A DNA stretch of 64,000 bases from Anaerolineae bacterium. Its GTDB lineage: Bacteria; Chloroflexota; Anaerolineae; Aggregatilineales; Phototrophicaceae. The position numbers were made by a program, and so were the translations under genes. Positions 1 to 64,000 of the stretch are shown one piece after another. The notes beneath the pieces were generated by a model. That model saw only the letters and a program-made list of their open reading frames with translations. It ran no database searches and was not told the origin of the DNA. Positions within the stretch are counted from its first letter, which is position 1; every line of letters starts with the position of its first letter. The stretch lies in assembly GCA_023382675.1 (NCBI GenBank), contig JAHDWN010000001.1, positions 164,345 through 228,344 on the forward strand. The letters run 5' to 3'.

Positions 1-1
1 A

Positions 2-352
2 ACGCTCAGCGGCCCGCACCGCGACGAACTGCGTTTGATGATCAATGATCGCGACTGTGGCCTGTACGGCAGCCGTGGTCAGGCACGAACGACCGTGATG
101 GCGATCAAACTCGCGGAAGTTGACTGGATACGTAGTCACATCGGTGAACAGCCTGTCTTGCTCCTGGATGAAGTCGTCGCGGAACTGGATGCGCAGCGCC
201 GTGCCTATTTGCTCGACCGTATCCAGAGCGCGACGCAGACGCTCGTCACGACCACCGAGCTTGATATTTTCACACGCTCGTTTCTTTCAAATGCGGTTAT
301 CTGGCGTGTTCACGATGGTCAGATCGAGACGCACAGGGCGCCAGAAGATTGA
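2..352 (+). CDS. recF: DNA replication and repair protein RecF, C-terminal part
   Basis: Only the last 116 codons lie in the window; the reading frame is open from base 2. RecF is an SMC-like ATPase that binds ssDNA/dsDNA junctions and helps load RecA at gaps. Visible are the GPHRD motif, the YGSRGQ signature motif of the ABC-type head (with R-T-T following) and the Walker B/D-loop stretch LLLDEVVAELD, all in the order expected for the end of RecF. The protein ends about 60 residues after Walker B, which is normal. Its stop abuts the stop of the convergent membrane-protein gene, with no room for a separate terminator. RecF often lies near dnaA and dnaN, but those would be outside the window to the left. 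Confidence 0.93.
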   Translation, partial: TLSGPHRDELRLMINDRDCGLYGSRGQARTTVMAIKLAEVDWIRSHIGEQPVLLLDEVVAELDAQRRAYLLDRIQSATQTLVTTTELDIFTRSFLSNAVIWRVHDGQIETHRAPED

Positions 353-973
353 TCACGGACTGACAAGTGCGAACAGCAGTGCAGTCATACTGCCACCGAC
401 CAGCGCACCAGCGACAACCTGTGCCAGCGTGTGCCTCCGCAGCTTGATCCGTGCTGCGCCAACCACGATGATCAACGGCGTGAACAAGAGACCTATCCCC
501 ACGCCGAATAATGCACCAATCGCCATCACAGCGCTCGTAATGCCCATCGCGTGCATACTGATCTGCCAGACCGTGGTGATGCTCAGCATGATCGCCATTT
601 GCAGCAGGCTGAAAAGCGCGAACATCGGCACCAGAGTCGGCGCACCCGCAATCAATAACAGTGTCACAGCAACAGACGTACAGATAATCGAGACAACAAA
701 TGGCAATATCCGCTGGCGGCGGAGGCGGATGTGAATATCTGTGATACGGCCACGCTTGACCATATAGGCAATAAACAGCACCGGGATAATACAAACAAAA
801 ATGCTGTAAATGGACGCCCAAAGCAGCATCTGCCCGGGGGTCGATGCTACGTGCCCGGCAATTGGGAAAGACAGCGCAGCCCATACGACTGGCGGACTCA
901 GCACATCAGACACCAGTCTTGCCCATGAAAACTCATATTTGCTCAAACTAGAACGTACAGCCAATTTGCTCAC
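353..973 (-). CDS. PAP2-like integral membrane protein
   Basis: A 206-residue membrane protein with about five hydrophobic segments. The C-terminal stretch A-R-x5-H-x3-Q-V-x-A-G resembles motif 3 of PAP2-type lipid phosphatases (SR-x5-H-x3-D), and a histidine in a short loop (M-H-A-M-G) sits where the PSGH motif is expected. The canonical Ser of motif 2 and Asp of motif 3 are not intact, so catalysis is uncertain. The start chosen is a GTG with GGGGATGAA just upstream; the frame stays open for another 59 codons, but that extension is Cys- and Met-rich and looks non-coding. Function is inferred from family resemblance only. Confidence 0.7.
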   Translation of the reverse strand: MSKLAVRSSLSKYEFSWARLVSDVLSPPVVWAALSFPIAGHVASTPGQMLLWASIYSIFVCIIPVLFIAYMVKRGRITDIHIRLRRQRILPFVVSIICTSVAVTLLLIAGAPTLVPMFALFSLLQMAIMLSITTVWQISMHAMGITSAVMAIGALFGVGIGLLFTPLIIVVGAARIKLRRHTLAQVVAGALVGGSMTALLFALVSP

Positions 974-1185
974 TTCATCCCCTGCATAACATCCGCAGTG
1001 TACCATACAGCCATACAGATGGGTGTTAAAACCGCTATATTCTTTGCATAACATCATGTATCTTGTCATACAGACCGAAATTGTGTTAGACTTACGGCTG
1101 AATGAAAACTCAGTGACATCATACTCGTGACTGACGAAAGTACAGATCAACCACCCCCTACGCGGAAGAATATAGCTGTGATTTG

Positions 1186-1231
1186 AATACCGGGACGCAG
1201 CAATGAGATTGCTGTGCCCGGTATTTGTTTT
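1186..1231 (+). terminator. Strong intrinsic terminator in the leader of the CNNM gene
   Basis: Arms AATACCGGG and CCCGGTATT (9 bp) enclose a second helix, CAGCAAT with ATTGCTG (7 bp) closed by GAG, followed by the T-rich tract TTGTTTT. It points rightwards and ends 35 bp before the downstream start codon. No rightward gene precedes it, so it may attenuate a leader transcript of the CNNM gene rather than end a coding unit. Confidence 0.75.
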
Positions 1232-1266
1232 GTGTGGTGGATCTGCTGGAGCAAGGAAAGGAACAC

Positions 1267-2625
1267 TTGGACGATAACAGCCAGTATAACATAATCGCGC
1301 TGGTGGGATTGATTGCGCTCCACGCAGTCATTGCCCTCGCAGACACGGCGATCAGCCGGAGTCGACAATCCGCAATGCGCGATCGTGCCGAAGATGGCGA
1401 TCTGCGGGCGCAACGTGTGTTAGAGCTTCTCAGCGCGCCCGACCGACTGGCAATCGCAACCGATTTGTTCCTCACATTGATAAAAGTCGGCATCGTGGCC
1501 CTGGCGTTCGGTACGTTCACCGCTTCTGCAGATGACCTGACCACCGGGCTGCCGCTGCGCCAGATTGCCTATGGTCTGGTGATCACAGCGGTTATCTATC
1601 TTGTCGGTTCGCGGATACCTGTCAGCATTGGTCGTGCCTTTGCCGATGGACTTGCCCCCCACGTCGCCTTGCCGATGCAGTTGGTTTTGACATTGACAAC
1701 GCCGTTGACGCTGGTTGTCGGCAAGCTCGAAACCTTCATTCTGAGCCAGAGCACCGATGCGTCGCAGACAAAAACGGCCATCGAGGCCGAGATCATCGAT
1801 CTGGTCGAATCAAGCGAGCGCGAGAGCGCCATCGAAAAAGCCGAACGCGAGATGATTCGGTCGGTGCTCGAATTTGACGAGACGATGGTGCGTGAGATCA
1901 TGGTTCCGCGCCCGGATATTACAGCAGTCGAAATCGATGATCCGCTGCGTCAGGCGCTTGGCTTGATCATCGAAAGCGGACACTCGCGCATCCCCGTCTA
2001 CGAAGACGAAATTGATCAGATCAAGGGCATCCTCTATGCAAAAGATTTGCTCGCGGTCTGGTACAACGGCAAACAGGATGAGACGACGCTGCGCGACATC
2101 ATGCGACCGGCACATTTTGTCCCCGAAACGAACAGTGCCGAAGACATGTTCAAAGAATTCAAGCAAAGCAACGTCCATCTTGCTGTTGTGGTCGATGAAT
2201 ATGGCAGCACCGCCGGCGTCATCACCATCGAAGACATCGTCGAAGAGATCGTCGGTGACATCCGTGACGAATTCGACGCGACCGAGATCATAGAATTCAC
2301 CCAGATCAGCGAGAACGAGTATCGGGTTGACGCGGCGATCAATCTCTACGACTTCAACCAGTTGGTCGATGCCGAACTACCGGATGAGGAACACGACACA
2401 TTGGGCGGCTTTCTGTACACTCAGTTCGGTCGAGTGCCTGAAATTGGTGAACGCCTAGAGACCAATGGGCTGCTGCTGCGCATCGTTTCCGTCGAAGGGG
2501 TTCGCATCCGCACCGTTCATGTCACCCGTCTGCCTGCCGCGCCACCTGCCAGCGCCAGAAGCGACGAGGCCAACGAGGCTGCGCTGCCCGCGAACTTGCA
2601 GCCTCGCCAGACGACTGAGACGTAA
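1267..2625 (+). CDS. CNNM/CBS-pair/CorC domain membrane protein (hemolysin-C-like)
   Basis: A 452-residue protein with the layout of the CNNM/CorC family: an N-terminal DUF21/CNNM membrane region with about four hydrophobic segments (residues 10-165), an acidic linker, a CBS pair (about 205-325; motifs [10 protein letters not shown] and [16 protein letters not shown]) and a C-terminal CorC_HlyC domain (about 340-425). Relatives export or balance Mg2+ and other divalent cations; the CBS pair probably binds adenine nucleotides. The start is a TTG preceded by AAGGAAAGG at good spacing; an upstream TTG lies inside the terminator hairpin and is unlikely. The gene stands alone and converges with the sugar kinase gene. 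Substrate cannot be read from the sequence. Confidence 0.9.
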
Positions 2626-2652
2626 GACATAACGCTGTTCAAAAGCTGCCGC

Positions 2653-3591
2653 TCAAGAGCGCTCACGCATAAAGGCCAGTGCCTCCGCGCGGGTCGGCAG
2701 CGCCGGGATCGCGCCTTTTTTGGTGGTTGTGATCGCGCCTACCGCATTGGCAAAACGCAGCATGTCCGGCAGCTTTTCGGCATTTTCTGCACCATATTCG
2801 AGCACTCCAGCCAGCATCCCGGCAACGAAGCCATCACCAGCGCCGGTGGTATCGACGGAAGTCACTGCAAATCCGGGAGCATCAACCCGCGCGCTGCGGG
2901 TAAAGGCACTGGAGCCGGCAGCGCCGCGAGTAACGACGACCAGCTTCATGCCGTCCCGCCACAGCGGGGTGACATCATCACCACCAGTGATAAATTCAAG
3001 CTCTTCTTCGCTGACCTTGAGGACGGTGGCGTAATCCAGACCAGCGATCATCCCCGCGCGGGCGGTCTCGGCATCCGGCCACAGGTTGAGGCGCAGGTTC
3101 GGATCGTAGGAGATGATGAGACCGTGATCGCGCGCATATTCGAGCGCCGCCACCAAGGCTGAACGGCTGGGTTCATCGATCATGGTGATCGAGCCGTAAT
3201 GGAAGATGCGCTTGTCGTCGATCACGTCATAGATGACTTCCTCCGGGCGCAGCAGCATATCCGCGCTTGGATTGCGATAAAAGCTAAAGCTCCGCTCGCC
3301 ATCTGCCCCCAGGCTGACAAACGCCAGCATCGTGCGCGCCTCACGCGAGAAGAGCAGCCCATGCACGTCAATACCTTCACGGCGCAGCACGTCCGCCAGA
3401 TGGTGGCCGAATGGATCATCACCCACCTGCCCCAGGAACGCGGCAGGCATCCCCAACCTCGCCGCCGACACACAGACATTGGCGGGCGCGCCTCCTGGCG
3501 CTTTGACAAACCCGGAGGCTTCCCCCACCGTGACCCCGCTTTCGAGAGCGACGAAATCGATCAGCACTTCGCCCATACAAACAATGCTCAT
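2653..3591 (-). CDS. PfkB-family sugar kinase, probably fructokinase
   Basis: A 312-residue ribokinase-fold kinase. The N-terminal GEVLIDF and PGGAPANV motifs form part of the sugar site and lid; the anion-hole and catalytic-base motif DTTGAGDGF lies near residue 250, with Asp as base. Length and the APGGAPANVCVSAARLG block fit bacterial fructokinases (ScrK/Frk), which make fructose 6-phosphate in the cytoplasm, but 2-keto-3-deoxygluconate kinases share these motifs, so the substrate is an inference. It starts at an ATG and is a single-gene unit divergent from the HerA-type ATPase gene. The fructose-1,6-bisphosphatase gene 3 kb away suggests a local interest in hexose phosphates. Confidence 0.88.
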   Translation of the reverse strand: MSIVCMGEVLIDFVALESGVTVGEASGFVKAPGGAPANVCVSAARLGMPAAFLGQVGDDPFGHHLADVLRREGIDVHGLLFSREARTMLAFVSLGADGERSFSFYRNPSADMLLRPEEVIYDVIDDKRIFHYGSITMIDEPSRSALVAALEYARDHGLIISYDPNLRLNLWPDAETARAGMIAGLDYATVLKVSEEELEFITGGDDVTPLWRDGMKLVVVTRGAAGSSAFTRSARVDAPGFAVTSVDTTGAGDGFVAGMLAGVLEYGAENAEKLPDMLRFANAVGAITTTKKGAIPALPTRAEALAFMRERS

Positions 3592-3684
3592 GACATCATT
3601 CCTTCTTCACCACAATTGCCAATATGTCGCATAATGTACCCATGGAGAGGCTCGGATCGCTACGCCCATGCGCTAGACCAATTG

Positions 3685-3693
3685 TGCTATAAT
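3685..3693 (+). promoter_or_regulatory. Extended -10 promoter for the HerA-like gene
   Basis: TGCTATAAT is a consensus extended -10 element 39 bp before the start codon. No good -35 hexamer is visible at 16-18 bp, as expected for an extended -10 promoter. Confidence 0.6.
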
Positions 3694-3731
3694 CTTTTGA
3701 GCATCGTTCGCCCTGTTGGAGACATGCAGCC

Positions 3732-6410
3732 ATGCCTTTTATTGAAGCGCCCACCAGCTTTTACCTCGGTCGCCGTTATGACCCGGAAAACCACCGCCTG
3801 ACAGAAGACATCGTTTACTATGACTCACGCGATCTGACCACTCATGCGGTCGTCGTCGGCATGACAGGCAGCGGCAAGACAGGCCTCTGCATCAACCTGC
3901 TTGAGGAAGCGGTTCTCGATAACATCCCGTCGATCATCATCGATCCAAAAGGTGACATCACGAATCTGCTCTTGACGTTCCCGGACTTTCGGGAAGAAGA
4001 CTTCGCACCGTGGGTCAACGTGGACGAAGCCCGTCGCGCCAAGATGAGCGTCGAAGACTATGCAGCCGATACGGCGCATCGTTGGAAAGAAGGCCTGGCA
4101 AGCTGGCACATCGTCCCGGATCGTGTGCGCTGGTTGAAATATGCGGCGCGTTACAGCATCTACACCCCTGGCTCGGACGCAGGTCTGCCGGTCAGCATCC
4201 TGGCATCGCTGCGCGCCCCTCGCGAAGGCTGGCAAGCTGGCAACGAAGAAATGCTCCGCGAGAAGATCAACGGCATCACCACCGCGCTCCTAGGGCTGAT
4301 CGGGCGCAATGCTCAGCCGGTTCAGGATCGCGAGCACGTATTGATCGCGAACATCTTCGAGTATGCCTGGCGCAACGGCATCGACCTCACGCTCGAAGAC
4401 ATCATTCTTCAGGTTCAGAAACCGCCGTTCAACAAACTCGGCGTTTTCCCGTTGGACGAGTACATCGCCGAAAAAGCCCGCCTCAAGCTGGCGATGGAAC
4501 TCAATAGCATCGTCGCCGCGCCCTCGTTCCAATCGTGGATGAACGGCGATCCGATGGACATTCAGAGTCTCCTCTACCAGCCGAACGGCAACCCCCGGGT
4601 ATCGGTGTTCTACATCGCCCACCTGAATGAGGCCGAGCGCCAGTTCGTCATCACCCTGCTGCTGGAAAACATGCTCGGCTGGATGCGCACCCTCAGCGGA
4701 ACGACGAGCTTGCGCTGCCTGCTTTACATCGACGAGATGTTCGGCTACTTTCCGCCGTTCCCGCGTAACCCACCCGCAAAAGAGCCGATTCTGCGTTTGC
4801 TCAAGCAGGCGCGCGCGTTCGGCATCGGCTTGATCCTGGCGACGCAAAACCCGGCGGATCTGGATTACAAGGGCTTGAGTAACGCGGGAACCTGGTTTAT
4901 CGGACGGCTGCAATCCGACCAAGACAAAGAACGTATGGCCGCCGGACTGCAATCGCTGGCCTCCGTCAATAATGAATTGACCTTACGTGACGTGCGCGCG
5001 TTGATTTCGGATATTGAGCCGCGTGTCTTTCTCATGCACAACATCCACGATCAGAATGGGCCGGTGTTCGTCCACACCCGTTGGGCCATGAGCTATCTGC
5101 GCGGGCCGTTGACACGCCAACAGGTGCAGATCCTGATGGCTGATCAGAAAGCGCAGGTCTTGGGCGCAAGCGGCACGGGTTATTCGGTCAATCCATCCGC
5201 CAGCCAGGCGCTGCATAACCCCAAGATGCCGCCGAATTCTCCGCTCACCCTGCCGGAGATGCCGATGACGCTGCCTGAACTGCCGGAGATTCCCACACAA
5301 TCGGCACCCGCTTTCCCGCAAGCAGCGATTGATTCGGGGATCGGCGGCGCCGGTGCAGCTTCCACCCATGCGACCGTCCAGAGTCAGAATGCGCCGCCTG
5401 GTTATTCGGTCAATCCGCCGCCCATTTCCAGTTCCATCTCCCAGTATTACCTGCCTGCCGAAGTCACCAGCCAGCAGGCGATTGCCGAGTGGCAGCAGCG
5501 CACCAACTTCGCAGTGCAGGGCTTCTTCGGCGCGCAGATGGCCTATAAACCGGCGCTGCTTGCGCAGGCTTCGGTACGCTACCAGGATGCCAAACGCCGC
5601 ATCTACACAACGCGGATGTATGCATACCAGATTCCCGGCCTCGAACGCGCGGGTATCGTGCATTGGGAGCAGCATCAAACGCCAACCATCGATCCGCGTC
5701 GCGTATCGGGTGTCCCGCTGGAACAAGGCTTGTTCGGTGACCTGCCGCCCGGCCTGACCGATCAAAAGCGCATGTCTGCACTCCAACGAGAGCTTATCGA
5801 CGTGCTGTATGCGACAGCCTCGCTCAAGATTCCCTACAATTCGACGCTCGACATCTACGGCGACCCGGACGCCGAGTTCAGCGCGTTCCGCGCAGCAGTG
5901 GCCCAAGCGGCGCGTGAACAGCGCGACGCCGAAGTCGACAAGGTCACTGCGAAATACGATGCCGCTCTGGAGAAGCTGGACGACAAACTGAAACAGAAAT
6001 CGCGCCGTCTTGATGCCGAACGTCAGGAACTCAAAGATCGCAAACGCGAGGAACTGTTCACGACGGGTGAGGCGATTCTCAGCCTGCTCAATCGCAGGAC
6101 AGCCTACACCATGTCGCGTGTCAGCCGCTCGCGCGTCTACGCCAATCAGAGTAAGGCGGATATTCGCGATTACGAAGCCTCGATCAATGAATTGGAGCAA
6201 TCCGCCGCCGCCCTCCAGAGCGAGTTCCAGGAAGTGGTTCGCGACGTGAATGAGAAGTGGGCCAAAATCGGTGCCCAGGTCGAGGAGTACGTCATCACCC
6301 CCTACAAGAAAGATATTTCGACCGATCTGTTCGGCATCGGTTGGATACCTTTCTGGTACGCCAACATCAATGGACAGCTTGTGCTGCTGCCTGCGCTGGC
6401 AGCGCGCTAG
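3732..6410 (+). CDS. HerA/DUF87-type ATPase with long C-terminal coiled coil
   Basis: An 892-residue P-loop ATPase of the HerA/FtsK/VirB4 type. Walker A GMTGSGKT is at residues 43-50, Walker B LLYIDEMFGY near 330 and the sensor motif ATQNP near 376. Proteins with this core pump DNA or protein through hexameric rings. After the core comes a Pro/Met-rich linker (about 475-565) containing two copies of GYSVNP, then a second conserved region and a charged coiled coil (about 715-845) ending in a short aromatic-rich tail. The start ATG follows GGAG. No NurA-type nuclease or conjugation genes lie nearby, so a HerA-NurA repair role is not supported by context. It is followed by an intrinsic terminator and appears monocistronic. 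Confidence 0.85.
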   Translation: MPFIEAPTSFYLGRRYDPENHRLTEDIVYYDSRDLTTHAVVVGMTGSGKTGLCINLLEEAVLDNIPSIIIDPKGDITNLLLTFPDFREEDFAPWVNVDEARRAKMSVEDYAADTAHRWKEGLASWHIVPDRVRWLKYAARYSIYTPGSDAGLPVSILASLRAPREGWQAGNEEMLREKINGITTALLGLIGRNAQPVQDREHVLIANIFEYAWRNGIDLTLEDIILQVQKPPFNKLGVFPLDEYIAEKARLKLAMELNSIVAAPSFQSWMNGDPMDIQSLLYQPNGNPRVSVFYIAHLNEAERQFVITLLLENMLGWMRTLSGTTSLRCLLYIDEMFGYFPPFPRNPPAKEPILRLLKQARAFGIGLILATQNPADLDYKGLSNAGTWFIGRLQSDQDKERMAAGLQSLASVNNELTLRDVRALISDIEPRVFLMHNIHDQNGPVFVHTRWAMSYLRGPLTRQQVQILMADQKAQVLGASGTGYSVNPSASQALHNPKMPPNSPLTLPEMPMTLPELPEIPTQSAPAFPQAAIDSGIGGAGAASTHATVQSQNAPPGYSVNPPPISSSISQYYLPAEVTSQQAIAEWQQRTNFAVQGFFGAQMAYKPALLAQASVRYQDAKRRIYTTRMYAYQIPGLERAGIVHWEQHQTPTIDPRRVSGVPLEQGLFGDLPPGLTDQKRMSALQRELIDVLYATASLKIPYNSTLDIYGDPDAEFSAFRAAVAQAAREQRDAEVDKVTAKYDAALEKLDDKLKQKSRRLDAERQELKDRKREELFTTGEAILSLLNRRTAYTMSRVSRSRVYANQSKADIRDYEASINELEQSAAALQSEFQEVVRDVNEKWAKIGAQVEEYVITPYKKDISTDLFGIGWIPFWYANINGQLVLLPALAAR

Positions 6411-6439
6411 CCAGATTGCCTCTCGTAGGTCATACTGGA

Positions 6440-6470
6440 CAGGGTGCGTGCTTTCGCACCCTGTTTATTT
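6440..6470 (+). terminator. Intrinsic terminator after the HerA-like gene
   Basis: A perfect 9-bp stem, CAGGGTGCG with CGCACCCTG, around a 6-base loop is followed by TTTATTT. It lies 30 bp after the stop codon and 80 bp before the next gene. Confidence 0.9.
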
Positions 6471-6548
6471 ATCGCAAGGTAAGCTTTAGGCGTCTCGGTA
6501 TATTGTTAGATCAAGAAAGTTGTTTGGCGGAATAGTGCGGAGATGATC

Positions 6549-7634
6549 ATGAACGAATCTTATCGGACCGGCACGACGCTCGTTACCATCGAACGACATA
6601 TCCTCGATCAGCAGCAGCGCTTCCCTGAAGCGTCGGGCGAGTTCACGCGGCTGCTCTACGACATGGCGCTCGCTGGCAAGATCATCGCCAATGCCACCAC
6701 GCGCGCCGGATTGGTCGGTGTCCTCGGCAGCACTAATCTTCAGAACTCGTATGGCGAAACGCAGAAGAATCTCGACATCTTTGCCGATCAGACGATTTTC
6801 CGTATGAACGACCATACTAATCGTCTCTGCGCCATGGCATCTGAAGAACACGAAGAGTTGCTGGACATTCCCCCGCGCTTCGGTGCAGGCAAGTATGTGC
6901 TGCTTTACGATCCGCTTGACGGCTCATCGAATGTCGATGTCAATGTTTCTGTGGGCACCATCTTCGCCATTCATCACAAAATCAGTGATGGCGAGCGCGG
7001 CACACTTGAAGATGTGCTGCAATCCGGACGGCGTCTGGTCGCAGCCGGTTACATGACCTACGGCCCCAGCACGATGATGGTCTACACAACTGGGCAGGGT
7101 GTACACGGCTTTACGCTCGATCCCGGTATTGGCGAATTCCTGCTCACACACCCGGATATTCAAGTCCCTGATCCGCCGAAGTACTACAGCGCCAACCAGG
7201 GCCAGGAAAAGTACTGGACACATGGCGTCCGGCGCTATCTTCACTGGTTGCAGGGCATCGACGGTGAAGGGCACGCACCGCTGTCACATCGCTATATCGG
7301 GTCGATGGTGGCGGATTTTCACCGTAATCTGCTCGAAGGCGGCGTTTTCTTCTACCCCGGCGATCTTCGCCAACCGGACAAACCCTATGGCAAGATGCGC
7401 TTGATGTTCGAAGCTCAGGCGCTGGCATTCATCATCGAGCAGGCCGGTGGTTACGCTTCGGACGGCATCGGCGATATTCTAGACATCGAGCCACACAACC
7501 TGCACCAACGTGTCCCCCTCTTCATCGGCAATCGAGCGACTGTCGAACTGGTGGAACAGTTCATCCGCCAGCACGATCGGGATTGGGTCGACGCTTATAC
7601 AGCCTACCGGAATCGCCAACGCATCCCGGCTTGA
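6549..7634 (+). CDS. fbp: Class I fructose-1,6-bisphosphatase
   Basis: A 361-residue class I FBPase that hydrolyses fructose 1,6-bisphosphate to fructose 6-phosphate in gluconeogenesis or a Calvin-type cycle. The metal-binding signature DPLDGSSN starts at residue 121, preceded by a conserved GKYVLLY strand; the N-terminal block with [15 protein letters not shown] and the later [22 protein letters not shown] region are typical. The second of two close in-frame ATGs is chosen because GGAGA precedes it by about six bases. The gene sits between two hairpins and seems to be its own unit. No other Calvin-cycle gene is visible, so gluconeogenesis is the simplest reading. Confidence 0.96.
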
Positions 7635-7645
7635 GCGCCCAAAGC

Positions 7646-7669
7646 GGGACACTGTGCATCCAGTGTCCC
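7646..7669 (+). terminator. Stem-loop after fbp, without T tract
   Basis: GGGACACTG and CAGTGTCCC form a perfect 9-bp stem with a 6-base loop 12 bp after the fbp stop codon. No T run follows, so it may be a 3'-end stabiliser or a weak terminator. Confidence 0.5.
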
Positions 7670-7694
7670 CCTCAAACGGCGGTTTGCCGCAGGT

Positions 7695-7722
7695 TTGACA
7701 CCCCAAGTGCCCATGATATAAT
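7695..7722 (+). promoter_or_regulatory. Consensus housekeeping promoter for the LysM envelope gene
   Basis: TTGACA at 7695-7700 and TATAAT at 7717-7722 are both exact consensus hexamers, 16 bp apart, and a TGn extension precedes the -10. This is the best sigma-70-type promoter in the window. The predicted leader is about 65 nt. Confidence 0.85.
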
Positions 7723-7795
7723 GCTGCCGTCCGCGCGGGCTGCTATCGATCATGCTCGCGTGCATTGATCTGGTAAGCAAACGCAAGAGAAAAAC

Positions 7796-9421
7796 ATGCA
7801 GCGACGAATCGTAATTGCGCTGTTCCTGATGAGCCTGCTGCTCATCACACAGATCGTGAGTGCGCAAGATGGAAATCTCCTCCGCGACGGCGGCATGGAT
7901 GGCGCTTATACAGCCCGTGGGCGTGTGGATTTCAATATTCCGGCTGATTGGAGCGTCTGGTACGCCGACTCCCCGCGCAGTGAAGCCTGGATGAATCTTC
8001 AGCCCGTGGCTTTTCCTCACAACGGGCCATCGCCAAGTCCCCAGGGTGGCGCACACGCCTTGAATATGAACAAGGGTTACGCCACTTTCACCGCAGCGAT
8101 ATATCAGCAGGCCACGGTTCCTGACAAGGCCAACGTCGTCGCCAGTGCCTGGGCTTATCTAAAGACATGTAATCTGGCCCCCGGTTTTGATAACTGTGGC
8201 TCGGCGGTTGAGAGCGGCGCATTCACGCGCATCGGTGTCGATCCAACCGGCGGCACTGACCCGAACAGCCCGAACATCGTCTGGTCTGGCAATTCGCAGC
8301 CTCATGATCGGTGGGAGCAGATGAGTGTATCTGCGACCGCTTCCGGCACGACAGTCACGGTCTTCATCTACGTCACCCAGCGCTGGCCCTCGGATTTGAA
8401 CAACGTCTACTTCGACTCGGCCAGCCTGACCGTAGGTGGTGCAGGCGGCCCGGCTCCCGCAGGGGGTCAGGCAGCAGCACCGCCACCACCGCAGACGGTG
8501 CCGTTTGTGGTGGCGCAAGGTGAGCAGGAAGATGGCTCAATCGTGCATACGGTTCAGAGCGGCGACACCATTGACAGCATTGCCGTTGCCTACGGAGTCA
8601 CGCGCCAGGACATCATGGCGCTCAACAACATATCTGATCCACGCATCATCCAGGTTGGGCAGAGATTGACTATTCGCGCTGCATCAGGTGATCAAACTGA
8701 CGCAGCCGCAACAGAAGAACCTGCGACGACGCCTGAGACTGGTGACAATGCTGAAGCATCTGTCAGCGACACGAGCAATGCGAGCGATGCGCCAGCCCAA
8801 GAATCGTCCGAAACACCGGATGAGGCAGCATCTGATACAGAGCCAGCACCCGGAGCCGCGCCAGTCTTTGATGCCGCGGCGCTGCCGCCGGCACCTGTAC
8901 GCTCGGCATCGAATGGCGACGTTAGCCCAGCGCTCGATCCGTCGGCGACAGGTGGGCAGGTCTGCGTTCTCATGTTCGACGATGCCAATCAGAATCGCCT
9001 GCAAGATGCCGACGAAACACTCCTATCCGGTGGCAGCGTCATCATCGTCGAATCGGGTAACGCCGTCGCGGAACATGAAACCGATGGTTCAGAACCCTTC
9101 TGCTTCACCGATTTGGCCGCTGGAGATTATGTTGCCAGCGTCGCCGCGCCCCAGGGCTACGGTTTGACCACGCCGGATCAACTCAGCCTGCGCGTAACTT
9201 CCGGTTCGATGGTCACGGTAGCCGTGGGTGCAGCCGAAAATGCCCAGGCTCCAGCACCGCCGCCCGCCGATTCAGTTGCGCCGATCACAGAACCTGTCTC
9301 GACCACCCCTGCGCAATCTTCAAATCCGATCCTGGATAACCTTGGGTTGATTGCGTTGGGCGCTGGCGCGATTGCGCTGCTCGTCGGAGGCGGCATCACC
9401 CTGGCTTTGAGAAGGCGATAA
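7796..9421 (+). CDS. Secreted LysM and SdrD-B-like surface protein with C-terminal anchor
   Basis: 541 residues. A signal peptide (1-22, ending at SAQ) leads to a jelly-roll-like, carbohydrate-binding-type region (about 25-215), a Gly/Pro/Ala linker, a LysM domain (about 250-295; VQSGDTIDSIAVAYGV, then NNISDPRIIQVGQRL), an acidic Thr/Ala-rich spacer, an SdrD-B/prealbumin-like domain (about 385-480, with a DDANQNRLQDADE Ca-binding-like loop) and a final membrane segment with RRR tail. LysM domains bind N-acetylglucosamine polymers, so a cell-surface protein tethered to glycan is inferred. It is followed after 2 bp by a smaller paralogue of its C-terminal half, so the two are likely co-transcribed. 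The ligand of the first domain is unknown. Confidence 0.8.
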   Translation: MQRRIVIALFLMSLLLITQIVSAQDGNLLRDGGMDGAYTARGRVDFNIPADWSVWYADSPRSEAWMNLQPVAFPHNGPSPSPQGGAHALNMNKGYATFTAAIYQQATVPDKANVVASAWAYLKTCNLAPGFDNCGSAVESGAFTRIGVDPTGGTDPNSPNIVWSGNSQPHDRWEQMSVSATASGTTVTVFIYVTQRWPSDLNNVYFDSASLTVGGAGGPAPAGGQAAAPPPPQTVPFVVAQGEQEDGSIVHTVQSGDTIDSIAVAYGVTRQDIMALNNISDPRIIQVGQRLTIRAASGDQTDAAATEEPATTPETGDNAEASVSDTSNASDAPAQESSETPDEAASDTEPAPGAAPVFDAAALPPAPVRSASNGDVSPALDPSATGGQVCVLMFDDANQNRLQDADETLLSGGSVIIVESGNAVAEHETDGSEPFCFTDLAAGDYVASVAAPQGYGLTTPDQLSLRVTSGSMVTVAVGAAENAQAPAPPPADSVAPITEPVSTTPAQSSNPILDNLGLIALGAGAIALLVGGGITLALRRR

Positions 9422-9423
9422 TC

Positions 9424-10062
9424 ATGCGACAGTGGCGTGTACGTTTGATCATTATCGCGCTGGTTTGTATGGAGCTGGGCGCACTGCCTGTCCTGGCACA
9501 GACCGGTGGGCAGTTCTGCGTGCGCGCCTTTGAAGATCGAGATGGCAATGGCGAATGGGCAGGCGCAGGCGTCGAGCCGCTGCTGACCAGCGACGTTGCC
9601 GTCAATCTGCTGAATGCGGATGGCGTCGTCGTCGATAGCGGTCTGATGGAGAATTCACCCACCGCCGCCCAGGGCACCCTGTGCTTTAGGTTCCTGCCCG
9701 CAGGTCAATATACGGCGATTATCACCAGTGGCGCGCTGACGCCAACCACTCCGATGAGCATCAGCGCGGCGGTCAGCGAAACCGGCGAACCGGTCGTGGT
9801 CATGTTCGGTGCCCAGATAGACACGGCTGCTGTGGGCACAGCAGCCGAGACAGCAGACGCGGTTGGTTCAGAAGACCAGATCCTGCGCCTTGCACTGTCG
9901 GCAGGCGGTGCGCTCATGACCATGCTGGGTATGGCAGGTATCGGCGTTCTTGTCTATGCACTGTACCTGCGGCGCCCCCGCGCCAACCTCAGCATGGTGA
10001 CCACCACAGGCACAGGCTCACTGCCGCCTGTCACGCCAGACGACACGCCGACACACACCTGA
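9424..10062 (+). CDS. Small surface protein with SdrD-B-like domain, paralogue of preceding gene
   Basis: 212 residues: signal peptide (about 1-26), one prealbumin/SdrD-B-like domain (about 27-135, beginning GGQFCVRAFEDRDGNGE) and a membrane segment (about 160-182) followed by RRPR and a Thr/Pro tail. The core lines up with the C-terminal domain of the upstream protein (GGQVCVLMFDDANQN), with the same Cys and the same Gly-Asp/Gly-Gln-Tyr turn near the end, so the pair arose by duplication. It starts 2 bp after the upstream stop, indicating one operon. It lacks the LysM domain and so cannot bind glycan in the same way. A structural or accessory envelope role is the most that can be said. Confidence 0.72.
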   Translation: MRQWRVRLIIIALVCMELGALPVLAQTGGQFCVRAFEDRDGNGEWAGAGVEPLLTSDVAVNLLNADGVVVDSGLMENSPTAAQGTLCFRFLPAGQYTAIITSGALTPTTPMSISAAVSETGEPVVVMFGAQIDTAAVGTAAETADAVGSEDQILRLALSAGGALMTMLGMAGIGVLVYALYLRRPRANLSMVTTTGTGSLPPVTPDDTPTHT

Positions 10063-10094
10063 TAGCGCAAATCCGAGCGTCTCAGTATCAAACT

Positions 10095-11555
10095 TCAGTT
10101 GCCCGCTAACAACGATTGAATATCTGGCCCAGCGACGACCATCACGTCGGCGGTTGTCGCGCCGTCCGCGCCCGGCTGCACACGATCAGGCGGCAACCCC
10201 AGAAGCGCCGCCAGGTAGCGTGCCGTCCAGACTTTGCCACCATAATCGCGCACGACCGTCGGTGCGGAATTGGGGGTCGCGGTATTGCCGACATTGGCGA
10301 CGGGAACGCCCCGGCTGGTTAACCAGTCGCGCGTCTGACCGGCAAGACCGGCAACGTCGGTGTTATTGAAGACCACGATCTCGGCATTTTCTGCTTCGGC
10401 ACGTGCGCGCAGGTCTGACAGCGACAGATCGCCCTGCGGATTGAAGACCTGTTGCAGTAAGAAGTTCATCGAGGTCTGGCGCGGCAAAAGCACTTGATCG
10501 CCGGTGTTTGTCTGCGCCAGATCGACATAGAGATTGTCAATCACACCGAAGGTGATATTCGAGCGAGGAATATCCTGCGCAAGCTGAGCCAGACTCAAAA
10601 TCTCGTTCAGCGAGAGATTGGTTGTTACATTGCTTGAGACCTGTTCCCACAGCGTGGGGATTTGCCCGATGATATTCGCCAGGCCGCCCGCGCTCAGAAC
10701 TTCCTCACGGAAAGCGGACAAGACTTCTTGCTGGCGACGGGCACGGTCAAAGTCAGCGCCACGAGTTGCGCGGGTACGTGCGTATTGCAGCAGATGTGTC
10801 GCATCCAGCCGCTGGCAGCCCGCATCGAAATGCACGGAGATCGTGCCATAACCGGCGTCAGGGTACTTCGGATCGTCAATCGGTTCCGTCGGGCAGACTT
10901 CAATCCCATCCGGCGCAAGCGTGTTGACCACCTGGGTAAAAACGTCAAAGTTCACCCGGACGTAATTGTCAATTTCGATACCGAGATTAAGTTCAACCGT
11001 AGCGGCTGCCAGCGCCGGGCCGCCGCCAGGGAAGCCATAAGCATCACCGAGTTCATTGGCGGTATTGATGCGTCCACTCTGATAGCCGGGAATCGTCACC
11101 CAGAGATCGCGCGGGATCGACAGAACACCGGCCGTCTTGCGCGCCGGATCAATGCTGACGAGAATCATCGTGTCGCTGCGAAAAGACCCCGTCTCGCCAG
11201 CGCGCTGATCAATCCCAAGGATAAGAATCGTGATTCGGCGCGGATCGGTGATCTCCGGGATGTCTGCCAGCGGATCGAGCGTCGGCGTCGGTACGATTTC
11301 GGCGATTGTTGTTGGTTCGCTCGTCGCGTTGGCTGTCGCCAGAGCCGATTGGACGACGGCAGTCGGGGGAAGAGTCGGTGTCGGTTGAGCGCGTAGAAAG
11401 CCGTCAAACACAGGTTGTTGATCGAAGGTTTGGACACTGCCGACCGAAAAACTGTACGCGGTCGTGTAGCCAACGATAGAACATACGATTGTCGCTGCAG
11501 CGAGCGCGATAATAGCCAGCAAAAATGTAAGCGGTGAAAGACGCATAACCTGCAT
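10095..11555 (-). CDS. LytR-CpsA-Psr (LCP) family cell-wall glycopolymer ligase
   Basis: 486 residues: an N-terminal membrane anchor (about 9-31), a Thr/Pro-rich linker, an LCP catalytic domain (about 100-270; ILILGIDQR, then FRSDTMILVSID and LSIPRDLWV with the conserved Arg residues) and a C-terminal LytR_C domain (about 380-480; IVVFNNT, AGLAGQTRDWL). LCP enzymes transfer polyprenyl-phosphate-linked glycopolymers to peptidoglycan outside the membrane. The frame is open upstream, but the hydrophobic anchor and a TATAAT inside that extension favour this ATG; another ATG three codons later is possible. It converges with the SdrD-like gene and is divergent from the HEAT-like gene. Its acceptor in this cell envelope is unknown. 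Confidence 0.9.
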   Translation of the reverse strand: MQVMRLSPLTFLLAIIALAAATIVCSIVGYTTAYSFSVGSVQTFDQQPVFDGFLRAQPTPTLPPTAVVQSALATANATSEPTTIAEIVPTPTLDPLADIPEITDPRRITILILGIDQRAGETGSFRSDTMILVSIDPARKTAGVLSIPRDLWVTIPGYQSGRINTANELGDAYGFPGGGPALAAATVELNLGIEIDNYVRVNFDVFTQVVNTLAPDGIEVCPTEPIDDPKYPDAGYGTISVHFDAGCQRLDATHLLQYARTRATRGADFDRARRQQEVLSAFREEVLSAGGLANIIGQIPTLWEQVSSNVTTNLSLNEILSLAQLAQDIPRSNITFGVIDNLYVDLAQTNTGDQVLLPRQTSMNFLLQQVFNPQGDLSLSDLRARAEAENAEIVVFNNTDVAGLAGQTRDWLTSRGVPVANVGNTATPNSAPTVVRDYGGKVWTARYLAALLGLPPDRVQPGADGATTADVMVVAGPDIQSLLAGN

Positions 11556-11579
11556 ACCTGATGTGCCAGATTCGGCGGC

Positions 11580-11607
11580 ATTATAGCGCAGCCTATTCTG
11601 GTTTGAA
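11580..11607 (-). promoter_or_regulatory. Promoter for the LCP gene
   Basis: On the minus strand, TTCAAA (11602-11607) and TATAAT (11580-11585) are separated by 16 bp, placing the start of transcription about 15-20 bp before the chosen ATG. Confidence 0.6.
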
Positions 11608-11692
11608 GCCTGCGCTTGCCCCACGCTGCACAGCGCGCGATTTTGACGTATCATTGGCAGGTAAATCGAACGATCACCCTGGAAGGCGTGCC

Positions 11693-12907
11693 ATGCTTGA
11701 AAATCTGCGCAAGATCAACTGGTCCCAACTTGAAATCGCCAGCGGCCCGGCGGCTGCCGTTCCGAACATGATCGAGGATCTGATGGATGAAGACCCCGAC
11801 GTGATTCAGGAAGCGCTGATTGCGCTCAGCACCAACATCTGGGAGCATGGCATTGTCTTTGATGCCACCATCGCCGCTATTCCATTCCTGATTGAACTGC
11901 TGGATGAGGACGCAACTGACGACCCGGCAGGCATCCTCGACTTGCTGGCACAGATTGCCGAAAGCCGCGACCTCGAAGAAGTGATGCTGCCGCCCGCGCA
12001 TGAGTACCAGTTCATGCCTGAGGAGGGTGAGGCCTACGTCAAAGATGAGCAGGAAATGGAATGGTCGCGCGATGCCTATGAAGCGGTAGGCAAAGGTCTG
12101 CCCGTCTACCGGCAGTTGCTCAATGACGGCGATCCGCTGGTGCGGACGAGCGCAGCGGCACTGCTGGAGCAGTTTCCCATCGGCGCGAAAGACAGCGCGG
12201 CGGCCCTGCGCGAGGCCATTGACCAGGAAGATGATATTCCGACGATGACGGACATGATGTTGAGCCTGCGCGATCTGTTGAGTGCGGCTGTGATGCTCGA
12301 CGACGACCGCGCGACCTACCGGGATTTCTTCGCCACGATCTTCCAGGATGAAACCGATCCCGCGCTGCGCCTGGGAGCAGCGATTACCATTGCTCAATTG
12401 AATGCAGACGCGCTCACTCAGGATATGGTGGATGTGATCACAGATGCAGTCAGAGACCCACTGTCATACTCCGAACATGTAGAAGATACGCTTGAAAATC
12501 CGGTGCATGAGGCGCTGCCTGTTTTACTCCAACTCGCGCCGGAAAAACGTACTGAGGCAGTGTTAAAGGCGATGCGCGATACGCAAGATGTGGCGAATGC
12601 GCGCAGCCTGGCACTTGCGGCGTTGGTCGAGGTTTTTGGCGGAGAGCCGCTTGAAGGGCGCACGCCGCTGCGCCAGGTGCAGCCGGGTGGCGTCAGCGTC
12701 ATCTATACCGCCCCACCAGATACCGAAGACAATGTTCCGCTGCGAACATCACTGACAGACAAACAGCGGCTGGCCGTCGAGACTATCCTCGATAATGATG
12801 CCTTTTGGCTTGTCACCAGCAACTTGCTGACGGTCTTTGGTTTGCCCGAAGCCCGCCGCGATCTTCTGGAATATCTTGACGATCCGGCTGCATATGCAAG
12901 CCGTTGA
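11693..12907 (+). CDS. HEAT-like alpha-helical repeat protein
   Basis: 404 residues with no signal peptide or membrane segment. The sequence is made of paired helices with the spacing of HEAT/Armadillo repeats: for example a block with PNMIEDLMDEDPDVIQEAL near residue 22, a helix starting IAAIPFLIELLDED near 60, and LVRTSAAALLEQFP near 145. It is acidic overall. Such proteins usually act as cytoplasmic scaffolds; the best comparison is with large uncharacterised bacterial HEAT families. The ATG is preceded by GGAAGG. The gene is divergent from the LCP gene and followed after 46 bp by a VOC dioxygenase gene, probably by chance. No enzymatic motif was found. Confidence 0.75.
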   Translation: MLENLRKINWSQLEIASGPAAAVPNMIEDLMDEDPDVIQEALIALSTNIWEHGIVFDATIAAIPFLIELLDEDATDDPAGILDLLAQIAESRDLEEVMLPPAHEYQFMPEEGEAYVKDEQEMEWSRDAYEAVGKGLPVYRQLLNDGDPLVRTSAAALLEQFPIGAKDSAAALREAIDQEDDIPTMTDMMLSLRDLLSAAVMLDDDRATYRDFFATIFQDETDPALRLGAAITIAQLNADALTQDMVDVITDAVRDPLSYSEHVEDTLENPVHEALPVLLQLAPEKRTEAVLKAMRDTQDVANARSLALAALVEVFGGEPLEGRTPLRQVQPGGVSVIYTAPPDTEDNVPLRTSLTDKQRLAVETILDNDAFWLVTSNLLTVFGLPEARRDLLEYLDDPAAYASR

Positions 12908-12953
12908 TCGCAATTTAGGCGCTGAGACGTCCTAAGACAATCGGATAAACAAG

Positions 12954-13835
12954 ATGGCTTTACCGGCGGCGACAGGTATCGCGAATGTCCACCTCCAGGT
13001 TCGCGATCTGGCCAGATCGCTGACTTTCTACCAGGATGCGCTGGGGATTCAAGTGCTCCGCACTGAAGGACAAACGGCCTGGCTTTCTGCAAATGGAGAG
13101 TCTCCGTATCTGCTTCAGATCTCGGCTCTATCGAACGCACTGCCGAGGCCACCGCGGACAAGCGGCTTATTTCATGTCGCTTTGAGGCTGCCTGATCGTC
13201 CGGCTTTAGCGCGCCTGTTTTACCGTCTGACGGCCCTTGGTGTGCCCTTCCAGGGATTCGCCGATCATGCCGTCAGCGAAGCCCTTTACCTGGCTGATCC
13301 GGACGGCAACGGGCTCGAGCTGTACCGTGACCTGCCACGCGCGACATGGCCGTTCGCCAACGGTCAGGTACAGATGACAACCGAAGCGCTCAACGCGGAT
13401 AGATTGCTTCGCGAAGGAACCCATGCGCTGGAAACGTGGCAAGGCATCGATGCCAGAACCGACATCGGCCACATCCATTTACAGGTAGGGGATCTGGAAC
13501 GCGCCGAACGCTTTTATGTCGATCTGATTGGGCTGGAGGTGATGCAGCGTTCGTATCCCGGCGCGCTCTTCATTGCTGCCGGTGGCTATCACCATCATCT
13601 TGGTCTTAATATTTGGGCGGGTCGCAATGTCCCGCCTGCGCCCGCAAATGCCGTCGGATTGCGCCATTTCAGCATCGCAATTCCAGACGCTGACGCCTGG
13701 CACGCCGTACTCAATAGAATACAGGCCGCCGGTAGAACCATCAGGCAGCTTGTCAAGCCTGATCAGGACAGTTTCGTCGTGCAAGACGGCGACAATATCG
13801 AAGTACGGCTGATTCACCAGCGCGTACCGCTGTGA
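12954..13835 (+). CDS. Two-domain VOC-fold dioxygenase, CatE-like
   Basis: 293 residues with two vicinal-oxygen-chelate domains (about 5-130 and 165-290). Each carries the two His and one Glu used for metal binding in this fold: VHLQVRDL, FHVALRLP and GLELYRD in the first; IHLQVGDL, RHFSIAIP and EVRLIH in the second. The order and length match the catechol-2,3-dioxygenase-like CatE proteins of many soil bacteria, which cleave catechol with Fe(II). Whether this homologue really cleaves an aromatic ring cannot be told, since no ring-degradation genes lie nearby. The stop faces the pncC stop across 9 bp. Confidence 0.85.
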   Translation: MALPAATGIANVHLQVRDLARSLTFYQDALGIQVLRTEGQTAWLSANGESPYLLQISALSNALPRPPRTSGLFHVALRLPDRPALARLFYRLTALGVPFQGFADHAVSEALYLADPDGNGLELYRDLPRATWPFANGQVQMTTEALNADRLLREGTHALETWQGIDARTDIGHIHLQVGDLERAERFYVDLIGLEVMQRSYPGALFIAAGGYHHHLGLNIWAGRNVPPAPANAVGLRHFSIAIPDADAWHAVLNRIQAAGRTIRQLVKPDQDSFVVQDGDNIEVRLIHQRVPL

Positions 13836-13844
13836 ATTGCGAGT

Positions 13845-14330
13845 CTAGCTTTCCTGAATAACACTGAGGATCGTGCGCAGGGCGGCGTCAGCACTTTGCG
13901 ATTTAATCGCCTCGCGATCACCACTCCAGAGATGCCGCTCGACGTGCTGTAAGCCCGTGCGTGTAACGACGCTCAGATATGTCAGTCCCACGGGTTTGTC
14001 GATGCTGCCACCGGATGGGCCAGCAATGCCCGTCACCGAGACGGCGACATCAGCATTAAAGCGATTCAACGCACCTCGCGCCATTTCCTCAGCGGTTTCT
14101 GCGCTGACAGCACCGTAAGTCTCCAGTGTCAATAACTGCACACCCAGCAGGGCCATCTTCGCCTCATTCGCATAGGCAACGATGCCACCCAGTACATACG
14201 ATGAGCTACCGGGCACATTGGTGAGACGATGCATGACTAGCCCGCCTGTGCAAGACTCTGCGGAACATACTTTGAGGCCACGCGCAAGCAAAGATTCGCC
14301 GACTTGCACCTCCAGATATGTTTCAGCCAT
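13845..14330 (-). CDS. pncC: Nicotinamide-nucleotide amidohydrolase, CinA C-terminal family
   Basis: 161 residues, the length of the stand-alone CinA C-terminal domain. PncC deamidates nicotinamide mononucleotide to nicotinate mononucleotide, recycling NAD breakdown products. Family motifs are intact: CSAESCTGG near residue 22, YVLGGIVAYANEAK near 45, AVSAETAEEMA, and VTGIAGPSGGS with VGLTYLSV near 100-120. The ATG start agrees with family length. The gene is a single unit on the minus strand, convergent with the VOC gene. Confidence 0.95.
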   Translation of the reverse strand: MAETYLEVQVGESLLARGLKVCSAESCTGGLVMHRLTNVPGSSSYVLGGIVAYANEAKMALLGVQLLTLETYGAVSAETAEEMARGALNRFNADVAVSVTGIAGPSGGSIDKPVGLTYLSVVTRTGLQHVERHLWSGDREAIKSQSADAALRTILSVIQES

Positions 14331-14397
14331 GGGCGCCTGCTCTCCTCAAGGTTGACGATCAATCAATATATTGCAGACCATTTTAACGGTTTTTGGC

Positions 14398-14403
14398 TAT
14401 AAT
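14398..14403 (+). promoter_or_regulatory. -10 element for the lipoprotein gene
   Basis: An exact TATAAT lies 46 bp before the GTG start. No convincing -35 hexamer is at standard spacing. The GGGATAAT-type boxes begin directly downstream, so they would fall in the initial transcribed region. Confidence 0.5.
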
Positions 14404-14444
14404 GTGGGATAATAGATGTTGATATTGGGATAATGAGGGATATT
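14404..14444 (+). repeat. Three phased GGGAT boxes before the lipoprotein gene
   Basis: Units GTGGGATAAT (14404), TTGGGATAAT (14425) and GAGGGATATT (14435) have their GGGAT cores 21 and 10 bp apart, close to whole helical turns. They resemble the TTGGGATAT units at 43988 and the inverted pair at 36924. A DNA-binding protein array is inferred. Confidence 0.5.
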
Positions 14445-14448
14445 TGTT

Positions 14449-15282
14449 GTGAACGGACGTTGGGGGTGGCGACCGTTGACATTGTCGCTGTTCATCAGCG
14501 TTTTTGTTGTCGCCTGCAACGTCGTGAGCAACATCTCCTCGACCATTACACCAACCGAAGTTCTCCGTGTCACCCTGACGCTGCTTCAGCCACGTGGCCC
14601 GACGGAAACCCCGACACCTCGTCAATCGCAATCGACGCCGGCGCCTGCCCCCGTCACCCCTGGCGGAGACATCAGCAAGGAAGCTTTGCCCGAACTACTT
14701 GATCTGGAACCCCCGCGCTGTTATGCGGAAACGCCACAGACAACAGTCTGTCTTGGGTTGGTAAATAACCCACTCCCGCAAACTCTTCAGCGAGTATCCC
14801 TGCGCATCGCCGTCGAAACATATGATTCAGAGCTTCGCGCAGAGCGTGTTATCACCCTTGAGCAGGCGTTAATCCTCCCGAATACCAGCGCACCTTACCG
14901 CTCATCTTTTCCCGTACATTGGTCGGACAATCTGATGTCAGCCGTCTCGCTGGTCAGCGTTGAACTTGCACTCGACCAATCCTCTTACATGACACTCGTG
15001 ACCGAAGCTGAGCAAGGTGAGTCCACCGCTGAACGCTACAGCGTCTCCGCAACGATCTACAATCCCGGCCCCGATGCTGCCGTCAACATCCGCGCAATTG
15101 TGATGCTGCTGGAGAGTGATGGCAGCGTCGCTGGTTATCGGGTTGTCAGCTTCGACAACAGATTGTCTCAGGGCGAACGAATGCCGCTGCGCATCGACAT
15201 TGTCCCTTACAGCCGCAGCCGCAATCTCAACCATTATTTATACGTAGAGGCACAGCGCGAACCCATTGAAAACCCGGAATAA
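14449..15282 (+). CDS. Secreted lipoprotein, FxLYD-like repeats
   Basis: 277 residues. The N-terminus is a lipoprotein signal: hydrophobic stretch then VVAC, with Cys at about residue 23 as lipid site. A Thr/Pro-rich linker follows, then two similar beta-rich halves (about 92-175 and 185-270) in which LGLVNNPLPQTLQRVSLRIAV pairs loosely with the block around YNPGPDAAVNIRAIVMLL; this resembles the FxLYD/CARDB type of extracellular domain. Start is GTG without a strong ribosome site. A promoter and a set of GGGAT boxes lie just upstream. Function unknown; the fold suggests binding or structural duty outside the membrane. Confidence 0.7.
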   Translation: MNGRWGWRPLTLSLFISVFVVACNVVSNISSTITPTEVLRVTLTLLQPRGPTETPTPRQSQSTPAPAPVTPGGDISKEALPELLDLEPPRCYAETPQTTVCLGLVNNPLPQTLQRVSLRIAVETYDSELRAERVITLEQALILPNTSAPYRSSFPVHWSDNLMSAVSLVSVELALDQSSYMTLVTEAEQGESTAERYSVSATIYNPGPDAAVNIRAIVMLLESDGSVAGYRVVSFDNRLSQGERMPLRIDIVPYSRSRNLNHYLYVEAQREPIENPE

Positions 15283-15327
15283 AGTCCCAATCGTCGTGCT
15301 TCGCTGTCCATTAGCGCATGTCTGCAT

Positions 15328-15355
15328 TTCACATAATCAGAGTGAAGGCTATAAT
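15328..15355 (+). promoter_or_regulatory. Promoter for the repeat-module secreted protein
   Basis: TTCACA (15328-15333, five of six consensus bases) and TATAAT (15350-15355) are 16 bp apart; the start codon is 42 bp downstream. Confidence 0.7.
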
Positions 15356-15396
15356 CAAACCATGAAAGATGCTCCATTCTGGAAGAAGGGCTGCGC

Positions 15397-17151
15397 ATGA
15401 TGCGATGGCATCACCATACTTGGAAGCTTGCGTTGCTCATGATCTTGCTGCTGATAGGCAATGTCCTGGCATCAGCCGCAGCGCAGAGCACCCCGTTTGA
15501 ACAGATCGTGTTTGATACACGCTCCGACCTTGAACTGCTTGCAGACAGCTTTTTTGGCACAGACACCCGCCCTGAGGGCTGGCTGGGGAATATTGACACC
15601 AGTTCTCCCACGGTCATTACCGATCTCTGGTTCGATAATGAAGTTGTCGCCAATGCACTCTATGGCGAGGGTACGCGCCCTCCGGCGTGGATCGGCGCGA
15701 CTGCACCTGTCCCTGCCATCCTGGCACGCAACGTACGCCATGATCTGGAAATCTCCGCTGATCTTCAGTTTGGCGGCGGTCAGCGCCCCGATGGATGGCG
15801 TGGTGATGCCCCGCTGCTGCGCTGTGACCGCAGTCTGCAAAACGCGGTTGCGCTTTTGAGGACTTTCTACAGCCTTCAGTCCGATATCCCGGCGTCCACT
15901 TTCAATTATTGCCAGGCAATCGCCGCCGATATCGAGGATGAACTGACGAACATCTACTTTGGCACGCAGCTTGCCGATCAAGCACTGGTCGATCCGCTCG
16001 ACTTGATCCTGGCGGTTCGCGGCGATGTCGAACGCCTGGCCGACGAGGAACTGGGGCTGAATAGCCGCCCGGCGGACTGGATCGGCAGTCGCGAACGCGA
16101 TTCCACATCGCTCATTAGCGATGTGTTCCTCGACTTGCAGCTTCTGGCGGATGATCGACTGGGTGTCAACGAGCGACCTGAAGGCTGGATCGGTGCCGTT
16201 GGCGTTTCCCCATCGTCGTCTTATTTCACGCTGCGCCATGATCTGGAATTGTTGGCCGACGCAATCTATGCCAGAGATCAACGCCCCAATGGCTGGCAAG
16301 GTCTATTGCCGCTGGCACGCTGCGAACCGCTCACCCAGCAAATTGTGTTCATTGCCAGTGTGCAATACAATTTCAACCCCACTGCGCTCGATGCACAATC
16401 GCCCGACTTCTGCACGCAGGTTTCGAATGAAGCAAACCTGCTGGTCGAAAATCCGCCGCGGGTTGAAGTCAGCGAAGAAATGATTGCGGAAGAAGATCTC
16501 TTCCGATCCGAGAATGCTTTTGCCTACCTCGATGTCGCGGCGACGCGCTACATGGGGATCATGCCCGAAGGCACGTTGTTCCGCCCGCTGTACCGCAATT
16601 TCAACGAATCGTCGATGTTGTTCATCGCCGGCGAGGATTTTGCGCTCTATATTGACCGTCGGTGGACAAATCTGCCGGAACCGATTTATCGAGCGCTGCC
16701 GACGCTTGAAGGTGTAAGTCCGATAGCTTTTTGTAACGCGTACTGGTGCAGTGGCCCTGGCCCGACGCCCACACCCACTGGCGGTGGCCCACTGATTGCG
16801 CTGCTGGTTCAGACCACGCCGAATGCAACACCGGATACAGGTGAGCTTTCCATCGAGAAGACACAGATCTCCTGGACGAATGTGCGCGTCACCTATCTCG
16901 CGGACAACGCAACGACACGCACCGCGCAGGTGACTTTGGAAGTCTGTGCCCAGCGCGCCGACGTTGCGACGGCCTGCGAACCGGTCACTCGCGTCTTCGA
17001 CAATGCTACCGGCACAGAACGACCACCGCTCGGCCAGTCGAATGGTTTGAATATCTACGAAATAAGCTACGGCTACAACACCAATCTCATCATTGAGGGC
17101 GAAACGCGCTTCTCAACCGATGTCTGGATCAGCGATCCGACGATCCGCTGA
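15397..17151 (+). CDS. Secreted protein with duplicated module of RPxGWxG repeats
   Basis: 584 residues; signal peptide about 1-30. The next 310 residues are two tandem copies of a module. Each copy holds three 36-residue repeats of pattern DLE-x-LAD-x4-G-x3-RP-x-GW-x-G, with RPxxWxG at residues 58, 94, 130 and again 224, 260, 296 (every one shifted by 166), then a Cys (143 and 309), a helical stretch and a second Cys (172 and 339), suggesting one disulfide per module. A C-terminal part (about 350-450) with a putative ligand-binding fold follows, then a Pro/Thr linker and a beta domain (about 485-584). I do not recognise the repeat as a named family. It lies among other envelope genes, upstream of an M23 peptidase. 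Confidence 0.78.
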   Translation: MMRWHHHTWKLALLMILLLIGNVLASAAAQSTPFEQIVFDTRSDLELLADSFFGTDTRPEGWLGNIDTSSPTVITDLWFDNEVVANALYGEGTRPPAWIGATAPVPAILARNVRHDLEISADLQFGGGQRPDGWRGDAPLLRCDRSLQNAVALLRTFYSLQSDIPASTFNYCQAIAADIEDELTNIYFGTQLADQALVDPLDLILAVRGDVERLADEELGLNSRPADWIGSRERDSTSLISDVFLDLQLLADDRLGVNERPEGWIGAVGVSPSSSYFTLRHDLELLADAIYARDQRPNGWQGLLPLARCEPLTQQIVFIASVQYNFNPTALDAQSPDFCTQVSNEANLLVENPPRVEVSEEMIAEEDLFRSENAFAYLDVAATRYMGIMPEGTLFRPLYRNFNESSMLFIAGEDFALYIDRRWTNLPEPIYRALPTLEGVSPIAFCNAYWCSGPGPTPTPTGGGPLIALLVQTTPNATPDTGELSIEKTQISWTNVRVTYLADNATTRTAQVTLEVCAQRADVATACEPVTRVFDNATGTERPPLGQSNGLNIYEISYGYNTNLIIEGETRFSTDVWISDPTIR

Positions 17152-17186
17152 CCGCACAAGGCTGGATCAACGGCATGAGGGCGGAC

Positions 17187-17192
17187 TATAAT
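17187..17192 (+). promoter_or_regulatory. -10 element for the M23 peptidase gene
   Basis: An exact TATAAT lies 8 bp before an in-frame ATG at 17201 and 62 bp before the ATG at 17255. If used, transcription would start almost on the first ATG. No clear -35 element is seen. Confidence 0.55.
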
Positions 17193-17254
17193 CCACTCTC
17201 ATGCCGCCAGGCAAAACGCAATCTGTCTTATCTCATCGAGTAACTACGAAAAGC

Positions 17255-18244
17255 ATGTCTCCCAAACGTATCAGTCTCATCGTGCTGCTTCTGCTTCTTT
17301 GCTTTATCGTCTCCGTCGGCGTGATCGGCGCGCAAGATGATGCCACGCCCCAGGGTGGAACCGATAGCCTGGATACGGTTGCCGGTACTCCTGTACCTCT
17401 CCCAACTCAAGGCGCGCGTTCAGCACCCGTTCAGGTCATTTCGGGCGAAAATGCGCGCGTCAATCTCTTCTTTGCCAATATGGGACAGGGGACAATCCAG
17501 CTTGCCCAGGTAGAAGGTCAGAATGTCACCAGCGCTACTGCGAGCTGGCTGAATCATCTGATCGATTTCTTCCCTGTCGAAGACGAAGGGCTTTTCGGAT
17601 TACTCTCTGTGGGTATGGAACAAACGCCCCGCCGTGATTATCCGCTCGTGATCACCGTCGTCTACGCCGATGGATCACGCGAGACGATCAGCACGCCGAT
17701 TGAAATTGTGCTGGGTGGATTCATTCGACAAGAAGTGTTGCTTCCGCCCGACAAAGCCTACCTGCTGGATGCAGAGACGGAGCGGGCCGAACTGGCGCGC
17801 CTAGAGAGCATTTTCGTCCAGACTTCCTCCGAACGAAAGTGGGATGATACGGGGTTTGCGCTACCGATTTCAGCGGCACTCACGTCACCGTTTGGCGCAT
17901 TTCGTGTGTTCAATTCGACGCTGAACACGCGGCACACCGGCTGGGACATTCGCTGCACCATCGGCACGCCGGTGCTTGCATCGGCAGCCGGGCGGGTCGT
18001 ATTCGCGGGCACCCTGCCGATTCGTGGCAATCACGTCATTATCGATCACGGCATGGGCGTCTATTCAGGTTACTCGCATCTTTCAGTGGTGAATGTGACT
18101 CGCGGCCAGATGGTGACTAAAGAACAGGTCATCGGCATGGCAGGCAGCACTGGCCGCACCAGTGGGCCACATTTCCACTGGGAAATTGCCGTCAATGGTG
18201 AGTGGATCGACCCGGTGGAGTTTCTAAGAATGTGGATGCCGTGA
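17255..18244 (+). CDS. Secreted M23-family metallopeptidase
   Basis: 329 residues from the chosen ATG: signal peptide (about 1-26, ending VIGAQ), a beta-rich middle region, and a C-terminal M23/LytM domain. Zinc and catalytic residues are present as HTGWD (H and D), HLS and HFHWE, with the usual GTPVLASAAGRVVFAG and GTSG-like (GRTSGPHFHW) blocks. Such enzymes cut peptidoglycan cross-bridges outside the cell. An in-frame ATG at 17201 would add 18 residues and might be used if the message is leaderless; the signal peptide favours the second ATG. It converges with a histidine kinase gene, 2 bp apart. Confidence 0.88.
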   Translation: MSPKRISLIVLLLLLCFIVSVGVIGAQDDATPQGGTDSLDTVAGTPVPLPTQGARSAPVQVISGENARVNLFFANMGQGTIQLAQVEGQNVTSATASWLNHLIDFFPVEDEGLFGLLSVGMEQTPRRDYPLVITVVYADGSRETISTPIEIVLGGFIRQEVLLPPDKAYLLDAETERAELARLESIFVQTSSERKWDDTGFALPISAALTSPFGAFRVFNSTLNTRHTGWDIRCTIGTPVLASAAGRVVFAGTLPIRGNHVIIDHGMGVYSGYSHLSVVNVTRGQMVTKEQVIGMAGSTGRTSGPHFHWEIAVNGEWIDPVEFLRMWMP

Positions 18245-18246
18245 GA

Positions 18247-19230
18247 TCAGGATGTGGGAGCGCCAAGCAAGATTCGAAAGCACGAACCCTTGTTGAGTTC
18301 GGTCTGCACCTGGATCTCCCCACCGTGCAGATTGACAATCTCTTTAACGATTGCAAGCCCAAGCCCGGTGCCCGGAATCGCTGCATCTTCGACGCGACGC
18401 CCACGATGAAAGCGTGAAAACAGTTGGGGTAAATCTTCTGGCGCAATCCCCAGTCCTGTATCCTGAATATCGACGTAGATCCGGCGCGATTCAGAATCCC
18501 AGCCACTTGCGACAATGACACTTCCTTGCGGCGTATATTTGATGGCATTATCGATAAGATTGGAGAAAACGCGCTCAAGTTGCTCACGCTCACCCCGCGT
18601 AGCTGGTATAAACGTACCGGGCTTCCATTCAAGAACCAGGCCGGCAGAGCGTGCGTTTGGAGCAAATTGTTCAATCACACTGCTGACAAGTTCGTTGATG
18701 CTAATATCAGAGAATCTTTCGGCAGGATTGGACATATAAATGCGAGATAGGTCAAGAATGTTCTCGATCATGTCACTAAGACGATGCACTTGCTGGCGAA
18801 TTTCTTGAACGTAACGCGCCTGGTTTTCTGGCTTCCCCCGTTCGAGCAGATCGAGTTTGATCAACATGCTAGCCAGCGGCCCGCGCAACTCGTGCGCTAC
18901 GTCGCCTACAAGTCGTGTCTTGAGCTGATCGATTTCCTGCAAGCGATGATTCGCTTCCTCCAGCGCACGGGTTCGTTTTATCAGCTCATCATGAACACCG
19001 AGCATTTCGTTCGCAAAGAAGGAAAGAATTTCCCTTTCTTCGTTTGGCAAATCGGGGCTGTTTTGATCGGTCTTTGTTTGTCCAGACCGCCTTGCAAGTT
19101 GTGTCATCGCCTGGAGGCGAGTCCGGTCGATCTTGTTGGTCACAAGTCGCGGATCTTGAGAGACTTCAGCGTCCTTGGGAGCGGAATGTAAGGTTTCGGC
19201 CTGCTCCGAGAGTGTGCGCATTTTGCTCAT
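18247..19230 (-). CDS. Soluble sensor histidine kinase
   Basis: 327 residues from the chosen ATG (GGACGGAAG upstream). No transmembrane segment is seen. A coiled region (about 70-100; EEANHRLQEIDQLKTRL) leads into a HisKA domain with phosphoacceptor His113 in DVAHELRGP, and a HATPase domain with N box FSNLIDNAIKYTP, G1 DTGLGI, F box FSRFHRG and G2 GTGLGLAI. The frame is open upstream to near the stop of the bactofilin-like gene, so a longer product starting at a TTG about 19374 is possible. It is the last gene of a minus-strand run beginning with an ECF sigma factor. No response regulator lies beside it. Confidence 0.9.
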   Translation of the reverse strand: MSKMRTLSEQAETLHSAPKDAEVSQDPRLVTNKIDRTRLQAMTQLARRSGQTKTDQNSPDLPNEEREILSFFANEMLGVHDELIKRTRALEEANHRLQEIDQLKTRLVGDVAHELRGPLASMLIKLDLLERGKPENQARYVQEIRQQVHRLSDMIENILDLSRIYMSNPAERFSDISINELVSSVIEQFAPNARSAGLVLEWKPGTFIPATRGEREQLERVFSNLIDNAIKYTPQGSVIVASGWDSESRRIYVDIQDTGLGIAPEDLPQLFSRFHRGRRVEDAAIPGTGLGLAIVKEIVNLHGGEIQVQTELNKGSCFRILLGAPTS

Positions 19231-19383
19231 TGCTTCCGTCCATCCATGTGTCTCACACCGAGAAGCAGGGTTTACAGCGAGTTCGGTCGATAATCTCTCA
19301 ATTGCTATTGTAGATGCAGCAGAGGGGTGGGCGTCAAAAGACTTCCACAAGGTTACAGAAATCAAGCCTTGCAAGCTGAAAGA

Positions 19384-20457
19384 TCAGCCTTGAACAAAGA
19401 ACCGACGCCGAGTCTGCCGGGTTCCCAACCGGGTGTGCAGCGCCGCCCCCAGGCCAAGCGCACACAGCAGCATGGCAACCGCGGCTGCCAATAATCCCGC
19501 GGTCGGAAAGAGTGCGAACAACAACAGGGGCAAAGCAAGCATCACCCCGCCAATCATCGCCATAACCATCGGCGGTGATTGCCAGCCCAATCGGCGCACA
19601 ACCCAATCGCCGACCATCAAAGCGAGAGTCACGGTTCCGGCGAGACCGGTCGCGCCCAGCACAGCGATCAGGATCAGATACAGGGGTGTCAGGATAATAC
19701 CCAGCAACGGCCCAGAGGCCAGGGCAATCATCAAGATTCCGGATAAGCCGGCCGCAAGCGCCAAAGTCGCTAAACCCAGCCCAAACATCCCACGCGGACG
19801 CCTGCGGATAACGTCTTCCATCTGGCTGATCTGATGCGGAAACAAGGCTACACTGAGCGCAGCAAGTCCGGCGAAAGATATACCGGCCACGCCCGCAAAG
19901 ATCCATTGGCTGAGCGGGCTTCCCTGATCGGCAAAGGTTTTGCATGAAGCAAACCCTGTCGGCGATTCGCGCAAATCGTCCACCGCATCAGATTGAACAC
20001 CACAGACTTCAATTGGGCCATTTAATTGTGCGCTCGAATCCAGCGTCACCCCACTCCCACTCAACGTTAAGGCACCGCCAATGTGTCCTTTCACTGTGAG
20101 CTGCGCGCCAACGAGACTCGTTTCGCCCTCAATGACGCTGGTTTGCCCCAGAAACACGTCCCCACCCATCACAGTGAGATCACCCAAAATGTGCCCATCA
20201 ACCACGATCGGCGCTCCGGATAACGCGATGAGCGCTACATCGTCATTGATCTGGCTGCCCTTTTGCAAGGTGATCGTATCGCTGGCAATGACAACCAGCG
20301 AGTCGCGCTCGCCGGTGAAGGTAAAGGGGGTGTTGGCGAAAACGATGTTGCTTCCAAGCTGCATAGACGCCAGATCGCGACGCTGCCCGGCCAACAACAC
20401 GATCATCACCACGATGACGACGAGAAATATCAGGAGAAGGATTCGGCGACTACGCAT
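19384..20457 (-). CDS. Bactofilin-like domain fused to multi-pass membrane region
   Basis: 357 residues: an N-terminal membrane segment (about 5-23), then a beta-helix-like stretch with repeated short hydrophobic strands and Gly turns (about 50-150; DGHILGDLTVMGGDVFLGQ and similar), as in bactofilins or polymer-forming cytoskeletal proteins, then five or more membrane segments (about 180-340). A pair of Cys residues near 147 and 168 flanks the junction. The beta part probably faces outward, acting as a scaffold or sensor; this is inference. It lies 17 bp after the anti-sigma candidate gene, in the same run. Confidence 0.75.
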   Translation of the reverse strand: MRSRRILLLIFLVVIVVMIVLLAGQRRDLASMQLGSNIVFANTPFTFTGERDSLVVIASDTITLQKGSQINDDVALIALSGAPIVVDGHILGDLTVMGGDVFLGQTSVIEGETSLVGAQLTVKGHIGGALTLSGSGVTLDSSAQLNGPIEVCGVQSDAVDDLRESPTGFASCKTFADQGSPLSQWIFAGVAGISFAGLAALSVALFPHQISQMEDVIRRRPRGMFGLGLATLALAAGLSGILMIALASGPLLGIILTPLYLILIAVLGATGLAGTVTLALMVGDWVVRRLGWQSPPMVMAMIGGVMLALPLLLFALFPTAGLLAAAVAMLLCALGLGAALHTRLGTRQTRRRFFVQG

Positions 20458-20474
20458 CTAAGTACCTTACTGGC

Positions 20475-21029
20475 TCAGGCATCTTCCGTAGGTTGGTTTC
20501 GCTGTTGATTGACATAGCGCGCAATCCACAACAGCGCAATCGGAATCAGTACGAGGACTGCCGCCGGAGTCTGTGGATTGTTTTGAAGAAGTTGCTGAGC
20601 CGATTCAACCAAGGTCTGCAACCCATTCATAAGATACAGCAGCATCGATGAAAGGCTCTTGATCAACCCGCTGAGAACGGCTGCATTGCCCAGGCTGTTC
20701 AATATGAGCCAACCCAATGCCGCTAACAATGGCATCAAGAGCAGCGCCAGCAACGCCAGAGCAAGTGAGAGCGCCAGCCCTGCCGTCTGTGATAACGGCT
20801 GCGCTTGCAGTCCCTCGGCTAACTTCGCCATGATCTTCAGGGCAAGGCGTTCCGGCGCACGTTCCATGGGCGCGGTGCGTAACAACCTGTCCACCTGGCG
20901 CAAGCGGCTGTAGATCTCGGCGTCCTCGGGCGCTTCATCGAGCTGGCGAAACAGTTCCTGGCGTGCATCCAAGGACAGTTGTTCATCAAGCGCCTCTTGC
21001 ATGAGGCGGCGGTGACGTTGATTTGCCAT
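20475..21029 (-). CDS. Membrane-anchored anti-sigma factor candidate
   Basis: 184 residues. The N-terminal 75 residues are charged and helical with the LDxQLSxDxRxELxxxLxxxPE pattern of anti-sigma N-terminal domains, but the zinc ligands (HxxxCxxC) of the ZAS type are missing. One or two long hydrophobic segments follow (about 82-115) and another near the end (about 158-172). Its ATG overlaps the stop of the ECF sigma gene by one base (TGATG), which indicates translational coupling and is the main reason for the anti-sigma call. A zinc-independent mode of sigma binding is inferred. Confidence 0.72.
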   Translation of the reverse strand: MANQRHRRLMQEALDEQLSLDARQELFRQLDEAPEDAEIYSRLRQVDRLLRTAPMERAPERLALKIMAKLAEGLQAQPLSQTAGLALSLALALLALLLMPLLAALGWLILNSLGNAAVLSGLIKSLSSMLLYLMNGLQTLVESAQQLLQNNPQTPAAVLVLIPIALLWIARYVNQQRNQPTEDA

Positions 21030-21676
21030 CAGGCATTCTCCAGTAAGAGCTTGTGCATACCCGGCACAGTCTTTGGATCGATATGATCGGCGAGCATTTG
21101 CCGCGCCCTGAACAAGCGACTCTTAATCGCGCTCTCTGTGGTATCCAGAATATCGGCGATTTCCACGTAGGAATAATCGTACCAATAGCGCAAAACTACC
21201 GCTGCGCGGTAATCGGGTGGCAACTGCCCCAGCATTTTTTGGATAGCTTGACTTTGCTCCCGCAATATCGTTACATCTTCAGGCTCAGGTTCGTCTTCGC
21301 GCAGGGTGAGATTGGGCAATGGGTCTTCCAATGACAACCACTGCATTCGTCGGCGACGAATACGATCGATGCAGTAATTCGATGCAATCGTCAAAAGCCA
21401 GGTCTTGAATGAGCGTGAGGGATCGTATCGATGCAGATTCAAAAAAGCGCGCAAGAAAGCCTCTTGTGACGCATCTTCTGCTTCGCCTCGGTCGTATAAC
21501 ATGCGATAGCATAAGTTATAGACAGCATCTTGATAGGTATAGACAAGCTCGGCAAACGCCGCTTGATCACCATCAAGCGCAGCACTCACCCACTCTAATA
21601 TGACCGGATCCGACGTGGACACAATTTCGCTCCCAGGTTCTGGGGCATCTTGACCAAACTCTGTCCTGACCTCCAC
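21029..21676 (-). CDS. ECF-family RNA polymerase sigma factor
   Basis: 215 residues with region 2 (about 40-105; YNLCYRMLYDRGEAEDASQE, then FKTWLLTIASNYCIDRIRRR) and region 4 (about 140-195; LPPDYRAAVVLRYWYDYSYVEIADIL, then ESAIKSRLFRAR). No region 3 is present, as usual for ECF factors. The start is a GTG. It heads a minus-strand run with a membrane anti-sigma candidate, a bactofilin-like protein and possibly the histidine kinase. The inducing signal is unknown. Confidence 0.95.
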   Translation of the reverse strand: MEVRTEFGQDAPEPGSEIVSTSDPVILEWVSAALDGDQAAFAELVYTYQDAVYNLCYRMLYDRGEAEDASQEAFLRAFLNLHRYDPSRSFKTWLLTIASNYCIDRIRRRRMQWLSLEDPLPNLTLREDEPEPEDVTILREQSQAIQKMLGQLPPDYRAAVVLRYWYDYSYVEIADILDTTESAIKSRLFRARQMLADHIDPKTVPGMHKLLLENA

Positions 21677-21964
21677 GCCATCTTGTACTTGGACGGCGTT
21701 AACCCTCTATACGCATTAGAATGCAGATGAGTTGCATAGAGTGGAACGGAACGAACACGACCTACAGGACTGAGCTGTCTCAAACGCCACACTACCAGTG
21801 GATATACTCCCCCGTCATTAATATGACTCGAAAGATTCAGTTTGTGAAGTTACGGTTATCCTACCTCCGGGTGTCGTTCGATATGATCACACGAAACCAG
21901 CGTTCACCTGCCGCTTGAACTATCTTCAAGCAACAGCCCTCCGTCACGTGATAAAATGCTGCAC

Positions 21965-23359
21965 ATGAGCCAAACATTTCGCACCCGTCTGACCTTGATT
22001 GGCGTCGCGCTCAGCCTGTTGATCGCGGCGCTTGCTTGTAATCTGACCGATAATGCAACGACGCCAACGCTCGTTTTGCGACCGACGGCGACGCCACCGC
22101 CGACTATCGGTTATGCAACGTTGAGTCCAGAGGAACTGCCACAGCAAGCACCGACGCTGGCCCCACGCACAGAGACTCAGATGCTGAGTTTGATCAACCA
22201 GGTTCAAACGGATCGTCTGATGCAGAACGTGTGGACGCTGGTCAACTTTGGCACACGCCACATTCTGTCGCCCTCAAATCTGCCCGATCGCGGCATCGGC
22301 GCAGCCCGGCAGTACGTGTTGGATCAGTTCAACCAGATCGCAGTCAATTCACGCGGCAATTTCTCTGTCGATCAGCAACCTGTTCCCGTGAATTTTGCTG
22401 GAACTAACGTGACCGGGGTCAACATCATCGGCATCATTCCAGGCGAAGAAATCGGCGGCGGCATCATTGTTCTAGGCGCGCACTACGACAGCATCACGCT
22501 GAACGTGGAAGATGGCAACGCCTATGCGCCAGGCGCAAATGACAACGCCACCGGCATTGCGGCGCTGTTGGAGATCGCGCGCATTTTGAGCCAGGATCGC
22601 TACCGCGCGACCATCGTTTTTGTTGCGTTCGACGCAGAAGAAATCGGGCGCGAGGGCAGCAAGCTTTTTGTCGAACAGTACGTGCGTCCGCAAGGGCTTG
22701 ACATCCGTGGCATGATCAATCTGGACATCATCGGCAGCAATACCGCTCCCAACGGCGCTATCGACCCGACCAGTATCCGCGTGTTTTCTGAAGGCCCGAA
22801 TGACTCGGCATCACGTCGACTCGCACGCAGCCTCGGTCTTCTGGCACAGCAATACATGCCCGACCTGCGCATTTACGTGGAAAACAGCGTTGACCGCCCA
22901 ACGCGTTATGGCGATCACATTAGCTTCAGCGATGCCGGTTATCCGGCTGTACGTTTCATCGAAACGCTGGAAGACACGAATCGCCAGCACACTGACCTGG
23001 ATAACCTGGACGATATTCAACCCGGTTATCTGACACAAAATACTCAGATGCTGCTCACGCTGATGCTATCGTTGGCGGATGGCCCGCGTCCGCCAGCCAA
23101 TATCGTCCTGCGCGAAGAAGGTAATAACCTGCGTACCCTGCTCTGGGACCCGGTGCCGGATGCGGCGGCCTATATCATCGCCTTTCGCCGTCCCGGTTCA
23201 ACCGAGTATGCGCAAGCACTCCGCTGGGCAGATGTCAGCAACCGAAGCGTGACCTGGGACGGCTTCATCCCACAGAACTTCGAAGCCGTTGCCATCGCCA
23301 CGGAAAACAGTCGTGGCGTCGTCGGTCCCCTGTCATCCGAGTACATCATTATTCGCTAG
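21965..23359 (+). CDS. M28-family zinc aminopeptidase lipoprotein
   Basis: 464 residues from the second of two close ATGs. A lipoprotein signal with lipobox AALAC precedes a Thr/Pro linker. The M28 domain (about 85-370) has the zinc ligands in order: GAHYDSI, then APGANDNATG, FVAFDAEEIG (catalytic Glu) and a His-containing block near YGDHISF and RQHTDLDNLDD. A short fibronectin-like tail follows (about 375-460; LLWDPVPDAAAYI). The enzyme should remove N-terminal residues from peptides outside the membrane. A -10-like TAAAAT at 21952-21957 sits so close to the start that the transcript may be leaderless. Confidence 0.9.
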   Translation: MSQTFRTRLTLIGVALSLLIAALACNLTDNATTPTLVLRPTATPPPTIGYATLSPEELPQQAPTLAPRTETQMLSLINQVQTDRLMQNVWTLVNFGTRHILSPSNLPDRGIGAARQYVLDQFNQIAVNSRGNFSVDQQPVPVNFAGTNVTGVNIIGIIPGEEIGGGIIVLGAHYDSITLNVEDGNAYAPGANDNATGIAALLEIARILSQDRYRATIVFVAFDAEEIGREGSKLFVEQYVRPQGLDIRGMINLDIIGSNTAPNGAIDPTSIRVFSEGPNDSASRRLARSLGLLAQQYMPDLRIYVENSVDRPTRYGDHISFSDAGYPAVRFIETLEDTNRQHTDLDNLDDIQPGYLTQNTQMLLTLMLSLADGPRPPANIVLREEGNNLRTLLWDPVPDAAAYIIAFRRPGSTEYAQALRWADVSNRSVTWDGFIPQNFEAVAIATENSRGVVGPLSSEYIIIR

Positions 23360-23361
23360 GT

Positions 23362-23393
23362 GGATTTAAAACGAGGCGGTCGTCGCGACCGCC
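23362..23393 (-). terminator. Terminator for pspA, shared hairpin with convergent gene
   Basis: GGCGGTCG and CGACCGCC form an 8-bp perfect stem with a 3-base loop (23375-23393). Read leftwards it is followed by TCGTTTTAAA, a fair T tract, so it should end the pspA transcript; it may also serve the convergent M28 gene. Confidence 0.75.
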
Positions 23394-23404
23394 CCGGTAT
23401 TTCT

Positions 23405-24100
23405 CTAGCCTTCGCTGCTCGCACCACCGCTCAACAGGCGGCGACGGCGTTCGTCAAGCTGCCGTTCGATTTCGCCCGTGCGGACGACCTCGTCGATCTG
23501 TTCGGAGATGTTGCGTGTCGCCATTTCCAGGCGAGCATCCTCCGTATCCAGACGGGTGCGAATTTGATCGGCCAGGCTGCTGATTTCCTTGTCGCTCGTG
23601 GACGCAAGGCTATCCAGGCTCTTGATCGTGCGGGTCGTGACCTTCTTCGCTTCAGTGAGTTCAATCAGCGCGCGCAGATGTTCACGTTCCTGGCGAATGG
23701 AGGTCAGACGAGACTCTAGTTTCAGGCGCATGTCCAACATTGCCTGATATTGGCGTTCCTGTTCCTGCCACTGCTCGTAGTACTCCTGCGAGAGCTGTTG
23801 CTTGGTGTTCAGTTCCGCCTGGGCCGCCGCAGCAAGATCATCCTTCCCTTTCAGGATCAGGGTATCAATATCGCGATCAAGCTTTTCCGCAGCCGCCGCG
23901 AACTCCTCATATTTGCGCATGAGTGTCTTGACGGTGCCGCCAACCGACGCAGCAGAATCTACTAGCGCTTCCAGATTTTTATCTGCCTGGCGAATATATT
24001 CGTCCATTACGGCAACAGAATTCTGTTCCAGCGCGCGATCTACAATGCTGTGCAGGTTCGCACTAACGAGCGTCTGGACTTTTTCGATGAGCGATGCCAT
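23405..24100 (-). CDS. pspA: PspA/IM30 family membrane-stress protein
   Basis: 231 residues, nearly all helical. The N-terminal amphipathic stretch (ASLIEKVQTLVSANLHSIVD) and the following long coiled coil with the LDEYIRQA-type block (MDEYIRQADKNLEAL) are those of PspA/Vipp1. Such proteins form ring or rod assemblies, related to ESCRT-III, on the inner face of damaged membrane. Length is usual (220-230). The gene is a single unit in this window without PspB/PspC-like partners. The AT-rich 284-bp region upstream towards the cytochrome gene holds no other recognisable gene. Confidence 0.93.
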   Translation of the reverse strand: MASLIEKVQTLVSANLHSIVDRALEQNSVAVMDEYIRQADKNLEALVDSAASVGGTVKTLMRKYEEFAAAAEKLDRDIDTLILKGKDDLAAAAQAELNTKQQLSQEYYEQWQEQERQYQAMLDMRLKLESRLTSIRQEREHLRALIELTEAKKVTTRTIKSLDSLASTSDKEISSLADQIRTRLDTEDARLEMATRNISEQIDEVVRTGEIERQLDERRRRLLSGGASSEG

Positions 24101-24384
24101 CTGGGCGCGTCTCCTCTAGAATAGCAAAATTTCATATCTGAATTACGCACATCAGTGTAACATAGTTGCGGCTCGTTGCGCTCATATTGATCGGCAGCGG
24201 AGCGGCACTCGGCACGCATAAATTGACCTAATAAAAGGCGACTGAATGAGAGACCACCATAAGCAAGATCCTGTTTCATCATCAGTGCGGCTGAGGCAAA
24301 CCAGATTGCCGGAGCGCCCGTAAGTAGGCTATACTTTGCGTTATTGTTAAGGTTGTCACAAATCAACATCGAGAAAGTTTAGCC

Positions 24385-25089
24385 ATGAGTCGTTTGCTAC
24401 CCCGCCTGTTATGGCCTGTGTTGGCCGTCTTGCTTGCTGCCTGTGGTTCAGTCGCAGAGCCAATCTGGGAACAGGCCGGTACTGCGACAAGCGAAGCCGA
24501 GATTCAGGCTGCAAACGCAACAGCGATCGCGCTTGGTCTGCCCTCGCCGACACCGGTGACACCCACTGCCACCGCCACTGAGACATCGACTCCTACCACC
24601 ACCCCGACCCCGATTCCTACAGCTACTGCGACGTTCACCTCCAGCCCGATCCCGCCAACTGAACCGCCAACGCTGGCACCCACGTCGACCACTGCGCCTA
24701 CGATCAACGCAGAAACAGCCGGGGCTATGCCGGTGGGTTTCGAAGACAAGGTGGCGTCTGCGAATCCGGAAGCAGGCATGACACTCTTCAACACTCCGCA
24801 GAATCTACCGAGCGGTCAGGTGTGGATGTGCTCACAATGTCATTCGGTTACACCTGACGAAGCACGGCTGATTGGCCCAGGGCTGTGGAATATCGGTATG
24901 CGGGCAGAAACGCAGGTCGCAGGGCAGGACGCAATCACCTATATTTACACGTCGATAACGCATCCTGGTGACTTTATCGTGCAGGGCGATCCGCCGTACC
25001 CGGAAAACTTGATGCCCAACGACTTTAGCCAGGTCTTCAGTGAAGATAATCTTGCCAACCTGATCGCCTATTTGCTGACCCTGAAGTGA
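24385..25089 (+). CDS. Lipoprotein mono-haem cytochrome c
   Basis: 234 residues. Lipobox LLAAC puts a lipidated Cys at residue 20. A long Thr/Pro linker (about 50-110) keeps the single haem domain away from the membrane. The haem site is CSQCH (Cys149, Cys152, His153); Met210 in NLMPNDF is a good distal ligand. It should carry electrons outside the membrane. A TATACT -10-like box stands about 50 bp upstream. No oxidase or other respiratory gene is close, so its partners are unknown. Confidence 0.9.
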   Translation: MSRLLPRLLWPVLAVLLAACGSVAEPIWEQAGTATSEAEIQAANATAIALGLPSPTPVTPTATATETSTPTTTPTPIPTATATFTSSPIPPTEPPTLAPTSTTAPTINAETAGAMPVGFEDKVASANPEAGMTLFNTPQNLPSGQVWMCSQCHSVTPDEARLIGPGLWNIGMRAETQVAGQDAITYIYTSITHPGDFIVQGDPPYPENLMPNDFSQVFSEDNLANLIAYLLTLK

Positions 25090-25102
25090 GAGGCTATGCT
25101 GA

Positions 25103-25132
25103 CTGACGGGCGTCAGACTTGACGCTCGTCAG
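25103..25132. terminator. Long hairpin between convergent genes
   Basis: CTGACGGGCGTCA and TGACGCTCGTCAG pair over 13 positions, one being G-U in the plus-strand RNA, with loop GACT. It begins 14 bp after the cytochrome stop. There is no T run on either side. Confidence 0.6.
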
Positions 25133-25147
25133 TGTCCATGCGGCGGC

Positions 25148-26311
25148 TCATTGATCAGATGACGATGGTGGCTGTCCGGGAGGATTCGGTTCGATCCATG
25201 CGGCCAATTGCTCGTCGGTCAGATAGATGTTCTTACTCAGCGGAAAGGGATCGACCGGCGATTCAGCACCCATCATCCGGCGAATGGCACGCATCTCCGC
25301 GGTCGTAATCTTCGACATCACACCAAATTCATTGTCCTGATGCGCCTTGCCAAATGCGCGATGAAAAGCAATTCTCTGGAACTGCACGCTCGCCATGTCG
25401 CGCACCAGCAGCGCGCTGGGGTTGACGCCGCGCGTGGTCAGGTCGGTCGAGCGCACCAGCAGCAAGCTCGTCAAGAGCACAGCGACGCCCACCCATTGTA
25501 CGAGAGTGAGCCGTTCATCAAGAACGACAAACGCGAGTGAAAGCGCGACGGCGATTTCTGCCACGGCAATGATGACTGTCCGTAAACTGCCAAATACCTG
25601 GACGCTGGCGAACATCGCTAACCGTGAGATGGCGGTCGTGATTCCCAGGAAGATTATCGGTGTGAGCGCGCCGCGCAGGGAGAACCCGGCAGCAGGCCCG
25701 CTGACCGCCCCCCAGACCATCACAACCAGGACGCCCATCGTCGTCAAGATGTAGAGCGTAACCGTGGGCGAAGGCATTTCAAACAGCACGTACTGGCTGA
25801 GAATCAGGGTTCCGGCAAACATCAGCGCGCTGCCGAGCATCAGGCCAACGCCTAACCAGTTGACGGGTTGGGTGCTGAAGCCGGTTATCAGGCACAGCGC
25901 CAGCATTGACAGCACCACACGGCTAACCATGGCACGCGAAATCGGCTGGCCGCTCAGACGCGCCAGCAGAACAGCAAAAACGATGTACATGCCATTGAGG
26001 AGTTGAACCAGCGAAGCATCGAGCAGCCCCAGACCGCCATAGTAGAAGAGCGATCCAATGCCATTCACCGTGCCGATGACGATGCATCCCAGCAAGCCAG
26101 CCGGGTAAATATAGACATAGCGCCGGTAAAACACGATATAGATGACCCATAACAGAGCAACCGCCACGACCGTGCGGAGAGCAGCCACCGTGAATGGATC
26201 TGCCCCTTCGGTGATCGCCATCTTGCCGAAAATAGGTGCAACACCCAAGAACACCGGTGTCAGAACAGCGGCGGCGACATTATGAGGGCGTGGTGATGGT
26301 CGGGATGTCAT
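25148..26311 (-). CDS. EamA-type drug/metabolite transporter with soluble tail
   Basis: 387 residues with ten hydrophobic segments in two EamA repeats (about 15-140 and 155-290), the usual 10-TM topology of the DMT superfamily. The first repeat contains the GVAPIFGKMAI helix and the second begins around GLMLGSALMFAGTLILSQYVLF. After the last membrane segment comes an unusual hydrophilic tail of about 90 residues ending in a Pro/Ser-rich stretch; most family members stop soon after TM10. Substrate cannot be predicted. It faces the cytochrome gene and is followed upstream by the response regulator-kinase gene on the same strand. Confidence 0.88.
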   Translation of the reverse strand: MTSRPSPRPHNVAAAVLTPVFLGVAPIFGKMAITEGADPFTVAALRTVVAVALLWVIYIVFYRRYVYIYPAGLLGCIVIGTVNGIGSLFYYGGLGLLDASLVQLLNGMYIVFAVLLARLSGQPISRAMVSRVVLSMLALCLITGFSTQPVNWLGVGLMLGSALMFAGTLILSQYVLFEMPSPTVTLYILTTMGVLVVMVWGAVSGPAAGFSLRGALTPIIFLGITTAISRLAMFASVQVFGSLRTVIIAVAEIAVALSLAFVVLDERLTLVQWVGVAVLLTSLLLVRSTDLTTRGVNPSALLVRDMASVQFQRIAFHRAFGKAHQDNEFGVMSKITTAEMRAIRRMMGAESPVDPFPLSKNIYLTDEQLAAWIEPNPPGQPPSSSDQ

Positions 26312-26375
26312 CCTATGCAGCACAACCCGTGGGTCTCAAGAACACAAGCTATGGAAAGTCGGCTGTGATACCACC

Positions 26376-27638
26376 CTAGAGCGTCGAACGATTCTGGGCT
26401 ACCAGGGGCATCTCAATAATAAACTCACTACCTGGAAAACGCTGTTCATCGAAGCCAGGACTTTCTACCCAGATGCGGCCCCCATGAGCGTCAACTATGC
26501 CTTTGCAGATGGCTAGTCCCAGGCCAATACCTCCACCCCGATAGGCTGTCTTGCTGGTCGAGTGGAGTTGGACATTATGTGTAGTCTGGAATCTTTCAAA
26601 AATCGTCGCCTGAATTTCAGGGGCAATACCAATTCCAGTATCTTTGATGCTTATCTTGACCTGCTCATCTTTGACAAACGTCCGCATCGTGATTGTACCA
26701 CCGTCCGGTGTGTACTTAATAGCGTTACTGAGGAGGTTGGCAAGCGCAAGATGCATGAGTTCCCAATCCGCCTGCATCCGCTGAGGCCACTCTGCCGGAT
26801 CGAAAACCAGGGTCAGCTTGCGATCCTGGAGCGCCGGGCGAAACTGCTCGATAACCTGCATGGCAATGCGCCCCAGATCCATCATCCCGATAGCGAGATC
26901 GATCTGATTCGTGATGATGCGGCTCATGGTCAAGATTTCATTGATGATCTTCTGCATCCGCACAATAGAATCGTTCATACCTTGCATCAACGCGAGCGTA
27001 TCTGGATTTTGCTGGATCACGTTCTTGACCAGCGGATTGTCTTGCAGTAAACGGGAGTAACCATAAACCAGGGTCAAGGGCGTGCGCAGCTCGTGGGCCG
27101 TGAGCTGAATGAAGATGTCTTTCATTTTGTCGAGATGCAGCAGAGATTGATTGAAGGTCTCCAATTCTCGAATGCGCCCTTCGAGCCGTTCAACCAGCTC
27201 CCGCATATACTGTGTGCGCGCTGCGGCCAGCGCGATTGTATCCAGGCTGCTGTCGCGTGCGCCTCGCAGGTAATGCTCGATCTGTTCAGGGAGAGCTTCA
27301 ATATCGACAGGCTTGGTTAAATAGCCACTGACACCGGCCACCATCGACATGTCACGCTGATCACGCTGAGTCTGTGCGGTCAGGGCCACAATCGGTGTGT
27401 TGGCAAAAGCCGCCTCACTCCGCAAGACTGTGGTCACTTCACGCCCGGTCAAATCAGGCAAATTGATGTCGGTCAAAATGAGATCGGGATGTTCCCGCCG
27501 AGCAAGATCAATGCCCTCCAGACCACGGGCAGCAACCAACACTTGATATCCCGCAAAGCACAGTGCGCGTTCGACCAACATCCGGCTCGCAGGATCATCT
27601 TCGATGTACAGGATCTTGGTTTTACGTGTAGCTTCCAA
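26376..27638 (-). CDS. Response regulator-histidine kinase hybrid
   Basis: 420 residues: an N-terminal receiver domain (about 8-125; acidic pair EDD, phosphoacceptor Asp57 in LTDINLPD, Lys in TKPVD), a short coiled coil, a HisKA domain with His182 in TAHELRTPL, and a HATPase domain (LANLLSNAIKYTPDG, DTGIGIAP, GIGLGLAICKG). No membrane segment or DNA-binding domain. The receiver probably takes phosphate from another kinase and controls this kinase. A TTG start is needed, since no ATG precedes the receiver. The gene is divergent from the large GAF/PAS kinase across a 199-bp region, suggesting a shared signalling pathway. Confidence 0.92.
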   Translation of the reverse strand: MEATRKTKILYIEDDPASRMLVERALCFAGYQVLVAARGLEGIDLARREHPDLILTDINLPDLTGREVTTVLRSEAAFANTPIVALTAQTQRDQRDMSMVAGVSGYLTKPVDIEALPEQIEHYLRGARDSSLDTIALAAARTQYMRELVERLEGRIRELETFNQSLLHLDKMKDIFIQLTAHELRTPLTLVYGYSRLLQDNPLVKNVIQQNPDTLALMQGMNDSIVRMQKIINEILTMSRIITNQIDLAIGMMDLGRIAMQVIEQFRPALQDRKLTLVFDPAEWPQRMQADWELMHLALANLLSNAIKYTPDGGTITMRTFVKDEQVKISIKDTGIGIAPEIQATIFERFQTTHNVQLHSTSKTAYRGGGIGLGLAICKGIVDAHGGRIWVESPGFDEQRFPGSEFIIEMPLVAQNRSTL

Positions 27639-27760
27639 CCTTGAATGACCTCGTCAAGCACGGGGATATAACATAATTTAAGCCTACACCAGTTATAGTC
27701 AGGCAACCGCAAAGACTTCGGGCGATAATTGTTAGTGAAAAATATTTAGTTTTTAATTAC

Positions 27761-27781
27761 GGGAACTATGGTATAGTTCCC
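27761..27781. promoter_or_regulatory. Perfect palindrome overlapping a -10-like element
   Basis: GGGAACTAT and ATAGTTCCC form a perfect 9-bp inverted repeat with a 3-base centre. TATAGT (27772-27777) inside it could be the -10 of the rightward kinase gene, so a bound repressor would block it. It may also be the base of a leader hairpin. Confidence 0.6.
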
Positions 27782-27789
27782 TTGCATGT

Positions 27790-27825
27790 GTACTTACGGA
27801 AGTACGCTCTCAAAAAACGAGGGCG
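27790..27825 (+). promoter_or_regulatory. Two small hairpins in the kinase leader
   Basis: GTACTT-ACGG-AAGTAC is a 6-bp stem with an ACGG tetraloop (27790-27805). Right after it, GCTCTC and GAGGGC pair around AAAAAAC (27806-27824). They end 13 bp before the start codon, so they could affect ribosome access. No known riboswitch class was matched. Confidence 0.4.
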
Positions 27826-27837
27826 AAACGGGCAGCT

Positions 27838-30777
27838 ATGGTCAAGTCATCTACGTCTCAATTTCAAGCAGCGGAGCGTTCTCAAGCGTTAAACAGACTC
27901 CGTGGGTTAGATCTGGCAGCCAACCCCGCATTTGAGCGTTTAATCCACCTGGCGGTACGCGTGCTCAATGTTCCTATCGTCATTTTGTCACTTGTCGATG
28001 GTGACGAGCAGCAGATCATTGGTGCATATGGGCTACCCAAATCCGTCAAACCCCGCACTACCCTGCCAAGCAATGCGGCGTTTTGCAACCAAGTTGTGAT
28101 GCAAAGTCAACCGATCATCATCGAAGACGTACGTGAGCACCCCCGCCTTGCTGAAATGCCTTTTGTCCAACAAATAAGTCTGGCTGGCTACGCCGGTGTA
28201 CCGCTGCGTACAAACGATGGGCACGTCATCGGTGTCCTGTGTGTTGGCGACCGGAAGACACGTCAGTGGAGCGAAAACGACATTGCCATCTTGCAGGATC
28301 TGTCGCGTTCGGTGATGACAGAGACAGAACTCAGCCTTCAACTGATCGAATACGAACAGGTCAAAGCAACACTAGCACAGGAACGCGATCTTCTGCGCGC
28401 GCTCATCGACAGCTTTCCCGATTACATTTTCGTGAAAGACGCACAAGGTCGCTTTGTGATCAGCAACAAAGCTCATGCAGAAGCGGCGCGGATCGCTGAT
28501 CCAGAAGAATTGGTCGGCAAAACCGCCTTTGATACGTTTCCACCGGAACTCGCCGAACAATATGACGAAGACGACCGTGCCGTTATTGCGTCGGAAGAGC
28601 CGCTTTTCAACCTGGAACGACAGACCGTTGACTCCAAGGGGCATTTCAAGTGGGTCCTGACGACAAAAGTTCCTTTCACAAGTCGCGACGGCAAGATGAG
28701 CGGCGTTGTGGGCATCAGCCGCGACATTACGGATCGTAAGCGCGCCGAGCAAGCCCTGCGTGATCGCGAGCGGTTCATCGAACAGATCCTGATGACCAGT
28801 CCCACATTCGTGTACGTTTACGATGTGCGCAGCGCGAGAAACGTCTACAGTAATACCGAGATTGCCGCTGTCCTTGGCTATCCCGCAGAAGAAATCCACC
28901 TATTCGGTACACGCTTATTCGCAGAGTTAATGCATCCTGAAGACTTTGCGCGTCTTCAGGAACGCTATGCACACCTGGACAAACTCAAGGATGGCGATGT
29001 CATCGAAGATGAGTACCGAATGCGCCACAAGAATGGTCAGTACCGCTGGTTATACAGCCGGTCGGCAATCTTTCTGCGCGACGAAGCGGGTGAAGCGATC
29101 CAAGTCATCGGGACGGCGCTCGACATTACCGAACGCATCCAGGCGGAAACGGCGCTCAGAGAGAGTGAACAGCGCCTGCGCGCGATTATCAACCACGCGC
29201 CGGTCATTTTGTTCGAACTGGACGAACGTGGCACGTTCGTGCTCTCAGAAGGCAAGGGACTGCGTTCGCTTGGCATCGAGCCACTGGTGGTAAACGGTTC
29301 TAATGCACTGGAGGTTCTGGCTCATCACCCTGCGATAACGCAGCGCATCGAACGCGCACTCAGCGGCGAAACCGTCGAATTCATCTTCGATGACGATACA
29401 GTCGTCTTCCAGATGAGTTTCACGCCGGTGAAACAGGAACCTGAACACGTCACGGGCGTGATCGGGGTCGCGACGGATGTTACAGAGCAAATCCGTGCGC
29501 GCGATGATGCCGCCGAAAGCAGCGCACGCCTGCAGCTACTTCGTGATATTGATGCCCAACTTACCGCAACCCTCGACCTCTCCAACGTCTTGCGAGCGGC
29601 GATGCAAGCCGCTGTCAGCGCTGCGAATGCGGATGATGGCTATATCGCCCTGCTCAGCGAGGGAAAGCTTGCCATCACTGAAAGCATAGGACACTACACT
29701 GTCGGGACGAAGATCGCACTCAAGGGCACCTCGCTGGCTGAAATTTTTAAGCGCCAGATACCGGTACAGATAGAACATGACAAGCAACATCAGGCGGCGA
29801 AAGACGGCGTTTTGCCTGGCACGCAATCACAGATGGTCATTCCGCTCACTTATGGTGAAAATTTGATCGGTGTGCTCGATCTGGAGTCGAAACACAAACA
29901 TGCTTTTGACGTGGATACCTTCGCTTTTATCAAATCGCTTGCCATACGGGCGGCAGCAGCCGTCGAAAACGCCCGCCTTTATGCCCTCTCACAAACTCAA
30001 CTCGTGACTTTGCAGGAACTCTACGACAAAGTGCGTGGCCTGGAGCAGATCAAAACCGACATGATTCGCATCGCGGCGCACGATCTGCGCAATCCGTTGT
30101 CCGCTGCGATGGGGTACTTGTCGATGATCTCGAATGAACTCCAGGGAACATTATCGAAAACGCAGCAAGATTACATCACGATGCTGGATAATTCGCTGCG
30201 CGCCATACAAAAAATCATCAGCGACATCCTATCCTTGCAGCGCATCGAAGCCCTTCAAGAGCGTGCCAGCTACGAACTGATCGAAATCAACAAACTGATC
30301 GAAACCGTCTTCACCAACAATCAGCCCTCCGCCAAAGCTAAACAGCTTGACTATCTTCTCAGCCTGCCCTCACATCCGATCATGGTGTGTGCAGATAGCG
30401 CTCAAATGCGCGAGGCCATCGACAATCTCATTTACAACGCGATCAAGTACACGCCGGACAGAGGCAGTGTGCATGTAAACGTGACGACAAGTTCTCAGAC
30501 CATGACGCTGGAAGTCACCGATACGGGCTACGGCATTCCAGAACAGCTTCAGGATCGATTGTTTCAACCGTTTTTCCGTGCCAAAACGGCCCAAACACGC
30601 CATATCGAGGGCACAGGGCTTGGGCTGCATCTAGTCAAGAACATCATCGAGCGCCATTCCGGCAAGATGCACTTTCAAAGTAAGCAAGGCGAGGGCAGCA
30701 CTTTCGGCTTTGAAATGCCGCTCATCTCCGAGGAAGCCGCTTACGCTAAGAAGAAGACAGCCGCACCCTGTGGTTGA
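27838..30777 (+). CDS. Multi-sensor histidine kinase GAF-PAS-PAS-PAS-GAF
   Basis: 979 residues, all apparently cytoplasmic. Order: GAF (about 20-165), PAS with PAC end (about 183-302; FPDYIFVKDAQGRFVISNK), a second PAS (about 315-440), a third PAS (about 445-560), a second GAF (about 575-715), HisKA with His748 in AAHDLRNPL, and HATPase (DNLIYNAIKYTPD, DTGYGIP, GTGLGLHLV). The PAS domains could bind small ligands or haem, and the GAF domains nucleotides or chromophores; none has a Cys in a position I can assign to bilin binding. The product has no DNA-binding part. Upstream lie a palindrome and leader hairpins; the receiver-kinase hybrid gene is divergent. Confidence 0.92.
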   Translation: MVKSSTSQFQAAERSQALNRLRGLDLAANPAFERLIHLAVRVLNVPIVILSLVDGDEQQIIGAYGLPKSVKPRTTLPSNAAFCNQVVMQSQPIIIEDVREHPRLAEMPFVQQISLAGYAGVPLRTNDGHVIGVLCVGDRKTRQWSENDIAILQDLSRSVMTETELSLQLIEYEQVKATLAQERDLLRALIDSFPDYIFVKDAQGRFVISNKAHAEAARIADPEELVGKTAFDTFPPELAEQYDEDDRAVIASEEPLFNLERQTVDSKGHFKWVLTTKVPFTSRDGKMSGVVGISRDITDRKRAEQALRDRERFIEQILMTSPTFVYVYDVRSARNVYSNTEIAAVLGYPAEEIHLFGTRLFAELMHPEDFARLQERYAHLDKLKDGDVIEDEYRMRHKNGQYRWLYSRSAIFLRDEAGEAIQVIGTALDITERIQAETALRESEQRLRAIINHAPVILFELDERGTFVLSEGKGLRSLGIEPLVVNGSNALEVLAHHPAITQRIERALSGETVEFIFDDDTVVFQMSFTPVKQEPEHVTGVIGVATDVTEQIRARDDAAESSARLQLLRDIDAQLTATLDLSNVLRAAMQAAVSAANADDGYIALLSEGKLAITESIGHYTVGTKIALKGTSLAEIFKRQIPVQIEHDKQHQAAKDGVLPGTQSQMVIPLTYGENLIGVLDLESKHKHAFDVDTFAFIKSLAIRAAAAVENARLYALSQTQLVTLQELYDKVRGLEQIKTDMIRIAAHDLRNPLSAAMGYLSMISNELQGTLSKTQQDYITMLDNSLRAIQKIISDILSLQRIEALQERASYELIEINKLIETVFTNNQPSAKAKQLDYLLSLPSHPIMVCADSAQMREAIDNLIYNAIKYTPDRGSVHVNVTTSSQTMTLEVTDTGYGIPEQLQDRLFQPFFRAKTAQTRHIEGTGLGLHLVKNIIERHSGKMHFQSKQGEGSTFGFEMPLISEEAAYAKKKTAAPCG

Positions 30778-30847
30778 CGCGCAAGAGAAATCCGTCCATC
30801 ATGAAGCAGCGGCGTCAATAACCGGATAGCTTCAAAAGGCGAGCACA

Positions 30848-31432
30848 ATGACCGGAAATCTGCCACCGAACCAGGAAACCATCAATGAGTTCGTCATAGC
30901 AGCGCATCACGATCTGCCTAAGGTCAAGGAGCTGCTGGCGTCAGATCCACTGCTTCTGAATCAGAAAGCACAATGGCAAGAAACGCCGCTTCAAGCGGCT
31001 GCTCATGTGGGTAATCAGGCAATCGCAGAATACTTGCTCGCGGCGGGTGCGCCGCTGGATATTTGCACCGCGACGATGTTAGGCAGACGAGAAGAAATCG
31101 CGGCTATGCTCCATGAAGATCCGTCGTTGATTCACACGCGAGGGGCGCACAATCTGCCGTTGTTGTATTACGCGACGATCTACGACAGGATTGATATTGC
31201 CGAATTGCTCCTGCAAGCCAGCACTGCTGTTAACGCCGGAGCGGGAAGCAACACGGCTCTGCACGGCGCGGCAACATTCGGACAGGCAAATATCGCCCGC
31301 TGGTTGATCGAACACGGCGCAGACATCGCCGCGAAAGATTTCAACGGCAAAACGCCACGTGAAGTCGCGGTCGAACGCGGTCACATGACGATTGCCAATC
31401 TCATTGCTGATGAAAGTGGAACAGAGTCATGA
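30848..31432 (+). CDS. Ankyrin-repeat protein
   Basis: 194 residues with no signal or membrane segment. About five ankyrin units are visible, for example QETPLQAAAHVGNQAIAEYLLAAGA near residue 40-65, NLPLLYYATIYDRIDIAELLLQ near 100-125, NTALHGAATFGQANIARWLIEHGADI near 135-160 and GKTPREVAVERGHMTIANLI near 165-185. Ankyrin stacks bind protein partners. The stop overlaps the next gene's ATG by 4 bases (ATGA), so the two are coupled. Function beyond binding is unknown. Confidence 0.9.
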   Translation: MTGNLPPNQETINEFVIAAHHDLPKVKELLASDPLLLNQKAQWQETPLQAAAHVGNQAIAEYLLAAGAPLDICTATMLGRREEIAAMLHEDPSLIHTRGAHNLPLLYYATIYDRIDIAELLLQASTAVNAGAGSNTALHGAATFGQANIARWLIEHGADIAAKDFNGKTPREVAVERGHMTIANLIADESGTES

Positions 31433-31887
31433 CACCTGAAGATGCTATCCAACGGTTGTATGAGACACCGAACTTATTCGATCAACTGCGCGACGATGAA
31501 GCATCCGCCTTGCTCAAGTGGGCAGAGACCGAAGTGATGCGCATCGCTCAGAGTGCGCCAGATGATTCTGCTTTCGAAACGCAGTGCGATGCTCTGAGTG
31601 ACCTGGCACAGCAGATCAACCTGTTCGTAGGAATGCGCCAGGAGATGTCGTTCGGCGAACAGCAAGAAGCGCTCACGAAAATCACGGAGCAGGCTGCGCA
31701 GATTGGTTTACGTCCGGTGCCGCTGAGCGCCAGCGCACAAGCGCAAGCTGACGAAAGCGATGCGGCTGTGCTACACTCGCTGCTGGATATGTTGAAACCC
31801 GAGTCAACGGCCTCAGATAGCGCAGAAAATGACGCAGAAACCCAGCCCAAGAGAGACAGCGTCTCCAACGACTTCTTCGACATCTGA
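31429..31887 (+). CDS. Small acidic helical protein, unknown
   Basis: 152 residues, acidic and mostly helical, with no membrane segment and no motif I recognise. The first 95 residues form three or four amphipathic helices (AIQRLYETPNLFDQLRD, then ALLKWAETEVMRIAQS); the rest is Ala/Ser/Asp/Glu-rich and probably disordered, ending near VSNDFFDI. The ATG overlaps the ankyrin gene's stop, so it is probably made together with that protein and may be its partner. The 3' end is overlapped in another frame by the N-terminus of the PLD-type protein. Confidence 0.7.
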   Translation: MTPEDAIQRLYETPNLFDQLRDDEASALLKWAETEVMRIAQSAPDDSAFETQCDALSDLAQQINLFVGMRQEMSFGEQQEALTKITEQAAQIGLRPVPLSASAQAQADESDAAVLHSLLDMLKPESTASDSAENDAETQPKRDSVSNDFFDI

Positions 31888-33088
31888 TCAAAAACCTGGC
31901 TGTCTGCGTATTCTCCAGATTGTGGGCACAGCGCTCGCAGCGCTTGCGTTGGCAATCGCCGGGCTGCTCGCCGGCGGTCTGGGAATTGATGTCAGTGGCC
32001 GGACATCAGAACCGACAGCCACTGTTCAACCCCTGCCGACCGACGCCGTACTCGTTCCCGGACGCGGTGTCACGGAAATCACGCTTCCACAGGGTTTTGG
32101 CGCGCAAAAGGGTTTTTGGAGCGTATACTTTACCGCGCCGACAGGTGACAGCCGTACGAGTACCTATCACGATGGCATCGAAACGCAACTGATCGCCGCC
32201 GTCAATAGCGCCCAACGCACGATTGATATTGCCGCCTATGAATTCAATCTGGTCGATCTGACCCAGGCGTTGCTTGCCGCCAGGCAGCGCGGCGTTCAGG
32301 TGCGGGTGGTCACCGATGATGATGCCGGTTTTGATGCGCCTACTGGCACACTGCGCCAATTGGTCGAGGCCCGTATTCCCGTGGTAATTGATGGCCGGCG
32401 GGCGCTCATGCACAACAAATTTGTGATCATCGATAGCCTAACGGTCTGGATGGGGTCATGGAACTTCACGGTCAATGGTACATATCGCAATAATAACAAT
32501 GTGCTTGTGCTGCGTTCTCAAGCGGCCGTCCAGAATTATCAGGCCGAATTCGACGAGATGTTTAATACCCGTCTCTTTGGCCCCAGTTCACCGAGTCGGA
32601 CGCCGCGCCCAGACTTCCGGCAGGATGGCATCCCGATCTTGACCTATTTTGCCCCAGAAGACGACGTGCTCGATGCTATTCTGGCCACAGTCAATAGCGC
32701 TCAACATTCGATCAAGTTCATGACGTTCTCGTTCACGGTCGATCCGATTGGGCAGGCGATGATCGCGCGCGCCGGACAAGGCGTGAATGTGCAGGGTATT
32801 TTTGAAACGACGGGCAGCGAAACGCAGTTCAGCGAGCTGCCCATATTGTTTTGCGCCGGGCTGGATGCTCGTCAAGACGGCAATCCGTATCGACTGCATC
32901 ACAAAGTCTTCATCATTGACGATGAAACCGTAATGACCGGATCATTCAACATCTCGCAAAACGCGGTTCAATCCAACGACGAAAACCTCGTCATCATCAC
33001 CGACCGCGATCTTGCGGCTGAATATCTGGCCGAGTTCGACCGACGCTGGGCAGAATCGCGCCTGCCGCAGGGTATAGTCTGTAACTAA
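31829..33088 (+). CDS. Membrane-anchored phospholipase D-like protein, two HKD motifs
   Basis: 419 residues with an N-terminal anchor (about 28-52) and two PLD domains. The catalytic HxKxxxxD motifs are both intact: His195-Lys197-Asp202 (HNKFVIID) and His357-Lys359-Asp364 (HHKVFIID), each followed by a G-S-x-N-F/I-N block. This fold includes phospholipase D, cardiolipin synthase and the Nuc-type nuclease; the anchor and absence of a long cardiolipin synthase N-terminus favour an extracytoplasmic nuclease or lipase, but substrate is open. The first 20 codons overlap the upstream gene in another frame, which is unusual but no later ATG keeps the anchor. Confidence 0.88.
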   Translation: MTQKPSPRETASPTTSSTSDQKPGCLRILQIVGTALAALALAIAGLLAGGLGIDVSGRTSEPTATVQPLPTDAVLVPGRGVTEITLPQGFGAQKGFWSVYFTAPTGDSRTSTYHDGIETQLIAAVNSAQRTIDIAAYEFNLVDLTQALLAARQRGVQVRVVTDDDAGFDAPTGTLRQLVEARIPVVIDGRRALMHNKFVIIDSLTVWMGSWNFTVNGTYRNNNNVLVLRSQAAVQNYQAEFDEMFNTRLFGPSSPSRTPRPDFRQDGIPILTYFAPEDDVLDAILATVNSAQHSIKFMTFSFTVDPIGQAMIARAGQGVNVQGIFETTGSETQFSELPILFCAGLDARQDGNPYRLHHKVFIIDDETVMTGSFNISQNAVQSNDENLVIITDRDLAAEYLAEFDRRWAESRLPQGIVCN

Positions 33089-33093
33089 CGGCT

Positions 33094-35784
33094 ATGTATG
33101 CCGAAGTAGCGCTCAACATCCCGGTCGATAAGACATTCGATTACGAAGTGCCGCCCGCGCTCACGGGTACGCTGCGTCCTGGGCATATGGTACATGTGCC
33201 GTTCCGCACGGCAGCCGAGCCAGGGATCGTCGTTGCCCTGAACGAGACGACCGACGTTCCACAAACCAAGCAAATCGTCGATTTACTCCATCCAGAACCT
33301 GTCGTCACGCCTGAGCGCATCACACTGGCCTACGCCATCAGAAGTACCTACCTTGCCCCCATCGGTATTTGCATCTGGCTGATGCTGCCGCCAGGCATCG
33401 CTGCGCATCATGATGTGAAAGTGTCATTGATCGAGCCAGCCATCCCAGAGGACGCACTTCAGCGCGAGATTGTCACCCTGCTCAAACGGCGTGGTGCGCT
33501 CCGGGGACGCCAGTTCGATCTCGCGCTGCCGGGCAAACATTGGCGGCCTGCCGTCGATGAACTCGCAGCCGCAGGCATCGTGCACCAGGAGACCATTCTG
33601 ACACCGCCACGTGTCCGCCCGAAGGTGGTGCGTACAGCGCTACTCGCCATTGAGCCGGACGCCATCGAGCGCGAGCTTCAAGCACTGGCACGGCCTTCGC
33701 GCGTGGCTGATCTGATCGAAGGTGTGCTGATGGCGGAGACGCCGCGAGACGCAGAACTGGCGCGCAAGGACGCAGGTGCTACGCGCGAGCAGTTAGATCG
33801 CCTCGTCGAGCAGGGCTGGCTCACGAAATTGCCGGATAACACGCTCAAGAGCGAACGCAGTGAACAAGACCTGCTCGCCTACCTGGCCGAACTGCGCCAT
33901 ATCAGTAAACCTGCGCGCATCCTCCGGCAGTTGGCGCACGAAAACGAGCCGGTCGCGGTCAACTGGATCTATGCCCAGAGCGACGCCAAACTGAACGATC
34001 TGAAACGGCTCGAAGAATTGGGCTTGATCGCATTTAGCGATCAGGAAGTCTGGCGCGATACGGTGGCGGCGCGCGAATTCGTCCCCACGGCTGCGCCGCC
34101 GCTCATTGCCGAGCAGGCACGTGCATGGGCTGCCCTGGAACAGGCTGTCAACGGCGCAGGCGGCCTGTACCTGCTCCATGGCGTGACCGGCAGCGGCAAG
34201 ACAGAGCTTTATCTACGCGCCATCGACGCCGCTCTGAAACGCGGGCGCAGCGCAATCTTTCTCGTGCCAGAAATTGCTCTGACGGCTCAGACCGTTCATC
34301 GCGTGGCGGCGCGCTTCCCGGGCCAGGTCGCGGTCGTACACAGCCGTTTGAGCGACGGTGAGCGCTACGATACCTGGCGTCGCGCGCGCATGGGGCTGAT
34401 CCGCATCGTCGTGGGCGCGCGTTCGGCGTTATTTACACCGCTGCCCGACATCGGTCTGATCATCCTGGACGAAGAACACGATCAGAGCTACAAACAGTCT
34501 GCCGACCAATTGCCACCCCACTATCACGCGCGCGACGTGGCAGAAATGATTATCCGCGAGAACCGGGGTGTCTTGATCCTCGGCAGCGCTACCCCGTCCA
34601 TAGAAACGCAGTACCGCAGCGAGCATGGCGAGATCACACGGCTGGAACTTCCCAACCGCATCATGGGCCACCGAGAGCGGATTCACGAGCAGGAGGGGCG
34701 TGCCGGCGTGATCGCGCGCTACCGTCCAGATGCGTCTGACGATGTGCTGACGATTGACCTGCCGCCTGTGCATGTGGTCGATATGCGTGCCGAACTCAAA
34801 GCGGGCAATACGAACATCTTCAGCCTGGCGCTTCAGAAAGCGCTGGCGGGCGTGCTGGCGCGCCGTGAGCAGGCGCTGCTGCTGCTGAACCGGCGCGGGC
34901 AGTCTACCTACGTCTTTTGCCGCGACTGCGGCTTTGTCGCTAAGTGCCCGCGCTGTGACACCCCCCTGACCCATCATCGTGAAGGCAGTGCCCTGCGCTG
35001 TCATCGCTGTGGGCACAACCAGCCGGAACCAACGGTTTGCCCCGAATGTGGCTCGCGCCGGATCAAGTATTTCGGGGCGGGCACGCAGCAGGTTGAGCAA
35101 ACCGTCAAGACACTGTTCCCCAAGGCGCGTGTCATTCGCTGGGATGCGGACAGTGCCTCAGCGCCCGGCGCGCACGAAGCCATCTTACAGCACTTCATCG
35201 ACCGTTACGCGGATATAGTTGTCGGCACGCAGATCATCGCCAAAGGTCTCGATCTGCCGCTAGTCACGCTGGTCGGTATTGTCAGCGCGGACGTGAGTCT
35301 CAATCTGCCGGATTTCCGCGCGGCGGAGCGCAGCTTTCAATTGTTGACGCAGGCCGCCGGGCGCGCCGGACGTGGCCTGCTGGGCGGGCAGGTCATCCTG
35401 CAAACCTATCAGCCCGAGCATTATGCCATTCGCACCGCCGCCAACCACGATACGCAGGCTTTTTATGCGCGTGAGATTGCCTATCGACGCGAACTGGGCT
35501 ACCCACCCTTCAGGCGCTTGCTGCGCATCGTCTTCAGTTTCCCACAGGAGACACGCGCGCGAGCAGAAGCCGAACGCGCGGCGGCCACGCTGCGCAGCCG
35601 CATCAAGCAGCTCAACATGAGCGGCACAGAATTGATCGGGCCTGCGCCCTGCTTCTTTACGCGCACCGACCACGCTTATCGCTGGCATTTGATCTTGCGC
35701 GGGCCAGATCCGACGAAGGCGCTGCGCGGCATGACCATTCCTGCGGAATGGCACGTCGATGTCGATCCGCTCGATTTACTCTGA
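33094..35784 (+). CDS. priA: Primosomal protein N' (replication restart helicase)
   Basis: 896 residues. PriA binds stalled forks, unwinds the lagging arm and reloads the replisome. The N-terminal 3'-binding domain starts AEVALNIPVDKTFDYEVP; a winged-helix region follows (about 125-300, longer than in E. coli, which explains the length above 730). Helicase motifs are GVTGSGKTEL (363-372), DEEHD, GSATPS, and the late RAGRG motif. Eight Cys between about 609 and 655 (CRDC, CPRC, CHRC, CPEC) bind two zinc ions. It starts 5 bp after the PLD gene stop. Its stop abuts that of the kinase-like gene. Confidence 0.97.
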   Translation: MYAEVALNIPVDKTFDYEVPPALTGTLRPGHMVHVPFRTAAEPGIVVALNETTDVPQTKQIVDLLHPEPVVTPERITLAYAIRSTYLAPIGICIWLMLPPGIAAHHDVKVSLIEPAIPEDALQREIVTLLKRRGALRGRQFDLALPGKHWRPAVDELAAAGIVHQETILTPPRVRPKVVRTALLAIEPDAIERELQALARPSRVADLIEGVLMAETPRDAELARKDAGATREQLDRLVEQGWLTKLPDNTLKSERSEQDLLAYLAELRHISKPARILRQLAHENEPVAVNWIYAQSDAKLNDLKRLEELGLIAFSDQEVWRDTVAAREFVPTAAPPLIAEQARAWAALEQAVNGAGGLYLLHGVTGSGKTELYLRAIDAALKRGRSAIFLVPEIALTAQTVHRVAARFPGQVAVVHSRLSDGERYDTWRRARMGLIRIVVGARSALFTPLPDIGLIILDEEHDQSYKQSADQLPPHYHARDVAEMIIRENRGVLILGSATPSIETQYRSEHGEITRLELPNRIMGHRERIHEQEGRAGVIARYRPDASDDVLTIDLPPVHVVDMRAELKAGNTNIFSLALQKALAGVLARREQALLLLNRRGQSTYVFCRDCGFVAKCPRCDTPLTHHREGSALRCHRCGHNQPEPTVCPECGSRRIKYFGAGTQQVEQTVKTLFPKARVIRWDADSASAPGAHEAILQHFIDRYADIVVGTQIIAKGLDLPLVTLVGIVSADVSLNLPDFRAAERSFQLLTQAAGRAGRGLLGGQVILQTYQPEHYAIRTAANHDTQAFYAREIAYRRELGYPPFRRLLRIVFSFPQETRARAEAERAAATLRSRIKQLNMSGTELIGPAPCFFTRTDHAYRWHLILRGPDPTKALRGMTIPAEWHVDVDPLDLL

Positions 35785-36909
35785 TCACGGAATTGGCCGG
35801 TAGTTGAGCATCTCGTTGATGGCCTTCAGCAGCCGGCGCAGCTCGAGTTCGATGTCCTCGGTAATGTCGTCCTGAATCACCGCTTCACGGAGCAGATCGC
35901 GCGCTTCGCGAATGCTGTCTTCGCCCTGACGCAACCGGCTGAGTCCGGCACGCAACTGTGTGCGCGCATCCCGGCTGACTGGATTGGTATAGCGACCGGG
36001 GAAATCCCAGCCATGCAGGGTTGCCACCTCCTGCAACTGCTGAATGAACTCGTCGATATTGTCGAACTGCATGGCTGCCCCGCGCTGGAGCAAACCGCGA
36101 AGCGCTGAGCTGAGAGTCGGCTCGACACCGAAATCGAGCGATGTGACATCCTGGTAGCGCATTTCAACATCCGTCGCGTTGCCGGGCTGAGGCCGCAGTG
36201 TCGTCTTTTGCGGGGATAGGCCGGTGAAAATCGAATACAGAATGCCCACGCACAGATTATGAATGTCCATCTGGAAATAGCGGCTGTTCTGGCGGTCGCC
36301 GGAGTCAAGCTGCCGTGAGCTGTTGAGATCGATGATGCGCAGATGCACACCATCCCAGTAGACATGCTCCAGCTTGTGATCGAGATAGACAATGCCCTGG
36401 CGATGCGCCAGCCGCAAGGTTTCGCCAAATTGAAGCGCCAGCGCTAGCCCTTCTTCGGTTGGCAGACGCATTCGCATCTCGACCCGATCCGGACGCATTA
36501 AATAAAAGAGATTTATCGTTCGAGGGAGATTTTCGAGCGCCAGATATGGACGCCAGCCATATTCGGCAAAGGTATGAAGATTGCGCGCAAAAGCCGAGAT
36601 ATCGCGCCCGAATGTTTCAATCTCGCCGCTGGTGGGCGCTTCATGCGCCGAAGCAACATAGCCGCAGTCAAGCAATTCCACAACATGCGGACTGCCATCG
36701 AGGCGCGAAAGAAGCTCAGCCTCATTAGCAAAAGCGCGATACTCCCAGCGTATCTCTCCACCAGGAACCAGATGTTCGGGTCGCAACACCTTGAAAGCAA
36801 CCTCACGACCAGTGCGGAGATCGGTCGCATCAAGAACACGTGCATAATGCCCTAAAGCGAAGGTATCATTGAAGTTGGCAACCTGATAGATGTCTGCGAG
36901 ATCAGTCAT
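35785..36909 (-). CDS. Atypical Ser/Thr protein kinase-like protein
   Basis: 374 residues with a kinase-like core (about 15-290). The Lys of the VAFKVL strand and a Glu in the EYRAFANEAELL helix are present. The catalytic loop reads YLDHKLEHVYW: Asp and Lys are kept, but the HRD His/Arg and the metal-binding Asn are replaced, the latter by His. The DFG site is D-L-N. The C-terminal 90 residues are charged and helical. Activity is uncertain; it may be a weak kinase or a nucleotide-binding pseudokinase. Divergent from a PP2C phosphatase gene, with which it likely forms a regulatory pair. A TTGGGATATATC palindrome surrounds its promoter. Confidence 0.82.
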   Translation of the reverse strand: MTDLADIYQVANFNDTFALGHYARVLDATDLRTGREVAFKVLRPEHLVPGGEIRWEYRAFANEAELLSRLDGSPHVVELLDCGYVASAHEAPTSGEIETFGRDISAFARNLHTFAEYGWRPYLALENLPRTINLFYLMRPDRVEMRMRLPTEEGLALALQFGETLRLAHRQGIVYLDHKLEHVYWDGVHLRIIDLNSSRQLDSGDRQNSRYFQMDIHNLCVGILYSIFTGLSPQKTTLRPQPGNATDVEMRYQDVTSLDFGVEPTLSSALRGLLQRGAAMQFDNIDEFIQQLQEVATLHGWDFPGRYTNPVSRDARTQLRAGLSRLRQGEDSIREARDLLREAVIQDDITEDIELELRRLLKAINEMLNYRPIP

Positions 36910-36923
36910 AATCCATCCATATC

Positions 36924-36964
36924 GATATATCCCAAATTCTTGCTGTATTCTTGGGATATATCAA
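36924..36964 (-). promoter_or_regulatory. 12-bp inverted repeat bracketing the kinase-like gene promoter
   Basis: TTGGGATATATC at 36951-36962 is repeated exactly on the other strand at 36924-36935, 15 bp apart. On the minus strand TTGATA (36959-36964) and AAGAAT (36936-36941) make a promoter with 17-bp spacing, so one arm overlaps the -35 and the other lies just after the -10. This is a typical operator layout. Confidence 0.65.
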
Positions 36965-37031
36965 GTCCTACTCGAAAGGTCGAGGGAATTCGTTGGAGAA
37001 CCTCATTTTGTCCTTCCAGGTAGATGTGTGC

Positions 37032-37059
37032 TTGCATCCCTCAGTAAGTGTCCTAGAAT
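37032..37059 (+). promoter_or_regulatory. Possible promoter for the PP2C gene
   Basis: TTGCAT (37032-37037) and TAGAAT (37054-37059) are 16 bp apart and 36 bp before the ATG. The -10 matches five of six consensus bases, the -35 only three. Confidence 0.4.
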
Positions 37060-37095
37060 TGAGAAAGAATTACTCGTTTGGGCTGGAGTTCAGAT

Positions 37096-38274
37096 ATGCA
37101 ATTCCCTGGACGTAAACGCGGGCTACGCAGCGGTGCCCGCACCAGCGTGGGTCAAGTGCGTGAAAACAACGAAGACAGCATCCACCTGGAATCTTCTGAC
37201 GATTACGTCCTGGCTATCGTAGCAGATGGCATGGGTGGTGCCGTCGCGGGCGAAGAAGCGAGCAGGCTGGCGGTGGAGGCAATCCGCGAAAAGCTGGCCC
37301 ATTGGCCCGGCAGCGACAGTGACGCCAAGCTAAAGACCGAGCAAATTGCTGGTCAACTGCGGGCGGCGATTCAGTGGGGCAATGATTCGATTGTCCAACG
37401 GGCTACGGCGTCGCCGGAACTGCGTGGTATGGGAACCACCGTTACCCTGGCCTATGTGCGCTACTCGCAAGCTGTAATCGCACATGTTGGTGACAGCCGC
37501 GCCTATCTGGTCAGCATGAATAGCCTGCCCCGCGTCCGCCAAATCACAGACGATCACAGTTTCGTCGAGGCGCTTGTCAATTCAGGGTATTTAACCCCCG
37601 AAGAGGCGGCGGAACACCCTATGCGCAACGTGCTTTATCGTGCGTTGGGGCAGACCGAAGAACTCGACGTAGACATCTATCATACGCGCCTGAGACCCGG
37701 AGATCGCCTGGTCTTATGTTCTGACGGTTTGACGCGCCATGTCAAACCAGCCGAGATCGCCGAAAAGGTTTTGACAGAGACAGACCCCCAGAGCGCAAGC
37801 GACGTGCTGGTTGAGCTGGCAAATTCACGCGGCGGGGAGGATAACATCAGCGCCATCGTCGTGATGGTCGATGGCGAGTATCTCATGGATGAAACGCCGA
37901 TGCTGGTCAAAGCGTTTAATCCGCTGCTTCTCTTAGAGAACGCCGAAGATAAGGATGATGGCGATACGCTGCCGGTCAAGGACACGGAAGCGACTGAAAA
38001 AAGCGATCCGACACTCCAAAAAGTCGATAGTGAACAGTCGCCTTCACCGGAACGGCCAGACGAGTCCAATACCCTGCCGAACCGTGACCAGCTCGATAAG
38101 CGTGCGCGCTTGCTCCAACTTCAATGGCTCGTTGACGAGGTGCTCCTGACGCCCGATCCGCTGGACAATGTGATTACAGATCGCACGAATCTGGTCGAAG
38201 ATCACCTGGCAGCCTCACACCGAGATACAGGCGACGACGAAGACGGAAGCGACGCCAACATCCCGAAACAATAA
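37096..38274 (+). CDS. PP2C-family Ser/Thr protein phosphatase
   Basis: 392 residues. The N-terminal 250 residues are a PP2C domain with metal-binding Asp motifs in order: VRENNEDS, VADGMGGAVAGEEAS, AHVGDSRAYL, LCSDGLTRHV and GGEDNISAIVV, which removes phosphate from Ser/Thr (PrpC/Stp type). The C-terminal 140 residues are acidic, Ser/Pro-rich and then helical (LDKRARLLQLQWLVDEVLL); this tail is not part of the usual family and lacks a membrane segment. Start ATG has GGAG seven bases upstream. Divergent from the kinase-like gene, its probable functional counterpart. Confidence 0.95.
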   Translation: MQFPGRKRGLRSGARTSVGQVRENNEDSIHLESSDDYVLAIVADGMGGAVAGEEASRLAVEAIREKLAHWPGSDSDAKLKTEQIAGQLRAAIQWGNDSIVQRATASPELRGMGTTVTLAYVRYSQAVIAHVGDSRAYLVSMNSLPRVRQITDDHSFVEALVNSGYLTPEEAAEHPMRNVLYRALGQTEELDVDIYHTRLRPGDRLVLCSDGLTRHVKPAEIAEKVLTETDPQSASDVLVELANSRGGEDNISAIVVMVDGEYLMDETPMLVKAFNPLLLLENAEDKDDGDTLPVKDTEATEKSDPTLQKVDSEQSPSPERPDESNTLPNRDQLDKRARLLQLQWLVDEVLLTPDPLDNVITDRTNLVEDHLAASHRDTGDDEDGSDANIPKQ

Positions 38275-38283
38275 GGGCATTGC

Positions 38284-39021
38284 CTATCCCAGAAGCACTC
38301 GTGTCAGGTCGAATGTTGGCCCCTGCGTGCAGGCCAACAGATTGTCATTCTTGGTTCGCACCATACACGAGCTGCACGCGCCTGTGCCACACGGAAGCAA
38401 GGGTCGAAAAACACCGAACAGATAGCCACTGGGGATTTCGGCACGCAGTTGTGTAAACAAATCCCAGATTCGCGAGAAATGTCCCAATTCATCCGCCTGG
38501 GGCACGACGACAAAGACCTGATCCGCCCAACCGACGGTCGTCACTCGATTAGACCAATTCATATCAGCATCGCCGCTGATCACTTCCACCTCTGGCGGAA
38601 GGTGGCTGGTCGTATATAACGCTGCATTGCCGAGGAGCACCACCGTGACACTGACACGGGCGGTCAACAACGAGGGAATCATCGACAGCAGTGGAGCCGG
38701 TTCGGTCTCATACACCAACAGCAGCACATTTCGCAAAGCCCGGCGAAAACGAAATGGCTGACCGACCGCCCCTAGCAAATTCACCACCTGTCCTGGCTCG
38801 TAATGGCTGGTGGCAGGCCGCTCGAAAGTGAGCGTGTCCTTGCCCATTGAAACACACCACCAGGGTTCACGCAGGTATGGAGTCCAATCGTCGCCGACCC
38901 GCGCAAGCAAGAATTGCCCCGGCTTCAATTGCATCAACGACGGGTCAACCGCGAGATCGAGCTGCTGGTGCGTTTCGTTGACTCGCCGGACACGCTCGAT
39001 AATTGCCTGTGTCTCACGCAT
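38284..39021 (-). CDS. PyrK-like FAD/2Fe-2S electron-transfer subunit
   Basis: 245 residues resembling the electron-transfer subunit of dihydroorotate dehydrogenase B. The N-terminal half is a ferredoxin-reductase-type beta barrel (LKPGQFLLARVG, REPWW in place of RRPxS), the middle a nucleotide-binding fold, and the end a 2Fe-2S site CGTGACSSC with a further Cys in LLACTQGPTFDL, as in PyrK. Changes in the flavin motif suggest divergence. No pyrD lies in the window, so a role in pyrimidine synthesis is not shown; it may serve another dehydrogenase. It starts 9 bp after the GT39-like gene and has GAGG upstream, so the two are co-transcribed. Confidence 0.75.
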   Translation of the reverse strand: MRETQAIIERVRRVNETHQQLDLAVDPSLMQLKPGQFLLARVGDDWTPYLREPWWCVSMGKDTLTFERPATSHYEPGQVVNLLGAVGQPFRFRRALRNVLLLVYETEPAPLLSMIPSLLTARVSVTVVLLGNAALYTTSHLPPEVEVISGDADMNWSNRVTTVGWADQVFVVVPQADELGHFSRIWDLFTQLRAEIPSGYLFGVFRPLLPCGTGACSSCMVRTKNDNLLACTQGPTFDLTRVLLG

Positions 39022-39030
39022 AAGTCAGCC

Positions 39031-40953
39031 TCAATCTCCTGTCGCCACAACAAGAGCGTATACCTGCGCGCCGTCTTCATCGAAAACCAGATCGAGATAG
39101 TCGGCGTCACACACGCAGGATTGCATCGGCAGCGCATCGGTAAACGGTGTCCGCCAGCGGTACATTGTCGCAAAACTGTCAGGGTTGCCGATCACCTGGG
39201 GCACCAGGACGTAATCAATGCCAGCTTCGGTCAACAAGGCTGAATTCTCCGCATCAGCCGGGTCGCGCCAGAATGCGAGCATTTGCTCCTGGCGTGGTGA
39301 GAACGCATCTACTGTCCCCACTTCGCCGCTGCCGTCGTCACGGAAGAAAGGCTGCGGGCGGAAATAGATCGTCTCCCGTTCCGCGATGACAGGCGCCCAA
39401 TCGGCCTCATGAGGGCCGGGATGATTGAGGATCAACGTATCGGCGGGTGTGTTCTGCTTCAGCCACTGCATCGCTTCGACATCCGCCGCCGAAGAAAATG
39501 CGCCATAGATTCCCAGCACCTGCCTGGTTTGCGCCAGCAGCGACGGCGCGGCAAGAATGCCAATTACAATCACAACCAGACCGGCACTCAGCAAAACCGG
39601 CGCTGCCCGGTGCAGGGTGACGCCAAGGCGCTGCTCGAAAAAACGATCCCAGAGCGCAAGTAGTCCCTGCCCACCCAGGATCGCGAGCGGAATGATCGGT
39701 GCGTGCCAGGCGATGCTAAAGGGATAGTCATAGCGGAAAATCGGGGCGAGCAGTCCGCCAAACACACTTTCTACGACACCGGTCACGGCAAAATCAAAGG
39801 CCAACGCCAGCCAACCGACTGCGAGCAAAGCCGCCTGATCGCGGCGGCGCAGCCCGACCACTGCGCCGATCAGTGCCAGCGGCAAAATGACGACGCCCTG
39901 GTAGACAGTCATCAGCCGCCAGTATTCCAGGCTGCGCGTGAAGGGTGAAACAATATCTGCGCCGAGCAATTGGCGAATGCTCAAGAGCCAGGGGAGCGTC
40001 GCCAGCAGCGCCACCAACGGCACGCCCAAAGCGAGCACCAACCACGTGCGCAGCGTAGGTCGTGGTTTCCCCAGCCACATGGTCAAAAGCCAGGACACGT
40101 AGCCCAGCGCCAAAATGATCGTCGTATCGGGATGTGTGATCACGACCGCGCCCATGAGCAAACCGGCGGCGACGGCGTCGAGTGTCCGCGGCTCACGCAA
40201 AAAGCGCAGCACACAAATGAGAAACGCGAACAAGAACACCAGCGCCATCATCGCTGTGAAATGCGAGTCGAGATAGGCTGTATACAGACCTGTGCCGATG
40301 ATCATGGATAACGCCATCGCCCGACCCAAGCGCTTGTCGCGCAGCTCGCTGCCGAAATCATAGGCCAGCCAGACCAACACAACGCCGAAGGCCGCCGCCA
40401 CCGCAAACTGCACCTGATGCAGCCCCAAATTCAGCTGCTGGCTTAAATAGGCGATCAAGGCAGTATACGCAGGGGCATAGAGATACTGCACGTTGGGTTG
40501 GAAAGGTGCCAGGGTATCAAACGTGCCGCCGAGCCGGAGCATCAGGCCCAGATAACCGAAACCCTGCGCATCGGTATCCAGTGGCACGGGAAAAACCAGC
40601 ACCGGCGCAAGGAAGAGCAGCGCCACCACAGCAAACAACAGCAAATCGCGCGGGCTTGTCCAGCCTTCATCAAAATCTTTTAGATCGATGCCACGGGCTT
40701 CCGCTCGGCGCTGCCCCAAGGTCAGTGTGCCGAGCAGGAAGATAGACGTGACCAGCGCAAAAAGCAGATAGTCAAAGACGAGTGGCACCCACCCAAACAG
40801 GGTGGCGATGAAGACAGCGCCGCCAACAACCAGCGCCAGCGCTAACGCGGCCGCCAGACTGATGCGCGGCTGCAAGGTATTCCAGGCAGGCGCGAGCATC
40901 GAACCCGCGCCAATCACGACGGCAACGAAGACGAACCAGATGAAGAGCGGCAT
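39031..40953 (-). CDS. GT39/ArnT-like polytopic membrane glycosyltransferase
   Basis: 640 residues with about twelve membrane segments in the first 480 residues and a soluble C-terminal domain (about 490-640; WLKQNTPADTLILNHPG, EADWAPVIAERETIYF). The first outside loop has an acidic pair region (PLDTDAQGFGYLGLML) like the catalytic loop of polyprenol-phosphate sugar transferases. It probably moves a sugar from a lipid carrier to an envelope acceptor. The ATG is preceded by GGGG and, 40 bp upstream, by a TATACT box (40991-40996); an upstream open frame includes this promoter and is not used. Followed by the PyrK-like gene. Confidence 0.82.
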   Translation of the reverse strand: MPLFIWFVFVAVVIGAGSMLAPAWNTLQPRISLAAALALALVVGGAVFIATLFGWVPLVFDYLLFALVTSIFLLGTLTLGQRRAEARGIDLKDFDEGWTSPRDLLLFAVVALLFLAPVLVFPVPLDTDAQGFGYLGLMLRLGGTFDTLAPFQPNVQYLYAPAYTALIAYLSQQLNLGLHQVQFAVAAAFGVVLVWLAYDFGSELRDKRLGRAMALSMIIGTGLYTAYLDSHFTAMMALVFLFAFLICVLRFLREPRTLDAVAAGLLMGAVVITHPDTTIILALGYVSWLLTMWLGKPRPTLRTWLVLALGVPLVALLATLPWLLSIRQLLGADIVSPFTRSLEYWRLMTVYQGVVILPLALIGAVVGLRRRDQAALLAVGWLALAFDFAVTGVVESVFGGLLAPIFRYDYPFSIAWHAPIIPLAILGGQGLLALWDRFFEQRLGVTLHRAAPVLLSAGLVVIVIGILAAPSLLAQTRQVLGIYGAFSSAADVEAMQWLKQNTPADTLILNHPGPHEADWAPVIAERETIYFRPQPFFRDDGSGEVGTVDAFSPRQEQMLAFWRDPADAENSALLTEAGIDYVLVPQVIGNPDSFATMYRWRTPFTDALPMQSCVCDADYLDLVFDEDGAQVYALVVATGD

Positions 40954-40990
40954 ACGACCCCAAAAGTGAAATGAGCCACAATGTTGGAGA

Positions 40991-40996
40991 AGTATA
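40991..40996 (-). promoter_or_regulatory. -10 element for the GT39-like gene
   Basis: TATACT on the minus strand, 37 bp before the ATG of the membrane glycosyltransferase gene. No clear -35 hexamer is seen. Confidence 0.5.
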
Positions 40997-41041
40997 CCCA
41001 ATGCCCGATTATCCGAGAGGATCACTTCTCACGCAAAGCGA

Positions 41042-41929
41042 TCAGTCCTCGCTCTCAGCCTCCTGCGCTGAAGCATCGCCGAGCAAGCGCCGATACGTCG
41101 CCTGAAGCGTGAGTGCGTCCGACGTGTGGAAGGGCGCGGGTGCTTCCACGCCTGCCGTGCCGCCAACGCCAAAGTCGATGAAGGCTTGCAGCAGTTCGCG
41201 GTAATGCAAATCGGCCTCGTTCAGCGGCAGATGCGCTTTTTCACCTTTGGCGGTGTAAGCGATGCCACTCAGATGAAAATGCAGGCGTTTCATACCGTCG
41301 TCTCTGAGCGCAGCCTGCGTTCTGCGCAAGGCGTCGGCAAATTCGTCGTAGCTATTGAAGGAGCCATCCCCCGCCCGTGCGTGCAGATGCGCCCAATCGA
41401 TACACGGCATCACGCCCGGTACGTCACGGCTGAGTTGCAAGACTTCGTCGAGCGTGCCAAACATGGCGGATTTGCCCATCGTCTCCGGACGCAGATTGAC
41501 ATCGACTCCCTCTTCGCGCAGAATGCCGGTCAATTCCACCAGCTTCTGCCGGGCACGCTCGTAAACCTGCTCCGGCGGCTGGCTGTGATAGCTGCCCGGA
41601 TGAAAGACGATGTCACGCGCACCCGCGAGATAGCCTTTGCGCGCTGCCGCTAACAGGCGTGCGTCGCTCTTTTCCATCAGTTCCGCCGTCTGACTGTTGA
41701 GGTTGATGAAGTAGGGTGCGTGGATGCTGAGCGTAATATCACAGGTGATCGCCGCCTGCTTGATTTGTGCGCACATCTCATCGCTCACGCGGACGCTCTG
41801 CACCCAGGCGATCTCTAGATGCTGAAGCCCCAACTCGCGCGAATGATAGATGGCTGCCACGGTGCCGCTTTCGCGCGCCGTCTGTGGCGAACCGACCGTG
41901 CCAAAGCGGATTGTTTCTTGCTCGCTCAA
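41042..41929 (-). CDS. nfo: Endonuclease IV-type TIM-barrel AP endonuclease
   Basis: 295 residues. All zinc-ligand positions of endonuclease IV can be aligned: His70 (SIHAPY), His110 (VFHPGSY), Glu149 (LRPETMG), Asp178 and His181 (CIDWAH), His219 (HFHLSG), His233 (EKAHLPL) and Glu262 (GVEAP). One of the two last loop ligands, Asp in the E. coli enzyme, is within an EKAH block here, as in archaeal-type relatives. It should cut DNA 5' of abasic sites. It is a single unit divergent from the M50B-like gene. TIM-barrel isomerases share the fold but not this complete ligand set. Confidence 0.85.
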   Translation of the reverse strand: MSEQETIRFGTVGSPQTARESGTVAAIYHSRELGLQHLEIAWVQSVRVSDEMCAQIKQAAITCDITLSIHAPYFINLNSQTAELMEKSDARLLAAARKGYLAGARDIVFHPGSYHSQPPEQVYERARQKLVELTGILREEGVDVNLRPETMGKSAMFGTLDEVLQLSRDVPGVMPCIDWAHLHARAGDGSFNSYDEFADALRRTQAALRDDGMKRLHFHLSGIAYTAKGEKAHLPLNEADLHYRELLQAFIDFGVGGTAGVEAPAPFHTSDALTLQATYRRLLGDASAQEAESED

Positions 41930-42005
41930 ACGAATCCCTGCGCTTTCACGTATATGTGGATATGATGAGGTTTGCGAACTCTATTCTAGCACTCAGGCTG
42001 TTTCT

Positions 42006-42722
42006 ATGTTGAACACCGACACGCAGTTCCGCAAGCGCGCATTATTGGCATCTTTGGGGGCTTTTGCTCTGGCACTCATTATCTGGAATATTCCGCAGTT
42101 GAATTTTCTGCTCTACCCCATTCGCCTGTTCGTCACATTTGTCCATGAAAGCGGACATGGCCTGGCGGCGATTGCGAGCGGCGGGGCGCTGAACGGCTTC
42201 CAGGTGTTCGCCAATGGCACAGGCGTTGCCAGTACGTCAGGCGGTAATCTCGTCTTGATCCTGCCAGCAGGCTATATCGGCGCTGCCATATTCGGCGCGC
42301 TATTGTTCTATCTCGCCAACAGCCTGCCCTATCCGCGCACTATCTCCGTCATGCTCGGCGTCATTCTGGCTGTGATCACGCTGTTATACACGCTCGGCGC
42401 ACCTGTAGCGCTTGTCGTCGGTGGTGTCAGCAGCGCTCTGCTGATCTTGCTCGGCTGGCGCGGCGGGCGCGGGCTAAATCTTATCGTGCTCAATTTCCTG
42501 GGGTTGATGACTGCTCTGCACGCAGTGCTGGATCTGATCTACCTGGTTGGAGCAAGCGACTCACGCCTGGGCGAGGTGCGCAACGACGCAGCCGCCTTCA
42601 GCGCAGCCCTCGCCCCGCTGATCCCTGCGGCGGTATGGGCAGCCCTGTGGGCATTGTTGGCGATTGCTGCCTTAGCGCTAGCCGTCTATTACAGCGTTCT
42701 CCGGCGTCTGTGGCGTGCGTAA
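42006..42722 (+). CDS. M50B-like integral membrane zinc peptidase
   Basis: 238 residues with six or seven membrane segments. The zinc motif HESGH (His47-His51) lies at the end of the second hydrophobic segment, and an Asp in the late helix with AVLDLIYL could be the third ligand. This fits the Peptidase_M50B family, site-2-protease relatives that cut within the membrane. The frame is open upstream, but the extension is not hydrophobic and overlaps the start of the divergent gene, so the ATG at 42006 is chosen. Its substrate is unknown; two membrane anti-sigma factors elsewhere in the window are conceivable targets. Confidence 0.85.
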   Translation: MLNTDTQFRKRALLASLGAFALALIIWNIPQLNFLLYPIRLFVTFVHESGHGLAAIASGGALNGFQVFANGTGVASTSGGNLVLILPAGYIGAAIFGALLFYLANSLPYPRTISVMLGVILAVITLLYTLGAPVALVVGGVSSALLILLGWRGGRGLNLIVLNFLGLMTALHAVLDLIYLVGASDSRLGEVRNDAAAFSAALAPLIPAAVWAALWALLAIAALALAVYYSVLRRLWRA

Positions 42723-42734
42723 CGCGTCAACAAC

Positions 42735-42768
42735 GAGGTGGGACAATCTGTTGTGACCATCCCACCTC
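42735..42768. terminator. Hairpin between convergent genes
   Basis: GAGGTGGGA and TCCCACCTC form a perfect 9-bp stem with a 16-base loop, 13 bp after the M50B-like stop and before the convergent gene's stop. There is no T run. Confidence 0.55.
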
Positions 42769-42793
42769 ACGCGACCTCGCCGAAGCCTGGATT

Positions 42794-43837
42794 TCACTGC
42801 CCAGGCAGCAAGTCATGCACGGGGTACTGGGTCGGGAAGTATTGCCCGCTGTAAGCCACGCTCAGATTGTCCGGGTTCGGCACGATGTCAAAATTGCAGT
42901 GACTCGTGATCTGTGGATTGTCCGTGCCGGGGCCATAGTTGTCATAGCCGTCAAAGTGCGGCTCAGTCCATGTCACCTTGTACTCGACTTCATAGTGCCC
43001 TGGCCGCAAGAAACCGACCTGCCCGGAGAAAAAGACCCAGGTATTTGCGCCGCCACGACGACCCGGCTCGCTGCGCGCGACATTGGTCAGTGGCGCGCCG
43101 TTGAGCTTGACCGAATATTGGACGGTCACCAGATGCTGATCCATCTGGGCGCTGGTACGGGTGAACCACGACCAGAAGATGACGATGTTGTCATTGTCGT
43201 AGACAATACCCGGATTGGTCAGCTCGTAGCCATCGCACTCAGCAAAGATCAAACCCGGTGTCTGCGAGCGGAACGTCAGGCTTGGGCGTGCGCCGACGTA
43301 AACATCGCCTTCAGGCTCCAGGTTGGGGTTGACGTAACCGCTGCCCGGCGCAAGCACACGCACTGCCTGCGTAGTCGAACTCGACGTTGCGCCGGTGCCG
43401 CTATCTGCGCTGGTAACGCTCGTGTTTTGCGGCGTGCTGCACCCATCCTGGTTGTCGTTCACGGTCGTCTGGAAGTCGATGTTGCTGCTGTCGGTCTCGC
43501 GCGCGATGAGCACCCGCGCGCTGCCGGTCGCCCCCGCAGCCAGAATCGTCCCGTTGGCATAGGGCAGGCGTTCGCTCACTGCATAGCTACCGCTGACAGA
43601 TAACTGCCGCAGCGTGGAAAGCGCGTTGCCCGTGCCATTAGGGCCATCAAAAAGCTGGTAGTAAACATCCCACCCAGCCAGCATCGTGCCACTGACATTG
43701 ATCACCCCGGCATCCGCACAGGCGACATAGAAAATTTGCACAGAACTGGTGGCAGTGGTGTCCTGTGCCTGAACAGGTATCAGGCTCAAGAGCGCTATAC
43801 CTAACACCATGATTGTCACAAGTAATCGCTTTTTCAC
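42794..43837 (-). CDS. Secreted beta-rich protein, unknown
   Basis: 347 residues with a clear signal peptide (about 1-24, LIPVQAQ cleavage). The first domain (about 32-130) is beta-rich with two Cys (VACADAG near 40 and the Cys ending NDNQDGC near 133) that could be bridged. A Ser/Thr linker leads to a second domain (about 165-340) rich in Trp/Tyr, again with two Cys (AECDGYEL and SHCNFDI), in the style of jelly-roll or CBM folds. No catalytic motif recognised. Upstream, between it and the patB stop, is a tandem array of TTGGGATATG boxes that may control it. Confidence 0.72.
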   Translation of the reverse strand: MKKRLLVTIMVLGIALLSLIPVQAQDTTATSSVQIFYVACADAGVINVSGTMLAGWDVYYQLFDGPNGTGNALSTLRQLSVSGSYAVSERLPYANGTILAAGATGSARVLIARETDSSNIDFQTTVNDNQDGCSTPQNTSVTSADSGTGATSSSTTQAVRVLAPGSGYVNPNLEPEGDVYVGARPSLTFRSQTPGLIFAECDGYELTNPGIVYDNDNIVIFWSWFTRTSAQMDQHLVTVQYSVKLNGAPLTNVARSEPGRRGGANTWVFFSGQVGFLRPGHYEVEYKVTWTEPHFDGYDNYGPGTDNPQITSHCNFDIVPNPDNLSVAYSGQYFPTQYPVHDLLPGQ

Positions 43838-43987
43838 GCGAACCCCCTATACAATCTCACAACACCCACGCAGCGAGTTGCGCTGATGACCGGAAAATTG
43901 TAGCAGATTTTAACGGCGTCCATGCGGACTGCCAGCGACAAAGGTCACGGCTGATACCACCGATTCCCCGCCGAGACGAGACCGGAC

Positions 43988-44017
43988 TTGGGATATGTTG
44001 GGATATGTTGGGATATA
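43988..44017. repeat. Three tandem 10-bp TTGGGATATR boxes
   Basis: TTGGGATATG, TTGGGATATG and TTGGGATATA follow one another with no gap, so each lies one helical turn from the next. The array ends 8 bp before the patB stop and is about 150 bp upstream of the secreted-protein gene. A regulator-binding array is the likely reading. Confidence 0.65.
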
Positions 44018-44025
44018 GGATCGGG

Positions 44026-45189
44026 CTATTCTCGATTCTCAAGTTGCTCCGCCATTTGTGACAAGGCTTTCATCAGCATGTCTTGAGAACAGCCGAAATT
44101 CAGGCGCACGAAACCCTGCCCGCCCGGCCCGAAAGGCACGCCATCATTGAGGCCAACTTTCGCTTGTTCGAGAAAGAAGCGCTGCGGATTCTCAAGTCCG
44201 AGGGCGCGACAATCGAGCCACGTCAGGTAAGTTCCCTCCGGGCGCGTCGCGAAGATTTGCGGCATACGTGTCTCAACGAAATCGACCACTGAGTCGCGAT
44301 TCTTCTCCAGGTGCGCGAGCAGCGCGTCCAACCAGGGCTGTCCTTCACGATATGCGGCCTCTGTCGCGACATAGCCAAAGGCATTGGGGAGAATGCCAAA
44401 GCCATGCGACACATCTTTTAAGCGCGCGCGCAGCTTTTCGTCCGGGACAATCGCGGCGGAGCAGACCAGCCCCGGCATATTAAACGTTTTGCTCGCCGCG
44501 AGCAGCGTCACGGTGCGCCGCTCAATTTCAGGTGAGAGCGACGCAATCGGAATATGCCGATATCCTGTAAACACGAGATCGGAATGGATTTCATCCGAGC
44601 AAATAAGAAGATCGTGTCGCTCGCATAGTTCGGCAATAAATTCCAGTTCGGCTCGCGTAAACACGCGCCCCACCGGGTTATGTGGATTGCAGAGCATGAG
44701 CAGCCGTGTTTGCGGCGTTATGGCCGCTGCCAGCGCCTCCCGATCAAGCTCATAGCGCAGAATATGCCCGTCGCTCACCGACACCAGACTCACATATTGG
44801 ATCGGGCGCTCGAAGTTCTGGCACGCACGCATGAACGGCGGATAGATGGGCGGCATGATCAACACCGCATCGCCGGAAGCTGTGGCGCTGTAGATGACCA
44901 GGTTCAGCCCATTCACCAAGCCTGAGAGGATTACAACCCAATCGGGATCGACCTCCCAGCCATAACGCTGTGCCATCCGTTCGGCGATGACGCCACGAAG
45001 TGACGGAGCATCGATCTGATAGCCAAATATAGGGTGATCAAGCCGGCGGCGAATGGCTTCGGTGACAGCGGGTGGCACAGCAAATTCCATATCGGCCACC
45101 CACATCGGTAGCACGTCCTCACCGTAGAGATCCCATTTGATGCTGTTTGTGCCATGACGGTCGAGATCATGTTCAAAATCGAAGTTCAC
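44026..45189 (-). CDS. patB: PLP-dependent C-S lyase, MalY/PatB type
   Basis: 387 residues, fold-type I aminotransferase. Family motifs are the N-terminal IKWDLYGEDVLPMWVADM block, HNPVGRVFT, CSDEIHSDL and the PLP lysine in LLAASKTFNMPGL. PatB/MalY enzymes cleave cystathionine or related thioethers to homocysteine, pyruvate and ammonia; some also act as regulators. Length is standard. It is transcribed after the PHP gene with 3 bp between them. Whether it acts on cystathionine here cannot be confirmed. Confidence 0.93.
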   Translation of the reverse strand: MNFDFEHDLDRHGTNSIKWDLYGEDVLPMWVADMEFAVPPAVTEAIRRRLDHPIFGYQIDAPSLRGVIAERMAQRYGWEVDPDWVVILSGLVNGLNLVIYSATASGDAVLIMPPIYPPFMRACQNFERPIQYVSLVSVSDGHILRYELDREALAAAITPQTRLLMLCNPHNPVGRVFTRAELEFIAELCERHDLLICSDEIHSDLVFTGYRHIPIASLSPEIERRTVTLLAASKTFNMPGLVCSAAIVPDEKLRARLKDVSHGFGILPNAFGYVATEAAYREGQPWLDALLAHLEKNRDSVVDFVETRMPQIFATRPEGTYLTWLDCRALGLENPQRFFLEQAKVGLNDGVPFGPGGQGFVRLNFGCSQDMLMKALSQMAEQLENRE

Positions 45190-45192
45190 AAC

Positions 45193-46101
45193 TCACCCCT
45201 CAAACCAGATCACGTTTGACCAGGCAGACTCCCCATGTCGATCGCGCAAAGTCACTCGACAATACGGGCTGTTCCAGCGACGCATGCTCAACTCCGCGCT
45301 GATCATGCCATTGCCATGAAGACTCACGGCTTCCGCGCCTTTTCCAGTGACGACAACATGGTCAATCGGTGAACAGCGCAGGCTGATCCGATTGCTGGGG
45401 AACACCTGCAAATCCAGAATCTGTGGCCCGGTTGTGCTGTAATAATGACCAGCCATTAAAGCGCCCAGAATAGCCGCAGGCGTCAATTCCTCAGCTTTCA
45501 CCCAGACCCAACCGCGCAGAAGATCGGCATGATGCTCATGAAAATGCGCGTCATCCGTCGCCAGCGCGCTGTAACGATTGCCGAGCGCCGCCATGCGATC
45601 CACCATGTACCACGATTCGAGCCGGTCATTATGATCGGCAGAGATGCCATTGATGATCTCTATCGCATGAATCGCGCCGAGTGAAAGTACATCCGCTTCG
45701 CCCAGGTTGTACCACGCGGGATGCGCTGCTGCGACGAATGCGCCGGCATCAAGTGCGCGACGCGCGATCTGCGGCCCTGTCTCACCGGACAGATTGGGCG
45801 CAAAATCCCCTGGCAGCCCCACCGCAAGAATATGCCATAACTCGCCGATCTCAGTGCGTCCGGCATGTAGCTCTGCGCCGGCCAACGTTATGAAGTCCTC
45901 GCCCCAGAACGTGCTTGTATCGGTCAGTGGATAACCAAACCGCTCCATGAAATGATCAGTGATCGCGAGAAAGTGATAGCCCATCTCACGATAAAAACGA
46001 CACACCTCCTCCGGCGAACGGCGACCGTCAGAGCGAGTCGAATGCGTGTGAAGATTGCCACGAAAGAAACGCCCCGATTGACCGAACGGGAGAGTGTGCA
46101 T
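45193..46101 (-). CDS. PHP-domain phosphoesterase
   Basis: 302 residues. The metal site of the PHP superfamily is visible: GNLHTHSTRSDG near residue 15, FLAITDH near 48, a Glu in LAGAELHAG and AAHPAW near 120. The arrangement is like CehA/trpH-type stand-alone PHP proteins, hydrolases of phosphoesters or related substrates. A C-terminal beta region (about 225-300) has a CehA-like character. Start ATG at the beginning of a two-gene minus-strand unit with patB. Substrate unknown. Confidence 0.88.
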   Translation of the reverse strand: MHTLPFGQSGRFFRGNLHTHSTRSDGRRSPEEVCRFYREMGYHFLAITDHFMERFGYPLTDTSTFWGEDFITLAGAELHAGRTEIGELWHILAVGLPGDFAPNLSGETGPQIARRALDAGAFVAAAHPAWYNLGEADVLSLGAIHAIEIINGISADHNDRLESWYMVDRMAALGNRYSALATDDAHFHEHHADLLRGWVWVKAEELTPAAILGALMAGHYYSTTGPQILDLQVFPSNRISLRCSPIDHVVVTGKGAEAVSLHGNGMISAELSMRRWNSPYCRVTLRDRHGESAWSNVIWFEG

Positions 46102-46197
46102 GGAATGTCCTCAAGTCAGGGATTTTTCAGGAAATATCGCGTAATTTTAGCGTCAGTCAAGCAACCTGCACACCTGCGGAATCCGATGCCGATGCGC

Positions 46198-46203
46198 TAT
46201 ACT
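46198..46203 (+). promoter_or_regulatory. -10 element for the glucokinase gene
   Basis: TATACT lies 46 bp before the ATG; no clear -35 element. Confidence 0.4.
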
Positions 46204-46249
46204 CCGTGCCGCCTGAATACTATGACTTGAGATAAAAGGGGTTACTTGC

Positions 46250-47002
46250 ATGGACGTACTTGGCATTGATATTGGCGGCAGCGGTGTTAAGGGCGCGCCC
46301 GTTAACATCGATGAAGGCACGCTTCTGGCTGAGCGCTATCGCCTGATAACGCCTGATCCATCCACTCCTCAAGCAGTTGCTGACTGCATTGACCAGATTG
46401 TCAAGCATTTTGGCTGGGAAGGGCGCATCGGCTGTGGCTATCCCGGTGCCGTCAAGAACGGCGTAACCTTGACAGCTGCAAATGTCGATGAAAACTGGAT
46501 CAACTGTAACGCCAAGATGTTGATCGAACAGGTGACGCAATGCAAGACGAGCGTGATCAACGATGCGGACGCAGCAGGTTTAGCGGAGATCCGCTTCGGC
46601 GCCGGCCGTGACGTAAGCGGCGTCGTCATCATGATCACGCTGGGCACAGGCATAGGTACAGCGCTGTTTGTGGATGGTCATCTGCTGCCGAATGCCGAAC
46701 TCGGTCATCTCGTCATTCGCGACAAAGATGCCGAAGTCCGTGCCTCTGACCGAGCAAGAGTCAAAAAGAATCTATCCTGGAAAGCCTGGGCAAAACGACT
46801 TGATGAGTACCTGAGTTACATCGAGCGTCTGTTCTGGCCGGATCTGCTCATTATCGGCGGTGGCGCCAGCAAGAATCACGAGAAATTCATCCCGCATCTC
46901 ACCATCAACACACCGATTGTCTCTGCGCAAATGTACAATGAGGCAGGTATTGTTGGTGCTGCGTTGGCGGGAATAGAGCTGGCGGTTGACGAACCCAAAT
47001 AG
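46250..47002 (+). CDS. ppgK: Polyphosphate glucokinase, ROK family
   Basis: 250 residues, the length of PPGK. The first phosphate motif is DIGGSGVKG, the catalytic Asp lies in [13 protein letters not shown], the second phosphate motif is [14 protein letters not shown], and the glucose-binding Glu-Gly-His pair appears as ELGHL. The zinc-binding CxCG motif of ordinary ROK glucokinases is absent, as in PPGKs. Such enzymes phosphorylate glucose with polyphosphate or ATP. The gene is monocistronic, with a long hairpin before the convergent tadA gene. Confidence 0.93.
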
Positions 47003-47003
47003 A

Positions 47004-47051
47004 CGGCGGTTGGCTCCGACGAATTTTCAGGATCGCCATTGCCAACCGCCG
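47004..47051. terminator. Long-range hairpin between ppgK and tadA
   Basis: CGGCGGTTGGC and GCCAACCGCCG form a perfect 11-bp stem closing a 26-base loop, 1 bp after the ppgK stop. No T run flanks it. It could serve both convergent transcripts. Confidence 0.6.
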
Positions 47052-47083
47052 GCCAGATCGGTGAGAGTGAATGCGGGCACAGC

Positions 47084-48571
47084 CTAGCGGGTGAAGTTGT
47101 TCCCCGCTGATCCAAAGATGCGGCTGTTCAGTCGGAAACCGTACTGTTCAAAACGATCAAGGAACTTGGGCCGCATACCCGTGGGCTCCAGCTTGCCACC
47201 GCCCTCGTGTGAATACCCCTGTCCCTGATGACCGGGTGTTTTGTAGACGAAGACATCTTGCAAAACGACCTGCTCACCTTCCATGCCCTGGACTTCTGTC
47301 ACCTGGACAACTTTACGGCTGCCATCGCGTAAGCGCGCTTGCTGGATGATCAGGTTGACGGCGCTCACGATTTGACGTCGGATGACAAACACGGGCAAAT
47401 CCATGCCTGCCATCAGACACAGGGTTTCCAGACGGGCGATGCAGTCACGCGGACTGTTGCTGTGAACGGTCGTCAGCGATCCATCGTGGCCGGTATTCAT
47501 CGCCTGGAGCATATCCAGCGCCTCACCGCTGCGGCATTCGCCGACGACGATGCGATCCGGGCGCATACGCAAGGAGCCGCGCACGAGGTCGCGAATTGCC
47601 AGCGATCCCGTCTTGCCATCGCCATTGGGCATCGGCGGTGCGGTTTCCAGCCGCACGACGTGTCGCTGACTGAGCTGAAGTTCCGCCGAGTCCTCGATAG
47701 TCACGATACGTTCGCTGCTGGGAATGAAGGAGCTGAGCACGTTAAGAAGCGTGGTCTTGCCGCTGCCCGTACCACCGCTGACCACCATATTGAGCCGCGC
47801 TACAACGCATGCCTCTAGAAAGTCGGCTGTTTCGCGCGTCAGCGATCCGAAATTGACGAGATCGTCGATAGTCAGGCGCTTTTCAGGGAATTTACGAATG
47901 GTGATGGTGGTTCCATTGAGCGCAGACGGCTGGCTGACGATGTGGACACGCGAGCCGTCGGGCAAGCGGGCGTCCACCATCGGATTGGCGCGATCAAGCT
48001 GGCGCTGAAGGGGTCGGACGATACGCTGTGCCGTCCAGAGCACATGCTCCTCATCGTCAAAGACGAATTCCGACTCGGTCAATTTGCCCCGATGCTCGGC
48101 ATAGATCATATCAGCGCCATTGACCATGATTTCAGAGCAGCTTTTGTCTCTGACAAGGGGATCGATTGCGCCAAAGCCGAGCACATCGTCGAGAATCGCT
48201 TCTTTGAGAAGTTCGAATTCATTGGGTGGGAGCGCCATTTGAGGATTCTCTTGTGCCATCTGGCGAAACAGAGCCTTCAAACGATCCGCGATAATGCGCT
48301 CTTTGTCCGCATCACCACGGTGCCATTGATCTGCTTCATCCGGCGAACGCAGCACTTTTGCCCGCAAAGCTTTGCGCAGCATCGTCAATTTGGAAGACAG
48401 GTGACTCTTGTTCGGTTCTACTTCCGGTTCGTCTTCCGTAGTTGCGACTGGCACAGCAACCGGTGCGGTCTCTTCTTCCAGTTCCTCTATCGACACACTG
48501 CGCGACTGAAGTTCGCGCTGTGCCTCCCGTTGAACCTGCTCGTTCAGTTTACGCTGTAGAAATGATGCCAT
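47084..48571 (-). CDS. tadA: CpaF/TadA-type secretion ATPase
   Basis: 495 residues. A charged N-terminus (1-90) precedes the VirB11-like ATPase: an N-terminal domain (about 95-225; ILDDVLGFGAIDPLV, EIMVNGADMIYAE), Walker A GGTGSGKT (266-273), Asp box with IVTIEDSAEL, Walker B-like VVGECRSGEALDML and His box with TTVHSNSPRD. It powers a Tad/type II-like pilus or a related type IV filament. No tadB, tadC or pilin gene is near, so it is separated from its usual cluster in this window. Two palindromes lie just upstream. Confidence 0.93.
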   Translation of the reverse strand: MASFLQRKLNEQVQREAQRELQSRSVSIEELEEETAPVAVPVATTEDEPEVEPNKSHLSSKLTMLRKALRAKVLRSPDEADQWHRGDADKERIIADRLKALFRQMAQENPQMALPPNEFELLKEAILDDVLGFGAIDPLVRDKSCSEIMVNGADMIYAEHRGKLTESEFVFDDEEHVLWTAQRIVRPLQRQLDRANPMVDARLPDGSRVHIVSQPSALNGTTITIRKFPEKRLTIDDLVNFGSLTRETADFLEACVVARLNMVVSGGTGSGKTTLLNVLSSFIPSSERIVTIEDSAELQLSQRHVVRLETAPPMPNGDGKTGSLAIRDLVRGSLRMRPDRIVVGECRSGEALDMLQAMNTGHDGSLTTVHSNSPRDCIARLETLCLMAGMDLPVFVIRRQIVSAVNLIIQQARLRDGSRKVVQVTEVQGMEGEQVVLQDVFVYKTPGHQGQGYSHEGGGKLEPTGMRPKFLDRFEQYGFRLNSRIFGSAGNNFTR

Positions 48572-48589
48572 TGAAAACCCTCAACCCAG

Positions 48590-48629
48590 CATTGTGATAC
48601 AATGAAGCCTAGAACCATTCTAAATGGTT
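48590..48629. promoter_or_regulatory. Pair of palindromes upstream of tadA
   Basis: CATTGT-GAT-ACAATG (48590-48604) and AACCATT-CTA-AATGGTT (48613-48629) are both perfect, each with a 3-base centre, 8 bp apart. They lie in the 83-bp gap between two minus-strand genes and could be operators for tadA. Confidence 0.45.
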
Positions 48630-48654
48630 GTTAGTGGGTGAGAGCATTGACATT

Positions 48655-49155
48655 TTATGGAGCTTGATTAGGGGCTTCCGGGTTATCGGCCATATCGCGC
48701 GTGGCAGGATCGCCGCACCAGGCGAATCCCGCCCAGCGATCAATCCGCCATTCATTCTCGGACTCGCGCGTCACATGCACGTAGATGCAGACGCCGCTGA
48801 AACCGCGATCTCGTTCCCAGGTACCGATCAGATCCACGTTCCAATTCACGCCATCGGGTGTAGCCCGGCGGAAGACCACACTCTGGAAAGCGCCCCATTC
48901 ATCCGGGATGTAAGCATCGATACAGGCAGATATTTTGCCGTCCGCGCAGTTCTGATTCACGTAGGCAGAGAGATCGTCGCTCAAGAAGGTTATCGCCTGA
49001 TCATCGTTGCCGCTGGCTGCTACATCGACAAACGCGACGGCTGCCGCGTAAGCAGGATTGGTCTGATCGGGCGTATAGAATGCCGTCGCGACAACGATCG
49101 CCCCCACCACAACCAGGAAGGCAAACGCAACCACGGCCAATGTTGTTTTCGTCAT
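48655..49155 (-). CDS. Small membrane-anchored protein, NTF2-like
   Basis: 166 residues: an N-terminal hydrophobic segment (about 5-30) that anchors or exports it, and an alpha/beta domain (about 40-145) with NTF2/SnoaL or DUF4878-like spacing (helix AAAVAFVDVAASGNDDQAITFLS, then strands with WNVDLIGTWERD and EWRIDRWAGFAW). The Cys pair QNCADGKISAC could form a disulfide outside. The ATG starts 4 bp after the stop of the isomerase-like gene, so they are co-transcribed. Function unknown. Confidence 0.7.
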   Translation of the reverse strand: MTKTTLAVVAFAFLVVVGAIVVATAFYTPDQTNPAYAAAVAFVDVAASGNDDQAITFLSDDLSAYVNQNCADGKISACIDAYIPDEWGAFQSVVFRRATPDGVNWNVDLIGTWERDRGFSGVCIYVHVTRESENEWRIDRWAGFAWCGDPATRDMADNPEAPNQAP

Positions 49156-49159
49156 AGCT

Positions 49160-49987
49160 TCAACCTGTCTCCACTGGCTCAGCATCGCGCGCCGCTTTCA
49201 GCGCATCTCGCAGTTTCAGGCTCTCGCGAAGTGCATCAACCTTCATCATCCCATGCCAACCAGGAATATTCATCAGTTCGATACAGACGACCTCATCATA
49301 GTGCGCGGCACGTAGGTCAGCGATCACGCGAGCAAGATCGATGCGTCCGCGTTCAAACGGCGTCTGTAACTGCTGGCGCGCCGCCTGCCTGATCTGAACG
49401 TGACGCACGTGAGGCAGCAACTTTACGATCTCCTCGTGAAAGATGTCCTGACAGACCATATGCGCCCAATCGAGTGTGATCTGCAAGCCGGGGACATCCT
49501 GCATAAGTCTGAGTGCCTGCTCCGGCGTCGTAGCCATCGAGTCCAGATGCGGCTCAACGCTCAGAGCTAACCCGGCCTCGTGCGCGTCAGTATACATCTC
49601 GCGCAAGGCGGCGACCGTTCTATCCCAGGCTTCCTCGTCCTCGGCAGGCTGAGCCACTCCCGGCGAAACCGTGATGCCAGGCGTCGATAAGGCACTCGCA
49701 AACGGCAGCAGCGCCTTGAACAATTCAAGCTCTTTCTGACGCTTATCTTCTTCCGCCGCAGAAATACGCGGCAGCATCAAGTACAGATCGCTGACCTTGA
49801 GCTTGAAAACGAGCAAATCCTCGGCGATTTCGGCGGCGGCGCGCTGCGGATTCGCTGCCGCTTTGGCGGCGTTGAGATTCTGCCCGCTGCCAATATCGAC
49901 GTAACGGAAACCCATCCGGGCAATCGTGCCCAGCGCTTCACTCAACGTCAAATCATTGAATGCCCAGGTGTGACAGGCGAATTCCAT
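49160..49987 (-). CDS. Xylose-isomerase-like TIM-barrel sugar isomerase/epimerase
   Basis: 275 residues of AP_endonuc_2/IolE-type TIM barrel. Metal-site residues appear as Glu in LSVEPHLDS, Asp/His in TLDWAHMVC, His in VRHVQIRQA and a final Glu in CIELMNIP. The full endonuclease IV ligand set is missing, so a sugar epimerase or dehydratase role is more likely. A TATAAT box on the minus strand lies 33 bp upstream. It begins a unit with the small anchored protein. Confidence 0.85.
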   Translation of the reverse strand: MEFACHTWAFNDLTLSEALGTIARMGFRYVDIGSGQNLNAAKAAANPQRAAAEIAEDLLVFKLKVSDLYLMLPRISAAEEDKRQKELELFKALLPFASALSTPGITVSPGVAQPAEDEEAWDRTVAALREMYTDAHEAGLALSVEPHLDSMATTPEQALRLMQDVPGLQITLDWAHMVCQDIFHEEIVKLLPHVRHVQIRQAARQQLQTPFERGRIDLARVIADLRAAHYDEVVCIELMNIPGWHGMMKVDALRESLKLRDALKAARDAEPVETG

Positions 49988-50019
49988 GAGCGATGTCCGT
50001 TTTCATTTGCAGAAGGCGG

Positions 50020-50025
50020 ATTATA
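50020..50025 (-). promoter_or_regulatory. -10 element for the TIM-barrel gene
   Basis: Exact TATAAT on the minus strand, 32 bp before the ATG at 49987. No good -35 at standard spacing. Confidence 0.55.
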
Positions 50026-50061
50026 ACGCCGTTGCGCCCCACAGGTGCGCGTGCAACAGCG

Positions 50062-50826
50062 CTACTTGGGCTGCATCCGCAGCGCGCCATCCAGCCGGAT
50101 GACCTCGCCATTGAGCATTTCGTTCTCGACAATTGCCTGCGCCAGATGCGCGTATTCCTCCGGCCTGCCCAGGCGCGACGGAAATGGCACCTGCTGCCCA
50201 AGCGAGATCCGCGCTGGCTCTGGCAACGCTGCCAGCAGCGGCGTGTCGAAGATGCCGGGTGCGATGGTTGCGACGCGAATACCGTCACGGGCGAGATCGC
50301 GCGCAATGGGCAGAGTCATGCCGACGATGCCACCCTTAGACGCCGAGTAAGCTGCCTGGCCGATCTGCCCATCAAACGCCGCGACTGAGGCCGTATTGAT
50401 GACGACACCCCGTTCACCAGCCTCATTTGGCTCATTGGCCGCCATGGCCGCCGCTGCGAGACGAATCACGTTGAACGTTCCGATCAGATTGATGCGGATC
50501 ACAGTTTCAAACACATCCAGGGGATGCGGCCCCGTCTTGCTTAGCGTTCGCAGCGCCATCCCTACGCCGGCACAATTGACGGTGATCCTGAAATCCCCCA
50601 GTGCCTGTGCCATCGCTACAGCCGCGCTGACATCCGCTTCACTGGTGACATCGGCTTTGGCGAAACGCGCGTGCTCGCCCAATGATTGCGCCAGAGCTTC
50701 GCCCTGCTCCTGGTTGATGTCCACGATAACAACACTTGCGCCGTGCTCCGCAAAGCGCCGCGCGACCGCAGCTCCCAACCCCGACGCGCCGCCCGTCACC
50801 AATGCTGTCGAACTCTGTAATTTCAT
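50062..50826 (-). CDS. SDR oxidoreductase, 3-hydroxyacyl-CoA dehydrogenase type
   Basis: 254 residues of classical short-chain dehydrogenase. Cofactor motif TGGASGLG near residue 11, Asp in VIVDIN favouring NAD(H), NCAGVG, and the catalytic Ser with YSASK (Tyr-x3-Lys). The insertion around [21 protein letters not shown] and the end with [17 protein letters not shown] match the type II 3-hydroxyacyl-CoA dehydrogenase (HSD10-like) branch, which oxidises short acyl-CoAs. ATG with GGGAGA upstream. It starts 23 bp after the DUF3267 gene. Substrate is an inference. Confidence 0.88.
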
Positions 50827-50849
50827 GATCGAGTCTCCCTGATGAAAGA

Positions 50850-51434
50850 TTATTCCTGCCGCAAATCGCTTTCCAACACGTAGCAACCGGCATTGCTCGG
50901 ATGATCCAGAACGTGCGCGCCGCCTGGTATCGTGCGCAGCACCCACAGAACGATGAAGTCTCCAATAGCCGCTGACAGGAGAAATGCGCCTACAGCAGTC
51001 AGAAATGCGTGTGCGATCAGGATTCCTATGGCGGCAGGCAGCAGACCCAGCAATATTCCAGGCAGAAGCGCACCAATTCGGTAGGCAGCGGCGGTCATCG
51101 GCACACTGGCGTGGCAGTAAGGGCTTAGCGTCGCCCGATCAACACCGAAACTCAGATCACGCCAGCGCAAATTGCCAAAAGTTCTCCAGCCCAACGCATG
51201 AATACCCTCATGCAAAACAATGCCAGCCAGAATAGCCGCTATCCAGGTGATGAAAGAGATACCTGACAGCCCTGCCCAGAAGGCTGCGAAGCCATGTAAC
51301 CCCCAGTAGAAGATGATTGGCAGCGCCAGCAGCGCAAGACTGAGCAGCGTCCCCTGGATGACAACCTGCGTCAACGGCACGGAAACGTCGCGGTAGCCAG
51401 AAGGCACATTAGCGGGGGTTGGCTGTGTCGCCAT
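50850..51434 (-). CDS. DUF3267-type membrane metallopeptidase
   Basis: 194 residues with four or five membrane segments and the zinc motif HEGIH at the end of the second (about residue 72). The C-terminal [12 protein letters not shown] stretch is typical of the DUF3267 family, putative zincins with unknown substrate. It follows the unknown protein gene at 51441 by 6 bp. Its link with the SDR gene downstream is only by position. Confidence 0.85.
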
Positions 51435-51440
51435 AGCCAG

Positions 51441-52079
51441 TTAAATCTGCCCCATGATCTCGACTGAAAAAGCCAGCGCGATGATATACGTCTGGTCGAT
51501 CAGCAGCAGCTCGCTCAGACGCGAACGCCCATGCTCATCGGTTTCGTTGAACGGTTCGGCTGCCTGCATGGTCGCGGTCATGCCGTGATGCTCCAGCACC
51601 CGTACCATGCGTTCCGCCAGTGGCTTCGGCATCACGCCTAACAGCCCCTCACCGCTCGACAGTAATTCCACCAATGGCACAGCGCGATTGATGTCGGCGC
51701 TGATCTCGGTGATATGACGCCAGACGCCGAAAGTGGAGGCATAAGCCTGGGAAATGTCGAGGCTGGCTTCATGCAGACGGGTCGGCTTACCCTGGAAATT
51801 GACGGCAAACCGCGGCGTGTTGTGATGATATAGCAGCGGATGATCGCGTGTGAACTGTAAGCTGCCGAAGACGCCCAACGTGATCCGATGTTCGCGCACA
51901 CCTAGCGCACGAACAATGTAGTTGTTCCGTGGGCGCAGGCCCTCAGCCGCCGCATCATAAACCGCCGTTTCGACGATCAACTGAAGCTCGTTGGGCACTC
52001 CGCCGACCTGGGCCGCCAATAGAATGCCATAGTCTTCCGAGCGCTGAAGTTCGCTGAGGAGTTGTTCGCGTTTAGTCAT
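51441..52079 (-). CDS. Conserved-looking soluble protein, unknown
   Basis: 212 residues, mixed alpha/beta, without signal or membrane segments. Strands rich in hydrophobic residues (NNYIVRALGVREHRITLGVF) alternate with helices; a block ITEISADINRAVPLVELLSS lies near residue 125. I recognise no family. An extended -10 box is upstream and the DUF3267 peptidase gene follows 6 bp later, so the two form a unit. Codon pattern is like that of neighbours, so it is a real gene. Confidence 0.72.
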   Translation of the reverse strand: MTKREQLLSELQRSEDYGILLAAQVGGVPNELQLIVETAVYDAAAEGLRPRNNYIVRALGVREHRITLGVFGSLQFTRDHPLLYHHNTPRFAVNFQGKPTRLHEASLDISQAYASTFGVWRHITEISADINRAVPLVELLSSGEGLLGVMPKPLAERMVRVLEHHGMTATMQAAEPFNETDEHGRSRLSELLLIDQTYIIALAFSVEIMGQI

Positions 52080-52109
52080 GTACGTATGTCGCCAAGATCG
52101 ATTTTGGAG

Positions 52110-52118
52110 AGTATAGCA
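52110..52118 (-). promoter_or_regulatory. Extended -10 promoter for the 51441 gene
   Basis: TGCTATACT on the minus strand, 30 bp before the ATG at 52079. Confidence 0.55.
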
Positions 52119-52126
52119 CGCTGCCC

Positions 52127-53362
52127 TCAGTCGTCATCCGACCCACCGGAATCACTGCTGCCACTGCCTGAATTTGACCCATGGGAATCGCCACCGTTGT
52201 CATTGCTATTATCGTCGTCGTGATTGTCATTCTGATTGTCATTTGATGCTGATTGATTATCGTTCCCGCCGGGCGGAGACACGTTTTCATTATTATCGCC
52301 TGGGCCAACAGGTGCCGCCGTTGCAAGTGGGGTCGGGGAACTGGGCAAATAGATCACCTGCCCAACCACCACGAGACTGGCGTCCGGGATGCAATTCACC
52401 TCTATCAGAGTCTGTAGACTAACGCCGGTCGCCGCCGCAAGGCGGGAAAGCGTGTCGCCAGCACGAATCGCATAGGCAATCCAACCTGCCGGGCGAGTCG
52501 GAATGCAGATGTCTGGTGTCTGCGTGGGTGTCGCACTCGGGAGCAGCGTAGAGGTCGGGTTTGGCGTAGGTGTCTGACTGCTGGTGGGTGTCATTGTCGG
52601 CGTCGCAGTGAACGTTGGCGCGAGCGTTGAAGTCGGTGTAGAAGAAGGGGATGGCTCAGGTAACAGCGTAGGCACTGCCGTCGGCGGCGGTGTCAACGTC
52701 TCGCGGCTGAGATTGACGAGCATGGTTGCTATGAGAAGTCCATCGCTGGTCGTCTCGCCAGAAACACTCACGAGATCGCCAACCTGGGTGAATTGACCAT
52801 CCGACACCTGCTGCGGGACGCGCACCGGTAATGACGCGATGCGCCAGTCTTCGCCTGAGATCTGCTCAACAGTCCCCTCGAAGGTTACGCTTGCGACCTG
52901 CTTGCGCACCAGCAGCAATGCGATCTCTTCAATCCGACGCTGCGCAAACTGATCCCGCTGGAAATCACCGCCAGATAAGGCAAGCTGAACATTCTCCGTA
53001 AGCCGTTTTAGACCCCACAAGGGTTCGCCAGGCAGAGCGGATTGCGCTGCGACGGCCAGTCCGGCAAACACCAGAATGAACGCAGCAGCTACAGTAGCCA
53101 CCGCCATAGGCCAGCGGGTGGGTCTGCTTCTGAGCAGCGGGCGGGCTAGCGCCTGCTCAAAACGCCCCTGCGCGCGCATTTTGGCCGCGCGCACCTCCTG
53201 CACGCTGTATTCGGCTCTGCTGGAGGCAAGACCAGCGTAAAGCAACGGCCGCAAAGCATCCGCGTATTCAGGATACGCGCGCAAGCAATCTTCGACGCTC
53301 TGGCCCATGGCGAGACGATCAATACAGATATTCAATGCCTCGCTCAATTGACGTTCATCCAT
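52127..53362 (-). CDS. Anti-sigma-like membrane protein with extracytoplasmic LysM domain
   Basis: 411 residues. The cytoplasmic N-terminus (1-80; LSEALNICIDRLAMGQSVED, a short helix, YPEYADALRPLL) resembles anti-sigma segments; a membrane segment spans 85-106, followed by a DUF5667-like part with ALPGEPLWGLKRLTE. Then come a DUF5666-like beta domain (about 150-215), a Thr/Pro-rich linker, a LysM domain (about 300-345; IRAGDTLSRLAAATGV) and an acidic Asn/Asp/Ser/Gly tail of about 55 residues. Its start overlaps the ECF sigma gene end by 8 bp. Inferred role: hold the sigma factor and sense the cell wall through LysM. Confidence 0.82.
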   Translation of the reverse strand: MDERQLSEALNICIDRLAMGQSVEDCLRAYPEYADALRPLLYAGLASSRAEYSVQEVRAAKMRAQGRFEQALARPLLRSRPTRWPMAVATVAAAFILVFAGLAVAAQSALPGEPLWGLKRLTENVQLALSGGDFQRDQFAQRRIEEIALLLVRKQVASVTFEGTVEQISGEDWRIASLPVRVPQQVSDGQFTQVGDLVSVSGETTSDGLLIATMLVNLSRETLTPPPTAVPTLLPEPSPSSTPTSTLAPTFTATPTMTPTSSQTPTPNPTSTLLPSATPTQTPDICIPTRPAGWIAYAIRAGDTLSRLAAATGVSLQTLIEVNCIPDASLVVVGQVIYLPSSPTPLATAAPVGPGDNNENVSPPGGNDNQSASNDNQNDNHDDDNSNDNGGDSHGSNSGSGSSDSGGSDDD

Positions 53363-53933
53363 GGGCGAACTCCGATCTCAGTTGAGTGAGGGCACGGCGC
53401 AGCGCATTGGTTGCGCGGAATTGAAGTGCCTTGATTGCATTGACGTGTTTTCCCATGATGGCTGCGGTTTCCTGAAGACTGAGCATTTGCCCGAAACGCA
53501 GAATGAGGACCTCCTGCTGCTCATCGGTCAACAGCCGTAAAGCAGCGCGCAAAGACTCAGCGTTGAGTGTCTGCATGAATTGGACTTCCGGTTCGTCTCC
53601 TTCAGCAGGAATCCAATCTTCGAGATCGGTCAATGTAAGGCGCTTGCGTTTGCCATAGTGATCGTAAATACCATTACGCGCGACCTTAAACAGCCAGCCA
53701 CGTAAACTTTGGCGAGGAGCCTTGCCTTTCCGGAGCGAATCAAGCAACTTGACGAACACGTCGCTTGCCATGTCTTCTGCCTGAGGTGCGTCTTCTACTC
53801 GTAACCGAATGTATTGATAGACGGAATCATAATAGAGATCGAAAATCTGACGCAGTGCCTCGTGACTGCCATTGCGAGCCCCGGCCAATAATGTGTCTTC
53901 GAATGCCAGGTCAGGTAAGGTAATCAGTATCAT
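53355..53933 (-). CDS. ECF-family RNA polymerase sigma factor
   Basis: 192 residues with region 2 (about 28-90; YDSVYQYIRLRVEDAPQAED, then LRGWLFKVARNGIYDHYGKR) and region 4 (about 122-180; LTDEQQEVLILRFGQMLSLQETAAIM, then NAIKALQFRATNALRR). An upstream open stretch of 13 codons is disregarded because the chosen ATG is followed by a family-like N-terminus. Its end overlaps the gene of the LysM-bearing anti-sigma-like protein, its likely partner. Confidence 0.94.
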   Translation of the reverse strand: MILITLPDLAFEDTLLAGARNGSHEALRQIFDLYYDSVYQYIRLRVEDAPQAEDMASDVFVKLLDSLRKGKAPRQSLRGWLFKVARNGIYDHYGKRKRLTLTDLEDWIPAEGDEPEVQFMQTLNAESLRAALRLLTDEQQEVLILRFGQMLSLQETAAIMGKHVNAIKALQFRATNALRRALTQLRSEFAHG

Positions 53934-54279
53934 CAAATGTCGCTTTGCGTGGTGCCAACTCCACGAGGGCAAGTGTAACGCATTGGCACTGATTCGTATG
54001 TGGTTTGTGCAGGTAGTCGACTGGAAACCTTTCTCTCCCTGGCGGACATCTCTTCAGGCAACACCCGCTTTCTGATACTCTCCACCAAATACCTCATCCA
54101 CGCACGCTACGAAGAACGACGCCGCAGCGGGAAAAAGGTTACTCGGCAGCAGAATCTCTAATCAATTCCTTATCTAAAAGGGCGGCTGTTGGAAAACGGA
54201 TAGACTTTAGTTCAGCATATATAAATTTTGCTGTGTAATATCACGAAAAATAAACTCTTTGTTATACTGACAATATGAG
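53934..54279. other. 346-bp non-coding stretch
   Basis: Lies between the divergent sigma and STAS-like genes and becomes AT-rich towards its right end. It holds an extended -10 for the rightward gene (54260-54268), a short inverted repeat near 53950 and a short open frame (about 54000-54160) whose translation vaguely recalls an integrase N-terminus. No RNA gene was recognised. Confidence 0.5.
54260..54268 (+). promoter_or_regulatory. Extended -10 promoter for the STAS-like gene
   Basis: TGTTATACT, 11 bp before the GTG start, which implies a leader of only a few bases. Confidence 0.5.
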
Positions 54280-54732
54280 GTGTCATTCGTAGATATTTTC
54301 ACAGACGATGCCGTTATCGATTATCCGGAATGCCGTATGCCGATCCTGGTAGGCTGGGATGACAAAGAGTCGAGTATCATCCTTTGGAATTACACTCAAG
54401 AATGGACATGGCAAGAGTCTGTGGAAGCCGCAGAACAGACTCAGATACTGCGGCAATCGGTAAACAAACGATCGATAGTCGTGATCTTGAACATGGAGTT
54501 CGTTCAAACAATCCCGCGTGATAGTATTCGCAATATGCGCCGCCTGCTCCACAATCTTCAGGGTGGGGATTGTGTGATCCTTTGCGGGAGTAATTCGGCG
54601 GTCAACGTCATCACATCTTTCCTGCGCACGTTATTTCAGAATGAGGCAGATCGTATTCTGATGGTTGCGTCGCTGGAAGAAGCCCGAACGTTAGCGCGAG
54701 AAATCCTCTCTGGCTCCCCTCCCAACGGGTAA
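54280..54732 (+). CDS. Small STAS-like protein
   Basis: 150 residues. The pattern of strands and helices (PILVGWDDKESSIILWNY, a helix with ESVEAAEQTQILRQS, then SIVVILNMEFVQTIP, a long helix, DCVILCGSN and a final helix with LEEARTLAREIL) fits a STAS or SpoIIAA-like alpha/beta fold, used in anti-anti-sigma and stress signalling. No phosphorylated Ser can be assigned with confidence. The GTG start is close behind a -10 element; an ATG 19 codons later is the alternative. It is a single-gene unit between an ECF sigma gene and an ABC-F gene. Confidence 0.65.
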   Translation: MSFVDIFTDDAVIDYPECRMPILVGWDDKESSIILWNYTQEWTWQESVEAAEQTQILRQSVNKRSIVVILNMEFVQTIPRDSIRNMRRLLHNLQGGDCVILCGSNSAVNVITSFLRTLFQNEADRILMVASLEEARTLAREILSGSPPNG

Positions 54733-54771
54733 GAACAGGCTCGCCATCACCCCATTATTCACAAGTTGGTA

Positions 54772-54780
54772 TGCTATAAT
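54772..54780 (+). promoter_or_regulatory. Extended -10 promoter for the ABC-F gene
   Basis: TGCTATAAT lies 17 bp before a first ATG (54798) and 32 bp before the ATG at 54813. Confidence 0.6.
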
Positions 54781-54812
54781 GCGTTGCGTTCGCACGCATG
54801 TATAGATGCATC

Positions 54813-56705
<1,893 letters not shown>

Positions 56706-56743
56706 GTTCGTTATCGCAAAGCGTGACAGATAGGCAGACAGAG

Positions 56744-56768
56744 ACGGAGCGCCGTTGCGGCGCTCCGT
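56744..56768. terminator. Perfect 11-bp hairpin between convergent genes
   Basis: ACGGAGCGCCG and CGGCGCTCCGT pair perfectly around TTG, 38 bp after the ABC-F stop and 8 bp before the OsmC stop. No T run; acts perhaps in both directions. Confidence 0.7.
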
Positions 56769-56776
56769 GCTAGGCA

Positions 56777-57211
56777 TCAGGCCTCGGTGGCTGAGAGCAG
56801 CACATCCTCGAAGACAACCGGGTTTTGCAGGATACGCGCGACGGGACATTTGCCTGCGATTTCCATAAGGCGCGTTTTTTGATCGTCCGTCAGTTCCCCG
56901 TGGAAGGTATAGTTCTTACGAATCACGTACAGGTAGCTCGCATTCCCGCTCTGCTCTGGATAGCTCGCCGGATCGACGCGCTCCATTTCCATGGCGACTT
57001 CCATCTTTTGCAAGTCCCAGCCCTTGCGCTGTGCGTACAATTTGGCCGTGATTACCGCACATGCCCCCAGCGAACTGAGCATGATCTCGACCGGTTTGGG
57101 GCCTAGATCCGTGCCACCCGCATCCAGAGGCTCATCCGCCAGAAATGTGAATTGACGCACATCGATTTTCGCCTGCAAACCTTCCTCAAGCGATACGACT
57201 GCTCTGGTCAT
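56777..57211 (-). CDS. OsmC/Ohr-family peroxide reductase
   Basis: 144 residues of OsmC fold. The two reactive Cys are present, in SSLGACAVITAKLYAQRKGW and AGKCPVARIL, with the GPKPVEIML block before the first. These enzymes reduce organic hydroperoxides with dihydrolipoyl or other thiols. The YhfA-like spacing suggests the general OsmC rather than the Ohr subclass. Single-gene unit convergent with the ABC-F gene. Confidence 0.92.
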   Translation of the reverse strand: MTRAVVSLEEGLQAKIDVRQFTFLADEPLDAGGTDLGPKPVEIMLSSLGACAVITAKLYAQRKGWDLQKMEVAMEMERVDPASYPEQSGNASYLYVIRKNYTFHGELTDDQKTRLMEIAGKCPVARILQNPVVFEDVLLSATEA

Positions 57212-57275
57212 CTCTATGTTCCTACTTCCAATTGTCCAATGTCTAATTGAGTGGACAGGCTTAGACGCTCAAACC

Positions 57276-57677
57276 TTACGCGCGCTTAATACGGCGTAAT
57301 CCTTGAAACTGCGGCTTGCCCTGGATTTCTTTCCAGCGGGCTTCACCACTGTCCGTGTGCCATTCCACACAATACATGCCATCACTATTCTGATAAGCGA
57401 ACACGGGTCGCATCATCAAAATCTGGCGCAGGACGCCGATGATTTCCTTGGTTTCTTGCGCTGTGCGCAAAATAAACCACTTGCCGGGTTGCCACTCAAA
57501 TTCAACCGGCATATCGCCCCAGCGCCCCTCCATGTGAATAGGAGTATCGGCTTTGGTGCAGATCATATGGATGTTGGACAAACGATTCTTCCAGAGCGTC
57601 GTATTGACACGCTCTTCAATGAAGTAGGGGCGAGCAACAGGTGTTGTGTAAAACCATGTACGCGAATCGGTTGCCAT
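57276..57677 (-). CDS. Small soluble protein, unknown
   Basis: 133 residues, aromatic-rich, no signal or membrane segment. Trp/Tyr/Phe are spread through the sequence (MPVEFEWQPGKWFILRT, MYCVEWHTDSGEARWKEIQ), suggesting a compact beta fold. It ends with a basic stretch (FQGLRRIKRA). I recognise no family and the neighbours give no clue. Codon use is like the surrounding genes. Confidence 0.65.
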   Translation of the reverse strand: MATDSRTWFYTTPVARPYFIEERVNTTLWKNRLSNIHMICTKADTPIHMEGRWGDMPVEFEWQPGKWFILRTAQETKEIIGVLRQILMMRPVFAYQNSDGMYCVEWHTDSGEARWKEIQGKPQFQGLRRIKRA

Positions 57678-57746
57678 CGAATTCTCTCACTGTAGGCTGT
57701 ACTTGTCCCAGAATGCGCCAAGTGTACCTGTTTTACCACGAGAACT

Positions 57747-59306
57747 CTAATCTGGATTTTCTACAACCCGATAGACGCGAATATATCCCAGTTCAGGGTA
57801 TGCTTCCGGCATTGAAGCCACCGCCTGCAACCCTTCCGGATAACCCGCCCCCATAAACACGCCGTATTCATTAGCAAGCGCAAAATCTGTATCGACAAAA
57901 TAGCGGATACCTGCGGACTTGATGAAATCGAACAGACGGGACTCCTGGATGGCAGCGAATGCCTGCGTATTGACGACACCATCGAGGTTTACCGTCGGAC
58001 GCTCCCCATAGTAGCCAATAATGCCGGAGTTCAGGCTGCCTATCAGCGTACCGGGCGGCGTGTTATCGCGCACCCACAATGCAGCAGCATATTGATGTCG
58101 TTGCTGCCAAGGATAATAGCCTATGCTCCAGGTCACAACGCCCATTGTCACCATCCCTACGGCCAATGTCGCCAGGGCGATGAGACGCACTCGTGGCCAA
58201 CTCAACGCCGACCAGAAGCACATCAGGGCAAATGACAAGCCTTCAGCCATGACAGCAAAATACCAGATACGCGGGAAATGGCGCACAAACACATGGACAG
58301 CGATCAGGCTTAAACCGCCCAAGATAATCAGTAGGGTATACATCGCCAGACGATTGCCACGCTGCCGCCAAACGCCCCAAAGACCCAAAGGCCATAGAAC
58401 GATGCCAATCATGAGGGGCGCGCCAAGATAGTCACCCCGCAGCCAATACTTACCGTCTGCCAGCAACGTCCATGAAAGCTGCCAGATTGAAACATCCGGG
58501 TTGTGTATTCTGAAGCGCGTCTCCGCCGCCCAGGGGACAGCGATGCTGCTGCTTTGAGTGAGCGCAGACCCAAAATTGGCCTGATTCCACAGCAGCCAGG
58601 GCGTGACCAGTGCCAGCGCGAGCAAAGCTGCGAGCGGAATCAGACGAACACGTTCACGCATATTCAGACGGTAGAGCGCGTATATCCCGAACCAAACCAG
58701 AACAAGCGCGGTGTCGGTACGAGCAAGAAAGCAAAGGCCGAACAATACGCCCCAGAGTGCCGCTCGCCGAGGGGATGGTGCTTCGATGAGTGCCAGGGTC
58801 TGAGCGCCAGACAAGGCGATAAACAGCGCCGCCAGTCCTGTCTCCAAACCGTTGACGGCTTGAAGTAACGGCATTGCATTGATGGCGTATGCCCCTGCAC
58901 CTACGAGAGCCGCGCCATTGCCAAGATAACGCCGCCCGACCCGAAACAGAACGACCGCTACAAGCGAATCGCATATTGCTCCCAGCGCGAGCAAAATCCG
59001 TACAGGCACATCCGGATCGTCAAATCGCAGCGCATAGACACCGACGTTAATGAGCATCCAGAGAGGATGCCAGCCATTGCTAGGATGTATGCCGTCAACC
59101 GCTGGGACGCCTGTATCTACAATATTGCGCGCGGTCAGAAAATAGTAGTAGGCATCGTCCGGCAACGTGCGATCCAGTTGCGTGGGAATGGGCACGAAGA
59201 TGATCGAAAGGCGCGGCACCAGCGCCAACAAGAAGAGCACCCAGGCATATTCAAAGCGGAAGCGCTTCTGGCTGGCAGAGATGGACATTGGCGCAGAAAT
59301 TGACAC
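57747..59306 (-). CDS. Polytopic membrane glycosyltransferase, GT39/GT83-like
   Basis: 519 residues, about ten to twelve membrane segments. The first outside loop has Asp-Asp-Ala-Tyr-Tyr in TLPDDAYYYFLTARNIVDTG, the catalytic-loop pattern of dolichol/undecaprenyl-phosphate-dependent transferases, followed by NGWHPLWM. A C-terminal soluble part (about 415-515; WVRDNTPPGTLIGSLNSG) resembles that of the GT39-like protein at 39-41 kb. The GTG start has GGAG five bases upstream. Acceptor unknown, likely an envelope glycan or glycoprotein. Confidence 0.85.
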   Translation of the reverse strand: MSISAPMSISASQKRFRFEYAWVLFLLALVPRLSIIFVPIPTQLDRTLPDDAYYYFLTARNIVDTGVPAVDGIHPSNGWHPLWMLINVGVYALRFDDPDVPVRILLALGAICDSLVAVVLFRVGRRYLGNGAALVGAGAYAINAMPLLQAVNGLETGLAALFIALSGAQTLALIEAPSPRRAALWGVLFGLCFLARTDTALVLVWFGIYALYRLNMRERVRLIPLAALLALALVTPWLLWNQANFGSALTQSSSIAVPWAAETRFRIHNPDVSIWQLSWTLLADGKYWLRGDYLGAPLMIGIVLWPLGLWGVWRQRGNRLAMYTLLIILGGLSLIAVHVFVRHFPRIWYFAVMAEGLSFALMCFWSALSWPRVRLIALATLAVGMVTMGVVTWSIGYYPWQQRHQYAAALWVRDNTPPGTLIGSLNSGIIGYYGERPTVNLDGVVNTQAFAAIQESRLFDFIKSAGIRYFVDTDFALANEYGVFMGAGYPEGLQAVASMPEAYPELGYIRVYRVVENPD

Positions 59307-59402
59307 GTGAACTCCGGCGGTTTCGCCATGACAGGCTGCTTCTTCAACAATACAGCCGCTTCTGCCGAAGTTCGATAAACACTGTAAGACCGCGACGCCA
59401 GA

Positions 59403-60683
59403 TTATGCGCCGTTTTGTCCATTGCGGCGGCGGGCTATTTCCGCGCGGACGCGCTCGACAAACGGCTCAATGTGGGGCGCGGTGCGGCTGCCACCAAGGG
59501 CTTCAGTCAGCCGCCCCAGGGTATCGACCAGGAGTTCCAGGACGTAGGGCGAGTCCACTGGCGCGACATCGAGCACCGATTGCAGGGCGTCTTCGGCCTG
59601 ATTGACCTTGCCGAGAGCTAATTGCGCCGTTAGTAGATCTGCGTGCGCCCAATAATTATCGACATCTGCCTGGGTTTCGCCGCGCGCAAGCCGTTCGACA
59701 CGCCGGTATGTTGCGAGCATTTTGTCGCGGTCAGAAGCCTGCATATAGAGCAGTGCCAGATTGCTGAACGGGTAAGAAGAATGGGGTGTGACTTCGGCTG
59801 CGCGTTCATAGGCGCGGATGGCATCTTCAATCTGGTTTCTGCGGCGATACAGACCACCGAGCGACCCCCACCACGATTCACCGTCATCATCGACCAATTT
59901 GGGTGATTTGTTTAACGCTTCGAGGAGCCGCCCCTCAGCCTGATTGAGCATGGTCTCGCGCTCAACGCCCTGCTCCATCTTTTCGGCAATCCGCCGGTAA
60001 ACATAGCCGAGCGCCGCCAGCGCCGCCGCAAAATCCGGCTCGATGTCGAGCGCGCGCGTCAGGTGAAAGCGGGCCTCGTCGAGCAAGCCCGACTGCGTGC
60101 AGACATAACCCAGGCGTAAGTGCGTCACCGGGTTCTGATCGTCGAGTTCGAGTGCGCGCCGATAAGTATCCATTGCGCCCTGAAAATCCTGCGCGCGGTA
60201 CTGGCGCTCGCCCAAAGGCAGCAGCGAGAGCGCCAGCGTCGCCTGGCTCAACTCACGATGCTGAAGTGCAGCGCTGGTGGCGATGTTCGCTTCCAGGCTC
60301 TCTTTCATCTCGTCAAGCTCGCGCTCCTTGGTTTCGATTTCTTGCTCAAAACGCTCACGCGCTTTTTGCAGTTCTGCCTGTGCAGAGAACAAGCGCAGCA
60401 CGCCAAAAGCCGCGAGCAGACCACCACCGACAGTCACGAGAAAGCCAATCGCCTCAAAGATGCCCAGCATGTTGAAGGCGATGTCCAGCGCACGATCCGA
60501 ATCTGCGCCGCGCGCCGTGATCTCATCGAGAAGCCGCTGCGCCTCGTCTAACTGTGCCTGCAAATCGCCCGCCTGATCCAATGCAGGAGTCGGTGTCGGT
60601 GTGGCAACCGTGTCTTGAGCGCCGGCAATTTCGGGCAATGACAAGAGTGAAATAACAGTGATTAGCAATAACCAGCGGCGCAT
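59403..60683 (-). CDS. Membrane-anchored coiled-coil and TPR protein
   Basis: 426 residues: a signal-like hydrophobic segment (1-22), a short Thr/Pro linker with a helix, a membrane segment (about 70-95), a coiled coil (about 97-140; LQKARERFEQEIETKERELDEM), and about six TPR units (about 150-390; examples LGERQYRAQDFQGAMDTYRRAL, AYERAAEVTPHSSYPFSNLALLY). If the first segment is cleaved, the TPR part faces the cytoplasm. It starts 21 bp after the SLOG gene, so the two are co-transcribed. A scaffold for the SLOG protein is an attractive inference. Confidence 0.82.
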   Translation of the reverse strand: MRRWLLLITVISLLSLPEIAGAQDTVATPTPTPALDQAGDLQAQLDEAQRLLDEITARGADSDRALDIAFNMLGIFEAIGFLVTVGGGLLAAFGVLRLFSAQAELQKARERFEQEIETKERELDEMKESLEANIATSAALQHRELSQATLALSLLPLGERQYRAQDFQGAMDTYRRALELDDQNPVTHLRLGYVCTQSGLLDEARFHLTRALDIEPDFAAALAALGYVYRRIAEKMEQGVERETMLNQAEGRLLEALNKSPKLVDDDGESWWGSLGGLYRRRNQIEDAIRAYERAAEVTPHSSYPFSNLALLYMQASDRDKMLATYRRVERLARGETQADVDNYWAHADLLTAQLALGKVNQAEDALQSVLDVAPVDSPYVLELLVDTLGRLTEALGGSRTAPHIEPFVERVRAEIARRRNGQNGA

Positions 60684-60704
60684 CCCATCCCCCTATTCGT
60701 CAGT

Positions 60705-61520
60705 TCACAGCTCAAAATAGTGCGTCAGACGTTCGCGAAATGCGTCAGCCCCCTCACCAATGGGGAAGAAGTCTACATCAGCCGCCAGGATAGCAGCGAA
60801 CTCTTCTTCGGAACCGGACGGGAACACACCCGTATGTTTCGCTTCCGCAAGCTCATCGGCAAAGCGGCCACTGCCTTCCAGAACCAGAATTGGAAATGTC
60901 ATCTGGCCTGAAGCCGAGCGCATGAAGACCTCGTGCCGGACAATCTGCCCGCCATTGATCACGATTCCAAGCGCGGACAGCCGCTGATCCAGGCTGATGG
61001 CGGTTGCCAACATAGCAATCGTATGCGACTCAGCGCCGAATTCATCCCCATCTGTCAGCACGAAATGTGAATGTGCGGCGTCGAGTTGGGCGGTTTTATC
61101 GCTGCCTGCATGTCCCGGATATGCGACCTGCGACTCGGGCGCAACGCCGAGCAGCGGGAAGGTCGCCCCGGTCTGCTTGCGGGCTTCGCCAATCTGCTCC
61201 ATGACTCCGGAAACCGTCCCGCCATCGATCACTACGATCTGGCGTTCCTCCGCAAAGCGCACCAGGCCTTCCTCGATCAGGGTTCGTGTGTCTTGCAGCG
61301 CTTCGTCGTCCATAAGACTCGCGCCGCCCATAATGAAGATGATCGGAGATGGTTTCAGTTGCAGCGCGCCGAGGATGCTTTCCGGATCGCCAAATTGGGG
61401 CACCCGAACTGCCCGTGCGTCCGTCTCTGCATCGAACGTGATCACAAAAGGCTCATAGTAGGTCCGCGGCACAGACGAAGAGAATTCGGTGTCTGGATAC
61501 AAATATCGATGTCTTGGCAT
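60705..61520 (-). CDS. TRPM-type SLOG domain protein (LSDAT-like)
   Basis: 271 residues. The core (about 55-215) looks like the LSDAT/TRPM SLOG Rossmann domain: FIMGGASLMDDEALQDTRTL, then VVIDGGTVSGVMEQIGEA, LLGVAPESQVAYPG and HFVLTDGDEFGAESHTIAML. In TRPM channels this region lies in the nucleotide-binding N-terminus; bacterial relatives are linked to nucleotide-derived signals in conflict systems. There is no membrane segment or fused effector. It is followed by a TPR/coiled-coil membrane gene. Family assignment is by motif, function by inference. Confidence 0.75.
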   Translation of the reverse strand: MPRHRYLYPDTEFSSSVPRTYYEPFVITFDAETDARAVRVPQFGDPESILGALQLKPSPIIFIMGGASLMDDEALQDTRTLIEEGLVRFAEERQIVVIDGGTVSGVMEQIGEARKQTGATFPLLGVAPESQVAYPGHAGSDKTAQLDAAHSHFVLTDGDEFGAESHTIAMLATAISLDQRLSALGIVINGGQIVRHEVFMRSASGQMTFPILVLEGSGRFADELAEAKHTGVFPSGSEEEFAAILAADVDFFPIGEGADAFRERLTHYFEL

Positions 61521-61656
61521 TGGCGTATTTTCTCCTTACCCCATGTGTACCACGTACACGCTGCGCTTAGGCACAGCATACAGCGCATTTCGAGCCTGCG
61601 TGCCCTAAGAAGCGGGGTTATCTCGGTGAAAACCATAAAAACGTTAGCGCGAGATG

Positions 61657-61662
61657 TATAAT
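61657..61662 (+). promoter_or_regulatory. -10 element for mutY
   Basis: Exact TATAAT, 37 bp before the chosen ATG. Confidence 0.5.
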
Positions 61663-61698
61663 CGCGCCAACCATAATCCAGGTCGTGGTCTGTGTTGT

Positions 61699-62790
61699 AT
61701 GTCTATATCCAATGAGTTCGCTGTCGATCTTCTGGCATGGTACGACCATGCCGCGGTCGAAATGCCCTGGCGTGGAGCGACCGATCCATATCACATCTGG
61801 CTGAGCGAAATCATGCTCCAACAAACCCAGATCGAAACGGTCAAGCCCTATTTCGCACGTTTCCTGACCACCTACCCGGACGTAACCGCGCTGGCTGCGG
61901 CGCGCCTTGACGACGTACTTAAATTGTGGGAGGGGTTGGGTTATTACAGCCGCGCGCGCAACCTGCATCGCACGGCACAGAAAATCGCGCACGAGTTTGG
62001 CGGGGAGTTTCCGCAAGACGTGGACACGCTGCAAAGCTTGCCCGGCATCGGGCGCTACACCGCGGGCGCAATCAGCAGCATCGCCTTCGGCAAACCCACA
62101 CCGGTTGTCGATGGCAATGTCATCCGCGTGTTGTCACGAATTGGCGACATCGCAGACGATGTGACGCTGCCAGAGACTCAAGCACAGATATGGACATTGG
62201 CAGAAGCCTGTCTGCCGCAAGCGCGCGTGGGCGAATACAACCAGGCGCTGATGGATCTGGGGCGATTGATCTGCAGGTCACGCGCGCCTCAGTGTGATGC
62301 CTGTCCAGTCCGCCGTCACTGCCAGGCATATGCCCACGGAACGACCCAGGAACGCCCGATCAAAGCGCCTAAAGCGGCAACACCGCACTATGACGTGACT
62401 GCGGGGATCATCTGGAATGCCCACGGTGAACTCCTGATCGCCCAGCGACCGCTCGATGGTCTCTTGGGCGGACTGTGGGAATTTCCCGGCGGCAAACAAG
62501 AACGCGGCGAGACGTTGCCGGATTGCCTCCGACGTGAACTGCGCGAAGAACTCGACATCGAGGTTGAAATTGGCGATTTGTTCGCCAGGGTGCGCCACGC
62601 ATTCACGCACTTCAAGATCACCCTGCACGCCTTTACCTGCCGTTACATGGAGAACGGCGGAAATCCAAAAGCGCTCGGCGTGCGCGCTTGGGCGTGGGTC
62701 GCGCCGCCTGGGCTGGATGACTACAGTTTTGGCAAAGCTGATCGCATGATCATCGCTGAACTCAAGAAACGTCCAACAATGCTCCTGTGA
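61699..62790 (+). CDS. mutY: A/G-specific adenine DNA glycosylase
   Basis: 363 residues from the second possible ATG (a longer frame starts within the -10 region). MutY removes adenine opposite 8-oxoguanine. Catalytic Glu37 lies in LSEIMLQQTQ, the HhH motif is LPGIGRYTAG and Asp138 follows in VVDGNVIRVLSR. The 4Fe-4S cluster Cys192-x6-Cys199-x2-Cys202-x5-Cys208 is complete. The C-terminal NUDIX-like domain (about 230-355) has an unusually intact NUDIX box (GGKQERGETL, RRELREEL) for this position, where it normally reads 8-oxoG. Single-gene unit. Confidence 0.95.
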   Translation: MSISNEFAVDLLAWYDHAAVEMPWRGATDPYHIWLSEIMLQQTQIETVKPYFARFLTTYPDVTALAAARLDDVLKLWEGLGYYSRARNLHRTAQKIAHEFGGEFPQDVDTLQSLPGIGRYTAGAISSIAFGKPTPVVDGNVIRVLSRIGDIADDVTLPETQAQIWTLAEACLPQARVGEYNQALMDLGRLICRSRAPQCDACPVRRHCQAYAHGTTQERPIKAPKAATPHYDVTAGIIWNAHGELLIAQRPLDGLLGGLWEFPGGKQERGETLPDCLRRELREELDIEVEIGDLFARVRHAFTHFKITLHAFTCRYMENGGNPKALGVRAWAWVAPPGLDDYSFGKADRMIIAELKKRPTMLL

Positions 62791-62946
62791 TCACGCGACA
62801 TTCATATTCGCAAGCCTGATAGCTTCATTACGAGCACTGAAAGTGCAGCGTGTTCATAGAAACGCACAGAAAGTGATAGCCAGCGGTTACACTCTTTTTA
62901 CAAATTCGTATTCATCCCCGGCATTCCCACCCCAACACGCGCACGT

Positions 62947-62952
62947 TATAAT
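62947..62952 (+). promoter_or_regulatory. -10 element for the ABC transporter gene
   Basis: Exact TATAAT, 91 bp before the ATG. A second weaker box, TAGAAT, is at 62962-62967. Confidence 0.5.
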
Positions 62953-63043
62953 GCTCTCCGCTAGAATCCGCGACTCAGCTTGATTCGCTGCTTTGCAGGT
63001 CTCTTCCGGTGAATCATCCGGCCGGAACGGGGAGAAACGCCAC

Positions 63044-64000
63044 ATGATAGAAGTCCAGAATCTGACCAAGCGCTACGGCGAGGTGCTCGCGATCAACGGC
63101 GTCTCGTTTATGGCGCAACCGGGACAGGTCACCGGCTTCCTGGGTCCTAACGGGGCTGGGAAAACGACCACCATGCGTATCCTGACCGGATTCATGCCGC
63201 CCACCGATGGCAAAGCCACGGTCGCGGGCTACGACGTGTTCGAGCACAGCATGGAAGTGCGCCGGCGCGTCGGTTATCTTCCGGAGACGGTGCCGCTCTA
63301 TCGGGATATGACCGCGCAAGACTATCTGACTTACATGGGCGAGATCCGGGGCGTAAAGAATCGCCGGACACGCGCGCAAGAAGTCCTTGAGCGCGTGGGG
63401 TTGATTCAACGCGCACACAGCCGCATCCGCACACTGTCCAAAGGGATGCGCCAGCGCGTGGGGTTGGCACAAGCGCTGATGCATAATCCGCCGGTGCTGA
63501 TCCTTGACGAACCGACCATCGGCCTCGATCCGATCCAGGTTCTGGAACTGCGCGATCTCGTTCGTGACCTGGGGCGCGATCACACGGTGCTTTTCAGCAC
63601 CCACATTCTGTCCGAGGCCGAGCAGGTTTGCGATAACGTCATCATCATCAACCAGGGTCATATCATCGCCGAGGGGTCGCCCGCGGGTTTGCGCGCCGAG
63701 TTGGAGCGTGGGGGTCGTGTCCTCGCACGCATCGATGGCGATTTAGAGCAAGCGCTGCCCGTCGTGCAGGGTGTGCCGGGGATTGCCAGCGCGGAAATCC
63801 GTATGGATGGCATTGTCGCTACACCGGCGAATCACGATGATCCGCGCGCACAGATTGCCCAGGCGCTGGTCAGCAACGGATTCAAACTACTGGAACTCCG
63901 ACCGCTGGCGGTCAATCTGGAGGAAATCTTCCTCGAACTGACGCGCCACGAGCGTAATGCCATGACAGAGGTATCGGATACGGCTACGCCTGAAGAAAGT
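63044..64000 (+). CDS. ABC-2-type transporter ATP-binding protein, 3' end cut
   Basis: The frame is open to the window edge (319 codons present). Single ABC ATPase: Walker A GPNGAGKTT near residue 37, Q-loop in YLPETVPLY, signature LSKGMRQRVGLAQAL, Walker B LILDEPTIGLD and H-loop STHILSEAE. The C-terminal extension (about 215-305) is that of NatA/GldA-type exporters with ABC-2 permeases (GldA-like gliding or Cu/Na export). ATG is preceded by GGGGAG. A permease should follow outside the window. Substrate unknown. Confidence 0.93.
   Translation, partial: MIEVQNLTKRYGEVLAINGVSFMAQPGQVTGFLGPNGAGKTTTMRILTGFMPPTDGKATVAGYDVFEHSMEVRRRVGYLPETVPLYRDMTAQDYLTYMGEIRGVKNRRTRAQEVLERVGLIQRAHSRIRTLSKGMRQRVGLAQALMHNPPVLILDEPTIGLDPIQVLELRDLVRDLGRDHTVLFSTHILSEAEQVCDNVIIINQGHIIAEGSPAGLRAELERGGRVLARIDGDLEQALPVVQGVPGIASAEIRMDGIVATPANHDDPRAQIAQALVSNGFKLLELRPLAVNLEEIFLELTRHERNAMTEVSDTATPEES

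Follow-up and report, generated by a model that had tools for sequence, protein, structure and literature searches.

The window, a stretch of 64,000 nucleotides from the genome of an Anaerolineae bacterium, carries three gapless 10-bp boxes of the form TTGGGATATR on its forward strand (TTGGGATATG, TTGGGATATG and TTGGGATATA, as read from the window sequence), which correspond to ATATCCCAA on the reverse strand. The initial annotation had described three gapless copies lying on the same face of the DNA, which the sequence confirms, and the array is the top-scoring of the five rows that Tandem Repeats Finder gave for the window (score 58, 100% matches). It lies between an aminotransferase gene and an open reading frame for a secreted-protein-like product (Table 1); the labels "secreted" and "lipoprotein-like" are readings of the N-termini of the respective frames. 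Proteins encoded at the same place as the secreted-protein-like frame are 80% identical in G002 and 69% identical in G013, and no relative of it was found in viral contigs. Among the 13 genomes of the genus with an orthologue of the aminotransferase (own genome included), the array follows the gene in three, with three boxes in G000 and G002 and two in G013, and the aminotransferase locus of G003 has one box and a near-box.

The 8-mer TTGGGATA occurs six times in the window, as compared with 0.87 on average and at most 4 in 100 dinucleotide shuffles, and two further sites stand out. At the first, the boxes GTGGGATAA, TTGGGATAA and GAGGGATAT begin directly 3' of a TATAAT at 14398–14403; they had been described as phased, and three nearly phased boxes are indeed present, at spacings of about 21 and 10 bp rather than in a gapless row. 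The neighbouring cinA gene was found in 14 of 15 genomes of the genus, one of them without upstream DNA, and at least one box lies upstream of it in 12 of the remaining 13, at least two in 4 of 13. The second site was rightly described as a perfect inverted repeat: two boxes point outward inside a 12-bp repeat, GATATATCCCAA...TTGGGATATATC. This outward pair upstream of the kinase gene is kept in 6 of 15 genomes of the genus, in which the sequence separating and flanking the boxes has diverged. The three sites do border a secreted protein, a lipoprotein and a kinase/phosphatase pair as had been stated, on Pfam evidence for the kinase and the PP2C phosphatase and on the N-termini for the other two.

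Table 1. Box sites of the window and the genes beside them (positions in the window).
Feature	Position	Strand	Remarks
Triple box array TTGGGATATR	43988..44017	+	From the sequence and Tandem Repeats Finder; proposed cluster of three variant DnaA boxes
Secreted-protein-like ORF, 347 aa	42794..43837	-	Begins about 150 bp away from the triple array; without a Pfam family
Aminotransferase class I/II gene	44026..45189	-	Stop codon 8 bp from the triple array
Three boxes GTGGGATAA, TTGGGATAA, GAGGGATAT	14404..14443	+	In front of the lipoprotein-like ORF; repression proposed
Lipoprotein-like ORF, 277 aa	14449..15282	+	Downstream of the three boxes; no Pfam hit
cinA (PF02464)	13845..14330	-	Divergent from the lipoprotein-like ORF
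Outward box pair in 12-bp inverted repeat	36924..36962	.	Between the divergent kinase and PP2C genes
Protein kinase gene (PF00069)	35785..36909	-	Flanks the inverted boxes
PP2C phosphatase gene	37078..38274	+	Flanks the inverted boxes

Enrichment and conservation of the box

In the genome from which the window was taken, TTGGGATAW (WTATCCCAA on the other strand, hereafter the variant box) has 57 matches versus 14 for the reversed word, and further arrays lie at C9:149070, C16:83490–83530, C2:256912 and C11:31117. The intergenic enrichment that the initial annotation had anticipated is found: in 1.52 Mb from seven contigs, analysed with crude gene calls, TTGGGATA occurs 21 times in intergenic DNA compared with 3.4 expected. 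Among 560 classes of 8-mers of the same composition (mean intergenic count 3.9), it shares the top rank for intergenic occurrences and leads in phased pairs with five; four other classes have one to four such pairs, and the words of two of these four overlap in sequence with the same arrays. The most enriched intergenic 8-mer overall is GCTATAAT (32 occurrences versus 2.9 expected), probably a -10 element, and words of the CCCCTCCC type are likewise enriched in the intergenic DNA of this genome.

Apart from the window's own genome, 100 relatives were searched for phased pairs of the form TGGGATA-N2/3-TGGGATA. Such pairs were found in 51 of the 101 genomes, the reversed pattern in 5 of 101. By family, variant tandems are present in 39 of 61 genomes of the window's family (f1), 8 of 8 of f3, 2 of 8 of f8, 1 of 5 of f4 (G076) and 1 of 2 of f6 (G065), and they are absent from f7 (0/8), f2 (0/8) and f5 (0/1). 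Beside orthologues, the boxes of the window persist in part of the genus, with the counts given above. With their helical phasing, their enrichment in intergenic DNA and their retention beside some orthologues, the boxes do look like protein-binding sites. Chance or a mobile repeat, which the mere three perfect tandem copies could suggest, has a negligible probability in view of the enrichment in the window and in intergenic DNA, the phased pairs in about half of the genomes and the rank among the 560 classes, and is refuted by orthologous loci, at which the boxes are retained while the flanking DNA drifts.

Genes beside the arrays

The arrays listed in the own genome and in loci of relatives number 70; since these loci were picked for holding arrays and their neighbours are annotated in part, what follows is a description and gives no rate. 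Genes of replication recur among the neighbours, with dnaN in L157 (Pfam) and L204 (similarity) and dnaA in L202 (Pfam), L208 and L228 (similarity), and arrays lie inside ligA in L203 (Pfam), L212, L215 and L230 (similarity). At five arrays the neighbours include a histidine-kinase-like gene; arrays in the own genome and in G002 adjoin a surE-like gene and a response regulator, and one in L148 adjoins bipA. In f3, arrays separate mfd from the convergent degV; in L144–L147 they run to as many as nine exact boxes, counting both strands, and include near-perfect palindromes of the form TATCCCAC-N5-GTGGGATA that could form hairpins.

This assortment bears on the regulator of an envelope-related regulon that the initial annotation had proposed. 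Such a regulator would be in line with the genes at the three sites of the window, which are conserved in part of the genus, and with arrays beside murB-ftsQ in two relatives (L216, Pfam; L219, similarity) and beside a Mur ligase. Many of the array neighbours in relatives are, on the other hand, replication, ribosomal or assorted genes, and arrays between convergent genes or within genes such as ligA are more readily explained as DnaA boxes than by a single envelope regulon. The proposal is therefore not supported by the neighbours annotated so far, which include dnaA, dnaN, ligA, rRNA promoters and mfd-degV, and we consider it very improbable.

MraZ would bring in the same murB-ftsQ sites by another route. 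MraZ boxes are TGGGN repeats 5 nt apart, a pattern that TGGGA-N5-TGGGA-N5-TGGGA fits; against this, many of the 70 arrays have inverted pairs or spacings of 9 or 11 bp. The MraZ domain PF02381 had no match in the own genome, which is 96% complete, while the same search was positive in 7 of 14 control genomes, and MraZ boxes, to which we attach scarcely any probability, were dropped.

The promoter of 16S rRNA is an array neighbour in some relatives. In seven 16S loci with both boxes and a TTGAC match, some of the boxes being degenerate and two of the loci (L152, L153) having been chosen for holding arrays, the promoter-proximal box starts 37–39 bp 5' of TTGAC in five (L152, L153, L179, L181, L188); the distance is 49 bp in L180 and about 28 bp in L182. 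Two further rRNA promoters (L177 and L178, from G041 and G023) have one forward TTGGGATA about 75 bp upstream of TTGACA, in the orientation opposite to the usual pair. The near-fixed distance from the -35 element in five of the seven measured loci, the boxes just 3' of TATAAT at 14398 and the outward pairs between divergent genes would all suit a separate transcription factor that binds direct or inverted repeats of TGGGATA and controls dnaA, rRNA, dnaN, the kinase/phosphatase pair and other genes, perhaps as a growth or cell-cycle regulator. No DNA-binding regulator recurs among the annotated part of the array neighbours, which speaks against such a factor; we regard it as rather unlikely, and return to it below.

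Variant boxes at dnaA and residue 433 of DnaA

DnaA was found in 90 of the 101 genomes, and a DnaA with the helix-turn-helix of domain IV co-occurs with the box in the window's family, where 51 of 61 genomes gave a hit. Of these 51, 49 were examined (the exceptions being G034 and G042, whose copies are cut short by contig ends), together with 40 rows from the other families (without G084) and an outgroup made up of the best 80 of 592 matches from one scan of a genome collection, a sample shaped by that scan. The flanks of dnaA were compared over up to 900 bp on each side, the downstream part being shorter than 200 bp at many loci.

At least two variant boxes lie at dnaA in 42 of the 49 f1 genomes, versus none of the 75 outgroup loci and none of the 15 rows of the order whose DnaA has Asp at position 433. 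The seven exceptions are G041 and G010, which have little or no DNA upstream of dnaA, G020, G047 and three members of the genus g19. An unbiased count of 7-mers upstream of dnaA in f1 ranks TATCCCA first (136 versus 4.4 expected), and the first position of the box is T at a frequency of 0.53 and A at 0.45, so that the forms TTATCCCAA and ATATCCCAA are about equally common. The three exceptional genomes of g19 (G032, G048 and G052; L272, L273 and L275) form a case of their own: the variant box is absent from their dnaA loci, no clear replacement box was found there, a genome-wide excess of the box is slight or lacking (8 vs 10, 17 vs 11 and 6 vs 6), and the recognition helix of their DnaA reads FGMRSHSTAMHG.

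The canonical box TTWTCCACA is found at dnaA in none of the 49 f1 genomes, while two f1 members have TTATACACA upstream of the gene. It is present at 58 of 63 outgroup loci from outside the Chloroflexota, at 4 of 12 loci titled Chloroflexota and at 3 of the 15 Asp433 rows of the order. Because the Asp433 Chloroflexota mostly go without a canonical box at dnaA too, its absence in f1 is weaker evidence, and it is the positive fact, the variant boxes at dnaA, that carries the argument. Taken by itself, the common lack of canonical boxes at dnaA in this phylum favours a separate factor, as no new DnaA box would then be needed. In f4, f5, f6, f7 and the Chloroflexota-titled outgroup, canonical boxes are mostly missing at dnaA, f4 and f7 have canonical clusters elsewhere, and the origins of these groups may be sited away from dnaA.

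Several families of the order, including ones with Asp433, share a second conserved element upstream of dnaA, an inverted repeat ACCTTAAA-N-TTTAAGGT that lies at about -290 to -255 from dnaA in L258 and also occurs in L262, L305, L307, L296, L302 and L284; it is possibly an unwinding element or the operator of another protein. A TATCCCA box often abuts it in f1 and f3, an arrangement that a separate factor could account for. Nevertheless, no repeated box other than the ACCTTAA/TGTTAAA element stands out upstream of dnaA in f1, which argues against a separate factor.

The DnaA proteins themselves differ in domain IV, whose residues are numbered here on a Kluyvera DnaA. Of the canonical recognition residues, Arg399, His434 and Thr436 are present in all 49 f1 proteins, as is Arg407, and Asp433 is missing from all of them (0/49), its place being taken by Ser (18), Thr (9), Lys (9), Ala (6), Arg (4), Gln (2) or Asn (1). 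Among 79 outgroup rows (one of the 80 lacks the motif), position 433 is Asp in 75, His in three and Ser in one, and the single Ser433 row, L344, is itself a member of f1. The three His433 proteins come from other phyla (L376, Blastocatellia; L401, Thermoanaerobaculia; L421, Omnitrophota), and no clear case of another repeated box was seen at their dnaA loci. Within the order, every row read in f4, f5 and f6 has Asp433, as do 7 of 9 in f7 (one Asn, one unread), so that f4, f6 and f7 together have it in 13 of 15 rows. The residue is other than Asp in all rows read in f2 and f8, and likewise in f3, apart from a single unread row and an additional DnaA copy in G090 (L312), which reads GGRDHTTV, groups with Kluyvera in the tree and is possibly from a contaminant contig.

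A separate factor would leave the loss of Asp433 in 49 of 49 f1 proteins unexplained. Mapped on the tree, the losses amount to about three to four changes, and a test on phylogenetically independent pairs was not significant with the three to four pairs available. Moreover, the loss of Asp433 alone does not predict the variant box, as non-Asp rows outside f1 have two variant boxes at dnaA in just 3 of 23 cases.

Canonical tandem boxes (gap 0–30), in a search that differs in stringency from that for variant tandems, are present in three genomes of f4, two of f6, four of f7 and one of f8, together 10 of 101, nine of which thus belong to f4, f6 and f7; none were found in the 61 f1 genomes or in f2, f3 and f5, and the reversed control gave 0. 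Those of f7 are spaced 10–11 bp apart. One canonical cluster in f4 stands beside a protein (G063, G070) for which BLAST gave no homology (E 0.7 or worse) to the secreted protein of the window. The two kinds of box also meet: by eye, two f4 arrays with similar neighbour genes combine canonical with variant boxes, all oriented alike and about 20–22 bp from each other, and two f3 arrays have a canonical box in register between the other boxes. Shared arrays of this kind would be unexplained by a separate factor, although canonical boxes inside variant arrays number just 2 in 16,111 bases around the 70 arrays, a count that one of ten control words also reached. The f3 box itself is TATCCCACA, the canonical word plus one C.

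A probable lineage-specific DnaA box

Few protein-DNA pairs of bacteria are as conserved as DnaA and its box, and both off-origin clusters of DnaA boxes and lineage-specific DnaA boxes are known kinds of site. We infer from the sequence comparisons that the variant box is probably the DnaA box of this Anaerolineae lineage and the array at 43988 an off-origin cluster of such boxes. Set against the canonical TTATCCACA, which an origin predictor takes as its default (PMC10225481), WTATCCCAA differs at positions 7 and 8 and has T or A at position 1, so that TTATCCCAA has two mismatches (positions 7, 8) and the form of the window, ATATCCCAA, has three. The f1 box thus ends in CCAA and has no CACA core.

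According to a review (PMC5742627), the DnaA helix 434–451 reads the 3' half TnCACA and Arg399 reads the 5' half TTA. The Arg399 and TAT that are kept in f1, and the Asp433 that is lost together with an altered 3' half, would fit this division of box reading. We propose that a DnaA without Asp433 in the recognition helix reads WTATCCCAA, the 5' half WTAT being mostly kept because Arg399 is kept and the 3' half having changed from CCACA to CCCAA because Asp433 was lost. Head-to-tail copies 9–11 bp apart would place DnaA monomers on one face of the DNA, like the canonical f7 tandems, and DnaA may assemble cooperatively on the three boxes at 43988. This array would most likely titrate DnaA, time the transcription of a neighbour with replication, or both, and could act on the downstream gene for the secreted protein. 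Elsewhere, boxes at dnaA would serve the origin and autoregulation, those 3' of the TATAAT at 14398 repression, and those between convergent genes titration of DnaA; those at rRNA promoters could allow activation from upstream.

Several findings sit uneasily with this DnaA-box reading. Across whole f1 genomes, single TTATCCACA words show no depletion and even exceed the reversed word in some members (134 vs 47 in G019); f2 and f8 have lost Asp433 without wide use of tandem TGGGATA, while G065 and G076 carry variant tandems with an Asp-type DnaA; and a search of 62 genomes located a 16S gene in 13, of which just 5 have boxes upstream of it, one of them degenerate. Counts of single variant boxes are of little help here. 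Their excess even in the families with Asp433 arises because the reversed control of WTATCCCAM is itself depleted in some genomes (38 vs 0 in G072), and with TTATCCACA above its own control in several f1 genomes such genome-wide counts were set aside as proof.

The variant box resembles the canonical one in being an asymmetric 9-mer that clusters at dnaA, forms tandem phased copies and is scattered elsewhere in the genome. According to a review, the 9-mer DnaA boxes analysed differ by at most two positions, a maximum within which TTATCCCAA falls, and all eight 9-mer boxes of its Table 1 end in CACA (PMC4285127). The variant box departs from these in its CCAA end, in the third mismatch of the window form ATATCCCAA and in belonging to a DnaA without Asp433. 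Thermotoga maritima is likewise a lineage with a strongly different DnaA box, although its 12-mer AAACCTACCACC is longer than WTATCCCAA and of other sequence. The Caulobacter W-box TCCCCA also departs from the CACA core; it is very weakly bound by DnaA (PMC4285127), and it differs in having six bases and low affinity and in lying beside canonical-type G-boxes. With regard to position, E. coli datA and DARS2 and the DnaA-bound regions of B. subtilis likewise lie outside oriC and modulate transcription or the activity of DnaA (PMC5742627, PMC8682772, PMC4447404), though the spelling of their boxes differs from WTATCCCAA. Within the sampled part of the open-access literature, a box without a CACA end paired with the loss of Asp433 was not found, TTATCCCAA occurs with DnaA once, within an oligonucleotide list, and none of the matches listed for TTGGGATA looked related.

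A wider proposal, which we advance tentatively and hold to be somewhat less than an even prospect, is that DnaA and its box were rewritten jointly throughout f1, the loss of Asp433 having shifted DnaA genome-wide from TTATCCACA to WTATCCCAA, that f3 underwent a parallel shift to TATCCCACA, and that boxes about 38–48 bp upstream of the -35 element let DnaA act on the rRNA promoter directly, coupling ribosome synthesis to initiation of replication. If this is true, the lineage would illustrate the rewriting of an essential code across a genome, hint at a reason for which its origins could be missed, and offer natural pairs for specificity-swap experiments; it would also add clusters of DnaA boxes at rRNA promoters, at ligA and at a kinase/phosphatase pair.
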